From Acholoe squamosa (lineage: Eukaryota; Annelida; Polychaeta; Phyllodocida; Polynoidae): DNA of 64,000 nt. The notes under the pieces were generated by a model. That model saw only the letters and a program-made list of their open reading frames with translations. It searched no databases and was not told the origin of the DNA. Position numbers and translations under genes: made by a program. Below, one piece after another: positions 1 through 64,000 of the stretch. How positions within the stretch are numbered: position 1 is the stretch's first letter; the number at the start of each line of letters is the position of its first letter. Location of the stretch: contig OX439051.1 in NCBI GenBank assembly GCA_949317995.1, positions 38,753,250 through 38,817,249 of the forward strand, given 5' to 3'.

Positions 1-362
1 GCCATGCATCTGCCACAAGAACAATCTGCTGGGTTAGACTATGTCAGACAGACATAGGACTAAACCCCACTTGTGGCCAGAGGCTATCTTCTACCATCCA
101 TCTACAAGAGGGTAAAGTTCTATATTTTATATTATCCCTCTATCAGCAGGCCAGGAGCTAGGTTGTGGGAACCCACCTAGAACCTATATTGGACAATGTA
201 TTATTACTACACATAGGAGTGGAACACTTACTTATACTCATATTATATTTACTGTGTGTGAATTACCTGTGTATTGACATTTGCATTACTGATACATAAA
301 TACTGCCTAAACCTTGAATAAACCAGTGATAACTGGAATACATAGATAAGAGCTTACTCACT
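1..362. other. Intergenic, no feature seen
   Basis: AT-rich sequence at the left edge. I see no coding frame, TIR or tRNA-like box. It lies beyond the 3' side of the minus-strand LINE fragment that begins at 363 and could hold more of its decayed 3' part. Confidence 0.4.
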
Positions 363-1110
363 TTAGCCACTAGTCATATGATATTCCTCATATGACAACT
401 TGATCATACACATATCCCTAGTATGACAGTAATATACCGGTATTAATAGAATTAAAAGACATTTTACAACATTACAGGGTATGTCCTTTATACATGAACT
501 CTTATGGGCAGCTACAGTTTTAACTACCATCTTACAATGATTTAAGGTAACATCTTTTAAACTCATAATACTGTCAATTTCCATATCATTCTGTATATAC
601 TCCAGGCTTTCCATTTGGTCCGCCATATCAGTACCAATTTGTATATAGTAATTCTTTACACGATTTGCTGTCTCAACAGTATCTATTATACTACCATTTT
701 CATCTTTTAAACTCAGTACAGGTGTGTTACTTTTCCCTTTCCAGACACTGTTTATTACTTTCCAAAACCTCCTCGGGTCAGACTTGTACTTATTTAATAA
801 GGTGCTGGTCACATTTTTCCTTTTTAAGACTAATTTCCGATTTATGTTTTTTTGGGATTTGTTTTTTTCTCACTAGAGCAGTATTTACAATGCCAGGTAG
901 ATATCTCCTGGCTTTCTTAAAAAATCTCTTTTTAATTATAATCAGATGGCGTATTCCCTCATAAAAAAATACATCATTATCTCTCACTAGACGTGATAAA
1001 ATAGGATGCTTTTCATCCAAATACGATTGGACATTTCTAACTATACACTCATACATCATATTTACATCACAATTATTCCTTATACATTCATCCCAATTTA
1101 CAATGTCCAT
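363..1110 (-). pseudogene. LINE linker between endonuclease and RT
   Basis: Two overlapping minus frames make up this part. The upstream one contains INWDECI-like and LDEKHP-like wording typical of the region after the endonuclease. The downstream one has the phrase DPRRFWKVINSVWKGKSN, common just before RT palm motifs in CR1/Jockey-type ORF2. The shift between them lies near 800-830. No RT motif (YADD, PQG) follows before the window edge. Confidence 0.65.
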
Positions 1111-1130
1111 ATTGTGGCAGGAAACGCATA

Positions 1131-1874
1131 GTTCTGGCGACGGCCGCGGGTGGCGCCCTGGTCGCCATGCCCGGAACCGCAGACAGCGTCTGTCATCGAT
1201 CTGCCTTAGTTTTCCCCAGTTTTAGCCCTTAAATCTCAATGATCTTCGTCCACAATATCAATCCAAGTTATAGCTACCCAGTGGTGTATAATAAAGCCAA
1301 TGTCAGTCCCGTATAATTATGTATTTTACAATTTAGTTTGGTTGCTGTTGACACTAGTTCCAAACCGGTGTCATCATGTGACCAAATCGGGACATTTGAT
1401 TGGCCGCTGGTGTTTTTGGGGCAGATTTAACTTTAGCACCAACAGAACCAGACCGTTTGTAGAGCTTGCTCCAAATCTAAGCCGTTTTGGTAAGTGTGCC
1501 TAGTTAGATTTAGCTTAGAAATATATATCTAGTGCTGACCTGTGACTAGTGTTTTATCTGTACCGTTTTGGGCAATATAGTGATATCTTTTTATCTACTG
1601 AACTGTAATTGAAATTGTTTGTCTTGATTCCACATTTATTCAGATTGTCATTTTAGATCCACTAGTTCCCATCATTCCCCAAAGTCTTAATTCTTCCAAA
1701 TTCTAGCCATCCTGACTTTAGAAAGCATGTAGATTAATTCCCCAGTCCGTTTATTGTTACAATATCCTGTATGAAATCAGGTTTAGAAAATTTTCTCATG
1801 TCTCATATGATTTCATGCGGTGGTGGGAGTCTCCTTTTTTCGTACTACATATACAGGTACATGATCCCCACATA
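1131..1874. other. Unexplained insert inside the LINE
   Basis: About 740 bp separate the two LINE pieces on this side of the MITE and match neither. The first 110 bp are GC-rich with many CpGs. At 1380-1500 there is a CCAAT-box-like ATTGGC and a strong donor-like sequence (TTTTGGTAAGTG, near 1490). It could be a captured promoter or first exon, or the 5' UTR of another retroelement. There is no open frame of note. Confidence 0.3.
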
Positions 1875-2341
1875 TGTGGACAGATGAGGAGAAAGGGTCC
1901 TCCAAGGTAAAATGTAGCATTTAAAATTGAAGTCATCAGCTTTAATATGAGGTATATCACTTGCAGATAGCCCTACATTGGATGTAGAAATGGTATGTAT
2001 GTGCGGTTTTCAGCATTAAAATCCCTGTGAATCGTTCTTTGGACTAATGTCATTTTCTTTTTCTATTTGGAATGTTCTCTTGTTGCCATGGCAACACATT
2101 TTTATGAGAACCCTTATTTAGGCCTTGTTTTGGATTCAAAACGTTCCATTTACCTTCCAAATATAGAGGAATTGAGTGAAAATAGAACATTTTTGAGAAA
2201 ATTATCTTTTTCTGTGTAAAAAAGTATGTAAGACCAGTTTTTGGCCTATTTCTCACACTTATAGCCTTTGTATCTCCCCTAGTGGCCAAACCCAGTACTA
2301 AAAATCACGCAGGGAGGGACCTTTCTCCTCATCTGCCCACA
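1875..2341. mobile_element. MITE family A, copy 1 (TA target)
   Basis: The left end TGTGGACAGATGAGGAGAAA and the right end (reverse complement TGTGGGCAGATGAGGAGAAA) form an inverted repeat of about 26 bp. TA lies just outside each end, as expected for a Tc1/mariner-type TA duplication. Inside are TTGCCATGGCAAC and GGCCAAACCCAGTACTAAAAA, both shared with the copies at 8584 and 34246. No transposase frame, so non-autonomous. It sits in the LINE endonuclease region and is younger than the LINE. Confidence 0.8.
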
Positions 2342-2906
2342 TATATTATCAAGTAATCCATGTTCTTTAAAACACTCACTATTCATATAATAATGATCAA
2401 GGGTTGATTTACCATGTGGGTGAAAATATGTCGCTGGTGTTCTTAAGTAGTTCAAACCAGTTAACTTTAGAAAATTACGCATTCTTCTACACTTTAGAAA
2501 ATTACAGGCTTTGCTATTAACGTTCAAATCTCCCATAATCCAGCACTCCTTGTGTTTTACGGATTCATGGCCCATACATGTTGATAAAAAATCATAACAC
2601 TCAGTTACCTTTCCTTTTGGTGGTCTATATACAATACACACATGACCAGGATAGCTAATTTTTAAACAGAGACATTCAATATGTTTATTAACTGTAGTTT
2701 TTAACGTAGCATGCTACACCACCTCTTTTACCTCTACGATGATCATTTCTTATTAATGTCCTACCATTCATATACAATTGTCCACTCGGTATTGATGGTT
2801 TAAGCCATGTTTCTGTAATACCAATCAAGTCAAACCCTTGTAGATCCTTACTAATGTAGTTGTACTTATCTTTTAAACTCTGGGCATTCAATGTCAGATA
2901 TTTCAA
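2342..2906 (-). pseudogene. LINE APE endonuclease fragment
   Basis: Recognisable endonuclease/exonuclease/phosphatase motifs in order: LTLNAQSLKDK (start of the fold), ITETWL (catalytic Glu block), RGGVACYV, VYRPPKG, WIMGDLNVN (Asp/Asn block) and STLDHYYMN. The frame shifts near 2690: the first part, ending in YVKNYS, runs into a stop, and the second resumes in another frame just after. The C-terminal SDH block expected after DHYYMN is lost because MITE sequence begins at 2341; the last 20 or so residues of the open frame are MITE-derived. This is not a host gene. Confidence 0.8.
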
Positions 2907-2970
2907 CCCATTTCCAAAGACACTGCCTCATGGGGGGCTATACTCATACATAGCAATTCGACTGCTCCAC

Positions 2971-4038
2971 TTATCATCACCAGCGCCATATATGCCCGTG
3001 TTTGTTGGTCTATATACTAACATATCTACAAGTGCAAGATAAATATGAACACTAGAATTCATAGGGTCCATATCGAGGATAACGGTAGCGATTGCTATCC
3101 TATACAGTTACCTTGCAGGGGTGTAACTGAATGACAAAAGAGAAGCAAGATAATGGCCCACGCAGTGTAAAGAACAAATTACAAATATATTATTTCATTA
3201 GATTCAAAGGAAAGAAATACCAATCACCCAAATTTTAGTAGTAATGGCTGGTGATTAATCATGTGAAGTCGGCATATACCGACTTAGTGTGATCAATAGC
3301 AGAATGAATTATTTAGGGGATAAATGATGGTTAGACATGAAGGCGGTACTGATGAATCCACTAGGTGAAATAGCATTATTGATTTTTTTCCTGTACTGTT
3401 TTGATATAACATGAGGGGTACCAGTATACCAGTAGCAATCCCATGGGTTTATGCCCCAGCAATGCAGGAAAACTAGCGAAGGAACCACTTCATCTCTTTT
3501 ATCATGGTTTCCCCCATATGTTAAGTATTAACCTTTAAATTCAATGATTTCTGATACAAGTCGAAGCGGACAAGAAAGACCTCCGCCATTTTTTTTTTTT
3601 TACCCAGCCAAGCCAGGCATGTCACCAAGAAATACACTCCCTTTACCGTTTATAGACCAGATGACATGTAATCCTTGCATTTGGTGAATGTATAGCCATC
3701 AAATCCATGATTTGAAGGCTATATTCTCTCAAAATGTCCAGAATACGATCCGCTACCTTCTACCTATTCGAGGTGCCCCTATTATGAACAGAGGTACTTT
3801 TGCATATTTTACTTACCTCTTCACTGGGGTAGAATGCACCAGTGTAGAATGCATAGAAGAACAAAGCTAGTAGTAGAGGTGCAGCTACAAATACTACAAC
3901 CTTTAACTGCACCATGATGGTAGAGCTGTGTCCTTATCTCAAGTGGTATAAATGATAAACACTCATACAGGATCTGTTCTACTTTACACATAGTCAAATG
4001 CAGAAGGACAAACCACATTGAAGTTAATGTCAGTCCAC
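2971..4038. other. No gene seen
   Basis: The first 90 bp may be more 5' LINE sequence. The rest is AT-rich without a supported exon. A T-run lies near 3588-3600. Short frames here look accidental. Confidence 0.4.
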
Positions 4039-4365
4039 CTGGAGGGCATTTCTGAGGGCGGTACGACTTTTGTCAGGCCAATAGTGGGCCGATAGCATCG
4101 TTTTAGGGTATCGGCTCCCTATTGGCCCGAATTTTTGTCGGGCCGATAGCAGCCCGATAGGAGAATTTTCAGCCTCAAATCTCACTCTTTTGACCTCTTC
4201 CACCAAGGAAAAAATTAAATTGTTCATGATATTGGTGATAAAAATCAATGATTTACTATATTGTAATTCTTCATGCTGAGTCTGTTCCTGGGTAAATAAA
4301 TGTTCCTCTTTTATAAAAATCATAAAAGTATTGATTATCGGGCCGATTTTGCATAGAGGCCGATG

Positions 4366-4407
4366 GGTACCCGATTTTTTCTAACCAGTTAGAAAAAATC
4401 GGGTACC
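4366..4407. repeat. Perfect 20+2+20 palindrome
   Basis: The arm GGTACCCGATTTTTTCTAAC is followed by CA and then its exact reverse complement. It lies at the middle of element E copy 1 and could form a stable hairpin. No mismatch in 20 pairs suggests recent origin or gene-conversion upkeep. Confidence 0.9.
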
Positions 4408-4410
4408 TGT

Positions 4411-4620
4411 CGGGACCATCCCTGATGTCTTTCCGATGGTTCCCGATGGTTTCCGATGCTTAAAATAGAGCTGTTCCACAGAGCCCGATTTGAGCCCGAT
4501 TTGAGCCCGATTGTTGCCCGATAGTGCCCGATAGCTGGCCGATAGTTCCTGATGCTGCCCGATGCGTCCCCGATGCAACCTGATGACAAAATCGGACAAC
4601 TATCGGCTTCAGTGGAATCA
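4411..4620. repeat. Degenerate GCCCGAT minisatellite
   Basis: At least a dozen copies of a 10-13-nt word close to GCCCGATRGT or GAGCCCGATTT occur in this stretch, for example three successive GAGCCCGATTT-type units near 4480-4510. Words of the same kind, often in the opposite orientation, occur at 4075-4165 and 4335-4370 on the other side of the palindrome. Confidence 0.7.
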
Positions 4621-5307
4621 ATGCTTAAGTATACTATGATTTTGAAACTCTCAAAATTAGAGTGGGTGATTATAAGTAGTGTCTTATGACTGCTCTGTGC
4701 ACTCAGCATGTAATGTAGTGATTACATAGGGTTTGGTAGAGCAGTCGTAGCAGTTTAATCTTTGGTGACAACTAGATTTAGGGCTGTAATGGCACTAAAG
4801 TGAGGGATCCCACTACGATTTGACGGGGTTTAGTCTTGAGAAATGCCTTCCTGTTTTTGACCATTAAGAAAAACTACAAAAGCCTTCAATTTTCAATTCT
4901 TATGTGCAGCTTTGAGCTAAATCCTTAATAGATGATTTATAGACAGGTGCGGCTATGCTGAAACTAACTGTACCTAAGATCAAAATACATACTTGCTTGA
5001 TAGGCACAGAACGTGATCCCATCTACTGAATCTTTTTGTGTCACTTTGCAAGGAGAATTGAGAGAAGCCTTGAAAGCTAGACATAAAAAAAATGAATGAA
5101 ACAAAGGGTTTTCAAAGAAGGATATTTGGTAGCATCCAGTGTCACAGTGTGCCCTAAAGCTCCAAGAGCCCGGTGGTCATTTCTTAAAGGACTACGATCA
5201 CATACACCCCTCCGACTTGAATTCTGAATGTCATTCTGATGAAAATTTATTTACCGGGGTTCAGTCGTAGTATATTTTCTTACAAAATAGATAGTATTGA
5301 CCTAGTG

Positions 5308-5380
5308 GACATATGGTGAATTGAACCCACCTCCCTGATATTGGGAGCTCAACCCTCTACTGCCTGAGCTAGTGGGACTG
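5308..5380 (-). repeat. tRNA-like module (SINE head)
   Basis: On the minus strand an A box (CTAGCTCAGGCAGTAGAGG) is followed about 35 nt later by a B box (GGTTCAATTC), the spacing of an internal Pol III promoter. The 5' and 3' acceptor arms do not pair well and no CCA-ready end is visible, so a tRNA-derived SINE head or tRNA pseudogene is more likely than a working tRNA. Confidence 0.6.
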
Positions 5381-5639
5381 TTGTTGATTTGTGGTAGACA
5401 AACACCTCATATTCCCACATAGGTCTTCAGCCCAAGTTATGTTGAGCTGAATGCATAGTCACAGGTGATTGAGTTTCAGATATGTTGTTGTTAGGTAAGT
5501 ATACTAGATGAAACCTCTATACTCCTGGTACAATGCACACCTGTACCACTGCACCTATATGCAGGTATGACACAATACATATATTGGGCTGTACTAAACA
5601 TAGGGTCTACTTCTTGTGTTGCCCAAGGATATATGCATC

Positions 5640-5910
5640 TAATTAACCTGTACAGGCTATATCCCACAATGCAGGGCGCAGAAGATCAGGGGTTACTAGG
5701 AGTGAGCTAGTGACCCCTGGTATCAGGTTGGGATGTGACATACTCCACTGGACCGTGAACCCTTTCGGGGAGAAACGGTATGATCGGAAGTGTGTCCCTG
5801 GTTCCGGTGGTGAATATGCGAAAGTCTTTACAAGCGAAAATGGCGCCGTGTTAGCGCTTCTCCTCGAAAGACGTAACCCCGCTGGACAGCTTGATTCTGC
5901 CACCTAGAGG
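5640..5910. promoter_or_regulatory. GC/CpG-rich block, promoter-like
   Basis: A CpG-rich island in AT-rich surroundings, with open frames on both strands (65 aa plus, 86 aa minus) that overlap completely and match nothing I know. It contains CCCACAATGC (5666), a ZNF143-like word, and, on the minus strand, GGCGCCATTTTCGC near 5840, a YY1-like word. It could be an orphan CpG promoter or a degraded gene fragment. Confidence 0.25.
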
Positions 5911-6261
5911 GAAAGGGGGGAAACAGGTGTACATTCCTGGAAACGAGATAATCCCATTTTGCACAGACTACACATCCAATAATTACTCTTATTACACGAT
6001 TTCTGTCACTCAGCATCCTTTTTCTGGATTTTTCCCATCCTTATACCCACAGGTCGTTATAACATGGTTATCATGTTCTTGAATGATTGAAAGGTACCTG
6101 GAGCGGATATTGAAGTTCGAATAGTATGCGCTTAATGAACCCATGTTGACACTTGAGACAAGACGACGTGACAGCAAATTGACATCAAAGAATTTAATTC
6201 AATATTAAAAAAAATGTAGCAGTATGAGCTTAATGTGTATAGAGGATGAATCTAGACATTA

Positions 6262-8424
6262 TGGTCAAAAACCATAGAAACAGAGCATATCCTATTTTTG
6301 GCACTTCCGTCGGCCCCTGTACTTAGATTTTTGATTTTTTCTTGGATTTTTTTTGCTAATATCATCGGGCTCGATGAGTTCTTGATGTTACATATAGGTT
6401 TTTGGGGTGGGAAATTGATATTTTAGTCTCCAGGGCCTCAAAATAGGCCAAAATTGACCCTAAATGAGCAAAATAATCCCCCAAAATATATAAAAAAAAA
6501 AATATTTTCAGGAAATCGTACCAAATATGTGAGTTTCCATTTAAGTTACATACATTTGGTGGTTGGACATTGTATTAGAGCCAAACATCCCCCAACTGGC
6601 CTGACTTCTTGTATAGTATGGGAGCATTTGAAGTTTGGTGAAGGTGTGTGTCTTGGCGAGTGATTATGCCTTATACCCCCTCCCCTAAAAAATCAGAGAG
6701 ATCCATGGGTTCAAAAATGCCTTTAAAAAATAGAGCAAGGTTATATCTAACATGTGTAAAAAAATGGGAGGGCTCCATTAATAAACATGGAAATGAAAGG
6801 CTCATACCTCATCTCAGCAAGACAAGCCATTCTAGGGAAGACAATTTCGGGAAGACAGAATAAAATAATTTTTCCTCCTCCTGTTCAGGATTTGAATATC
6901 TAACTCTTCTAAACATGTCAGTAATTTTCCCCTATCACATACCTAAGTGACCAATGTGTAAAATGATTATTTATTGCCTATCCTCTGCAACAGCAGAGCT
7001 TGGAAGGAGATTTTTGTCTGGGCGAGATAGTGTCTTGGCGAGTGATTTTTGAGTAATATGCCAAGTTTAGGGCTTGATTTTTTAAATAAATAATTATCAT
7101 ATCATCACAAAAGTCTCAGATCTGGACCATTTTGACCTGTAGATTATGGAAATCAAGTTTATATTAATGGCAGAGGTGTCCTTATTGTCATAAAATCCAC
7201 ATACTTTTGATAAATGATTATCACGATTCCATTGCCATTTCTGTCTTACCAAGGAAATAAATGATTTTGACCCCGCTGTATACAGTTGGTATACTTAACT
7301 ATTCTAAATATGTCAGTAATGTTCCCCTATCACAAACCTAAGTAAACAATGTGTAAAATAGTTACTTATTCCCCATCCTCTGCAACAGCAGAGCTTGGAA
7401 GGAGATTTTTGTCTGGGCGAGATAGTGTCTTGGCGAGTGATTTTTGAGTAATATGCCAAGTTTAGGGCTTGATTTTTTGAATAAATAATTATCATATCAT
7501 CACAAAAGTCTCAGATCTGGACCATTTTGACCTGAAGATTATGAAAATCACGTTTTTATTAATGGCAGAGGTGTCCTTATTGTCATAAAATCCATGTAGT
7601 TTTGATAAATGATTATCACGATTCCATTCCTATTTCTGTCTTACCAAGGAAATGAATGATTTTGATCCTGCTGTATACAGTTGGTATATTTTTATCTATT
7701 CTACATATGTTAGTAATTTTCCCCTATCACATACCTAAGTAAACAATGTGTAAAATAGTTACTTACTGCCCATCCTCTGCAACAGCAGAGCTTGTAAGGA
7801 GATTTTTGTCTTGGCGAGAGAGTGTCTTGGCGAGTGATTTTTGAGAATCATGCCATGTTCAATTGAAATTTCTTAGGTATACAAAGATTTTTCCCCCATT
7901 AAAGGTATATACCATCTGAAAGTAGATGTATTGGGCATTCTCCTCCATATGATTGATAGTTCCTATCTATCTCTCTCTCCCTTTTATGAAGAATGACAGA
8001 TAATGAACATTTTCTTCCCTCAATTTTACCTAAAATCCAAGTGTCAGTACTGGAGGGAAATGCCCCATTGCCAAAGAAAAATCACAGAATATCTTATCAC
8101 AACTCTCTAAACCCAACATTTAGACCCAGTTGTACAAGGATAATAACATAAAAGACCATTATTAATATATAAAAGCACATATAGGAGGCCTTAGGGGTAT
8201 TTACCCCCAATTATCACTCGCCAAGACACTGTTTCCAGGGTATGTACCTTTGGGGCGTTGCCATGGCAACCGTTTTCATATTTAACTAATAATATCTTGT
8301 GAGGAGGTACCCCAACACCTATACACTATCCACAAAAAAAATCTTTAAGATAGTCCTAGGTTTGGTTCCAGACCCCCCCCCAGCCCAAGGGGGGGATATG
8401 CTCTGTTTCTATGACTTATGACCC
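6262..8424. mobile_element. TIR element F, 2.2 kb, TA-flanked
   Basis: The left end TGGTCAAAAACCATAGAAAC and the right end (reverse complement GGGTCATAAGTCATAGAAAC) continue into a shared CAGAGCATATCC, giving TIRs of about 30 bp; TA lies outside both ends. The phrase TGTCTTGGCGAGTGAT occurs near 6646, repeatedly inside, and inverted near 8212-8230. No transposase frame is visible, so it is non-autonomous despite its size. Confidence 0.65.
6890..7860. repeat. 395-bp tandem repeat, about 2.4 copies
   Basis: Units start near 6890, 7286 and 7683 (the word GTCAGTAATNTTCCCC at 6917, 7312 and, with one change, 7709), a period of 395-397 bp. Each unit carries GCAACAGCAGAGCTTG, GTGTCTTGGCGAGTGATTTT and TCTCAGATCTGGACCATTTT. 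The third unit stops after the GCGAGTGATTTTTGAG segment. Divergence between units looks like a few percent. The array lies wholly inside element F. Confidence 0.85.
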
Positions 8425-8583
8425 TATATTCTATCACCTACCTTTAATTTGCCATGATTTGACCTGTATATTTATTAGGATTGATGATAAAAAAATCGAA
8501 TCGAGCAAATTTTCGCCGTCGTGTTGACTGCATAGCGGACGGATTGTTTACTGCGGTGAGACACAAGTTGTCACGTTGGCATA

Positions 8584-9200
8584 TGTGACCAGGTGAGGGA
8601 AAACATGCCTCTTGGGGGGAAATGGCATTTTAAGGTTTAAGTCATGGGCTTTAAAATGAGATATCTTGAGCTGAAATATCCCCGGTAGTTTTGCTGTATT
8701 GCTTGTCAAACATAGGTTTGTGTGTACAAATGAAAATAGGAAATAAGCTCTAAATGCATTATATCCTATCATAAACACTAAAAATGCAAAGAAATACATT
8801 TTTGTGGAAAAAATACCAAAGATATGTGATGTTTTTGTCATAAAATTGGTTCTAGAGGGAATTTTTGAGTTCTGTTTTCGGTTCTGGGTTCCTGAAGGAA
8901 TTTCAAAATGAGTTTGTGGCAAAAATTCACAATTGGAATAGGGGAGTGGTTTCGATGGCAACCAGAAATTGCCTTATCTCCCAATTTTCTATGTTTCCAT
9001 GGCAACCAACGTTCCAAAAATGGAACATTTTCAGTGGAGATGGAAGGATTTTAAGCATACCACTGGATTCCTTATAAAAAATTGGTCTAAAGCTTTTTTT
9101 TAGCATATTTGTCAGTGTTTTACCCATATTCTGCCCCCTGGTGGCCAAAACCAGTACTAAAAATCCCCCCCGGAGGCACATTCTTACCCGTTGGGCCACA
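8584..9200. mobile_element. MITE family A, copy 2
   Basis: Left end TGTGACCAGGTGAGGGAAAA; right end reverse complement TGTGGCCCAACGGGTAAGAA; TA on both sides. It shares CCATGGCAACCAACGTTCC and GTGGCCAAAACCAGTACTAA with copies 1 and 3. Longer than copy 1 (617 against 467 bp), so copy 1 carries internal deletions or this one insertions. Confidence 0.75.
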
Positions 9201-9520
9201 TATGCTCTAAGGGTATTCTGGCCATCGCGCGCACTCCTTACCAGCAGTAGCTCTATGACAACACACGGTGATTCTGTGGGCTAGATAAGAAGACACTAAG
9301 CCTATGGCCTCATGCTTCTTATCTGCCCCTAGAATCACCTAGTGCACCTCTATTTGTTATATATGCCCTTAATATTGCACACCATGATGCATGCATCATG
9401 ACCTTTGTAAGGTGTGCTCATATCTATGGATATCAGGCACTCAGTGCATGTTATCCATGGATATCAGGCACACCTTACATGTCATATGTCACATGTTAAA
9501 ACCTACAAGAATTTCATTGC

Positions 9521-9589
9521 CAGAGGTAGGGTTTGAACCCATACCCTACTGATCCCAAATCCAACTCCCTATGCAATGTGCCAACAGAG
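9521..9589 (-). repeat. tRNA-like module B (G1)
   Basis: On the minus strand TTGGCACATTGCATAGGGAG (A-box region) and GGGTTCAAACCC (B box). It matches the modules at 12145, 36801 and 49759. The GTGGCGCAATGCATAG form in those copies resembles tRNA-Arg. No complete cloverleaf, so tRNA-derived rather than functional. Confidence 0.65.
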
Positions 9590-9920
9590 TGTGTTTGCCT
9601 GTATATATACAATGTACATAGTGAACGGAAAACAAGGGGGTCAAAGGCTAGTTTCCAAGATATATAATCTTGAGGTCTAAGTGACTTTGTCATAGGATTA
9701 CATAGTGTTGGCACAAATGTTTAGTGAAAGATGTCTTAGAGTAACTAAATATCTTTATAAATTGACCACAACATAGCTTGTAATGTTACTGGTCCAAAAA
9801 TAGTATTTTAAACATATGGTCCCAGGCATATTTTAAAGGTTTTTGGCATTTTAAGTAAAAAAGTAATAAATAGTGCTCAGTGGTGTATGTGTATAGCCTG
9901 CAACATTGGATTCATACACA

Positions 9921-9985
9921 TGGCCTGGTGGTCTAGTGGTAAGATCTTCAACTTCTGATCTGAAGGTTGGGTGTTCAAGACTCAA
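9921..9985 (+). repeat. tRNA-like module (G1, second)
   Basis: GGCCTGGTGGTCTAGTGGTA forms an A-box-like start, ACTTCTGA sits where an anticodon loop would be (TCT, Arg-like), and GGTGTTCAAGACTC is a B-box-like end. It occupies the place held by the module A copies in G2, G3 and D. Acceptor pairing is poor. Confidence 0.6.
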
Positions 9986-10202
9986 AATGTGACATTTACG
10001 AGAAAAAAGTGCTTCGCGCAGCCAACATGTGGAGGGTCCACATGTTTATACGGACTGTCCAGGTTTTACCTGTGTTGACTTGGTATACTATTGTGGGGCT
10101 ACTCACACTACTATGGCAGGCTTCGAGTCCCACGGGGAGGTGAACAATTTCTTTTTCAAATTGAATTTATTGATATTTCATTGATTAATCATGTAATAGA
10201 AC

Positions 10203-10317
10203 AAGTAGTCAATGCCTGACATGTGACTCGCCAATAACGCATTCGGTGCTATGCGCCTCATGCATTATTGGCTGATACATGTGACTCGTCACATGTTAGG
10301 CATTGATTACTTGTTCA
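10203..10317. repeat. Terminal hairpin of G1
   Basis: Imperfect inverted repeat: CAAGTAGTCAATGCCTGACA at the left pairs with the reverse complement of TAGGCATTGATTACTTGTTC at the right, and GACTCGCCAATAACGCAT pairs with ATGCATTATTGGCTGA nearer the middle. It marks one end of the mosaic element, as in its relatives. Confidence 0.65.
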
Positions 10318-10449
10318 CCAATTGAGGGATTAAAGTGTTATTGGCCATTTAATGAAGATACGAGCTTCTGTGTTGTTGGATGTGTATTAGGATCGGGTGA
10401 AGGTCACACAATCTTACATGATGCTAGTTGGATACACCATACTTCCCAT

Positions 10450-11053
10450 CTAGGTGGCCTGGAGCTTAATTCAAAACATCCTGGGATCACGACCCCAGCA
10501 ATCTTAGGAATAAATCAGCCTTATCCTATTAAGCAATCTTAAGAGTTGACTGGGTTCACATATCCTAGCCAGCACTAAGATTGCATCGATCTTAGCCTTA
10601 GCCCTCCTACACTATTCCAAGAAGAACTGACTAGGCACAGGGGTAAGAGTCCCAAAATAAAGGAATATCTGTGAAGTCACTCTTCTTTACAAGAGTGCTT
10701 ATACCATCATTCCCCATATGGGCTAACAAAAGAGCACAGGGTGCAGTTGATCCCCATACAGTATTTAAGGGAAGAATTACCTTACAGTGCACTTAACGCA
10801 TGAGTAGCCCTAAGAGCCCTCAAGGACACTCAGCAAATGTCCTCCCTCCCCTCTTTCACTAAGATCGCAGTGACCTTAGTGGTGGAAATGGAATAGTGAA
10901 GTGATCCCAGGACTAGCTATTCTAGACAGGCCTGCAACCACTGCATTACATAGGGTAGACCAGCCAGGTCTTATATGTGCCTACACTAAGATCGCTGGGG
11001 TTGGGATCCCAGGACGTTTTGAATTAAGCTCCTGGTGTAGATCGACATCACCT
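10450..11053. mobile_element. Foldback-like element H
   Basis: The arm CTGGAGCTTAATTCAAAAC plus CATCCTGGGATCACGACCCC (about 10460-10507) returns inverted at 10987-11036 with few changes. The stem is about 50 bp, with weaker pairing outwards (CTAGGTGG against CCACCTA-type words). The interior holds several short ACTAAGATCG/CGATCTTAG palindromes. No coding frame. The outer limits are uncertain. Confidence 0.55.
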
Positions 11054-11122
11054 AAAAGCTGCCAGTCCAGTGTGCAACATAAGGTGCGATTTGGAGCTAG
11101 TTGCATAGAAATAGACAACCAT

Positions 11123-11215
11123 TGAGGGAGTTGTGTGATCTGTTGCATAGTGGGCCCTAAAATTAGAAATAGATACATATGGAGGGAGTTGTGTGATTTG
11201 TTGTATAGTGGGCCC
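11123..11215. repeat. Tandem pair of a ~57-bp unit, left site
   Basis: GAGGGAGTTGTGTGATCTGT followed by TGCATAGTGGGCCCTA is present twice in tandem here and twice again at 13121-13225. The two sites bracket the mosaic elements G2 and G3. Confidence 0.8.
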
Positions 11216-11339
11216 TACTAACACTTGGTTAGAACCACGTCTTCCTATGATACAGAGCCCGAGGAGGCGACGACTGCGGGCTGTCCACTACCATAACTGC
11301 GGGACGCATTCAAACATAGCCAAGCCGAGACGGCCCCTG

Positions 11340-11925
11340 AGGTGTGAGACGCCATGGTCTAGTGGTTAGCGCATTGCGCTCAGCGGTCGAAGGTGGGCAG
11401 ATCGAGTCCCGGTCCAGGCGCTTTTTTTTTCGCCGTGTGCGCTGTAGCTGTCCGCTGCCGGGCGGTGAGTTGTATGTACCAATTGAACACAAACATAACC
11501 ACGAGACGCATTCAAAGCAAGCCAAGCCAAGACAGGTGCAGTAGCTGTCCACTGCCGAGCGCCAAGGTGCAGGCTAACATGGTCCGGGCGCATCTTTTTT
11601 TCGCCGTGTGCCATACGGCTGCCATAACCGCGAGACGCATTTAAACAAAGCCAAGCCTAGCCGGGCGCTGTACTTGTCCACTGCCGGGCGCCGAGCGCCG
11701 AGGTGTATGTACCGATCATGTACACACAATGGCTTGCTTCAAGTCCCGGGGAAGGGGAACAATTTTTGTTTTCAACTTGAATTTATTGGTATTCTATTGA
11801 TTATCTATTGGTTTTGTGGAATAAAATAAGTAGTCAATGGATAATTCATGACTTGTGTGTGTTAGCAAAGGCTAATTACACTCGGGCTACGCCCTCGTGT
11901 AATTATCCTTCATTATACCACGACT
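11340..11925. mobile_element. Mosaic tRNA-like element, copy G2 (5'-short)
   Basis: It starts with tRNA-like module A (11346-11421), passes two shorter repeats of GCCGTGTGC and GACGCATT words, then GTACCGATCATGTACACACA, CAACTTGAATTTATTGGTAT and a hairpin around CTCGGGCTACGCCCTCG (near 11882-11905). It lacks the GATATTGCACACC start block and module B of full copies. The next copy follows at once, so G2 and G3 stand head to tail. Confidence 0.6.
11346..11421 (+). repeat. tRNA-like module A (G2)
   Basis: CCATGGTCTAGTGGTTAGCG (A box) and GATCGAGTCCCGG (B box), with GCGCTCAGCG where an anticodon loop would lie (CAG, Leu-like). The B box is followed by GGCGC and a T/C-run. The same module recurs at 12630, 36610 (minus) and 49539 (minus). 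Confidence 0.65.
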
Positions 11926-12144
11926 TCTGGCTTACACAGTGCTTTTTGGGGTCTATTCCCATCCACATATCTGTCGATATTGCACACCCTGTAGGCTTTA
12001 TCATCGATTTTGTAAGGCGTGCTGTTATCCATGTAAGGTGTGCTGTTATCCATGTAAGGCATGCTGTTATCCAGGATAACAGCAAGCCTCTTATGTCCTC
12101 CTATGTCATATGTTACATGTTAAAACCAACAGACTATTTCATTG

Positions 12145-12213
12145 CCATGGTAGGGCTCGAACCTGCAACCTAAGATTCCTAGCCCAACCCCCTATGCATT
12201 GCGCCACAGAGAC
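12145..12213 (-). repeat. tRNA-like module B (G3)
   Basis: On the minus strand TCTGTGGCGCAATGCATAGG (close to the 5' half of tRNA-Arg) and GCAGGTTCGAGCCCTACC (B box), followed by GGCAATGAAATAG, a tail shared with the other B modules. Confidence 0.65.
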
Positions 12214-12629
12214 CGACGAGAGGTGGCTGGCTAGAACTAAACCAAACAAAGGAATCCTAGCCGGGTGCCGAGGTGTGTGTACCGATTGTGCATAACCACG
12301 GGACGCATTCAAATCAATCCAAGCCGAGACGCCCGCAGACACAATGGACGCCATGGTGTAAGGTCTATCTTCCACATGGCTGAGGAGAAATAGTTAAAAG
12401 TCCTACTCAAATCGACAAGTCTGGTATATAACTAAATAGAGGTGGGCCCATAAAGGTCTCTACAGAGGATTGTCACAAGTCAACCCACTACAATGAGCTC
12501 ACCAGTGAGAAATGTGGCAAAAAACACCAGGGCCCAAAGGTCTAAGCACAGGAAGGGCGATAATAAGGGAAGTAGCCCCAAGGACAAGTCAACAAAGGCC
12601 CCAGCTGTCAAGTCTACACAACACAGGAG

Positions 12630-12701
12630 ACGTGGTGGTCTAGCAGTTAGCGCTTTGCGCTCAGCCACGTGAGGTACACGGTTCAAATCCCGGCCCGGAC
12701 G
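12630..12701 (+). repeat. tRNA-like module A (G3)
   Basis: ACGTGGTGGTCTAGCAGTTA (A box) and GGTTCAAATCCCGG (B box), with GCGCTCAGCC in the anticodon position as in the G2 module. Followed by GGACGCATCTTTTTTCGCC, as in all A modules. Confidence 0.65.
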
Positions 12702-13120
12702 CATCTTTTTTCGCCGTGTGCACTGTGCCGGGCGAGGAGGTGTATTATACACAAACATAACAGCGAGACGCATTCAAAGCTTTAGCTGTCTGCTGCCAGG
12801 CAGGAGGTGTATTTTATACACAAACATAACATAACATGTCCGCTGCCGGGCGAGGAGGTGTATTATACACAAACATAACAGCGAGACGCATTGAAATCTT
12901 TTGCCGTGTGCCGCTGCCAAGCCTAGCCGAGACCGGGGCTGTCGCTGTCCGCTGACGGGTGCCGAGGTGTATGTACCTGTGTTAGCAAAGGCTAATAACA
13001 CTTGGCCTACGGCCTCGTGTCATTATCCTTCACTAACACACACGCGTCATGAGTTATCAATTGATTACTTGTTCACTATCACACACTCGTCATGAATTAT
13101 CCATTAATTACTTGTTCAAT

Positions 13121-13225
13121 ACACATGTAGGAAGTTGTGTGATCTGTTGCATAGTGGGCCTAATATTAGAAATAGATACACATGGAGGGAGTTGTGTGAT
13201 CTGTTGCATAGTGGGTCCTACTATC
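13121..13225. repeat. Tandem pair of the ~57-bp unit, right site
   Basis: Second site of the unit described at 11123; again two tandem copies (GGAAGTTGTGTGATCTGTTG and GGAGGGAGTTGTGTGATCTG), about 2.0 kb to the right of the first pair. Confidence 0.8.
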
Positions 13226-13509
13226 AGGATTGTAATTCCTGCAATTGGTCGAAAATTAAAATAATTCATTACCATACTTGAGTTAGTCTGAAGCAACTGC
13301 AGATTCAGCACTATGTGTGTAAAATTATAGAGAGAATGTGTATTTGTCCTAGATGGAACAGCTTAAAAAGCAGATGCTATACAGAATGAAATTCAAAATA
13401 AGAACTCAATTAAGAATGCTACCAAGCCTTTAGTCGCACCGCTATTGCTGATTCTGTTACCTATACTAACCTGTGCAACAGATATCAAAATTAAAATGAT
13501 AAGTTTACC

Positions 13510-13740
13510 CTTCAAGGGCCGGTGATGCATTAATGCATCATGTCGTCATGACGCACCAATTGCTGACGAGACTGCTCACCAGCACTTCATTGGAGCATCA
13601 TGAAGACCCTCTAGGAGTATATGTATTAACTTCATGCCCGTAGGGTTCACCTGATGCTCCAATTATGTGTTGGTGAGACCGCTCGCTGATGCTCCAATGA
13701 GATGCAATGGACTATTTGGCCATCAGCGGCCTCTAAAGGG
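13510..13740. repeat. TGATGC foldback repeat
   Basis: Arms GAGACTGCTCACCAGCAC plus TTCATTGGAGCATCATGA (about 13568-13602) and, inverted, CTGATGCTCCAATTATGTG plus TTGGTGAGACCGCTCGC (about 13651-13690). Short TGCATTAATGCATCAT palindromes stand outside. Related words recur at 20404, 42520-42660, 45010-47050, 62340 and 63705. Confidence 0.6.
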
Positions 13741-16129
13741 TTGATAATGTTTATGTTTTGTTTTATGTTAATAATATGCCCATATCAGTATCACCATCTA
13801 TCATCTGCCTCTGTATGTATATTGTAGCTTATGTCATCTTTCTTTGTATTATTCCATGATGCTGCAACTCTTTTAGGACAGCATTATGTATGGTTACTAA
13901 AGGTTCTGCATGATAAATGAATGCAGATCTATTGCATACACTCTACACAAACCAGGATCAAAATCAGGTCATTGGGTTTGTACTACAGCTCATTATGGCA
14001 AGAAAGGGTGACTTTTCAGAGAATTTGTTGATAAAGTTATTGGAATTTTCTTAAGGGAATCTATTGAGAATGCAAACTTTCTTTGTCAGGCCTGCCATGT
14101 CATACCCATTGATTGAGAGATACTTGTATTGTGAATCCCTCGGTGTAAGTCATTTGCACATGTGGTCACTACATGCAAAGTTACAAGCATTCCACCGAAA
14201 TTGACCTAAACACAACTTTATTCATGAAGAAGTCACCCTTTCATGCCGCATGGGTCTATAACAGCAACTACCACTGTAGTCCCTAATAAGAAGCAATCCA
14301 CTGTAAAACCCTTGCACTGGGCTGACAGTGTAGAATCACCAAGTGGCAAGTCTTCATGAGTGAGTAATTTGATGCCATTTCTACAGATAAGGACATATAG
14401 TTGGCAGGAAAACAAAGAGGATATAAATGAAAAACTAGACGCCTTCATGATGTGCTTGGAAAGCCAACAATCCTCATGATAGCAGATTGTCATGGTTTCT
14501 ACTTTTGTCATCTTCTATTTTCTGATTTCAAATCAGATACCATTCCCATGATCATCATCCATCATTTGTCCCTCTGAAAATATCCAATAGACACATTGCA
14601 ATATGCATGAAATATATCTAAAGAAGGATGACATAATTTACAATATACATACAGAGTCAAATAGTGGATGGCGATACTGATATGGGCATATTATTCACAG
14701 GATTTGAATAACATGAATATAATTATATGTCCAATATAGTCGACCCTTGCTTACTCAGATATGGGAAATACATTGCAGTGGGAGTATCATTATGAGACGT
14801 AGGTGTCAGGGTGTGTACTGCTGTGTTGTACAGCAGCAACCATGGAGGTGGTTCTCCTGCTGCTATTAGCTACAGGTAGGTATGGTTCAGGTGTAAACCA
14901 CTGTTTATGGCAACATGGAATGAAAAGAGTTGATAAGATTACACTGTACAAGAAATTTTCACTTTTCAAAAATAACATCCTTTTTTTGCCGGCAGCTCTC
15001 AATTTTGAGATACACATACTACCCTAGAATTGCCAATTTTCATCCTCGGTAGCCAAATCCATATTAGTACATACTGTACAAACACCAGATTTTACATCAG
15101 ATCTATTTGTCTTTGATTACCATTTCCAAGCCCATATCTAATGAATTGTTCATCCTTTGACTCTGTAATATGCAGTAAAAGTAGTAAATAAGGTCAAAAT
15201 GTTAGCTGATTAGACTGTTTTACCTGCCTCTTATATGCAATGTTCGACTCATCCCACTTGAGGCCCCATTACTAGCCTGCTAGAAGAGAAGGTAACAACT
15301 ATAGATCTATGGTAGCGTTTTTCCATCTCTTGAGAGGTTGTGTTGGAATGCAGGAGATGGAGCATCAAGGACATCTTGCATTTGAGTTTCTGGTATGTGC
15401 CAGCAATGTATCCACACTCTCTACATAGTCAGTCCTCAGCCCTATTGTTTTCCAGATATCCTGTTATGACTGCTCTGAGGGCAAGCCATGACTTCCATTT
15501 ACTATGTAGCCTATTTCGGTTATAATGTCAAATTACCATCACTTTAATCACATGATCATGGATAATCCTGATGTTAAGGTGCAACCTTACACACCATAAA
15601 TCATGGCGGGTTGTTTTAAATGATCTAGAAGTCAGTGTTTTAAGGAAGTTAACATGGAAATTTGGCTGTCTTTTTAACATGAGTCTGCTTGTACCAAAAT
15701 GAAGCAATATAACCCGGAAACGAGAGTTATAATGCAATGTACATGAAATTGAGACTATTTAGTGTGGAAATACATACATCTTGACCTCTAGTGGCATGAT
15801 CCAAGGTGGAATCTTGCTTCTGGACTACCAAAACTGCTACACCTATGCATATGGAGCATGCTAACACCAAACACATAATATTCCATAAAACTAGTTCCGA
15901 TACCCGGAATACTAGAGGGCTAGGAGCTACTTTCGGGTGAAATATGATTTGGAGTAGTGTCAAAGCTATTGATAATACCCAGACAAATTAATGTCAGGAA
16001 TGACATAAGAAAGTTGTTGTACAGGTTTGGGCTACTCTACATAGGTGAAAATAGTGAAATCATTGCCCTTGGGGAAATTTTTAGCATAATATATGGCACT
16101 CTATGGATATCTCAAAATTGAGAGCCATA
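13741..16129. other. Gene-poor stretch with one possible signal exon
   Basis: No multi-exon gene could be built. At 14842-14875 (+) there is ATG, ten mostly hydrophobic codons (MEVVLLLLLAT) and a good donor ACAG/GTAGGT, which could be a signal-peptide first exon, but I find no convincing next exon. On the minus strand at 15830-15920 a hydrophobic run (LVLACSICIGVAVLVV) is open but isolated. A minus frame at 14233-14390 follows an acceptor-like TTATCTGTAG, also isolated. Confidence 0.3.
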
Positions 16130-17031
16130 CACTGCAAAAATGGTGTTTAGATCCTAAACACAATTCTAAACATATTCTTGCAACGTTTTTGTAATCACAT
16201 TATTTTCCTAAACATGTTTAGCCAAACAATATGCTTAGCTCAAGTGTTTAGAAATGTAGGTGTTTAGGTTAAAACTTTGTGTTTAGATATCTATGAATTT
16301 TTGTGTTTAGGTGTTTATGAATTTTTGTGTTTAGATGTTTAAATGATTTGATGGAGAGTTAAGGTTCGCAGACGTGTATGCATTAAAAAAAGAGATATAT
16401 TTTGTTTGTTTTCTCATTTACTTGGGGGGACATCAGCAGGTATTTACTTGTCAAAGTCTCCAAAGATGTCAGCCACAGCTATATATATGTGTACATGTAT
16501 TACACACTGCATCAGAATGAGAGACTTGAGAAAGTACAACAGCTTGGCAGGAAGGGCATTGCCTTATCTATTCCAGAATAACATCAAATAGGTGTCAGGC
16601 ATGGAGCTTATTGATTATTTTATGCCAATGATGGTGGCATAAGGTGAATCTAGTCAATTTTCTATTGCCCTTTCTATTCACATGACATTCTATGAAATGA
16701 AACCATGATAAACATGGGATTTGGGGATATTTGTCACAACAATTGATTATAACTATGTGCAGATAGTCCATTCAAAGGTAGTGCTGCTACCTGGTGTGGA
16801 TTTAACATCCAAGTATCTAAACATATTGATGTTTAAATCTAAACACCTATTATTTAACTGTTTCAACTCTAAACATCTACACATGTTTAGCGTAAACATT
16901 TATGTAGTTAGAATAAAAGTGTTCATTTCCTAAATGTGTAGTCAATGAGACACCTAACTGACCTATATGTTTAGGTTTTAAACGTGTTTAGACCTAACCA
17001 TGTTTAAAATCTAAACACCATTTTTGCAGTG
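16130..17031. mobile_element. TIR element family B, copy 1
   Basis: The left end CACTGCAAAAATGGTGTTTA matches the inverted right end over 24 bp or more, with TA outside both ends. Near both ends, and in both orientations, the word TGTTTAG/CTAAACA occurs about 20 times, as in subterminal transposase-binding arrays. No transposase frame. Copy 2 at 33702 confirms the family and its limits. Confidence 0.8.
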
Positions 17032-17785
17032 TAGGCATTTCTTAACCTCATTTTCAGACTTAGCAGCCTCGAATTAGGTATAATTGGTATATTTCGTCTC
17101 CGGTTATTTTTTGGCCGTTGTACAGTGTTATTAGGGGTTATGACTGTTTTCAAACCTCCTCCAGTCTTAAACGTTCTCTCCTTCAGCAGTAGGAGAAGAT
17201 GTATTTAACATCTGTCAACCCCCAGATTTAAAAGGAAAGGGACCTTTCTCTTACAATATGTGTAGAAGGGCATAAAGTGTTCTTTGGAAATGTTAAATGT
17301 CTTTATAATATCATTCATATATCGTTGATTTCTTAGGCATTGTATTTGGTCAACTGCAGTTGGATTATAATGGAAAAGAAGTATCTTGTCCTGGAGAAAG
17401 TGTTCAATTACTGTCAATCCTGGTGAGTGAAATTTGATCAATCTCCTAGTATCAAACAACACATTAATCTGATGAAAGAATTGAATAAAGAATCCAGTCC
17501 CTTGATGGTGTCATTTAGCACAGACAGATCCTCTGGCTACATGTGCTTACCAAGTATATAGGGCCATGTTGGGCCTATTCCTGAGATACAGCAGGTAACT
17601 TTAGCCAATGCAATCATCATCTGTAAGCCTAAAGTTGATTTATGCATACCTTCAATACCATAGTCTAAAAGAAAGATTATTGTATGAAAATTCTAATCTA
17701 CTCAGTAGGAATCCACTACCCAGGTGGCCAATGACATTGTCTTTGGGCTGTCCTTTGGTTAGAATAATGACACTTTTACCCTTAG
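17032..17785. other. No gene seen upstream of the PR/SET exons
   Basis: The 5' exons of the PR/SET gene should lie here or further left, but I see none. A minus-strand frame at 17205-17462 (85 aa) is unrecognised and lacks splice context. Confidence 0.35.
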
Positions 17786-17974
17786 GTGCCAATGGGAGTA
17801 CCTGGTCGCGCTTACCTCACCGTTCCACCTGAGTTGGTGATTGCGCCTTCTAGGATTCATGGTTTTGGTGTTTTCACTGTCACCTTCATACCTATGTACA
17901 CATGGCTAGGAGAGTATGAAGGGGAGATTGTCAACTTGGACCATGTCAGATCCACCAGTGAATATGCCTACACT
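17786..17974 (+). CDS. PR/SET exon, N-terminal half
   Basis: Carries the start of the PR domain through SEYAYT. If the GTGGGT donor is not used the frame would run on to a stop near 18008 after GFARYFFAST, which breaks the domain; splicing at 17974 restores it. Confidence 0.75.
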
Positions 17975-18782
17975 GTGGGTTTTGCCAGATATTTTTTTGC
18001 ATCAACTTAACATATATTTAGATGATTAACGGTAGGATTTTATGTTTTGAGTTTGCCTTACATGGCTGATACAGCCCTACCAGTAACAAAGTCACTAGGG
18101 GCCATGAAGAATACTTCTTTGGCTGTCAAAGTTCACTTTCCCTGATTGCCAACCATTTTATTGATTAGAGCATGTAATTAAATATTACACAGTTTCAACC
18201 GGTGCACCTTTCTGGGTGTCTATCTGGTTATGATATGGCCCAGATCCAGTCCAAAATAGAAAAAAAGCACCATTTTTGTTACAACACACTTTTCTATCAT
18301 TTCCTTGAAATAAACCCTATCAGAAATAAAGAAGTAAGTAGCTATTCCTTTTCCATAAAGCTCCATAAATCTAATTTTTACAGATTTACAGGAATGGGTC
18401 CAGCACTGCATACATCGATGGCTTCCACCTCCACCTCAGTTCCTATCACCGCTACGTTAATGGGGCGATGAGGTATAAGGACCAGAATGTTGTGGCTAAG
18501 GAGTGCTATAGTAGGATTTATTACATGACCATTAAGGATATACCACCAGGTGATGAACTTTTAATGTACTATGGGCATGAATACCATAGCTGGCATCTTG
18601 GCATTGACCTCAATCAGTATTTTGAAGTACCCAAGAGACTACTTCAAAGTGGGCTTGATTTAAACAATCAGTACCATCAGAAGTGTATTATGAAAACAGG
18701 AATGGAATTCCAGAATATCAAATATCTACCATTATCATGGTTTACCAAGGTTATAACTGAGAAAAATAAAAGCAAACCATAA
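17786..18782 (+). CDS. PR/SET-domain protein (PRDM7/9-like), 3' exons
   Basis: Two exons, 17786-17974 and 18384-18782, give one continuous PR/SET domain. Exon 1 follows acceptor CCCTTAG and reads VPGRAYLTVPPELVIAPSRI then HGFGVFTVTFIP and GEYEGEIV (the GPYEG block of PRDM9). Exon 2 follows TTTTTACAG and gives RNGSSTAYIDG (YVDG block), SSYHRYVN (WMRYVNCAR block), QNVVAKECYSRIYYMTIKDI and PPGDELLMYYGHEY (ELLVWYGDEY block). The donor is ACT/GTGGGT and both exons are in phase 0. PRDM7/9 enzymes methylate histone H3 at K4 and K36; activity here is inference. The Cys of the RYVNCAR block is Gly here. After the domain 45-50 residues follow to a stop at 18780, with no zinc finger. 5' exons were not found. 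An AATAAA lies 450 bp downstream. Confidence 0.8.
18384..18782 (+). CDS. PR/SET exon, C-terminal half and stop
   Basis: 133 codons including the stop. The acceptor at 18383 is preferred over the AG of TTTACAGG 7 bases further on, because it keeps frame with exon 1 and supplies IYRNGSS. The tail after LGIDLNQYF is lysine-rich and ends EKNKSKP. Confidence 0.8.
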   Translation: MYRNGSSTAYIDGFHLHLSSYHRYVNGAMRYKDQNVVAKECYSRIYYMTIKDIPPGDELLMYYGHEYHSWHLGIDLNQYFEVPKRLLQSGLDLNNQYHQKCIMKTGMEFQNIKYLPLSWFTKVITEKNKSKP

Positions 18783-19232
18783 GCATGATTGCTAGACCAC
18801 ACTGTGAAATCTAACTGCTGAATCTACCAGGGATCCTCGTAAAACTGTACAGTGGACCACCATAAGTGTATATCAGTGAACCTGTGTAGTTTTTACAAGA
18901 ACCCCCAGGTGGCAGCAAGTGGGTACACAGATGTACAAGGAATCTCTGTGAGAATAATGACTCATCTCTGGCAACTTTCGGATGAGGATTCTGTTGTTAT
19001 TTCAAGAACCTTTTTTGACAGTGCAGAAGAAGATATTTGGACAGGTCCATGAAAGAATCTGTGTACTTTGTTAGATATATTTGAGCTAGTTCTGTTTAAA
19101 CTTGTTATTGTCACAGCCAGCAGAAAATGTGCCTTTGGTCCCCTGCATGGCATGTGACTATACTAAGCAGGAGGATCCTAGCAAATTCAGTGTATCATAT
19201 CCTATGAGGAATGCTTTGAAATGTTTTCTTGT

Positions 19233-19238
19233 AATAAA
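19233..19238 (+). terminator. AATAAA poly(A) signal, PR/SET gene
   Basis: First AATAAA on the plus strand downstream of the stop at 18782; it would give a 3' UTR of about 470 bp. Confidence 0.5.
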
Positions 19239-19259
19239 TCATGTAACCTCAGCAAGATG

Positions 19260-20527
19260 ATATAATTTTGTTCCAAGGTCCATTTAAAAATCGCTCATGA
19301 ATGACCAGAATTTTACAACACCAAGTGGGCACAGATCCTTGGTCAGGGGTAGAAACTAATTGCAGGGGGGCCTATGGGCTATAATTCTGGGTCTGGGTTC
19401 ACAGTTTCCTAAAGAATTTCTTTTGTATGGGCCCAGGGGGCCTACAACAAAAACATTCCAGGAGTATTGGCTAAGTCACTATACAGCCCTCTCAGTCCCA
19501 ATTGTAAATTGGCTATAAAGACCACTCTACTGGGTACAGGGCAACCTACTGTTGGGTCATTGGATTTGTACTAACAGCAGCTCCTACTGTTTCCAAAAAT
19601 AAAAGCTGGACACATGATGCATTGATGTAAATCTTGATGTATATCATTGGAAAAAGAGAATCACAAAGAAAATGGACCTTTTATTAGTGTCTTAAATTAA
19701 TGAGGAGTAGTTCTGATTTTCTTTGCGATAAACTGAAATATTCATTCTGGTCCCACAGATGTTGGTGTGGGCCCATATGTTTATGTATCTTTTAAAGGGC
19801 CTAGGTCACCCATGCATGAAAAAAAATTAGTGTCTACCTCTGGTTTAGTAAACATTGATGGCAAGTTGCTTGCCAATTGATGACTTGGACATGGACGTGT
19901 GTCAATTGCAGCAAAATAAATGCCCCACCCGAACCCCTCCCACCCTAAACCCACCCCCAAAAAAGAATCGCCATTAATTTACTAGAAATATCCAACACAA
20001 TTATGACAGATTGCCTTGCCAGAAGTAAACCCAGACACTATAGCATGTGCACTCACGCTCGTTAATATTCATGAGGAACAATTTCTCACAAGGCAAGTCT
20101 ATATCAGAAAACCAAGCCCTATCTGGTATCAAAAAAGCTCATGTTCATACTAATATTTGAATACCTTCCCTCAGTGCAACTTGCACTCTTTGAGGACTTA
20201 CACCAACAAAGGCCAGTAGAGCTAGAGCCTCTTGTGATACTTCTAATGATCACTGGCCACCCCTCATCATTATTCCGAAAACATGATTATAAATGGCAAA
20301 AAGCCAAAAGCAAAGGTCATGGTTATCCATCTATAAATCATTCATTTCTCCACCCACCCAAAGCACATCACAATAACGTGTATCCCCACAGCCATGTTTT
20401 CTGAACTTAGCATGATGCACCAATGATGTGCAGGCTAGTCTGCTCACCAGCACTTCAACTGTGTATCATGATGATCATCTGGAAGTGCATTAGCCCTGTA
20501 CAGTTGGCATGGTGCATAAATGGAGTA
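19260..20527. other. Intergenic, no gene seen
   Basis: No supported exon. A partial relative of the TGATGC foldback repeat lies at 20404-20525 (GCATGATGCACCAATGATG and CTGCTCACCAGCACTTCA). An 87-aa plus frame at 20141 looks accidental. Confidence 0.4.
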
Positions 20528-21596
20528 CTGGAGGACATTTCTCAAGATGGTACGACAAGATAGAACCAGTACGACTTGAAACGCTCAACATAAAAGTGGG
20601 TAATCATAGGCAACATACTATGACTACTCTGTACGATCAGCACTTAAGGCAGTAATTATATAAGGTTTGGTAGGGCAGTCATACCAGTACAATTATGAGC
20701 GACCACTAGGTGCAGGGCTGTAATGATTATTTAACTGCATAGAAAAAAAAAATTCCAAATGTTAGTCATATATGAGTCAAATCGTCTAACTTTCTAGCAA
20801 TAGTTAGTCAAAACGCCGTCTTTAAACGTCCCTCTTTTTCTTAGATGAATATGACTAACCTATAGACAAAGTGGCCAAATTGCCTTGGCTTGCCTGATTT
20901 TGACTAGGATTCCTTGGTTGTTTTAACTAAGTACACTACTTAATATTTTTACTTCAATTCAACTGGTGATTGTGTTAAGCTCTATGTAGAATTCACACCT
21001 GACAGATCAGAGTCTCCTAATTGAGGAACCATTTGAAATGCCTCACACCTTATTCATTTAGAACCCCTGAGCCAAAGTACTCTGGCTTTCCTACAAAGAA
21101 GCAAATTCAAATGTGGATATTGTATTTATCTAGATTGCCACAGAATAGGTATTCCTCTCTGACTACCTATTTCATTTGACAAGGCATCAACCTATTTGGT
21201 ACATTGTACCAAGTGCAATTTTAGATTGAATTTTGAAAGCCTCAAATACATGTAGTTTCTGAAAATCATCATAATTTTGACATCCATGGAACTATTTATT
21301 GTACCCACCCACCAGACAAATCCTGTTTAAAAACCATGCTGCCATCTGGTGTGTAAAGGTAACACCATGTGTCTATCCCTTAGTCAAATTTACTAATGGA
21401 CCTTGGTCAAAATTACTAAGATCTCATAGTGAAAGTGACTAAGATATCTTAGCTTGCCTGAAACTCCCAGCAGATACCCTGTTTAAGATTTGGCCAAATT
21501 GCCTTAAGTTTTCTTAGGTATGTTTTTTTGTGTGTGAGGGATCTCACTATGACTTGAAGGGGGTCTAGTCGTAACATCTTGAGAAATGCCTTCCTG
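20528..21596. mobile_element. MITE family E, copy 2
   Basis: Left end CTGGAGGACATTTCTCAAG, right end reverse complement CAGGAAGGCATTTCTCAAG. It shares GGTTTGGTAGGGCAGTCATA and the terminal GGGATCTCACTATGACTTGA block with copy 1. The middle differs from copy 1 and is rich in TTAGTCAAA/ACTAAG words. The left edge of the large tandem duplication (21041) falls inside it, so only its right half is repeated at 27101-27647. Confidence 0.6.
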
Positions 21597-21790
21597 GTGG
21601 GTTACTTGCCTATAGGCTCCATTCATGAGCATGCAGCATAACAACATGACATTCTATAGCATGTCCTTTATGGGGGATTGCCAGGAACATGATATGATAT
21701 GGTGGCCAAATAGTTTCTCTCTGTCAACAAAGAAGTCATACCCGCCCCTACAGAATAGAGCACACACCTGTGTGCATATCATTTATGTGG

Positions 21791-21797
21791 TATAAAT
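21791..21797 (+). promoter_or_regulatory. TATA box, peptide gene unit 1
   Basis: TATAAAT, with a first exon and a consensus donor following within 125 bp. The 150 bp upstream are shared with unit 2 (TATA at 27842) and, in diverged form, with the block at 26085. Confidence 0.65.
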
Positions 21798-21819
21798 ACA
21801 ATGTCATGGAAGTCTGCGT

Positions 21820-21915
21820 CTCAGACAGCCAAAGATCTTCTACTAGGAAACACCTCTCAGGTACCAGATACTAACATTATATATCAACACATTTCCCGCC
21901 TGCTCTTGATTCAGG
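21820..21915 (+). other. Untranslated first exon, peptide gene unit 1
   Basis: The start is estimated at about 25-30 bp after the TATA box; the end is set by TTCAGG/GTAAGC. ATGs at 21800-21805 lie at or before the likely start. A frame starting there is open to the donor but meets a stop soon after joining the next exon out of frame with the signal peptide, so I read this exon as 5' UTR. Confidence 0.5.
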
Positions 21916-22727
21916 GTAAGCATTTCCTGCACTGTAAGAAAAGAGTTTTTTGCAAAATGATTGCAACTCAGGGGCAGCTTTGAGCGCAAATCTTTCACTG
22001 TTATTCTTATAGAGATTCCCCATAGCACATAAATGCTTTGCTGCAAGGTTTTCACTGTTCAGTTTACTGGGATGCCTAGTAGATTCAATTGCTATTTTGC
22101 ACTGTACAAAGAACATTTTCACATTCTGTTTAATGTATTTGAGTCACTATAGTTGAAGTGTCTTGCGGCTTATTCATTTTGGTTATCATTATTTTGGCCC
22201 TTGATATATCTCTACCATACATTCTCTAATTCAGAACCTTATGTTATTGCTTGCCAAAGCTGTGACAATGGGATTATTTATCGTACTGGCAATTCTTTTG
22301 AGACTCTGGGTTTATGAAACAATTCATTATGTTATGCCTTGATATACTTGCACCAATAACCTTTCCTTGTTCTTTTGTCCATTAATAATTTGATAGAATT
22401 GTCATTAAATGTGTTAGTAAACAAGTCAAAAATACAGAAGGGTGGTCCCTGCAAAACTGATGGTCGACTTTGAGTCACCGAGATTATCATGGCATTGTGT
22501 TAATCACCTGTTAATTAATGTAGTTCACCTTATATCAAATCATATCTGAAGTAAACTCCTGCATTTTGAATATCTGTATAAACAACAAGACATGGACGGG
22601 TACACAAAACTAAGTTTTCATATTCTAGAATCCTTGAAGGCGCACTGAATTGAGGACCTATGTCCACCAACGTTAGCACTGTGGCAGACGTAGCCAACTC
22701 AGAGTTCCTTTAAAATTGTTCTTTCAG

Positions 22728-23250
22728 ATGAGTTTCACAATGATATTCATGAAGGCAGCAATGGTAGTTTGTGCTCTCCTCCACGTACAGGCCATACAGG
22801 CTGAAGGCGATGGCATAGGTAAGAATACTTGACAGGATTTGATGGACCATGTACCAGTAAAAGTTAAATGAAAAAAGCAATATTTACCATAAAACCATGT
22901 GTATATGTTCCACCCATATTGAAGCCACATTTGTAGGATCCGTGATATTGCCTTTTGGCTCACGCAAGTAACCCTATTCGACATACTTAGCGCACATACC
23001 ACAATAAGCACACACGCCCCCTCCTTTCTCAACTCCAATGTTTGACTGTTTTGAAGCCCAATTATACTCTTAACATTCCTTTTTATTTGAAGCGCGCTGT
23101 GGGCTAATTAGTTTGAGTATGTATAACTGACACATAAAAGGAATAATACATACATAAGGCAACACTCTGGCTGTTTATCTATGATCATTTTCTTGATATT
23201 ACATTTGTTTTGCAGGGGAGAAAGGCTGCACTCCTGATTGTGACTGGTAA
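22728..23250 (+). CDS. Small secreted two-cysteine peptide, copy 1
   Basis: Exons 22728-22818 and 23216-23250. The first follows TTCTTTCAG, begins with ATG and ends CATAG/GTAAGA in phase 1. The second follows TTGTTTTGCAG and supplies the matching two bases, so the product is 41 aa. Residues 1-25 form a signal peptide: hydrophobic core AAMVVCALL, then HVQAIQA with Ala at -1 and -3 positions suited to signal peptidase. The predicted mature part is EGDGIGEKGCTPDCDW, with Cys35 and Cys39 able to close a small ring. Copy 1 alone has Ile6 and Lys9; the others have Val6 and Met9. The stop overlaps a donor-like TG/GTAACT, so splicing past it is possible. I do not recognise the family and assign no function. 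Confidence 0.6.
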
Positions 23251-23847
23251 CTGTCAGATCATTGCTGACTAAGCATGGGACACAGAACTTGCTTTGGGGA
23301 GCTTCTGTCAAAAAATGCCCTTGATATATCTCTACCATACATTCTCTAATTCAGAACCTTATGTTATTGCTTGCCAAAGCTGTGACAATGGGATTATTTA
23401 TCGTACTGGCAATTCTTTTGAGACTCCGGGTTTATGAAACAATTCATTATGTTATGCCTTGATATACTTGCACCAATAACCTTTCCTTGTTCTTTTGTCC
23501 ATTAATAATTTGATAGAATTGTCATTAAATGTGTTAGTAAACAAGTCAAAAATACAGAAGGGTGGTCCCTGCAAAACTGATGGTCGACTTTGAGTCACCG
23601 AGATTATCATGGCATTGTGTTAATCACCTGTTAATTAATGTAGTTCACCTTATCTCAAATCATATCTGAAGTAAACACCTGCATTTTGAATATCTGTATA
23701 AACAACAAGACATGGACGGGTACACAAAACTAAGTTTTCATATTCTAGAATCCTTGAAGGCGCACTGAATTGAGGACCTATGTCCACCAACGTTAGCACT
23801 GTGGCAGACGTAGCCAACTCAGAGTTCCTTTAAAATTGTTCTTTCAG

Positions 23848-24370
23848 ATGAGTTTCACAATGGTATTCATGATGGCAGCAATGGTAGTTTGTGCTCTCCT
23901 CCACGTACAGGCCATACAGGCTGAAGGCGATGGCATAGGTAAGAATACTTGACAGGATTTGATGGACCATGTACCAGTAAAAGTTAAATGAAAAAAGCAA
24001 TATTTACCATAAAACCATGTGTATATGTTCCACCCATATTGAAGCCACATTTGTAGGATCCGTGATATTGCCTTTTGGCTCACGCAAGTAACCCTATTCG
24101 ACATACTTAGCGCACATACCACAATAAGCACACACGCCCCCTCCTTTCTCAACTCCAATGTTTGACTGTTTTGAAGCCCAATTATACTCTTAACATTCCT
24201 TTTTATTTGAAGCGCGCTGTGGGCTAATTAGTTTGAGTATGTATAACTGACACATAAAAGGAATAATACATACATAAGGCAACACTCTGGCTGTTTATCT
24301 ATGATCATTTTCTTGATATTACATTTGTTTTGCAGGGGAGAAAGGCTGCACTCCTGATTGTGACTGGTAA
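23848..24370 (+). CDS. Small secreted two-cysteine peptide, copy 2
   Basis: Exons 23848-23938 and 24336-24370, same phases and splice sites as copy 1. It differs from copy 1 at residues 6 (Val) and 9 (Met); the predicted mature peptide is identical. No promoter or first exon of its own: it would need the unit 1 first exon, giving a choice among three acceptor exons. Confidence 0.6.
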
Positions 24371-24967
24371 CTGTCAGATCATTGCTGACTAAGCATGGGA
24401 CACAGAACTTGCTTTGGGGAGCTTCTGTCAAAAAATGCCCTTGATATATCTCTACCATACATTCTCTAATTCAGAACCTTATGTTATTGCTTGCCAAAGC
24501 TGTGACAATGGGATTATTTATCGTACTGGCAATTCTTTTGAGACTCCGGGTTTATGAAACAATTCATTATGTTATGCCTTGATATACTTGCACCAATAAC
24601 CTTTCCTTGTTCTTTTGTCCATTAATAATTTGATAGAATTGTCATTAAATGTGTTAGTAAACAAGTCAAAAATACAGAAGGGTGGTCCCTGCAAAACTGA
24701 TGGTCGACTTTGAGTCACCGAGATTATCATGGCATTGTGTTAATCACCTGTTAATTAATGTAGTTCACCTTATCTCAAATCATATCTGAAGTAAACACCT
24801 GCATTTTGAATATCTGTATAAACAACAAGACATGGACGGGTACACAAAACTAAGTTTTCATATTCTAGAATCCTTGAAGGCGCACTGAATTGAGGACCTA
24901 TGTCCACCAACGTTAGCACTGTGGCAGACGTAGCCAACTCAGAGTTCCTTTAAAATTGTTCTTTCAG

Positions 24968-25490
24968 ATGAGTTTCACAATGGTATTCATGATGGCAGCA
25001 ATGGTAGTTTGTGCTCTCCTCCACATACAGGCCATACAGGCTGAAGGCGATGGCATAGGTAAGAATACTTGACAGGATTTGATGGACCATGTACCAGTAA
25101 AAGTTAAATGAAAAAAGCAATATTTACCATAAAACCATGTGTATATGTTCCACCCATATTGAAGCCACATTTGTAGGATCTGTGATATTGCCTTTTGGCT
25201 CACGCAAGTAACCCTATTCGACATACTTAGCGCACATACCACAATAAGCACACACACCCCCTCCTTTCTCAACTCCAATGTTTGACTGTTTTGAAGCCCA
25301 ATTATACTCTTAACATTCCTTTTTATTTGAAGCGTGCTGTGGGCTAATTAGTTTGAGTATGTATAACTGACACATAAAAGGAATAATACATACATAAGGC
25401 AACACTCTGGCTGTTTATCTATGATCATTTTCTTGATATTACATTTGTTTTGCAGGGGAGAAAGGCTGCACTCCTGATTGTGACTGGTAA
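24968..25490 (+). CDS. Small secreted two-cysteine peptide, copy 3
   Basis: Exons 24968-25058 and 25456-25490. It has Ile20 in place of Val20 within the signal peptide; the mature part is unchanged. This is the only copy of unit 1 followed by the unique 3' UTR and the AATAAA at 25740. Confidence 0.6.
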
Positions 25491-25739
25491 CTGTCAGATC
25501 ATTGCTAACTAAGCATGGGACACAGAACTTGCTTTGGGGAGCTTCTGTCAAAAAATGGACATTCAAACCTTTTGATTGTTAAGGTTAATATATGTAGGCT
25601 ATGTGCAAGCCTAAGAGCAAAAGCAAACATCTGCCTATATTACCCTCCAATAACCAAAAGTGTGCATGCAGCTGGACCATTGCGATTTAGTAATACAATT
25701 GCCTTCAACCAAAATGTTTTCTTTTCATTGATAAGAGCA

Positions 25740-25745
25740 AATAAA
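25740..25745 (+). terminator. AATAAA poly(A) signal, peptide gene unit 1
   Basis: GCAAATAAAACTTGATG, 250 bp after the stop of copy 3; repeated in unit 2 at 29548. Confidence 0.6.
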
Positions 25746-26084
25746 ACTTGATGCATGTTACATCACCATTGTTTACTTTCCCTACAAGAATGAAGTACAA
25801 ATATCCCAAACACCCAAACTGACAATCGTCCTGATGAGTGAATGTTATGAAGGATTAGCAATATGCACAAATGCCTCAAATAGAATTACCAGGGAAGCAG
25901 CCATGCATGATGACAACCATTGGGCATGATGTATTATGCATTTATAGGGTTAACCTTGCTTGCTCAGCAGTTGTCACTCAGCCGGCACAGATGTTATTCC
26001 TCAGAAGGTATATGGCAAACTGCCACTGGCCCATGTACAAAACCTATCATGGCTTGATATAGCGTTCAGATAAGACACTGTTGA

Positions 26085-26264
26085 TCTAGTTGTGTATTCT
26101 GCCCTATATCAGTGACTGCCAGGGACATGATAACACTTCGTGGCAAAACAGTTCCTCTCTGTGAACAAACAGGTCATATGAACATATCATTAATGTGAAA
26201 TAAAGAGAGACATATAGGAATCTCCCTCCCAGATGGCTAAATATATTCTACCTGCACAGGACTG
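26085..26264 (+). promoter_or_regulatory. Diverged copy of the peptide-gene promoter
   Basis: ACTGCCAGGGACATGATAAC, TTCCTCTCTGTGAACAAAC and CATATCATTAATGTG line up in order and spacing with ATTGCCAGGAACATGATATG, TTTCTCTCTGTCAACAAAG and CATATCATTTATGTG upstream of the TATA box at 21791. The TATA word has become AAATAAAG. A TTAA-flanked MITE (26269) lies where the first exon or intron should be. Likely a remnant of an older paralogue. Repeated in unit 2 at about 29895-30072. Confidence 0.55.
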
Positions 26265-26268
26265 TTAA

Positions 26269-26845
26269 GGTGAGGCTTCACTACGTGATTTTTGCAGAGA
26301 ATCGCAGCAATTCTCAGAAAATGGGAGACAAACATGGGTAGAGAGTAGTATTTGTTACCATTACAAGGTATAATGTGTATATTGAAGGGGGTATTTGCTC
26401 ATCTTGGGATGTGATTGTGTGCAATCTCAAGCATGCTTGTGTTGTCAAAGAGATGTTTTTGTTTACTAAATCAAGCTGATGTTATGTAAACATTGCAGAC
26501 TTCCACATTGGGAAGTCTGCAACTCAATATCAGACAGGTTTGATTTTTTACAGTACAAGACCCTGCGATCTGTGTGACTGCTGTGTTGTTATTTATATTT
26601 TGCTGTGTTGATGTTTATATACTGAACTCCAACCCAATCACAGAGTGTATGCAGGTGCAGGTTAGTTTGTAAATATGGCGCACAAGGAAAGAGATCACCC
26701 ATGTAATGATTCCTGAAATCTCATGTTTATATTTTTGAATCTCATGTTGACAATATAGGAATGTCAACACCCTATAGCTTAGGCACTATAGGGATAGCAG
26801 TTAGTTAGAGAATGTGCCAAATAATCGCGTAGTGGAGTCTCCACT
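26269..26845. mobile_element. TTAA-flanked MITE family L, unit 1
   Basis: The left end GGTGAGGCTTCACTACGTGA and the right end (reverse complement AGTGGAGACTCCACTACGCG) are inverted repeats; TTAA stands at 26265-26268 and 26846-26849. TTAA duplication points to a piggyBac- or Kolobok-type source. It carries an inner hairpin GCAGACTTCC...GGAAGTCTGC near 26488-26520. No coding frame. Confidence 0.75.
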
Positions 26846-27841
26846 TTAATTACCAGATAGTAACATAAGATCAGCACATCTGCAGACTGCCCTCTAGGGG
26901 TAAACTAGTACCATTGTACTTTAACTTAAAGAGAATGCTGTCAAGGTAATGGCAGTTCTGAGACAACTTTGAGGCAAAGCTTCAATTATTATTGTCAATG
27001 AGCGCTTGGAGGAAGAGAAGGCAGAAAAAGATAGGGAGAGGAAGGAGAAGGCAGGAAAGGAGCGCCAGGAGGAGGAAGTAAAACGTGGGGAAGATAAATG
27101 CCTCACACCTTATTCATTTAGTACCCCTGAGCCAAAGTACTCTGGCTTTCCTACAAAGAAGCAAATTCAAATGTGGATATTGTATTTATCTAGATTGCCA
27201 CAGAATAGGTATTCCTCTCTGACTACCTATTTCATTTGACAAGGCATCAACCTATTTGGTACATTGTACCAAGTGTAATTTTAGATTGAATTTTGAAAGC
27301 CTCAAATACATGTAGTTTCTGAAAATCATCATAATTTTGACATCCATGGAACTATTTATTGTACCCACCCACCAGACAAATCCTGTTTAAAAACCATGCT
27401 GCCATCTGGTGTGTAAAGGTAACACCATGTGTCTATCCCTTAGTCAAATTTACTCATGGACCTTGGTCAAAATTACTAAGATCTCATAGTGAAAGTGACT
27501 AAGATATCTTAGCTTGCCTGAAACTCCCAGCAGATACCCTGTTTAAGATTTGGCCAAAGTTTTCTTAGGTATGTTTTTTTGTGTGTGAGGGATCTCACTA
27601 TGACTTGAAGGGGGTCTAGTCGTAACATCTTGAGAAATGCCTTCCTGGTGGGTTACTTGCCTATAGGCTCCATTCATGAGCATGCAGCATAACAACATGA
27701 CATTCTATAGCATGTCCTTTATGGGGGATTGCCAGGAACATGATATGATATGGTGGCCAAATAGTTTCTCTCTGTCAACAAAGAAGTCATACCCGCCCCC
27801 ACAGAATAGAGCACACACCTGTGTGCATATCATTTATGTGG

Positions 27842-27848
27842 TATAAAT
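27842..27848 (+). promoter_or_regulatory. TATA box, peptide gene unit 2
   Basis: TATAAAT, the copy of the unit 1 box, 6051 bp downstream. The first exon ends at about 27966 with the same donor. Confidence 0.65.
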
Positions 27849-28778
27849 ACAATGTCATGGGAGTCTGCGTCTCAGACAGCCAAAGATCTTCTACTAGGAA
27901 ACACCTCTCAGGTACCAGATACTAACATTATATATCAACACATTTCCCGCCTGCTCTTGATTCAGGGTAAGCATTTCCTGCACTGTAAGAAAAGAGTTTT
28001 TTGCAAAATGATTGCAACTCAGGGGCAGCTTTGAGTGCAAATCTTTCACTGTTATTCTTATAGAGATTCCCCATAGCACATAAATGCTTTGCTGCAAGGT
28101 TTTCACTGTTCAGTTTACTGGGATGCCTAGTAGATTCAATTGCCATTTTGCACTGTACAAAGAACATTTTCACATTCTGTTTAATGTATTTGAGTCACTA
28201 TAGTTGAAGTGTCTTGCGGCTTATTCATTTTGGTTATCATTATTTTGGCCCTTGATATATCTCTACGATACATTCTCTAATTCAGAACCTTATGTTATTG
28301 CTTGCCAAAGCTGTGACAATGGAATTATTTATCGTACTGGCAATTCTTTTGAGACTCCGGGTTTATGAAACAATTCATTATGTTATGCCTTGATATACTT
28401 GCACCAATAACCTTTCCTTGTTCTTTTGTCCATTAATAATTTGATAGAATTGTCATTAAATGTGTTAGTAAACAAGTCAAAAATACAGAAGGGTGGTCCC
28501 TGCAAAACTGATGGTCGACTTTGAGTCACCGAGATTATCATGGCATTGTGTTAATCACCTGTTAATTAATGTAGTTCACCTTATATCAAATCATATCTGA
28601 AGTAAACTCCTGCATTTTGAATATCTGTATAAACAACAAGACATGGACGGGTACACAAAACTAAGTTTTCATATTCTAGAATCCTTGAAGGCGCACTGAA
28701 TTGAGGACCTATGTCCACCAACGTTAGCACTGTGGCAGACGTAGCCAACTCAGAGTTCCTTTAAAATTGTTCTTTCAG

Positions 28779-29298
28779 ATGAGTTTCACAATGGTATTCA
28801 TGATGGCAGCAATGGTAGTTTGTGCTCTCCTCCACATACAGGCCATACAGGCTGAAGGCGATGGCATAGGTAAGAATACTTGACAGGATTTGATGGACCA
28901 TGTACCAGTAAAAGTTAAATGAAAAAAGCAATATTTACCATAACACCATGTGCATATGTTCCGACCATATTGAAGCCACATTTGTAGGATCCGTGATATT
29001 GCCTTTTGGCTCACGCAAGTAACCCTATTCGACATACTTAGCGCACATACCACAATAAGCACACACACCCCCTCCTTTCTCAACTCCAATGTTTGACTTT
29101 GAAGCCCAATTATACTCTTAACATTCCTTTTTATTTGAAGCGCGCTGTGGGCTAATTAGTTTGAGTATGTATAACTGACACATAAAAGGAATAATACATA
29201 CATAAGGCAACACTGTGGCTGTTTATCTATGATCATTTTCTTGATATTACATTTGTTTTGCAGGGGAGAAAGGCTGCACTCCTGATTGTGACTGGTAA
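28779..29298 (+). CDS. Small secreted two-cysteine peptide, copy 4
   Basis: Exons 28779-28869 and 29264-29298 in unit 2, with its own TATA box, first exon and poly(A) signal: a complete stand-alone gene. It has Val6, Met9 and Ile20 like copy 3, but upstream it matches copy 1 at sites such as TTATATCAAAT and AAACTCCTGC. Intron 2 lacks 3 bp present in the others. The mature peptide is identical to copies 1-3. Confidence 0.65.
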
Positions 29299-29547
29299 CT
29301 GTCAGATCATTGCTGACTAAGCATGGGACACAGAACTTGCTTCGGGGAGCTTCTGTCAAAAAATGGACATTCAAACCTTTTGATTGTTAAGGTTAATATA
29401 TGTAGGCTATGTGCAAGCCTAAGAGCAAAAGCAAACATCTGCCTATATTACCCTCCAATAACCACCAGTGTGCATGCAGCTGGACCAGTGCGATTTAGTA
29501 ATACAATTGCCTTCAACCAAAATGTTTTCTTTTCATTGATAAGAGCA

Positions 29548-29553
29548 AATAAA
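29548..29553 (+). terminator. AATAAA poly(A) signal, peptide gene unit 2
   Basis: Same context as 25740, 250 bp after the stop of copy 4. Confidence 0.6.
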
Positions 29554-29894
29554 ACTTGATGCATGTTACATCACCATTGTTTACTTTCCCTACAAGAATG
29601 AAGTACAAATATCCCAAACACCCAAACTGACAATCGTCCTGATGCGTGAATGTTATGAAGGATTAGCAATATGCACAAATGCCTCAAATAGAATTACCAG
29701 GGAAGCAGCCATGCATGATGACAACCATTGGGCATGATGTATTATGCATTTATAGGGTTAACCTTGCTTGCTCAGCAGTTGTCACTCAGCCGGTACAAAT
29801 GTTATTCCTCAGAAGGTATATGGCAAACTGCCACTGGCCCTTGTACAAAACCTATCATGGCTTGATATAGCGTTCAGATAAGACACTGTTGATC

Positions 29895-30072
29895 TAGTTG
29901 TGTATTCTGCCCTATATCAGTGACTGCCAGGGACATGATAACACTCCGTGGCAAAACAGTTTCTCTCTGTGAACAAACAGGTCATATGTGCATATCATTA
30001 ATGCGAAATAAAGAGAGACATATAGGAATCTCCCTCCCAGACGGCTAAATATATTCTACTTGCACACTACTG
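29895..30072 (+). promoter_or_regulatory. Diverged promoter copy, unit 2
   Basis: Unit 2 counterpart of 26085-26264. It keeps TGTGCATATCATTAATG, closer to the live promoter than unit 1 does at that spot. Confidence 0.5.
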
Positions 30073-30076
30073 TTAA

Positions 30077-30654
30077 GGTGAGGCTCCACTACGTGATTTT
30101 TGCAGAGAATCGCAGCAATTCTCAGAAAATGGGAGATAAACATGGGTAGAGAGTAGTATTTGTTACCATTACAAGGTATAATGTGTATATTGAAGGGGGT
30201 ATTTGCTCATCTTGGGATGTGATTGTGTGCAATCTCAAGCATGCCTGTGTTGTCAAAGAGATGTTTTTTGTTTACTAAATCAAGCTGATGTTATGTAAAC
30301 ATTGCAGACTTCCACATTGGGAAGTCTGCAACTCAATATCAGACAGGTTTGATTTTTTACAGTACAAGACCCTGCGATCTGTGTGACTGCTGTGTTGTTA
30401 TTTATATTTTGCTGTGTTGATGTTTATATATTGAACTCCAACCCAATCACAGAGTGTATGCAGGTGCAGGTTAGTTTGTAAATATGGCACACAAGGAAAG
30501 AGATCACCCATGTAATGATCCCTGAAATCTCATGTTTATATTTTTGAATCTCATGTTGACAATATAGGAATGTCAACACCCTATAGCTTAGGCACTATAG
30601 GGATAGCAGTTAGTGAGAGAATGTGCCAAATAATCGCGTAGTGGAGTCTCCACT
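30077..30654. mobile_element. TTAA-flanked MITE family L, unit 2
   Basis: Duplicate of 26269-26845 by the large tandem duplication. The left TIR here (GAGGCTCCACTACG) matches the right TIR better than the unit 1 copy does. TTAA at 30073-30076 and 30655-30658. Confidence 0.75.
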
Positions 30655-30779
30655 TTAATTACCAGATAGTAACATAAGATCAGCACATCTGCAGACTGCC
30701 CTCTAAAGGTAAACTAGTACCATTGTACTTTAACTTAAAGAGAATGCTGTCAAGGTAATGGCAGTTCTGAGACAACTTT

Positions 30780-32640
30780 GAGGCAAAGCTTCAATTATTA
30801 TTGTCAATGAGCGCTTGGAGGAAGAGAAGGCAGAAAAAGATAGGGAGAGGAAGGAGAAGGCAGGAAAGGAGCGCCAGGAGGAGGAAGTAAAACGTGGGGA
30901 AGATCAGGGAACAAAGGCGGAGAAGGCAGAAAAGGAGAAGTGGAGGGAGCGAGTGGGGGAAGGAGCTGCGGCTACAGTGATGGTCCCGGAGGGGATTCCG
31001 GCGGAGGTGGGGAAGGCAACAGACTCGGAAGCTTCGCTGGAGGATGTGGAGGGGCCTAAGGTACTGGTGATTACCAAGTGTAGGGTAGTACCAGTGGAAA
31101 CAGAAACAGACTTACTTGCGGGGGAGGGTCACCCCGTACCGGAGCTCTACGCCACCCAGTAACGCCGGACAAGAAGACATCAGGAAGGGAGGCGCGACAC
31201 CGCGGTGGACTTATGCCCTGGAGCAGCGGCTACATTGGCCACCCCACTCTCTGCACCTATTCGGAGATGATCGGCTCCCAACCCAACTTGAGTCCAGATA
31301 TGACTATCATCCCCAGAGGACATCAAACAACAGACATCGTCTCCCTGTCTGGAGGGGAATTCAAACTGGTCCAGACATTCCTGCTGAGGTACGGTCCAAC
31401 AGAGGTAGGACGCAACTTCTGCATAGAGTGTGGGCGGCGGGTGGAGAAGGGCAATCAACCGACTACCAGTCACCAGGCGGGTAAGTGTTAAAGGTCACTA
31501 TCTTTGCAAGGGTCTTCGGAGAGGCAGCTGCCAAATATACGGAGCCCGGAGAAGAACGGTAGAAGATAGGGGAAGAAATCAGGGTCTGGAGTATACGGCC
31601 CGGAGTCAGGTACGGGGTGGACTGTTGCCTAGGACAAGGTCGTCAAAATATAGGGAACTCAACCGGGGTCCTTCTGTAGTACTTGCAGACGAGGAGCGTT
31701 GAGGGGGTGCTGGAGACGCAGGAGAAGCAGGCACCAGGGAGGACACCACGGTCCTGGACAATGTTGGGGCATTGGAGCAGCCGGACGGAGCTGCTTTTAT
31801 AAACATTGGCGGTAAAGGCCAGAGTTAATCAAGTATGGGAGCCTCACAAGGAGGTGCAGCCCATCGGAGTGGTCAGAGCACTCAGAGCAGCAGGCTGGAG
31901 ATGATTGTATAAACATTGGCAGTAAAGGCCAGAGTTAATCAAGTATGGGAGCCTCACGAGGAGGTGCAGCCCTTCGGAGCAGTCAGAGCACTCAGAGACC
32001 TGGCTATAGAGTAAAGGAGACTCAAGACCAGTGTGATTCAGTTTATTGAGATACTGTACATGTGTAAATGGTTAAGGAGTGTAGGGCACAGTAGGGGACC
32101 CATGCCAGGACATTAGCATCGTAAGTTAGGTTCCTGCTAGGAGGAACGGCTTTCTCTCCTATAGATTAAAGTTAGCAGGGGAGAGTGTGGCGGTAAGGCC
32201 GAGGGAGGTGAGACGAGGCCGAAACCATATTGGATGGGGGCAGTGAAGTCTCGTTCTCTCGGAGCCCAAGCCAGAGCGGAATAGAGATAAGTGAGTCTCC
32301 GACGCTGGAGTGACCCCAAGGTCGGAGACAACGGTTACTATATAAGGAAGCTTGGAGTCAAAGACAGTCAGTCTGGCACCAGAGTTTATTGAAGTCACAA
32401 GTAATAGCCTTGAAGAAGTTATCTCCGAGGACCAGAGAGCTCCGAGTAGATTATGCGGATTATGCAGATGTCCTAAATATAAGCCCTATAGTCTTTGAAA
32501 AAGGAATCTTGATGAAGCAAATTGAGATCGAGATTAGCATATTGTAAATCGGAACTGAATAAAATGCAAAAGTCTGGATATAAGTGTTCCTTCTCTTCCT
32601 TGTTGACTAAGACACCACTGTATGAGTACTACTCATTCCC
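30780..32640 (+). mobile_element. Broken LTR-retroelement remnant (fossil)
   Basis: A GC-richer block with a charged gag-like start (EEEKAEKDRERKEKAGKER at about 30815), further short coding remnants to about 31700, a 113-bp tandem repeat at 31797-32005, a purine tract, and a 3' LTR from about 32186. It is broken, with several breaks, and lacks a recognisable pol and a 5' LTR. Family not set (Gypsy- or BEL-like are possible). A fragment of its left end is present at 26990-27095 because the large duplication cut through it, so it predates that duplication. Confidence 0.45.
32186..32620 (+). repeat. LTR-like 3' end of the fossil element
   Basis: It starts TGTGGCGGTAAGG straight after the purine tract GCAGGGGAGAG. 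A TATA-like CTATATAAGG lies at about 32338 and AATAAA at 32559, the order of promoter and poly(A) signal expected in an LTR. The right end is uncertain. Confidence 0.45.
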
Positions 32641-32845
32641 GTAGTGAAGGGTATTTCTTAATATACTAAGACTGCACACAGCCACTACGATTTGAGACTC
32701 CCAAGAATTAGCACCCATACAATAATTACATTTAGTAGAGCAATCATACTGTTGCAAGCATTAGTGTCCACTCTATTGTATAATACTGTAATGCCAATAT
32801 TGTGAGGCTTTTCACTACGATTCGAAGGAGAGAGGCCGTACTGTT
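32640..32845. mobile_element. Diverged family E relative
   Basis: GGGTATTTCTTAATAT, CACTACGATTTGAGA, TAGTAGAGCAATCATA and CACTACGATTCGAAGG echo the ends and inner words of family E copies at 4039 and 20528. TIRs are weak. Confidence 0.35.
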
Positions 32846-33701
32846 TTAACCCCTAGGTGCCCAAGTGCGCCTTAAAGCGCGGTTTTGGGCTTAAATGGGG
32901 CTTAAATAAATGTATATTGAAGGAAACTATCATCCAAGTACTTCTACTGGTCCAATCTGCAAAGTTAGACCCTCTAAAGAACGGCCATGACCTCCCCATC
33001 ACAATACAACCATCCATTTTTCTCTATCACCAATATACCTAACACAGGGAGTCAAAATTTGAAAATGATTCATTAGAGGGCCACCCTCCAGGGGGCTAAG
33101 ACCAGACATGACACAATTATTACGCTAGATCATATACATCCAATGTCCCATACTCCCATTAGATTCCAAAAGAAATGTTCATATCCAGAGAGATAATCCA
33201 TGCATTGTTACTAGCACATTATGTCTCCTGAGTGGTAGTACACATATCTATGCAGAATTGAATGAGGCCTCAGAATTACAGGTATTATGGATGGGGGGGG
33301 GGTCTATATAGTACACAAGAGAGACCAAATGCTACCGATGACAACAAATGGAATGTTTTGGTAACTATGGTTACCAAACATGACCAATAAATTTCATGTC
33401 CTTAACTGAAAGTGTTCACTGAGTTATGAGTATTCAGGAAATGCAATACAGAGACAATATCAAAAGATAAGATCAAAATAACACATGGGCTTATCAACTA
33501 AGTAATATAATTGTGAAATAATGTAAAATCTTCAAATAATTCTGGGCACCAAAAGGTTAAAAAATGCCCTCCTGCATACCTTCTCCAAATAGCTAAGAGA
33601 CCAATATATGGACTAAGCTAAAATTTTCTTCCCAGAAGTAACATGTTTTGATTTTTACTGTTTTGTGTAACATAGACTTATTGTCTCTCCCTACAGGTGT
33701 A
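32846..33701. other. No gene seen
   Basis: AT-rich, with a G-run at about 33291-33302. No exon or repeat limits supported. Confidence 0.4.
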
Positions 33702-34982
33702 CACTGTAAAAATGGTGTTTAGATCCTAAACACAATTCTAAACATTGTTCTTGCAACGTCTTTGAAATCATTTTAAGTTCCATAACATGTTGAGCCAAAC
33801 AATGTGCTTAGCTGAAGTGTTTATATCTAGGTGTTTATGTCTAAAATCTTTCTGATATGGAATTTTGTGTTTAGATATCCAAATGACTGGGTGAAAATCC
33901 AGGGTTTACAGGCATATGCATTAAAAGAATAAATGTTTATCTTTTTTTATTAGTTTTCTCATTTACCTTCTCGAGGACATCAGGAACTAATGGAAAGTCT
34001 CTAAAATTGTCTGCTAAAGGTATATACACAATTATGTACACACTGCATTAGAATGAGAGTGTTGGGAAGGTACAACAGCTTGCGAGAAGGACATTCCTTT
34101 ATTCTTTACAAAATAATATGAATTAGTTGTATGTCATAGAACTTATTGATTACCAATTGTGGTGCTGTAGGGTGACTTTAGTCAATTCTTCATTGCTGGC
34201 TGTTTCTATTCCCATAACATTCTGTGAAATGAAACCATGATTTTTTGTGTGCAGATGCGGGATTTTTAGTACTGGATGTGGCCACTAGGGGAGCTACAAA
34301 GGCTAGGAATGTGAAAAAAAGACCAGAAATAGCTTTTGTTTACTTTTTTATACAGAAAAACATGGCTTTCTCAAAAGCGTTCTATTTCCTGGAACTTCCG
34401 ATCTATTTAGAATGTTAATGGAACGTTTTGAATTCAAAAGAAGGCCTAAATAAGGGTTTTCAGGGAAATATGTTGCCATGGCAACCAAAGCTATGTTCCA
34501 AATAGAAAAAAATAGTCAACCGATAGAATGATTCATGGAGATTCATACACTAAAAAAAGCATAAAGATACCACTTCTAGCTCCAAATCTATGCCTAAATG
34601 TATGGAAAGGGATGGTCATTTTTTGATCGATTATTTAAATCATTATGCTAATTAGATGCCTGATTTGATTAAAACAATGAATGATAGAGCTTATTGGCTG
34701 TATCGATAGAGTCATGTAATTCCATTTTCGTGAAGCAATATCTCCAAGACTAGAAGAGCTATCTACAAGTGTTGTACCTCATTTTAAAGCTGATAACATC
34801 CATTTTAAATTTCATGTTTAACCTTGGAGGACCCTTTCCCCTCATCTGTCCACATGTATTTAGAATAAAAGTGTTTAAGTCCTAAATGCGCAGTCGATGA
34901 GACACATAACTGACCTATATGTTTAGGTTTTAAACATGTTTAGAGCTAAACTTGTTTAAAATCTAAACACTAGTTTTGCAGT
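33702..34982. mobile_element. TIR element family B, copy 2, with nested MITE
   Basis: It starts CACTGTAAAAATGGTGTTTA after TA and ends near CTAAACACTAGTTTTGCAGT. The first 540 bp and the last 130 bp align with copy 1 (16130-17031). The part between has been replaced by a family A MITE (34246-34854), and about 180 bp of family B sequence is gone at that place. The TGTTTAG words are kept near the ends. Confidence 0.75.
34246..34854. mobile_element. MITE family A, copy 3, nested in family B
   Basis: The right end reverse complement TGTGGACAGATGAGGGGAAA is well kept; the left end TGTGTGCAGATG has lost about 25 bp. GATTTTTAGTACTGG and TTGCCATGGCAACCAAAG are shared with copies 1 and 2, in inverted orientation. 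Younger than the family B copy it sits in. Confidence 0.7.
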
Positions 34983-36292
34983 TTTTCAGGCTTTCAGGAA
35001 GTCATAAATGTGAATATTTCACAACAAGAACCCCCGCTTTTTTTTTTCTCTTAAAAAACGGGGAATTTAAAAAAAAAAACTACTTTCACTTTTGACTGGT
35101 TTTGCATACTATCATAACGCAAACACTTTGCCCGACTTTGACCTAGAGTTTGCCCTACTTTACTTTGGCCTACTTCATTGAACCAGGAGTTTGAAAGTGG
35201 TGTGCTTGTGCATGTTACACGTTGAGAATGATCCACATAGTCACTGATACTACAAACACTAACAGTCTACCCAATCCGATATCAGCATGAAATAGACTCT
35301 TAAACCCAGGAGCGTGTTGCTCCTATGGTAAAAAGAGCTGTCAGTAGGTACCCTCTTTTCAAAAGAAGTCATGCTCTGCTTCACCATTCAACTTACACTC
35401 ACCAAATTAGTCTGAAAAGTCACCTGCCTTGTTTAAAACAAAGAGCGCTGCACTATCAGGTACCTACTCATGTCACACACTCTATAGTATATTATACTGA
35501 CTGACTTCTCCCAACTAGGTACCTACTCAAAGGCTGCTTTTTTAGCACCGTACTTGAATGACCACTTGTGAGCAACAAAAGGGACAAGTTATAGCTACAT
35601 GAAAAGAAAGGACTGGAAACAAGGGCATTTTTAGCCAGCTCTTTCTTTTACTATAGGTGCAACACCCTCCAGGGATTCCACAATGCATTTTATCCACAGT
35701 GCATCAGCATGCAGGCAGTAAACCTATGTATCATCACAGGACACATTTTGCTACCAGTATATATACTGGTATTATAGACATCTTACAATGGAGATATGGA
35801 TGTTTATACTTATCATGACTGAAATACCTTGGAGGAAGACCAGGAGGAAGGACCAATGCCTTGTTATGAAGCACCCTACATATGGTCTACCTTTAAAGGA
35901 AAATGGACCCGATAGTATGGGGTCATTAATTAAGCTACAAAGGAATATCTGAAGGTATATGTGAGCCATCCTTACAAAATGGTTCGGAAGTCGCACATGC
36001 AAAATGTTAAGTTATTGGCATATTCATTTGCAGCTCATCAAGGGCTTTCATTTGGTATATAACACTTGCATATTTGAACCAGGTGGTCCTCTCTAGATCT
36101 TCTGTAGGAAAATTTAGTCGGATCAATTTAAAAAATGATTTAACTGAGATAATTGACATATTAAACATTTAATAATCTATGAATCCTATATGATTCCTAT
36201 GTAATTCTACATGACCATTAAAATTAGATCTATGTCTTTTGGGCATTTGGGACCTAAATTCAATCTAGTAAGCAAGGATTCTGAAAGATATG
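34983..36292. other. No gene seen
   Basis: T- and A-runs at 35038-35075. The word TAGGTACCTACTC or a close form occurs three times between 35340 and 35530. Otherwise plain AT-rich DNA. Confidence 0.4.
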
Positions 36293-36298
36293 TAGAGA

Positions 36299-36425
36299 GT
36301 AATGAATGGGCTATCGGGCACCGAGTTCAGTGTATCGTAGGATATCGTAACGAGTGGCCGTAGGCCACGAGTTACGATATCCTACGATACACTGAACGAG
36401 GTGCCAGATAGCCCATTCCTTACTG
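36299..36425. repeat. Giant terminal hairpin of D1
   Basis: Arms of about 62 nt read GTAATGAATGGGC, CACCGAGTTCAGTGTATCG, TAGGATATCGTAACGAGTGG and return as the reverse complement with few mismatches, around a GCCGTAGGC tip. Confidence 0.85.
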
Positions 36426-36609
36426 TCCTTATTACACGATTAATCAATAAAAAATCAATAAATAATCAATAGAATATCAATAAAAACAAGTTGAAAACAA
36501 AAATCCTTCCCCGGGACTCGATGCCAGCCATTGTGTGTACATGATCGGTACATACACCTCCTCGCCCGGCAGCGGACAGCGACAGCGCACACGGCGAAAA
36601 AAAAGATGC

Positions 36610-36681
36610 GCCCGGACCGGGGCGCGATCCATGTACCTCACACGGCTGAGCGCGACGTGCTAACCGCTAGGCCACGGCGTC
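36610..36681 (-). repeat. tRNA-like module A (D1)
   Basis: On the minus strand CCGTGGCCTAGCGGTTAGCA (A box) and CATGGATCGCGCCCCGG (B box, decayed), then GGGCGCATCTTTT. Confidence 0.6.
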
Positions 36682-36800
36682 TACTCCCTTCTCGGCTTGG
36701 CTATGTGTACAATACACCTCGTCGCCCGGCAGCGGACAGCGACAGCGCTCACGGCTTCGTATCATAGCAAGACCTGGTTCTAACCGAGCGTATCTCGTCA

Positions 36801-36870
36801 GTCCCTGTGGCGCATTGCATAGGGAGTTGGTTTAGGGATCTGAGACTGCAGGTTCGATCCCTACCCTGGC
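36801..36870 (+). repeat. tRNA-like module B (D1)
   Basis: CCCTGTGGCGCATTGCATAG (A box, tRNA-Arg-like) and GCAGGTTCGATCCCTACC (B box). Confidence 0.65.
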
Positions 36871-37083
36871 CTGGAATATTTTGTGGGTTTTAACATGTGA
36901 CATATGACATGTAAGGTGTGCTGATATCCATGGATATCAGGCACTAGTGCCTGTTATCCATGGATATCAGGCACACGTTACAAAAGTCATGATGCATGCA
37001 TCATGGTGTGCAATATCGACAGGTATCAGCATGGGGATATCCAGAAAAAGCACCCAAAATCCAAGAAATCATGTAATAACTAC

Positions 37084-38324
37084 CCATATGTAAGAAAAAT
37101 GCTAAAATATCAATTTTGAAAAATCTGATATTTTTGACACTATACCACTTGAAAGGGCCATATCTAGGCTTCTAAATGTGCGACTTCAGTACCACTTTGT
37201 TAGGATGGGTCACATATAGGTATTTCTATTGATTCTAAGATGAAGTGTCAATGTTATGTTCTATCAAGATGTTGTGTATTATTATGATTTATACTTTAAT
37301 TCAGACATTTGTGTTCTGACAGACAATAAAATTGAGACAAACTGCAGTAGACATTAATCAAGTTACATTTGCTAAAAGTTTCTTGAATCCAAATGCTCAT
37401 GCAGATTACAATGGCATGAGGCAGTGATCATTGTGCCATTTTAGCCTAAAGGTACTATATGTGGATCGACACAGTAAAAGGTATGCCCGCGAGGGGGTGC
37501 ACGGGGCGTACCATTTACCATGTTGATCCACATATATAGTACCTTTTTTGCTAAACTCATAATATTCCCACCCCCTTTTTTGCCCCCCTCAGTCAAGGGG
37601 TTGAACCCCCCTTCCATTATACCCAATCGCACCCCGCCCCCTCCTTTAAAGGATGATCACTCTTATAGATCTTAATGATATCTGATTCCGTCCGGTGAAA
37701 ATGTAAGTAAAAATGGCAGGCAAGCAGAAAGGGGTATCCATGTGGGGATCGCTGGATGATACTCTCGGCTTACCTGCTCATAACAATCAAGAAATTTGGA
37801 TGCATAATCTCATGATACGTTAAACACATTGCCAGAAACAACAAAATTCATTTACTTTGCCATACATTGTGAATTATTGGAAACAGGTTCTCAAAAGTGA
37901 ATTATATTTATGGCAATGTCATCAGGCATTGTACTCCTTATCCGTAATCAGGCAGCAATGCAGTGCTGCCACTCGGCAGTAACTCTGGGTCCATATGACT
38001 TTAGACGGCCAATTATATATCATTGTATGAATATCTAGATTGTATCAACCTTACACAAAATATGTGACAGGATCTGCAAAAAGGAACCTTATTTCAGGGG
38101 AGACTTTGCTTACAGTTTTTTTAATACAAATGTTGATGCTAGTCTACATAAATTATAAACACACACAAAAATAAGTATCGGGCAGCAGCAAGCAATGGCA
38201 GCAGAAATATTTCCTCTTTTCCATTTATCTTGTTTTTAATACAAAAAAAAAATGAAGCCAATCATTGAGTGGCAAATCTTTGTTTCAAATGCCTATCATC
38301 CACTAATCCTTCAATGTGCTTAGT
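37084..38324. other. No gene; one large palindrome
   Basis: Nothing coding is supported. The palindrome at 37448-37549 is listed separately; next to it is a C-rich block (37565-37650). Confidence 0.4.
37448..37549. repeat. Long palindrome around a GC-rich loop
   Basis: AAAGGTACTATATGTGGATC then GACACAGTAAAAGGTATGCC on the left returns on the right as the reverse complement of GGCGTACCATTTACCATGTT then GATCCACATATATAGTACCT, about 40 pairs with 5-6 mismatches and a GC-rich loop of about 17 nt (CGAGGGGGTGCACGGG). Confidence 0.85.
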
Positions 38325-38868
38325 ACCTGCAACCCGGTCCCCGCACTTCCATGGTAGAATTGACACCATCCATGTTATGGAAACACAGAGGAAAGGGCCG
38401 ATTTCCTCTAACTTTGCACGTTTGTGAATACTGAAAAAAGGGGTGTTTTTTTTCAGAACATGTTTGTGAAAAGTAAAAATAGGGGGTCTATTTTTAGCAG
38501 TGACTCTGCATTTATTGTAAAAAGGGGCCACTATCTGCTTGGTTCATCCAATGCACAACCTCAGGTGTTTTAGGTGATTACAAAGAAGCCTTTTTTGCAA
38601 TGAATACCTTCATGCACATACAATTTCATACATTATTTTATTATACGAGGAAGGCCTTTATCTCATATTCCAGATATGGCAAACCCTGCATAAGATTTCC
38701 ATGATTAAGCAGAAAAAGGGGTGTTTTAATACCCTAAAAGTTTGTGTTTTTCATGGAAAAAGGGGGTATTTTAGAGCCAAGATTTATGGAAAAGGGGTTC
38801 ATTTTAAAAACCCATAACGTGGATGGTGTCATTCTCCAATAGAGAGTGTGGGGACCGGGACCTGCAAG
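38325..38868. mobile_element. TIR element K
   Basis: CCTGCAACCCGGTCCCCGCAC...TTGACACCATCCATGTTATGG (38326-38380) returns inverted at 38815-38868, a TIR of about 54 bp with a few mismatches. The inside is rich in AAAAAGGGG/GGTGTTTT words. No coding frame; non-autonomous. Confidence 0.75.
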
Positions 38869-39093
38869 CAGCGGTTTTTCTTGACGTGAAAAAATGTATT
38901 CATAGCTACCCAGAAATGGTCCTCATTGCTAGATGGTTCATCCCATTGATATCATTGACCATTTTGATGCTGACTATGTTCAAGATTATGCTTTACATAA
39001 AGCAAAACTTATTTGACTCCCAGTTCTATATGATCTATCTTTTTTATTTTTAATCAAAACATTGATACCGTAATAACCTGCATATACTATAAG

Positions 39094-39240
39094 CAGTGGC
39101 AGATCCAGGGGGTGGCTCAGGGGGCCCGGCTGCCCCCCCCCCCCACTTCCAAAAAGGTGGGGGGGGGAGGAGGAGGAAGAGGGGAAAAGGAGTGTAAAAA
39201 GAGAGAGAAAAGAAAAGTGTAGAGGGGGCCCCAAACAGGA
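39094..39240. mobile_element. hAT-like MITE, left end only
   Basis: It starts CAGTGGCAGATCCAGGGGG, the same end as the element at 45638 and, inverted, the fragment at 53216. C- and G-runs follow. No right end was found, so it is truncated. Confidence 0.4.
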
Positions 39241-39739
39241 TTACCCCATTGATATCTCTTATTGTAGTAATGATATCTGCTGCAGAATGCCTCAGAATGC
39301 ACCATTTTAAGTCTTAATTTTCAAAAACTTTATTAGGGCCCAAGCCGTCAAAACATTAAATGCCAAAAGCTTATCAGAACTTCAGTGTTTTTAATATGGA
39401 CACCCAACTAGGCAAAATAAAACACGTATTTCTAACATTTAGATTGCTTTTGGGTAAGAAAATGTGAAAAACAATTGTCTAGCATTAAAAAAAAACACGT
39501 TTAAAGCTTTTTTTTTTTACTTTTTTTCAATGAGTTTGTAAGTTATGTTTTTGTACTAAAACTATACGTTTTTTTCTAATCGGATATAAAACTTTTTACA
39601 GAACATCTTTTGACATTTTGTTTTTTAACTTCTTTTTTTTTAACAAAAGCATAACAAATTTAAGAAAGTAAAAAGAAAAAGATTTTTTTGTCAAGTGATG
39701 TTCAACCTATACACACTAGGGCAATTAAGGGGCGCCACA

Positions 39740-39939
39740 ATGCTCTTCCTTAACACTTACCCCACCTGGCATCCCATTCCCTAACTACACCTGACAGCTG
39801 AGGCCCCTCACTCAGTCTCCCCCTCCAGTGGCTGCATGTGTGCAGGCCGCTCCGCGGCTCCAGTGTGTGTACAACGACCGTCAGGCAATCAGTGCAGCCT
39901 CCCAGAGTCCCTGTCACATACACACAGGATTAAAGCATC
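39740..39939 (+). promoter_or_regulatory. Promoter/5' UTR of the tetraspanin gene
   Basis: GC-richer than its surroundings, with GGCCGCTCCGCGGCTCCAG at about 39846 and no TATA box. It leads into the ATG at 39940 (GCATCATGG, G at +4). A YY1-type word AAGATGGCCGCTCC at 40312, in intron 1, may mark a second start site. Start site not fixed. Confidence 0.4.
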
Positions 39940-40002
39940 ATGGAGTCGTTTGAGAAGAGGAGAGAGGATGTGATAGCTGTGGTACTAAATCTGTTGTACA
40001 TG
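39940..40002 (+). CDS. Tetraspanin exon 1
   Basis: 21 codons from ATG to TACATG/GTAGGT, giving the cytosolic N-terminus and the first half of helix 1. Chosen because its phase, strand and hydrophobic end complete helix 1 when joined to exon 2. Confidence 0.7.
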
Positions 40003-43000
40003 GTAGGTGTTATATTCAATTACACTCTGTGTTATAATATAGGGGTAGGAGAACTGGTAGTACAGGGGTAAGGGTACCAGGTCTAGGTAGGAGGCAGGGT
40101 CTCAGGAGCAGAGAGGGGTGCTTCATTGTATACAGACCTCAGAATGTGTATTGGGTTCACCGCAGCGCCTTTTATACAATAGCTGTGGCAATGGAAGGAA
40201 CTAAAGCTACTTCTATGACCACTGGTCACTGAACACTAGATCCTATTCATATACTGCTTTAATACAGGGAGGAATGAGTCTGTATTATCCAATGGTTTGG
40301 GACCGGGAGACAAGATGGCCGCTCCCACTGGGTGATGTGTTATGGTGGTATAGGTACACAAAGACTGGGTAGGGGAGGGGTAGGGAGGGCTGAGGTGGGG
40401 GCCACCCACGATGCTCTGTGGTAGGACCTTCATGAGGAGAGCACACAGGGCTTACTTAGCCTATAGACTTGCACATATCTCACAGTACAAAATAAAAAGA
40501 GATTTAATTAATTATTTGTGGTTGGAGATTTAATTAATTATTTTTGGTTGGAGATTTAATTAATTATTTGATTTATGCTGAATTTAAAGTATTTGATATA
40601 GATAAAAAGGGAAGATGATTGTTGTAGGTCTTCTTCATTCACCAATACCTCATATAACAGCTTTTGTGCTTTTACTGAACTTGACTGCACATTTTCTTAA
40701 CACTTTCAGGGCTCGTTATGCTTTCACAGGCAGTGTTAAAAGGGGAAACATGGTGGTTCCCCTAGGGTTTTGGGGTTGTCAAAGGCCTTAAAAGATTTTA
40801 CATATGAGAACATGATAATGGTTTTGATCCTATATCTGTGTCATCGCTTTGGAATATCATCAGGTTCTTACACATACAATTAATGTTCTACTTTATTTCT
40901 TTGCAAGTGTCTGCAATGTAAGATGATAAATGTTTTTGAACAAAATGATTTTACAAATTGAACATAGACTGTGGGCCGTAGGTTAAGTGGTAAGTCTATT
41001 ATGCAGCTTCTTCTACTTAGGAGAAAGGAGAGGCTGGCAGTGTGCCAACTCTGGGTGGTACACACCGTAAATCCCCCTACTTACACATTATGTTTACCGT
41101 TCTCCATACTCCAAGTACCTCTGCTTCTCTACCCTATTTGTAGTACTCAGTCCTAGGAGTTATCATTTTTATTAAGAGGGGATGGTGGTTTTCAGGGCTG
41201 GGGGCCAAAATCTTTCCAACCCCTTGAACGGGGGGTCGTACAATCTTTCCGATCCCTTTGATGCAGATAACAAGAAGTTTAAAGGGGGACTTGGCCGAGC
41301 ATTTTTAAGACCGCCCCAAAAGGGGAGCAAAAATTTGACTCTCAAACTGAGCAAGAAAGACCCACGCATCTTCACAAAAAAAAACAAAAACACCTATCCC
41401 TGTTGTTAAAAATGATCACTCCCTAACCACCGCAACTTGGTTCCCCCTTACACATTAAAGTACATCCTGTGGAGAGCCCAGTTAAAGTCAAAGAGACTAC
41501 TTGCATGAAGTAGATTATGTGCTCTATTGGTATATTTATATAGTGTGGTGGCTCATTTATGTCTGAGCGCTGGTATTGATATAAGCATCAGTCTTGAACA
41601 GACACCACGGACATTTGAATTGTATCAAAATTACATGGACATGGGCCTCTCTAGGCTGACATGGGAAACTTCCATTGCATTCCTTTTTCATAAATCTTTT
41701 CTTGGAATTGAAAAGAAAATTAGCTTATGGCATTTTCTTAAAATCGACAGGTCATTTCTTGTAATGGACATGGGTCATGTAGAGGACCCCTCGGTAGGCC
41801 TACTAGTAGGGTTTATCAGGTCTGAGGGTTTATATTCAATATTTAGAGCAATTGCCAATATTTAGAGTATTTTTTTTAAATGTTTAAGTAGGCCTAAATG
41901 TGAATGTGATAGAGAGCAAAATCTTAAAAACAATGCCAACATTTAGAATATCATTGTTTCCATTGAGAGTGATATTTAGAGGATATACAGCGCAGGTTGT
42001 TGCCTGACGTTACCCACCGTTTACCAGACAGCAGCTGTTGCCCCAGGCTTGTCGACTTTCATCATTTTTGTTTTCTTTTTTTCTTTTCTTAGCTAACTTG
42101 GTAGGCTTCTCTTGTCCTTTTTATGTCGGTGGTACATACAGTACGGCTATCTGTGTGACCATCTTAACGGCAGTTCACAGGTCTAGACAATGAGTTCACC
42201 TACCCCCCAACACAAACTGGAGATTGCTGGGCGATAATAGGTGTAAATGATGTTTAGTAATAACTCTATATGGGCCATGTGATGCCTGAAAGCTTCAAGG
42301 AATCCCCTGCCTATCTTAAAATGGTCTCGATATCATCACAATTATATCCGTCTTTCTCTGTGCATTAAATAGCACATGGACATGGGCAACTGGAATTAAA
42401 TGCATTCATCCATCTATTGGTGTCTACTATGTAGTTTTCACGGCATGACTATGACCAGTGATGACCATATCTGTTGAAATATCATTAAACTACCATGATT
42501 CTCCCACCAAAGTTACATCTTGATGTAATGCCGTAATGCAGAGTTGCTGCTGTGGTGCACCATGCTCACCCTAAATGGCCCTTTGGGGCACTCAGCCCAG
42601 TCGGGTCAGCATGATGCATCAATGGGGCCCCAAGGGGATCCCCCCTGATGTCACAAGGGAAAATAACATATCTAAAAATCTCATGATTCAAGGGCTCAGA
42701 TCATATGTCACTTTTGTAGGGATTGGACATGTCACATGTCACTTTTAAAAGGGTACAATATCGGAATGTCACCTCAATATGGCCAAATGTCGCCATGTCG
42801 TTTTTTACCCCTTGGGGGCCACATTAATGTGTGAGAAACTTGTCCTTCTCGAGGTCTGCCTGCACACATGTGTCATGATGATCAAAGGACTTTAGGAGGC
42901 CTAGTGCTTTTAGCTGCTCTATGACGGGTGTTATGATCTCCCATGGTCCTTAAATGGTTAGGGATCATAAAGAGACGCCTGAGAACATTAGGTAAGCTTT

Positions 43001-46000
43001 AATAGTGTTATGTGTATTGTAAGACTCCTGTGACCAAGGGTCTATTTCAAAATAATCTATGATCACCAAGATACCACTACAATCACAGAATCTGACTAAA
43101 TGGTAATACCTATCTCCGAGTACATACAACTTTGTGCAGGACTGGAACTAGTACAGATTATGCAATTATTGTTCGATTTATACTATATATTTGAATGGCT
43201 GGAGACTCTTTTACATGCATTTTGATGATTGTATGCCAATTGGTAACATAATGCCTATTGGTCAATTGCACAACAGGTGATCGTCCAAGACGCCAAATGG
43301 GGGGAATCGTTGTGTTTTCTGAAATAGACTCCTGTGTGATGATTTCATGATTTCCCCGCCTTCTTTCCAGGATCATACGGAAGCTCAGGGAGACAGACTA
43401 TAATATCACTGGATATAGGAATGGGGGGGGGGTGTAGCTTGTTCACCTAGACCACCTATACCCACCTGGACCTAAAGCCTCAGGTGCCTGACTGAGGGCT
43501 ATTATAATTATTCTGTATTGGGCGGGGAGGGGGGGGGGATAGATGTCCTTATTCATCTCAATTCCTTTCTCATAAAATGACCATATCTCCATTTGATAAT
43601 GAACCTTAATTATGCAAAATCTTTACCAAGGACGTCCTTATTATTTACCTTTGCACCCCCAGTTTGTATCACATGACCCCTGACTTGACCTCAGAAGTGT
43701 CCGTATGTAGGTCACGTGTTGAGGACACTGAGACCCCCCAGGTAGACAATGACTACTGGTTTTACAGGGGTGCCCTTCATATAACTCTTTAAGGAGTGCA
43801 TAGTGCATTATAAAAAACTATTTGTTGTTGTCCATGGGGGTGGTCTAATAACCTATTACTGGCTACAGATTATTAAATACTAGTCGTAGTACAGCAGGAC
43901 GTTCTATAGACCCGTGGGACCAAGCTCAGTAATATGGAAAAACTTTTCAAGTGCTCAAAATCTAGTTGCCTTACAAACTTAGCTATTTTTGTGACATTGT
44001 TATGAGTAAGTTCTCAGGAACCTATCAATCTCAAAGGAGGGCAAAGACAAGAACAAAATGCAAGAAAGCGATTGTTTCATTACCTGTACCATAGGAATCC
44101 CATTTTTTCTCCATACCTTACTCTTTGAAACATATGATCTGTGGTGCTAAGCAGAATTGCATGTACCAATACTGTATTTTGTGATCATAACTTCAACTAT
44201 TATATTGTACATCAGGCCCGTAGCCAGACTTCACTGTGGGGGGGGAGCTCAAATAATCTAGGTGGAACTCGATAGAAATACTCGAGTGGCGACCCGGCGA
44301 AAATCGCAAGCGAAGCACAGCGACAAAGCTGGGGGGTCCGGCGGCATGCTCCCCCAGAAAAACTTTGAAAAAAAAGTATGCAAAATGGGTGATTTCAGGT
44401 CCAACCCCCTGTTAGTTCCACTCCCCCATGATAAGTTCCCCCTTTTCATGCCAGTGATGACTTCCGCCCTTTCATGCACTACCCCTTTAGTTCCACTTGC
44501 CCATGATGAAAACAAAACAAAAGAATGTGGGAGGGTGGAACTCTACATAATTTTGCTCTTGGGGGGGCTGGGGGCTCGAGCCCCCTGAGCCCCCCCTCTG
44601 GCTACGGGCCTGTTACATTGTGTAACATATTATATTGTACACTGTGTAACTTTCCTTTGCCTCTACCTAGAGGTTGTGAAATAAAATAAATTGAAATTGA
44701 AATTATTAACCCTTCTAGGGCTGCAGAGTGCATTGCACAGTGAATAAAACTTCAACTGCCCGGGGTGCATCAAAGCACTTACACCTGGAGTCATTATTTG
44801 GCAACTTCAGAACCTTAACATATCTATTGTTCAAAAATATACTCAGTATAAGGTACACCCTATTTTCAGCTGTTTCTTCAAGCTACACAAGGGGTGCACA
44901 CGTGGGATATCACAGTGGTGCGTTTTGTGGTTTCTTCATAACCTCACCTGCCATCTAGTCAACATTCCACCCCTACCATCTGTGGTTCTACAATGACAGA
45001 TGGTTTAGATGTGATCAGCACGTAACCCTTTACATGCGGCATGAGGCCATGATGGTTTCTTATGTTGCAATGATGCATCATGCTTTGTGATTGTGTCTAT
45101 ACTTATAGGGTAAGCATGATGCATGAATGCAGCATTGCCATTGCTGCATCATGCCATTATAAAAGCTACATAATATCTCTAACCTTATGGCCCTTTGTCA
45201 TCTTAGCTTCCTGCATGCGTGTTAGGCCCACCATGATTTCAGTTATAGGCCTATGCTGTATTATAAGCGGCTGGCAGGCATCCTTAATAATACTGGTCCA
45301 GGGCTATACAAATTGTAAGTTTCTAAACACCTTGACAGTTAAATATAGTGCCTCATGGAGACTTAGCAGCTATGACTGGGGACATTTAGGTTTAATTAAT
45401 ACAATACTGTTGATTTATTATATAAAATGTCATAAAAATGTCATAAGCTGAAATCAAATTAAGTTATTCAAGCCCCACCTTTTACCTGAGGATTTACAGT
45501 AGTATTACATCAGTAATTCTCCCACATTGCATCATGCCAACCCTTCGGAGTGCATCAATCCCATCGGCATGATGCATGAATGAATGTAGCTCACCAGACC
45601 TGCATTCAAGGTACCCTAGCATCTGAAGAATTAATTTCAGTGGCGGATCCAGAATCCCACAAAGGAGGGGGTGCGGCCCAAAAGGAGGGGGCGCACCCCC
45701 TATTTTTGAGCAAATTTTGGGGTCCACAATATGCAATAAAACTCTTAAAGTACTGGGGAAAAGGGGTGTGTGCGCCCCTGTGCCCCCGCACCTCTAACTC
45801 CGCCACTGTTAAAGTACTGTGCCGCCCTTAAAGAATTAATGGGGAAGGATACCTCACACGAAGAACTATAAACTCTATGACTCATCTCTTGCTGTCATTT
45901 AAAATATATTTTATTAGTTTACTTCCCCCTTTATGGGAAACGCTAAACTTCCAGATGTCAAATAAACCAATTTGGAATTATAGCAAGAAAAAAAAGAACT

Positions 46001-49000
46001 ACAACCAATAAAAGCATACCCCCAAAAGGCCTTCCTCATAAGCCGACCTCTGCCAATTTTATGACAATTTATGACCTCAATCAGAGTTCACCCATTCAGG
46101 ACCGCACAGAGCATTAATGCATCATGAGGACTATGCTGGGTTGATACACTCCCAAATCGTCGGCATGATGCACAAATGCAGATATGACAAGTACATGTAG
46201 ACATACCAACAGTTCATCAGCGCTGCATTGGTGCATCATGGCGACCAAGGGACATGAAGCTTGATGCACTATAGTGCATCAATGCATCATGTCCATTTAC
46301 CGTCAGATGCATAAATGCAGTCCTGGTGAGTTACTCACCAGAGCTACGTTCTTGCATCATGAGGCCGAAAGGTTCCCAGAGGGTCAGCATGATGCACCAA
46401 TGAATTGCTGGCATTGAAGCAGTCTTCTGGCCAGCACCCCCCCCCCTCCCCTTCTCCAAGGCCACTGAGTGAGTTGAGTTTGAGTTTATTGGCCAAATAA
46501 CATCATACAACACGAAGCTTTTCAGGATCAGCCAGGAAATGACAATAATTATAACCATACACAAAGGAAAAATTATTTCACAATGCATTGCATATGGGAA
46601 TACAATAGGCGCTTACTAGGTGATTCCAGGTTAGGCCAGCAATTAGTCTTAATAATAAAATACATTGATATCAGAGTGGGCTCCCAACAGACACATACTT
46701 ATATTCAATGACATACTAATCTCAATTACTAACTAATTTTCAACATAAGTTGCTTTTTACTATTATGCGAGTGCCTGGAGTCTTGAACTTCTCTGATTAT
46801 TCTGATTTATCATGTGAACACGATTGTTAAAACTGAAACTATTTTCTCTGCTTTATGGTCCACTGAAGATAATATCATTACTCACCGCCGTACCAATTGT
46901 CAACATAGGAGGCTGAAATGTGGGCCCAGATTGCAGAACTACCAGACTGAATTCTGGTATTTAACTTCAGACCCAATAAAACCTTTTAAAGAAACACCCA
47001 TTGATGCATCACTGTGACCAATAGGCATTATGCACTAATCCATTAGCAGCATTTAAAGGCTTCAAGGGTTAATACTCATCCCAACTGGGAAATAAAAGGA
47101 AATCTATTGGGACCTCTGAGACATTTGATGGCGCAATCTTCAATAATAACAAAATATGGGAGTGTAAAAGGGAAAATGATAATCAGAGAATAGGTGTTGA
47201 GGAGAATGCGCTTTAAGAAGAGGACGCAGAGAAAAACGTTCATGGATAATAAAGAAAATAAGGGAAAGTATGATATAAAAGATGGGACATAAGTTATGTG
47301 AGTGCCTGGGGCGGTGTAATTAACCTGCCCCAGTACGACCCGGATGTCGGTGGTGAATCTCAATAGCTTCAAGGATATAAATCTTAGCACTAATTTGACA
47401 CACCCCTTCCTTTGTAAAACACAGTGCTCAATGGTTGCACTATATAGATATCTATAGTAAGGCCGGGAGAGGGTTTTTTCTTCTGAACCCATAAGTAGCG
47501 CAACTGGTAATCTTATCAATGGCCAAAATCTTGTTTTAGGCCTTCAAAGATTTACCAAAATTTACAATAGAACCAATGAGAAAAAAAACCATCAAAATGT
47601 GACTATTATTCATGAAGATGTTCACTAGCTCAGACATTTTCTGCATCATTTTGAACTTCCATTGATAAAAGTGTGATATTTCTATTAACAGGTTCACAAT
47701 TACTCGGAGAAATCAAAGAGAACAGAGACCTATCATGGCAATCCAATCCTTTTTGCTCTGTAGATTCTTGCTCATTTCTATTGAACGTTTCACTAATTTT
47801 CAATGTTTGTTGTAGATACATGTCAATTCATATCATAATATGTTAACATATTTCTTCTATTACCAGGTGTTTGGCGGGTCATTATTCAGCTCTATGATAT
47901 ACATTAATTTTTCCTACAATATTCCTATTTTCTCTATTACCAGGTATTCGGCGGGTCACTATTTGGCTGTATGGTGTGGCATCACCAGGTATTGCTCACC
48001 TGGCACTTTGATGACGTCACCGGGCTCGGTATCTGCGGGGTCATCCTTATCACAGTGGCTACATTCGGCATCGTCTTCCTCATACTCAACAAACAGAAAC
48101 TTATACTACTTGTATCCTTTTATGTAGATATTTAGCGTTTAATCAATGTTATGAGACACGAGTGGGTTTATGGGTTCAATATTCCACGACCCACGCAGCG
48201 GGGAGTGGAATATTGAACCCTAAACCCATGAGTGCTGTCTCATAACATTGATTAAAGTGTTTATCTCACATATTTCTCCATTGTGTATTAATTTCTTACC
48301 TTATAACCCCTTAATACAGACAGGAGAAGAGATTTTGTTAGGCTGAGCAGTAGAAAAATAATCCTCGCCATGTTGACAGCGGAAGTCATCCTGTGCTTTC
48401 TTGTCCGTATTCCCGGGCCTCTTCGCCGCAGGGCCCTGGCATGTGGATAATCAAGTTGTTACGTTGAAATGTTATGATATTAAGCTTTTAACCTATCTAT
48501 CATTTAGTATAATGGTTTCCAGGATTATTCTTGACAAGTTTCAGTGCCATTCTGGTCTATATAGAGGCCATATACCAACAAATTATTCATAAATCGAAGC
48601 AAAAAACCAAGCCGGGCCGTGTTGATACTGTGAAAGTAGACTGGATGTCGGCGTGTGACACACTTACGGGTCAAAGGTCAGCAAGCCGCAATGGCGGGTG
48701 CCGAGACATAACTATTTGAAAAATCATTGGATTCTTATTTATTTCCTGTTTCCCTGTTAATAACTCGACATGGCACCATTGGATTCTATGCTAATGAGGT
48801 GTGCAAAGCCCCAGGTATATCAGACAACTTATTCAAATCCTTCATGTACATTGACTTCTAGTGTTCGGCTTGGTGTAGTGGATAGCGAGTCTGTCTATTG
48901 CCACAGGGGCCGGGGAACAATTCCCATAGAACCCTGAATGGTTTTAACTGGAAATGAATGGCAAGGTTGACTTTGTATACTTCTCCAATTTATTAACATG

Positions 49001-51908
49001 TCCAGACTCTAACCAAAGGCTTCTTGAAGATATCCAAAAGGTGTTAGTGTAGGGTTATTAAGAGAGTAATGAATGGGCCAACAGGCACCGAATTCAGTGT
49101 ATCGTAGGATATCGTAACGAGTGGCCGTAGGCCATGAGTTAAGATATCCTATGATACACTGAATGAGGTGTCCATTAGCCCATTCCTTACTGTCTTTATT
49201 ACACGATTAATCAATAAAAAAATCAATAAATAATCAATAGAATATCAATAAATACAACTCCCCCGGGCCCGGGCCCGGGACTCGAAGCCTGCCACAGTGT
49301 GTGTACACACAGCGGGTGAATGAAGTATAGGGCACCTCGGTGCCCAGCAGCCATTTGTTTGGTCTGAACGCGTCCCGTAGTCATCGCGGTTATGGGAGCG
49401 GCAGGTTTAGGTAGTAGACAGTACTAATACAAGAAATATGGTATGTAGCTATGGGACAGGCAGCTCCGACCACTGTGGTGTAATTCTAACTGAACCCGTC
49501 CCGCAGTCGTCGCGGACAGCTACAGCGAAAAAAAGATTCGCCCGCACCGGGACTCGTCCAGCCTACCTCTAGCAGCAGGGCGCAATGCGCTAACCACTAG
49601 ACAACCGCGTCTCACACCTCAGAGCCCGGCAGCCGTTGGTTTGGTACTGTTCGCGACTGGCCTGGTTATGGGTCAAGGTGCTGGACGCGTTCACACTACA
49701 CTACTGCTCGGTGGCTTTATATCATAGAGACATGGTTCTAGCCAACCAATTCTCATCAGTCCCTGTGGCACAATGCGCTGGAGTTGGATTTGGGATCAGG
49801 AGACTGCAGGTTCGACCCCTACCCTGGCAATGAAAATTTCTTAGGTTTTAACATGTAACATATGACATGTTAGCACATGTAACGAGTGATGATATCCATG
49901 GATATCAGCACTCCTAAGAGTGCCGATATCCATGAATATCAGCACTCCTAGGACCAGCAATATCGACAGGTATCAGAACCGGAATATCCAGAAAAAGCAC
50001 CCAAAATCACAGAGGTTGTGTAATAAGGCCTGATAATACACTGGAGTTATAACCAAAAAAGCACTGTCCAAGCCAAAATCGTTAGATAAATACATATATC
50101 TGGAGGCATGGAGCCTTAAGGGAATGGCTCTGAGCTACATTAGACCAATCTGAAATGACCTCAGGGTTAGCCAATACTCTTTCCACCCTATGTTTGCCAT
50201 AATTTAAGATTCTGTTGTCTTAGCTTCTGCCATTCGAATGATGGGTAATGGAATACAAACCTTGGTAAAATTTTGATAAAAAAAAAGAAGAAGGAAAGGG
50301 CATGAAATACATTTACCTTTTTCTTATAGGCTGCATGATGATTCAAAGAAATGTTGACTTGTATCCCATTCTTTTTCATGTAAAGATTTTTGAAAGAAAC
50401 TCATATTCTTAAAGTGTATATTAGCGAGGGTCACTTTATAATGATGTTATGTGTTTTGATTGTGTAAAAAGATAATACTAAAATATTTAGCATGACGTAA
50501 ATTCCTTAACCAGCTCAGTATTGTGTAGGTCTGGGAGCTCTAGTACTAGCCATAGGAGTGCTAGGTGGGTCATGCGTGGCCACCGACTCTTCACACATTA
50601 TACACAACCTGGTCCGTATGTGGACCCGCTCCTCACCGACAACAAAACAGCACATACAGACAAAGCTCGACTGCTGCGGGTTTGAAAATCCGAACTTCCC
50701 ACAGCAGGATCCTCTACACCTCAGCCACCCGTCATGCACAGCGGTAAGTTATTCCAAATAACTGTGGATTCCTTAATCTCTGAGCAGAAAGACTCTGGTG
50801 AAATTCTAATTCTGTAGGATTTGCACTTTTCTGAAAGGATTTTCTTTACAATCTTTGTTGAAGGGTATAAAAGTGTAGGCAGTTTTCAATTTACTTATTA
50901 TGATGACATTCATTTGTTTCACTGGCGATATCTCCTTTGCATCTTTTAAATTCCATAACATTTTTTCTTATTCAAAGCTTTTTTTCACATTATATAATAT
51001 TCATTTTAACCAATCATTTCCTTGTTGTAGCATATCTCTTGCCCTTTATAGATTTTATATTCAGATCATTTCCTGACAGCTCAGCATTTTAAATGATTGA
51101 TGTTTCCCCTCAATAGTTATACTCATTAGTGAAAAGTATGGTGTGGGAAGAATCCTTAAAGGGCTTCCATGTCTATATAATTATTATGCTCTATGGATAT
51201 TTGTGTAAATATTTACATATACCTTCACATGCTAAACACTTTTGTCCCCTACAGTTGCCATGTTGTGAGCGGCACCCAGGTTCTCCATGCTGCTCTGGAC
51301 ATGCCTTTGTGACTGGTCAGCCCTGTCCATGCAGTACGTGTGCAGGTATCCTAGAACACCATGTGGACAGGACGTTACGCACCGCTGGGTTTGTCGCCTT
51401 GGCAACATCCATGACATTGGTAAGCACTCTTTATGTCTTCAGGGAAAATATGGAAAATATGTCAATGAATTGGGATGTTTCAGTAAGAAATTTTGTTGTT
51501 GATAAATAGTCTTTGGTACTTAATGGTTAAGATTTAATATGAGCCAAGACATTCTTCCATATCAAACAATATTATTGTTTGTGACAGCGACTGGCTTGAC
51601 TGTCATCCTCGACAAGTATCATCATCATTTATTAGTAAAGGCTCAGTCAGACTTAGGACCCTAATCCTGTTTTTGGTGAAAGGCTATATTAACAAGCCCT
51701 ACTTGTTAAAGCCCCATGGTAATAGTGTTTTGAATCCGTGCATCCAGTTATCTTCAAATCTATACTTCTATAAATGTGTGTTAACTTTCAGTTATTCGGT
51801 ACAACATGGGTCTTAGTACAAGTGTTACAGCGGCACCGGGGGCGGCAAATAGAGGAGGAACAGGAGGAGCAACAAGCTGAATCCAACACCCCGTACAGCC
51901 GCTTTTAA
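39940..51908 (+). CDS. Tetraspanin, 245 aa, five coding exons
   Basis: Coding exons 39940-40002, 47944-48111, 50519-50743, 51255-51419 and 51792-51908, all joined in phase 0. Four membrane helices: VIAVVLNLLYMVFGG (spanning the exon 1/2 join), GLGICGVILITVATFGIVFL, YCVGLGALVLAIGVLGG, and AGFVALATSMTLLFGTTWVL (exon 4/5 join). Between helices 3 and 4 the large extracellular loop has the hallmark CCG (LDCCGFENP), PSC, then LPCCERHPGSPCC, PCPCSTCAGIL: an unusually cysteine-rich loop. The N-terminus MESFEKRRED and the acidic tail (EEEQEEQQAE, ending TPYSRF) are cytosolic. Tetraspanins organise membrane microdomains with integrins and other partners. The length is typical; subfamily not assigned. 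Helix 1-2 loop is short. Exon 1 rests on phase and helix completion across an 8-kb intron. Confidence 0.85.
40496..40571. repeat. 29-bp tandem repeat with TTAATTAATTA
   Basis: GAGATTTAATTAATTATTT followed by TGGTTG-type spacer, three copies in a row, the last incomplete. Confidence 0.9.
44100..44703 (+). mobile_element. LINE 3' tail, interrupted by hAT-like MITE
   Basis: The right part TGCCTCTACCTAGAGG, GTGAAATAAAATAAATTG and a run of ATTGAAATTGAAA resemble the short-repeat tails of L2/CR1-type LINEs. The left part (to 44212) ends TATTATATTGTACAT and the sequence resumes at 44613 with TTACATTGTGTAAC, as if split by the MITE. Confidence 0.35.
44213..44612. mobile_element. hAT-like MITE, CAGGCCCGTAGCCAG ends
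   Basis: Perfect 15-bp TIRs CAGGCCCGTAGCCAG at both ends, followed by G-rich subterminal sequence. TACAT stands beside both ends. About 400 bp, non-coding; short open frames on both strands are accidental. Confidence 0.8.
45636..45831. mobile_element. Short hAT-like MITE (CAGTGGCGGA ends)
   Basis: CAGTGGCGGATCCAGA at 45638 and reverse complement CAGTGGCGGAGTTAGAGG ending at 45809. A 9-bp direct repeat AGAATTAAT flanks at 45627 and 45832, so the right side includes about 20 bp beyond the TIR. The inside is G/C-run-rich (GGAGGGGGTGCGGCCC). Confidence 0.65.
46466..46600 (-). mobile_element. LINE 3' end fragment (minus)
   Basis: On the minus strand: TTTCCTGGCTGATCCTGAAA, then TTATTTGGCCAATAAACTC and a tail of ACTCAA/CTCA repeats. 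This wording is typical of CR1/L2-type LINE 3' ends with AATAAA and a microsatellite tail. 5'-truncated to about 130 bp. Confidence 0.45.
47944..48111 (+). CDS. Tetraspanin exon 2
   Basis: Acceptor CTATTACCAG. It codes the rest of helix 1, a short loop (WHHQVLLTWHFDDVTG) and helix 2 to NKQKLILL. The donor is CTACTT/GTATCC; an alternative GTAGAT donor 12 bases on (48124) would keep frame and add four residues. Confidence 0.8.
48138..48255. repeat. Long palindrome just after tetraspanin exon 2
   Basis: TTTAATCAATGTTATGAGAC then GAGTGGGTTTATGGGTTCAA and TATTCCAC are followed by a short GC-rich tip (GACCCACGCAGCGGGGAG) and their reverse complement with few mismatches. Stem about 50 pairs. It begins 27 bp after the exon 2 donor. 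Confidence 0.85.
48861..48935 (+). repeat. tRNA-like module (SINE head)
   Basis: GGCTTGGTGTAGTGGATAGC (A box), ATTGCCACA near the anticodon place (GCC, Gly-like), GGGGAACAATTCCC (B box). The 3' tail GAATGGTTTTAACTGG is not a tRNA acceptor. Likely a tRNA-derived SINE in intron 2. Confidence 0.5.
49066..49192. repeat. Giant terminal hairpin of D2
   Basis: Arms as in D1, tip GTGGCCGTAGGCC. More mismatches than D1, mostly transitions in one arm. Confidence 0.85.
49539..49617 (-). repeat. tRNA-like module A (D2)
   Basis: On the minus strand GCGGTTGTCTAGTGGTTAGC (A box) with GCGCATTGCGCCCTG and GACGAGTCCCGG (B box), then GGGCGAATCTTTTT. Confidence 0.65.
49759..49828 (+). repeat. tRNA-like module B (D2)
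   Basis: CCCTGTGGCACAATGCGCTG (A box) and GCAGGTTCGACCCCTACC (B box), then GGCAATGAAAATTTC. Confidence 0.65.
50519..50743 (+). CDS. Tetraspanin exon 3
   Basis: Acceptor CAGCTCAG, donor GCG/GTAAGT. Helix 3 and the first part of the large loop, with the CCG motif at about 50672 and Cys in HPSCTA. Confidence 0.9.
51255..51419 (+). CDS. Tetraspanin exon 4
   Basis: Acceptor CCCCTACAG, donor TTG/GTAAGC. Second part of the large loop, with eight cysteines in 30 residues, then GILEHHVDRTLRTAG and the start of helix 4. Confidence 0.9.
51792..51908 (+). CDS. Tetraspanin exon 5 and stop
   Basis: Acceptor AACTTTCAG. End of helix 4 (LFGTTWVLVQVL), basic RHRGR, then an acidic/glutamine run and TPYSRF before TAA. 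Confidence 0.9.
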   Translation, partial: LFGTTWVLVQVLQRHRGRQIEEEQEEQQAESNTPYSRF

Positions 51909-53815
51909 ACACAAACACAGGTAAGGCCATGTTATTCTGATAACTTGGAGCGCAAACTTTTCCAATAAAGATATCTGGTGGTTAAAGCAAGAATGAATGT
52001 AAGAAGCTCCTAATATTGAGTCCAAAATATCCAGCGACCAGAGGCAAAAGAATAAAGAGAAGATAATCCAAAGAAAATAATCATCATTTGGACCACCAAT
52101 AGACTTCTGAATCTGGAGAAAAAGTGAATATCGGGGTCAATGCACTTTCTTCCTAAAGAACATTAGGGTCGAACACCAAAAAAATTCTCAGCAGCCAGAA
52201 ATACTCTTTGATCTGCTGATGCATTGAGGTAATATTATTTTCAATACTCTAGAGATACTTCAAGGCCCATATACCCATAATTTAACTAGTTCATGAATTC
52301 TTTTATATCAGTATGGTTCAGAAAAATATCATTCCACTCTTGTCTTTTTCAGAGAATTCATTTGGATCCTGTCCGCGCTACCTCAAGATGCCCCGATAAC
52401 CTGGTGCTAACTGTCTAGATATTTAAACATAGTAAAGTTATGTTATTTTGTACAAATTGTAAATAATTTCTTTTGTAAAAAGTGAATTGATTCTGTGAAG
52501 TTAAAAGGATTGGGATGAGTTTGTTATTAATCAGTAGATGATTCCCTACATAATTAAAAATAGGGATTATCAGTGTATGTAAAATGCTTTCACACAAAAT
52601 ATCCATAGAGCAGGAAGGAAAATTGAAAAAAAAGTGTATTGTTGGTTTACTCATTGAGTGCAGGGACAGGGCTTGGTACCTAACCCATAGAATAATCTGT
52701 ACAATATGTTAGTGATACTTTATTTCTCAAGAAGGAAGTTTCCATTGTTTTAAATAGATCATAGGAAAGTCGTATGCCGTACTACCTATCTTTGAGTCCG
52801 TGACAACGGTCAGAGAAAAGAAGTTTTCATATCAGGTTTCTTTCCTAGAGTTTCTCAAGGAAACAATAATATGCTTTTGAAGGACAGAAAAAAAAACTTT
52901 AAACTAATACAAACCTGCTCCCCAACTAAACATTATGTACCTACAACTGTCACCCAGAGATAAACATGCCAATTTTTATAAACCGACCCCTATGCCTAAT
53001 GCCCAGTGGACCTTTGACAATTTTCAGTAACCGTTTCTTCTCCCGAGTAGATAGTTGATAGTCCAGTGGCTGGTTTATATGGTGGAACGAGGGTGATACA
53101 CACCCTCCTCGTTACATATAGCTAAAAGTATATGTATTCACATATTTTGGATTCCAAATAATCCCAGAAAAGGGGTTACGCCCTTCTCTTTTGACTGCAC
53201 CCCCTATTTTTCCAGGTGCCGGATCTGCCACTGTACTACATAGTTTGGAGTAGTGGATTCCTGATTCTGTTAGCCATCAATATGTAACAATTGTAACATA
53301 ATGCATATGAGCCCCACAGTAAAATACCAATTTGACTTTACTTTACCAGGTACAATGCTCATGTATGTATGTTTGTCTGAAATATTACATGTATGGGGGA
53401 TATGTATGCTAAATTCTACTTGTACCAAATGTTACCCTCTGTATACCATAAAGGCATAATTATACACAGATGAAACCCAACCTAGGCCTATACCTATATA
53501 ACATCTTTGTATATGTATATCCACCAAATACGATTTTTTTCTTGATATATAAAATATTCCCTTGAAATAGAAATTTCTGGCTGCTTCCTATATTTGCAGT
53601 TATTGATATTGTGCCAGTGCTACCTTGAACTTCAAGATTTCAGTTGTGCTCCGATTTCATCCAAGTCTTTCGTCTTTTTGTATATATATATTATATTTTA
53701 TATATCAATCAGTGTACATGTTTACATCTTCCCATGGTGCTTTTTATGATATATAAAATGATTATATTTGTTTTCATTGTACATTTGAAAATAAAATGGC
53801 TGATATCTACCAAGT
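51909..53815 (+). other. Tetraspanin 3' UTR, probably spliced
   Basis: A consensus donor (CACAG/GTAAGG) lies 12 nt after the stop, and an acceptor TTTTTCAG at 52352. Because that junction is under 50 nt from the stop it need not trigger nonsense-mediated decay. The rest runs to AATAAA at 53790. A fragment ending CCGGATCTGCCACTG (53216-53234) is the end of a CAGTGGCAGATCC-type MITE. Confidence 0.5.
53790..53795 (+). terminator. AATAAA poly(A) signal, tetraspanin gene
   Basis: GAAAATAAAATGGCTG; last good signal before LINE sequence begins. Confidence 0.45.
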
Positions 53816-53852
53816 ATACTTGTCTTTTGTCTTCAGTATCTGACTAGTTTCC

Positions 53853-55663
53853 TGTTACAATGGGGAAAGGCGCAGCTCAAGCTACTTCCTAAGTCTGGAG
53901 ATCTAACAAGCATAAAAGATTGGAGACCAATAAGCATCTTGCCTCTGGTTGGTAATATGATGGAAAAGATAATGCATAATCATATGATGACTCATATTGA
54001 TTCAAAAAACTTATTGTCAAAGTTCCAGTATGGTTACCGGAAAAACAGGGGAATAGGAGAAGCAGTTTTTGATTTTGTCTCTGATTTTATTTTAGTGCAA
54101 AGATATGTCACATGTCATAGCAGCCTGTTTCATAGATATGCATAAGGCATCATAACATATTATTGCAGAAAATTGAAAAGGCTGGTTTCCACCACAGCAC
54201 ATTATCATGGCTACACAGCTATCTCCAAAACCATACCATTCAAACGACAATTGACAATAATGCTTCTACTGAGGAAAAACTGACCTTCAGCATACCTCAA
54301 GGATCAAGTACTGGGTCCATTGTTGTTTATTCTCTTTCTTAATGATGACTTACTTAATGGTACATTTTCTCAAAGGTCATTATGTATGCAGATGATATTG
54401 TACTCTATGCAAATGAAAGGAGAGATAGGATGGCTATCAGAAACCTGCAAGTGGATCTTAATGGAATAGGTCTATGGTGTGATAACAACCTTATGACTAT
54501 TAATGTTGATAAGACTCAGTGCATGTGGTTCTCCTCTCCCCAAAGAGCACCAAATTTACAAAATCTAGATGTAAATATAAATGGACAGAAACTTAAAGTT
54601 GTAAACAAATACACATATCTAGGGGTCATCATTGATAGTAAACTGACTGTGGCCTCATTCTTAAAATTAATGACACTGTAAGAAAGGCTGCAGCCTCTAG
54701 TTTTATGCTTGCAAAAATTAGACATCTTCTAACGGAGAAAGCTAGCATTTCGCTCTACAAACAGTGTATACTGCCCATATTTGACTATTGTTGCTTTATC
54801 ACTGACTGTGCTAATGTAGCAGATATTGCTAGGTTACAAATAATACAAAACCAGGGATTAAGAATCTGTCTTAAGGTGAAAAAGAGACATGAAACTATTG
54901 TAGGGCTGCATGCCAGATGTGAATTACCAATGCTGGAGGCACAGAGAAAGGATTTGCATACTTCATTAATGTATAGGAAAGCTTAGATACAGAAAACAGT
55001 CTTATAGAGGAATTGTATACTCATACAGACAGGAGGAAAAGACAGAATGATGAGATAGTTTTCTTTGAAAGGTGGTATAGACTTCAATCATTCAAAAAAA
55101 GTCCACTTTAAAGAGGTATAAAATTGTGGAATGAATTACCATGTGAGGTCCAGTATATATCAGTGAAGGAAAAATTAAAAAAGGAGATCAAAAAGCGAAA
55201 TGGTACAGATATGAAAGAGAAATATATACAAGAGATGAGAACTAGAAGGCAGTTAACTAACTTACAATTAAAGACCTAATGAGTCTTTGCTCTTCAAAGC
55301 TGAATGTTACTAACTCATGCCCCACACAAAACTGATTATTAGTCCAAAAGAGATGAAGAGTGATCTATCAGTACCTCATACATTACCATTTAAAGCGAAA
55401 CATGTGTTAACCTGTTCATTATCATCAAATGTAAATAATTTCATCCCTGTTCATATTGTTTATAGAAATGTTCTTAAAGTGGCAGGCAGGTAAATTGAAA
55501 TGAATATATATGTGATTAGAATTATATTGTACTAGAGATTTCTTGAAATCATACAAAAACACAAGCTTTACATAGAATCTTGTATATCCTGTCTTCATAT
55601 TGTAACAGAAATTGCTATGTGCAGTTACAATAAATGCTTATTTTATAGGACATGAAAAAAAAA
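53853..55663 (+). mobile_element. 5'-truncated CR1/Jockey-like LINE
   Basis: It starts inside the reverse transcriptase and runs to AATAAA (about 55630) and an A-tail near 55655-55663. RT blocks in order: LLPKSGD, WRPISILPLVGNMMEKI, FQYGYRKNRG, SIPQGS, LGPLLFILFLND (in the next frame), MYADDIVLYA, INVDKTQCMWF, YTYLGVIID, then the thumb-type LYKQCILPIFDYC and QIIQNQGLRICL. Frame breaks near 54090-54170, 54310 and 54660-54680 make it inactive. The endonuclease is missing. Immediately downstream of the tetraspanin poly(A) signal, same strand. Confidence 0.85.
53880..54986 (+). pseudogene. LINE reverse-transcriptase fragment
   Basis: Coding remains of ORF2: catalytic YADD at about 54382-54396 is intact, but the frame changes several times. 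Not a host gene. Confidence 0.85.
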
Positions 55664-58600
55664 GTTAAAAATAATTATTCAGATTCATTAAGGTAATGTG
55701 CCATCTATGCAGTAGGTCCTAATAGCTTAACTCGTGCATTTTGTCATGTGATATGGTACCTCAGCAGCATTTTTCATCAGTGCTTACTTACATTCTACTT
55801 TAAGATACAACAGCCGCATCAGGAAAAAAACACGGCCAGCTGCCTAGAAAATCATGCAGTGGAGTTAACGCAGTGACAGTCATATTGGTCTTTGGTTTCC
55901 TCATAGTTCTAGTGGGAGATTCCAAGTGAAATCTCAAGGAAGTGGCTGATTCTGAGTTAATGAAATAGCCATAGGCTGCACATAAGCATTCGAGCAGTTC
56001 ATTACATCTTTTAAAAGGACAGTTCTTTATAAGACTCCTGCGCTTACCTTTATGTACAAGCGGCATCGTACACATGAGGTACTAGGGTATGCTTATTGTA
56101 TATAAAGTAAAAAGAAACTGTTAAATACACTTTTATCATACTTTTATTTTTCAATACACAAGTCTTAGGGAATGTAATGTGTATAAGGCTAGAATCCATG
56201 AATCAAAAGCCCGGATGTACAGTCACCTCAACGAGTTTATATCAATATTCACCCCTAGACTAAAAGTCCTTTTCTTCATTTCAGATCCTCTATCCCGAAG
56301 TTGCTGATGTAGAAATATTGTAATATAAATCTTCAGTTTTTCCCTGTCAGAGTTTATCCAATGCCAAACACAATATACATAGTGCCAAGAATTAACATGA
56401 ATTATGACTTAAGTGGCTTTGAATTTACAGTTCAATGTAAATATTTTTATGCAAAGACAACAAAAAGTTGTGTAACACAATGCTAATTTACCTTCTGACC
56501 TACTGGGGCTGACCTACTGGGGTACTTTTTTCTATTTACCATCATTACCTTCTCAATCCATTTCTATTCTCTGGTTGACAAAATATGCTCACTAATTACA
56601 TTCAGATAGGCTCACATCACAAATGTGCTGTTTTGCATATTATTTGACTGACCATTTGGAGAGGACATAGAATATCTTACAGAAAAAATGTCCATCAATT
56701 ATTATGACAACATCAGAATACAACTGAAGTATATATCATATCATCTTAACTGCTGGTTCTACTGCTGTCGGTCAGGCAAATGTGAACTAATCCGACAATT
56801 TTTTTCCTATACTTTTGCAATATCATAAATCGTCGGATAAGCGAAAATTCGCCTGACGGATGGCAGTGGAACCAATGCTTTACCAAAAGCCCAACATAAG
56901 AAAAAGGTTTGAGAGATGGCACATCATGGTTTAACATGAAGCCTTGGGGCATCACACTGTCAATAAAGGGTTTATTACTATCATAATGTTCCCCACATCT
57001 ACAGTCTAACATCTAACAGTCTATATTCCCTGATTATTCAGACTTGATGACTCAGTCATACTTTGATTACTTCTTCAAGGTTTTGTCTTCAAACTTGTAA
57101 AGCGATGCTCCCAGAGATTCCCCTGTCATAGCCAAGATAAAGGTATCAATATACAAATACATATAATAGTGTCTCCATTACTTTGTCAATTTTAAATGAT
57201 TCATTTGATTTTGCTGATGCCTTCACAATGTTTCAAGTTTGTGCTAAGACCGAGTTTCCTGTCCGGCTTATGGTTGGAGAAAGTTCACTGTACACATCCA
57301 TTACTGCAATCATCAGGAGGTCATTTCTTAACATACTTTGACTTGGGCTGATCTGTTCAAGTCACAGCATCCTCTGAGTCAAACTGGACATCCTCTGAGT
57401 CAAACTGGACATGTCTAGTCATAGTATGATTAGAAATGGACCTCTGGTACATGCTGGAGAATTGGCAAGAGTCAGAAATTGGGGTTTATGTACAAAAGGT
57501 ATGTTATCATATTACAGACAGGCAACAGTTCTATATAAGGGCGTCTTCTATCAACACGCGATTAGTAGTAAATTTACTCGTGCTAACCTCCGAGTACAAT
57601 TTTTCTTTTAGCCAGCCATGTTTATCAGACATGTCATTCATATTAGCAACTTCTTTGATAGATGTTGAGAATAAGATCAATTTTTAGAAAACACAACCTG
57701 GCGATTTTTCCCCCTAAAAGGTGTCAAGTGGAGAAAAAAGACCCTTTTAAGGACAAACAAATGTTAATCATTCATGACAATAATTATGAAGTATCTTGAG
57801 TTATGTGTCATACAATCTGAGTGAGATTACGTAGGTTCTAGCAGCAATCCAGTGTACTGTCTAGTAATTTCAATTTGTGCAATGTCACTTTTTGCATCTC
57901 TTCTTACGTCTTATGAATATATCAAGTCCACATTAGATTATACGGTGTAAGGATAAACATGGTTTTCTTTATCTGCACAATAGTTGAGTGTTGTTCTCGT
58001 ATCCTTTTGACATTATCTTCTGCTCTAAGTGTACATGTATACTCGTCATTACAAATATTGAGAAATAGTACGGTAAAAGGCTAAGTAGCACCGAAAGATG
58101 ACATTGCTTTCCACCATATCTTGAACTGGCAAATGTGACCATAAACATCAAAACTTTAATCACTAGTTGAGGATTACTTATAAGTAGTAAAATTCTTAAG
58201 TAATATCATACAAAAAGCCCATAAGCGACACAATATGGGTGCTAGGGTTGAGATAATGCAACTTTATCAGCATGCAACATTTGAACGAAGAGATGGTGAA
58301 ACTTTTGTACTGTTATTCAAGCACCCTTTCCCAATGATCCACCTTGAGATTTCGTTGAAGCACACCATTGTGTCTTCAAGTTCTATATAATATACCCAAG
58401 ATCATTGCTACTTCATAGTAAATCATTGTTGGTGATAATGCAGTTATACCCCTAGAAGTATGTGGCCCTGTGTCATAAGTAATAGAACGTTCCCAATATA
58501 ATATTACATTACACATTCATATCTATATATTTCTAATGTTTTATGGATACTTCCATCCATATCAATGATGATAAACTAAGAATTTATGGAATAGGCATCC

Positions 58601-60430
58601 TTTGAAGGCATTATCTATATATTCAAAATATGTACATACATTAATTCAGTGTGTGAATAAAGGATATTAGGTTAGCCATACTTTCTCCATTGCATTCTTT
58701 AGTACTAGACTCATGTGTAGAAATGCATAGAGAAAATGTATCAGACATTCGCCACATTTGAAGCATCTCTTTGTAATCTTGATTGAGACAGAATATTTCA
58801 GTACTCTCACAAAGGAATTGAGATCACTGATTTACGCTTTTGACAACATACATATCGACTAACTTTTCCAGCAGTGATGAATATGACAATAGTAAAGGTG
58901 TTTGTCCACACCAACCACCTCATTCTAGCACAAAATCAAGATCAACAAAAGCTTCACAACCAATGAGATTTTCAATGAGGATGCAATACTAATACACAAA
59001 TCCCCAATATAGATCATCAAGCACAGTGTACATAGGGCAATAATATGAAATTAAGGATAAATATATAACAATAATGCTTTGAACAGTTGTCAAAGAAACA
59101 GGCAACCATTTTGTCAAGACAATTCTTGAGTAGAATGCTGAATTTTATGTTGAGATTCTACAAATAAATCCTCCTGCTTTGTTCTATATTTAGACAGAAT
59201 ATTTCATAAAATTGCTGTGAACCTTTTTTTGTCATATAAAAACCCCTACACATACGTATTATTCACACCAAACCTAATACTGACGCGAGTCATGACAAAA
59301 GCCACCAAAACGCTATAATAGTTCACCGAAGTCCAAATACTCTTGTATGGAATGGGGAAGTAAACAGTTTTATTTCAAACAATATGTATACCATAGCTAT
59401 CAATAATATACATCATCAATAAATTATATAAGTATATTATATTCATAGGCAGTAATAAGGACATCCAAATTTATAGTACATACACATTTTTCACCTGTTT
59501 GTCTTGATGACCTTAATTTCTATATAACAGAATATATCAAATGCTGCACAGCACAACAAGTGATTGCAAAGCAAGTTCATGGCATATATGACTGACTTCA
59601 GAAGACAGAATGTTAGGTCAAGACTTTATGATGTATGAATCAGTCCTCATGAGTAACACGCCAGAAATTATGCAGGTTCTACAATGTCAAAAATCACTCA
59701 AATTATGCACCATTGGTATAGATAAGTGCCCCAAATACCTTGTATATAAAGCAAACCCCCTTATACAAGGCGCACCAATAAGTTCATGATATTATTTGCA
59801 TTCGGGGTTAGATTCACGTATAAACCACGCCTAATACATGAGGTACTATATCATGAGGACAATTAAGCGTGAATCCTGAAATAACAACTGGCTTGTATGA
59901 TATGCGGTGCAGAGAGAGGCCTGCGATATTGGGTCAGATATTGAGTTTATGCAAAACAGCAACATACAAGGCTATACAACAGAAGGACCTATATTTCAGT
60001 AACAGACAAGCGCCATACTAGGTAAGGTCTGGTTCATTTCATTGCATTTTTAACCAAAATAAAACATTCAATTTTAACCCAAAAATAACAGGCCCCATGT
60101 GTGACCAGATGACTTTGTCCACCACTCAACCTCAATTCTAATAGGCAAATGAATAAATTTTACCTCAAAATATTTTCTTCAATTTCTGCTTCTGACAGAG
60201 GTAAAATTCAAGTAGATTCAGTGTTTCTACTTCACATTTCTGACTCTAATAGATCAAATAAAGATTTACTTCCATGATTAAAGGAAATAATCTGATTTCA
60301 AGTGATCTGCCTCACCTTTAATTCACCTTTGGTCAAAATCATTATATGAGTCTGGAGAAATATCAAGATTTGACTGACTATTGATATAATGGCACACTTA
60401 ATGACTTAGGACTGACTGATAGGACACTAA
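55664..60430 (-). other. Probable long 3' UTR/downstream region of the minus gene
   Basis: No exon on either strand is supported in this AT-rich stretch. On the minus strand AATAAA signals lie at about 59363 (AAATAAAACTG) and 56148 (AAAATAAAAG), so the 3' UTR could end at either. A 21-bp direct duplication (CATCCTCTGAGTCAAACTGGA) lies at 57368-57409. Confidence 0.35.
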
Positions 60431-60692
60431 TCACTGATTCTCCCCCAGATGTCTCTTGGCACCATGCTCTTCCTCCTCATTGGCAACCCGCTTCTTGAGA
60501 ACGCTCCGATAGTCGATCAGCTTTATGTCCTCTTCTTCCTTTTTCTTCCGCAGTGTCTTTGTGGGATCTAGATTTGTTTTTCTCAGCGCATTTCGGAATT
60601 CAAAGAACTTCGGTCCCTCGTCTGGTGTTTTTATTGTGGCCGTGTGGTGTTGTCCATTACCGTTATTGTTCTCTACATCTTGGTTATTTGAA
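60431..60692 (-). CDS. Last coding exon, DFRxxL protein
   Basis: 87 codons with stop after the junction codon; holds both DFRxxL-like motifs and an asparagine-rich start. Confidence 0.7.
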
Positions 60693-62724
60693 CTGGAAAA
60701 TAAGAGTGGCAAATATAGCCATGAAATTGAACCTATTTGAAATTTCCAACCTCTCTAATTCAATAAAGTATTCTGCATTGTGGTCTGGTAAATCATTCCT
60801 GACATCTTGGTATCCTGAGACTACTTTCCCAAGTTTGACTTTCCATCACTTAACCCTTTAAGGACCCCATAAAGGATTCCTTATCTAGAAAATTGCGTCC
60901 TAGTCGCAGCTAACTCGGAGGAGAGGGGGTTGGGTGGCTTTTTGTCTGACATCAGCAGTCACAGGCAGGGACTAGCTCCAAGCAGATGTTATGTAGTGTA
61001 ATCTGGTTGTATTGCTTATAGTCCTAACACAAAACATCTGATGGAGAGTCAGTTATTGCCCATGGTGGTTAATACATGGGTCAAAAGGGCGGGAAAAAAG
61101 GTATCCTAAGGTTTCCAAATGGAATGTGTAAACTTTAACATTGTAGCAAAGAAGCATCACCGTACAGTGATGGCAGGTATGGTTTCACAATTTCACTGAT
61201 AACAGCTTATCTAAAGCAAATCCTGGACTGTATTATATACCTCTATGATCTATACATTCCAGGCTACATGGACACTACAAAATCTTTATCAGTGTACACT
61301 GGGATAATCCTTTTATTTGATGAAGAATGTGAAATTTTGCCCCAAATTTTAGCTGTCTGAAAAGTCTTAATCCATGGTGGCTCCTAAAACTCTTCCGAGT
61401 CAATGAACTAGGTTCTTCTGTTAGCAAGGTGCAGGAATGCAGCCCTGAGCAATAACTCAATCAGGCTTCATTCAGGCATGAGGCCAACCTAATGGGGTTA
61501 ATATATTATTTCTAGGAAGCTGGCATATAAATTGGCTGTAGTGTGTTGGTGTTCAACATTACAACAAATTAACATTAAGCCCTGAGACATCATGCTGTCC
61601 TTAAAGGGTTAAATAATGGTGAGAAATCTCTGAACACTGTTGAAATGTGTGGCCTACTCGCGTATACACTGCATTGACGTAAAAGCCGCACCACCAATTT
61701 TGGAATAAGCTATATGCCACACCTGAACGTTGAAAATTTTCAGAAAGGTTCTATAAGTTGCTGTAGAAGTATCGGTGTGTCCTATTGCACCATCAGGTAT
61801 GGTCTTTGATGTGGGCTTCGTGGGTTTTTTTTCTAAGATGCTTCTGTGGCTTATATTCTTCCTATACTCAGTATGCAGCTTACAGATGGGGTTTCTGACA
61901 CTGAAACAGGACTAAAACAGCAATTTCCAAGCCCCAAGTATGGCTTAGAGCTTTTTCTACAGTTGGGAGTGCAGCTTCTATGTGAATGTGGCTTGTATGC
62001 AAGATTTTATGCTATGCATAATTCTGAATCACAGCCACTAAGATGTCAGGAAGAAATTATCACTTGATTCTTACAGTTGTCCAGGGTTATTAACAGGGGA
62101 CAATATTGGGTGGGGAAACAGTGGTGAGACACAGACAGAGTGTTGCCATGGAGACTTACCCCACTTCCTGTTTATAAAGAGGCAGTAGAAGAAAGAGCAT
62201 TGATATCATCCTTGTGAACAATTACAATATGTGCTGGACAATGCAATCAGCTATGAACTAGAGTGGATTGAATGTGATGGTGATATCTGGGATACTCTTT
62301 CTACACAAGGTTAGAAACTAATCTATATTACTTCTATCACCTTGCATTGGTGCATCATAATGTTGTATTGGTGGTTGATGTTGTATTTGTGATGCTTTAG
62401 GTGAATCCTGATATAAGATGAACATGCAGTCATGACAGGCATTTAGGGGTCATTCAAAATTGAAGATATTAAAGTGATGTCAATCACTTATAATCACTGA
62501 TGGATTCACCACATCTCTACTCCTAATGAAACTTGTAATTTTCTTATGTTGACCCAAAGGAAAACATTCTCCCTCTCTCAATCATTAACTATGTGGTTAC
62601 TTAAGTGTCTTACTTACTTTTTGATCTTGCTGACAACACCCGGTTCAATTTCGCCTTTGTCAAAAATCTCCTTGTAGATTTTTGACTCGCTGCCCAATTC
62701 GTCGTTGTTTTCTTCCTTTAGAGA
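60431..62724 (-). CDS. C-terminus of a DFRxxL-motif protein
   Basis: Two minus-strand coding exons: 62724-62618 and 60692-60431. The first follows acceptor GCTGAACAG and ends ATCAAAAA/GTAAGT in phase 2. The second follows TTATTTTCCAG and supplies the matching base. Exon A reads SLKEENNDELGSESK, IYKEIFDKGEIEPGVVSKIK. Exon B has KFFEFRNALRKTN and IDYRSVLKKRVANEEEEHGA before the stop. FEFRNAL and IDYRSVL resemble the DFRxxL actin-binding motifs of myosin light-chain kinases and other invertebrate giant muscle proteins. Actin binding is inference. Highly charged, no globular fold visible. Upstream exons lie beyond the window or were not recognised. The two exons fit in phase, which supports them strongly. 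Confidence 0.65.
62618..62724 (-). CDS. Penultimate coding exon, DFRxxL protein
   Basis: 107 nt, 35 codons plus two bases. Good acceptor and consensus donor on the minus strand. Confidence 0.65.
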
Positions 62725-64000
62725 CTGTTCAGCAAAGCAGTATGAAGGTGAAAATTACAACTTGCATGTATGCACTGTAGACCAATTAAGTATGTCTAGA
62801 TAGTCTTGCATGCCTTATTAGTAGGGTAGAGATTCTTGGTATTCATAAGAAGTCAGAAGGTTGACAATTTTTGACAAATTTTGCAGTCTTTTCAAAAGTT
62901 TTTTCACCATACAGGGCATTTACTCCTGGAGATTTCTCTGCAGGCCAGGCTCCATTTTTGCTGGACCAAACCATACAGAACACCTTTTTTTGAGGAATGT
63001 TTCACAACATATTATTTTCTTGTTTTACATTGTAATATGCATAATGTGGTCTGAATTGAAAGCCATAAAAATGGTATGCAGGCCAAGATCTGATGATCCT
63101 AACCGGATAGTTAGGCCAACAGTCACAGCCTCTTCTGCTAGCCCTTCAGCATTTTTGTGGGCTATAGCAGGTGTTCTGCATGTTTTGGCAAAGACTGTAA
63201 ATGACATTAGGGTTGTTGTTTTAACAGTCATTGCTTTTGGGAGAGGTCTTCCATTAGATACAGAAAGGTAAGGGGGGTGTGTGTTTACATGTAGTCAATG
63301 AGAATGTTCAACTTTATATTAAAGTAGTAACTCAGATTTGTAGATGGAAAACAAGGTGAAGGTCATCAGGAGGTTTTGTACAACACACCAGAGGGCAAGG
63401 TGAACCACTCACATTTATATTGAGTATAGGGCTTATTGAAAGTGCGAATAGAGGATCTTTAAGAGAAAGTCTTCAAGGCGAAGGCTGCCTGAATACATAC
63501 TTAAATCTTACGGGGAGGGGGAGAAGGTACAGTCTTGATTAACACAGCATCATGACTTTAACCCTTGAAAGACGGCAAAGTACATTTAATACACCATGTC
63601 CATTGTTTACTTGATACATGCTTGCATCGCCCAATATAGTGAGTCCATCCACAAGAATCATGTTATGATGTGTCATGACCCCCCCCCCAAAAAAAAAAAA
63701 AAGTTGATACACTCCTAGGAGCATGGTGCATTAAAGCTATGTGGCGCTTTCAAAAGTATGTCAGGCTCTTGGGGAACTTAACTTTAACATAAATATTAGC
63801 GTCCATGCAGTGACAGGAGTCATAGAGAGGTAATAAACAAAAACAAAGATGAAAATGGAATGTGCTTAACAAACTTCAGAAATGATACACAAATGGAAGT
63901 ACTTGTATCTACTTCTGTTCAAAATAAATAATACCTTGAAATTTACAAAGGAGAAAATGAGTGAAATTTTCATAAGGAAAACTTGAACCATAACTTGAGT
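62725..64000. other. Intronic/upstream part of the minus gene
   Basis: No further minus exon recognised. A plus frame near 62980-63271 ends at a donor-like GAAAG/GTAAGG but matches nothing. A C9/A13 run lies at 63680-63702 and a GTGCATTAAAG/TGATACAC word of the TGATGC type at 63704-63738. Confidence 0.35.

Follow-up and report, generated by a model that had tools for sequence, protein, structure and literature searches.

A young tandem exon array in a candidate secreted-peptide gene of the annelid Acholoe squamosa

The window analysed here, a stretch of 64,000 nucleotides from the polynoid annelid Acholoe squamosa (assembly GCA_949317995.1, contig OX439051.1, positions 38,753,250 to 38,817,249 of the forward strand), contains a predicted gene for a small secreted peptide in which a signal-peptide exon and a cysteine exon are present three times in succession. 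This array is a new and young example of tandem exon duplication for which no new mechanism is required, and it has the appearance of an ordinary duplication of recent date, seen apparently not long after an unequal crossover. The gene that carries it, called here gene A, is followed by a tandem copy, gene B, with a single pair of these exons. The explanation that best accounts for the whole of these data combines a duplication into A and B, an array made by crossing-over, one promoter, and an mRNA joining the first exon to a single exon 2 and to the last exon 3 (exon 3c); it is given a probability of roughly 0.6. The order of events, the transcription, the splicing choice and the effect on fitness that it proposes are inferred from the DNA sequence.

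A comparison of the window with itself by BLAST bears out the three head-to-tail copies described in the initial annotation, each with one signal-peptide exon and one cysteine exon, over positions 22198-25557 (Table 1). The three units are all exactly 1120 bp long, without a single indel, and the mismatches amount to 5 between units 1 and 2, 10 between units 1 and 3 and 5 between units 2 and 3 (99.1-99.6% identity). Every unit extends from the inside of intron 1 to 67 bp beyond the stop codon and includes exon 2, a 397-bp intron and exon 3. As head-to-tail copies of exon plus intron at high identity, all three belong to the class of tandem exon duplications. Among 20 control stretches from the same genome, 9 contained direct repeats 200 bp or longer, and those with 95% identity or more were short-period satellites (about 40-70 bp); no tandem unit of at least 500 bp at 98% was found in any of the 20, which at 10 kb each would let larger arrays escape. 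When the unit was searched against the genome (1.48 Gb, 63 contigs; 40 of 702 first-look candidates scored), the unit was recovered at full length four times (three times in A, once in B) among the 43 matches listed, the other 39 covering only an approximately 80-bp interspersed repeat. One contig of this genome bears a COX1 gene with 11 in-frame TGA codons; in 4341 bases surrounding it, nad3, nad2, cox1, cox2 and the beginning of cox3 were recognised by eye, following one another on a single strand as is usual in annelids, so that the host is probably an annelid on this evidence as well. Elsewhere in the window, a separate tandem repeat with a 395-bp unit (2.4 copies, 92% matches) occupies positions 6896-7859.

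Table 1. Positions within the window of the peptide genes, their exons, repeats and signals
Feature	Position	Strand	Remark	Basis
Gene A copy	21036..27095	+	three-unit array inside	self-BLAST, junctions
TATA box of gene A (TATAAATA)	21791..21798	+		
Non-coding first exon	21822..21915	+	start predicted about 30 nt past the TATA box	donor AGG/GTAAGC
Unit 1	22198..23317	+		self-BLAST
Interspersed repeat, about 80 bp, before exon 2a	22633..22714	+	other copies 23753-23834, 24873-24954 and in gene B	
Exon 2a, signal peptide, 91 bp	22728..22818	+		reading frame, structural scan
Switch interval of unit 2, from unit-3 type to unit-1 type	22754..22784	+	unit-1 coordinates; inside exon 2	
Exon 3a, coding part (cysteine peptide, stop)	23216..23250	+		reading frame
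Unit 2	23318..24437	+	unit-3 type at left, unit-1 type at right; no private differences	self-BLAST, site comparison
Exon 2b, signal peptide, 91 bp	23848..23938	+		reading frame, structural scan
Exon 3b, coding part	24336..24370	+		reading frame
Unit 3	24438..25557	+		self-BLAST
Exon 2c, signal peptide, 91 bp	24968..25058	+	protein the same as that of gene B	reading frame, structural scan
Exon 3c, coding part	25456..25490	+	the only one of the three with AATAAA before the next unit	
AATAAA poly(A) signal of gene A	25740..25745	+	250 nt beyond the exon 3c stop	
Gene B copy	27096..30904	+	single unit 28248-29365	self-BLAST
Gene B exons	28779-28869 and 29264-29298	+		reading frame, structural scan
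Gene B signals	TATAAA 27842; AATAAA 29548	+		

The exons themselves are short. Exon 2 opens with an ATG placed directly at the acceptor, and exon 3 contributes 35 coding bases including the stop. The predicted precursor measures 41 amino acids in each of the three units, and the frame is open in all four copies, gene B included. Only three amino-acid differences separate the precursors of the array, all within the first 20 residues; the residues that follow agree in all three, which confirms the earlier statement that the mature peptide is identical in every unit. Exon 2 holds 3 of the 10 array differences, all of them non-synonymous and altering the signal peptide, and the probability of three or more of the ten in coding sequence is 0.09, so that no sign of constraint is seen. 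The coding prediction is without support from conservation, since no homologue is found beyond A and B and the four copies are too alike for a test of selection. A structural scan, defined by an acceptor, an ATG, a hydrophobic start, a donor, a second acceptor and a short two-cysteine tail with thresholds taken from the peptide gene itself, was applied to both strands. It retrieved four places in the window, namely the three array units and gene B, and none in the 20 control stretches (200 kb). Relaxing the thresholds brought up a single additional place, at 39940 of the window, and the controls still gave none.

Splice sites were scored with a weight matrix that is not fitted to the host genome, the acceptor being scored with a shorter tract; a first acceptor scoring at a threshold of 6 had listed no site. 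On this scale the exon-2 acceptor is moderate (250th of 3862 plus-strand AGs) and that of exon 3 ranks 30th. The donor of the first exon ranks 27th of 3530 plus-strand GT sites, with a score of 5.4 versus 0.9 for a possible alternative donor at 21860, and there is no ATG between 21822 and 21914.

The search for relatives of the peptide in its own genome gave eight matches, all of them exons of A and B, under settings that strongly diverged relatives would escape. Among the Pfam profiles only Chorion_2 appeared (E 0.09; 14 bits, under the 26-bit cut-off), the PDB returned no match at E values up to 10, and the last seven residues of the peptide have no match in full-text papers. No membership in a named family of secreted peptides is therefore found among the Pfam profiles, the PDB structures and the genome itself, and the product may be described as a candidate lineage-restricted secreted peptide.

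With a single TATA box followed by a first exon and a single AATAAA between 21801 and 25800, one transcription unit with repeated exons is the natural reading of the locus, as had been proposed at the outset. The single promoter would drive gene A, with transcripts running to about 25760, and the likeliest productive mRNA would consist of exon 1, a single one of exons 2a, 2b and 2c, and exon 3c. The isoforms predicted to be clean are those built from exon 1, any single exon 2 and exon 3c, and the three of them that were computed encode the same mature peptide, which would thus be unchanged whichever copy of exon 2 is used. The interchangeable exon pairs suggested by the initial annotation are not well supported, given that AATAAA follows the last cysteine exon only and that 91-nt exons used in series break the frame. 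Exons 3a and 3b break off 67 nt past their stops and continue directly into intron-1 sequence.

The consequences of this broken frame define the first competing explanation. If splicing by default strings together two or three copies of exon 2, gene A would make mostly frame-shifted RNA and be a damaged duplicate, and gene B would be the working gene. On this view exons 3a and 3b, each lacking both a good donor and an AATAAA, would not be defined as exons; in exon 3a the highest-scoring donor (2.9, versus 4.9 for exon 2) overlaps the stop. A frame shift leading to a wrong product of 55 amino acids results in 4 of the 4 combinations computed, whether two copies (3/3) or all three are placed in series. 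The stop would then lie 14 nt before the last junction with two copies (3/3) and 105 nt before it with three, and under the usual rule the latter distance would invite decay. Against this, exon 2a could equally well be paired with exon 3a, which lies 397 bp away, and the stronger acceptor belongs to exon 3. A gene A damaged in this manner is considered unlikely, and a single exon 2 spliced to exon 3c is preferred.

The same frame shift bears on the proposal that copy number tunes the output of the gene. A precedent for a boost is available in the excerpts of PMC3731216 on frog genes, but tuning does not follow from the identity of the mature peptide, which is uninformative in this respect because no disagreement would be expected between such young copies over some 45 coding bases. 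Since serial copies break the frame, a reduction of the output by additional units is no less likely than an increase. The extra units would be near-neutral or would slightly reduce the yield of correct mRNA.

The initial picture of a single gene was incomplete, in that the array sits inside a larger tandem duplication whose second member, the single-unit gene B, had been overlooked. According to self-BLAST, A and B are 98.4-98.6% identical; indels apart, they differ at 7 of 1152 positions in the 5' flank, at 12-13 of 1117 in the units and at 25 of 1538 in the 3' flank (0.6-1.6%). Their join is clean and gapless and, read by eye, the junction has no base in common with the outer ends. A search of the genome with the promoter (591-base query; 40 of 777 first-look candidates scored) produced two full-length matches, A and B, among the 41 listed. 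The other 39 cover query bases 1-68 or fewer, 37 of them inside the first 50, and correspond to an interspersed repeat.

Several other elements were observed around the two genes. Behind the peptide gene within copy A, at 26100-26260, lies a decayed-looking promoter with a first exon, whose B copy is at 29908-30060. This relic agrees with the promoter and first exon at 61 of 79 bases, then at 52 of 72 through the TATA region, and at 34 of 45 at 26851-26893; neither the structural scan nor BLAST with the unit detected an exon 2 or exon 3 behind it, and from its sequence it seems to be an older, decayed member of the family. Upstream of the peptide genes, 17786-18782 carries SET/PR-domain coding sequence (Pfam PRDM2_PR, E 1e-16; SET, E 1e-5, at 18384-18782), with no Pfam match in 17786-17977. 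The GC-rich stretch 30795-32500, within the beginning of which the A/B duplication unit ends, shows, when read by eye, charged sequence that looks coding, together with a motif resembling CIECG, and it resembles part of an LTR-type element. Two short stretches, 4642-4853 and 20576-21596, the latter just before gene A, are 75-78% alike with their order kept; this likeness is likely to reflect a dispersed repeat, since 20576-21596 overlaps a repeat with many matches in the genome. The Rfam and tRNA scans of the window gave no hit.

Gene B also provides an outgroup with which the ten variable sites of the array were polarised. Five derived sites belong to unit 1 (22307, 22743, 22753, 22785 and 23016) and five to unit 3 (22534, 22557, 22941, 23095 and 23267 in unit-1 coordinates). 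Unit 2 shows the unit-3 state at the five left sites and the unit-1 state at the five right sites, and it has no change of its own; the switch falls within exon 2, in the 31 bp separating 22753 from 22785. Among the 1024 possible patterns for ten independent sites, 20 contain at most one switch, and the absence of private changes in unit 2, where five would be expected, has a Poisson probability of 0.007, both figures being post hoc. A middle copy with a single switch and no private change is the recombinant expected from unequal crossing-over, although an assembly artefact would leave the same trace. A crossover leading from two units to three would yield unit 1, then a unit with the left part of unit 3 and the right part of unit 1, then unit 3, and this direction matches the array.

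The DNA itself shows the repeats, the mosaic make-up of unit 2, the open frames and the signals in the sequence; the following order of events is suggested. The peptide gene would first have been duplicated in tandem to give A and B. Within A, a single duplication would then have copied the segment that begins at the end of intron 1, spans exon 2, intron 2 and exon 3 and closes 67 bp after the stop codon, with a junction homology that, read by eye, is at most one base. The two resulting units would have drifted by five changes apiece, and a single unequal crossover within exon 2 would finally have generated the third.

The same trace in unit 2 requires that a faulty assembly be considered, with a true number of one or two units and a middle unit, or even the A/B doubling, created by misjoined reads or alleles. 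A middle unit without any private difference fits a wrong assembly path as well, and the 0.6-1.6% differences between A and B could be allelic, as such divergence can be in an outbred invertebrate. On the other hand, the window contains no N, the tandem join between A and B is clean, and units 1 and 3 both have changes of their own, so that an artefact appears quite unlikely. The competing explanations weighed here are not mutually exclusive, an artefact being compatible with any splicing outcome. An array produced by crossing-over remains the likelier reading.

The signals found inside the units call for a third alternative, in which each unit would be a small gene of its own, starting at a TATAAA and ending at the ATTAAA of the next unit, giving three genes instead of one. 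The initial annotation had counted only one TATA box and one poly(A) end, and both counts were overstated. The TATA box at 21791 is the sole one associated with a first exon, but TATAAA also occurs at 22577, 23697 and 24817, 151 bp upstream of each exon-2 ATG. Likewise, AATAAA is found in 21801-25800 only at 25740, but ATTAAA is present at 23524 and 24644, 274 nt past the stops of units 1 and 2, together with weaker variants; beyond the signal of gene A, a further AATAAA lies at 26199, within the relic promoter region. These internal signals leave room for units acting alone. They are common enough to be random: at the rates of the 20 control stretches, one or more TATAAA would turn up in 530 bp with a probability of 0.27, and ATTAAA in 300 bp with a probability of 0.14. 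Intron 1 of gene B contains them too (TATAAA at 28628, ATTAAA at 28455), and in this single-unit gene the ATTAAA would merely truncate the transcript. The better promoter is the upstream TATA box, with its ATG-free first exon and its good donor. Three independent genes are thus very unlikely, and one promoter for the whole array remains the preferred reading.

The interspersed repeat of about 80 bp precedes every exon 2. It is found on many chromosomes, is imperfectly palindromic and ends 13 bp upstream of the start of exon 2; judging from an alignment of 4 among the 39 other genome matches, it may be a small DNA transposon, one edge of which contributes to the splice-acceptor region. Its capacity to form a hairpin is relevant to a regulated, mutually exclusive splicing of the Dscam type, in which competing RNA structures in the introns would select one exon 2; the excerpts of PMC6071210 propose that the tandem duplication of an exon and its intron generates such structures. 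The pairing energy of two copies of the repeat is -56.4 kcal/mol versus -24.2 for a single copy, values obtained with no shuffle control. The hairpin is unexceptional for its composition (z -1.5, 17 of 200 shuffles being as good), and the repeat aligns well with its own reverse complement over 11 bp only. The unique part of intron 1 and the 3' UTR pair with parts of the unit no more strongly than dinucleotide shuffles do in 6 of 6 tests. Docking-type pairing was not found in this weak test, 56 to 100 of 100 shuffles being at least as strong in whole-length duplex energy, a measure that a short site may escape. The mature peptide would moreover be the same in all isoforms. A regulated choice of this kind is considered very unlikely. 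It would be a similarly long shot that the number of units in A (1, 2 or 3) still varies in the population through crossovers in exon 2, altering the amount of an unchanged peptide through the number of exon-2 starts in competition for the one terminal exon, with pairing of the repeats helping the choice of a single copy.

Gene organisations of this type have been described in other animals. In the excerpts of PMC3731216, the caerulein and magainin genes of Xenopus laevis contain tandem-repeated peptide exons with almost no divergence, unequal crossing-over is named as a route to more copies of the frog peptide genes, and the exon repeats are suggested to boost peptide synthesis per transcript. 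The same source reports, for the cpf-St4/cpf-St5 pair of Silurana, that a gene without its own terminal exon is combined with that of its neighbour. Like these caerulein and magainin genes, gene A is a short secreted-peptide gene with near-identical tandem peptide exons; unlike them, as far as those excerpts go, its repeated exon 2 breaks the frame and its exon 3 ends in a stop. For these two reasons no polyprotein is expected from the copies of gene A, and peptide exons repeated in one frame within one mRNA, as in a precursor of the caerulein type, are not found.

The comparison extends to Drosophila, where the excerpts of PMC9013439 describe arrays of duplicated initial exons in hydra, mostly beside DINE-1 transposons, and arrays of terminal exons in pip. 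The exons of both genes are reported there as mutually exclusively spliced, and at least four of the nine hydra exons can start transcription. The array studied here resembles those of hydra and pip, as presented in that source, in lying within one gene, and differs in that the internal terminal exons of gene A are devoid of AATAAA. A route leading from tandem duplication to mutually exclusive splicing in Dscam-like clusters is outlined in the excerpts of PMC6071210. The tandem duplication of exon and intron is shared with Dscam as portrayed there, but gene A displays no diversity of its mature product and, in a weak test, no docking pairing.

The interest of this locus is that it offers a clean snapshot of the birth of an exon array, with gene B as an outgroup and, next to two units that have drifted, a third one recombined exactly from the two. 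If the copy number varies between animals, the array would provide a natural test of the effect of extra exons on output before their sequences diverge.
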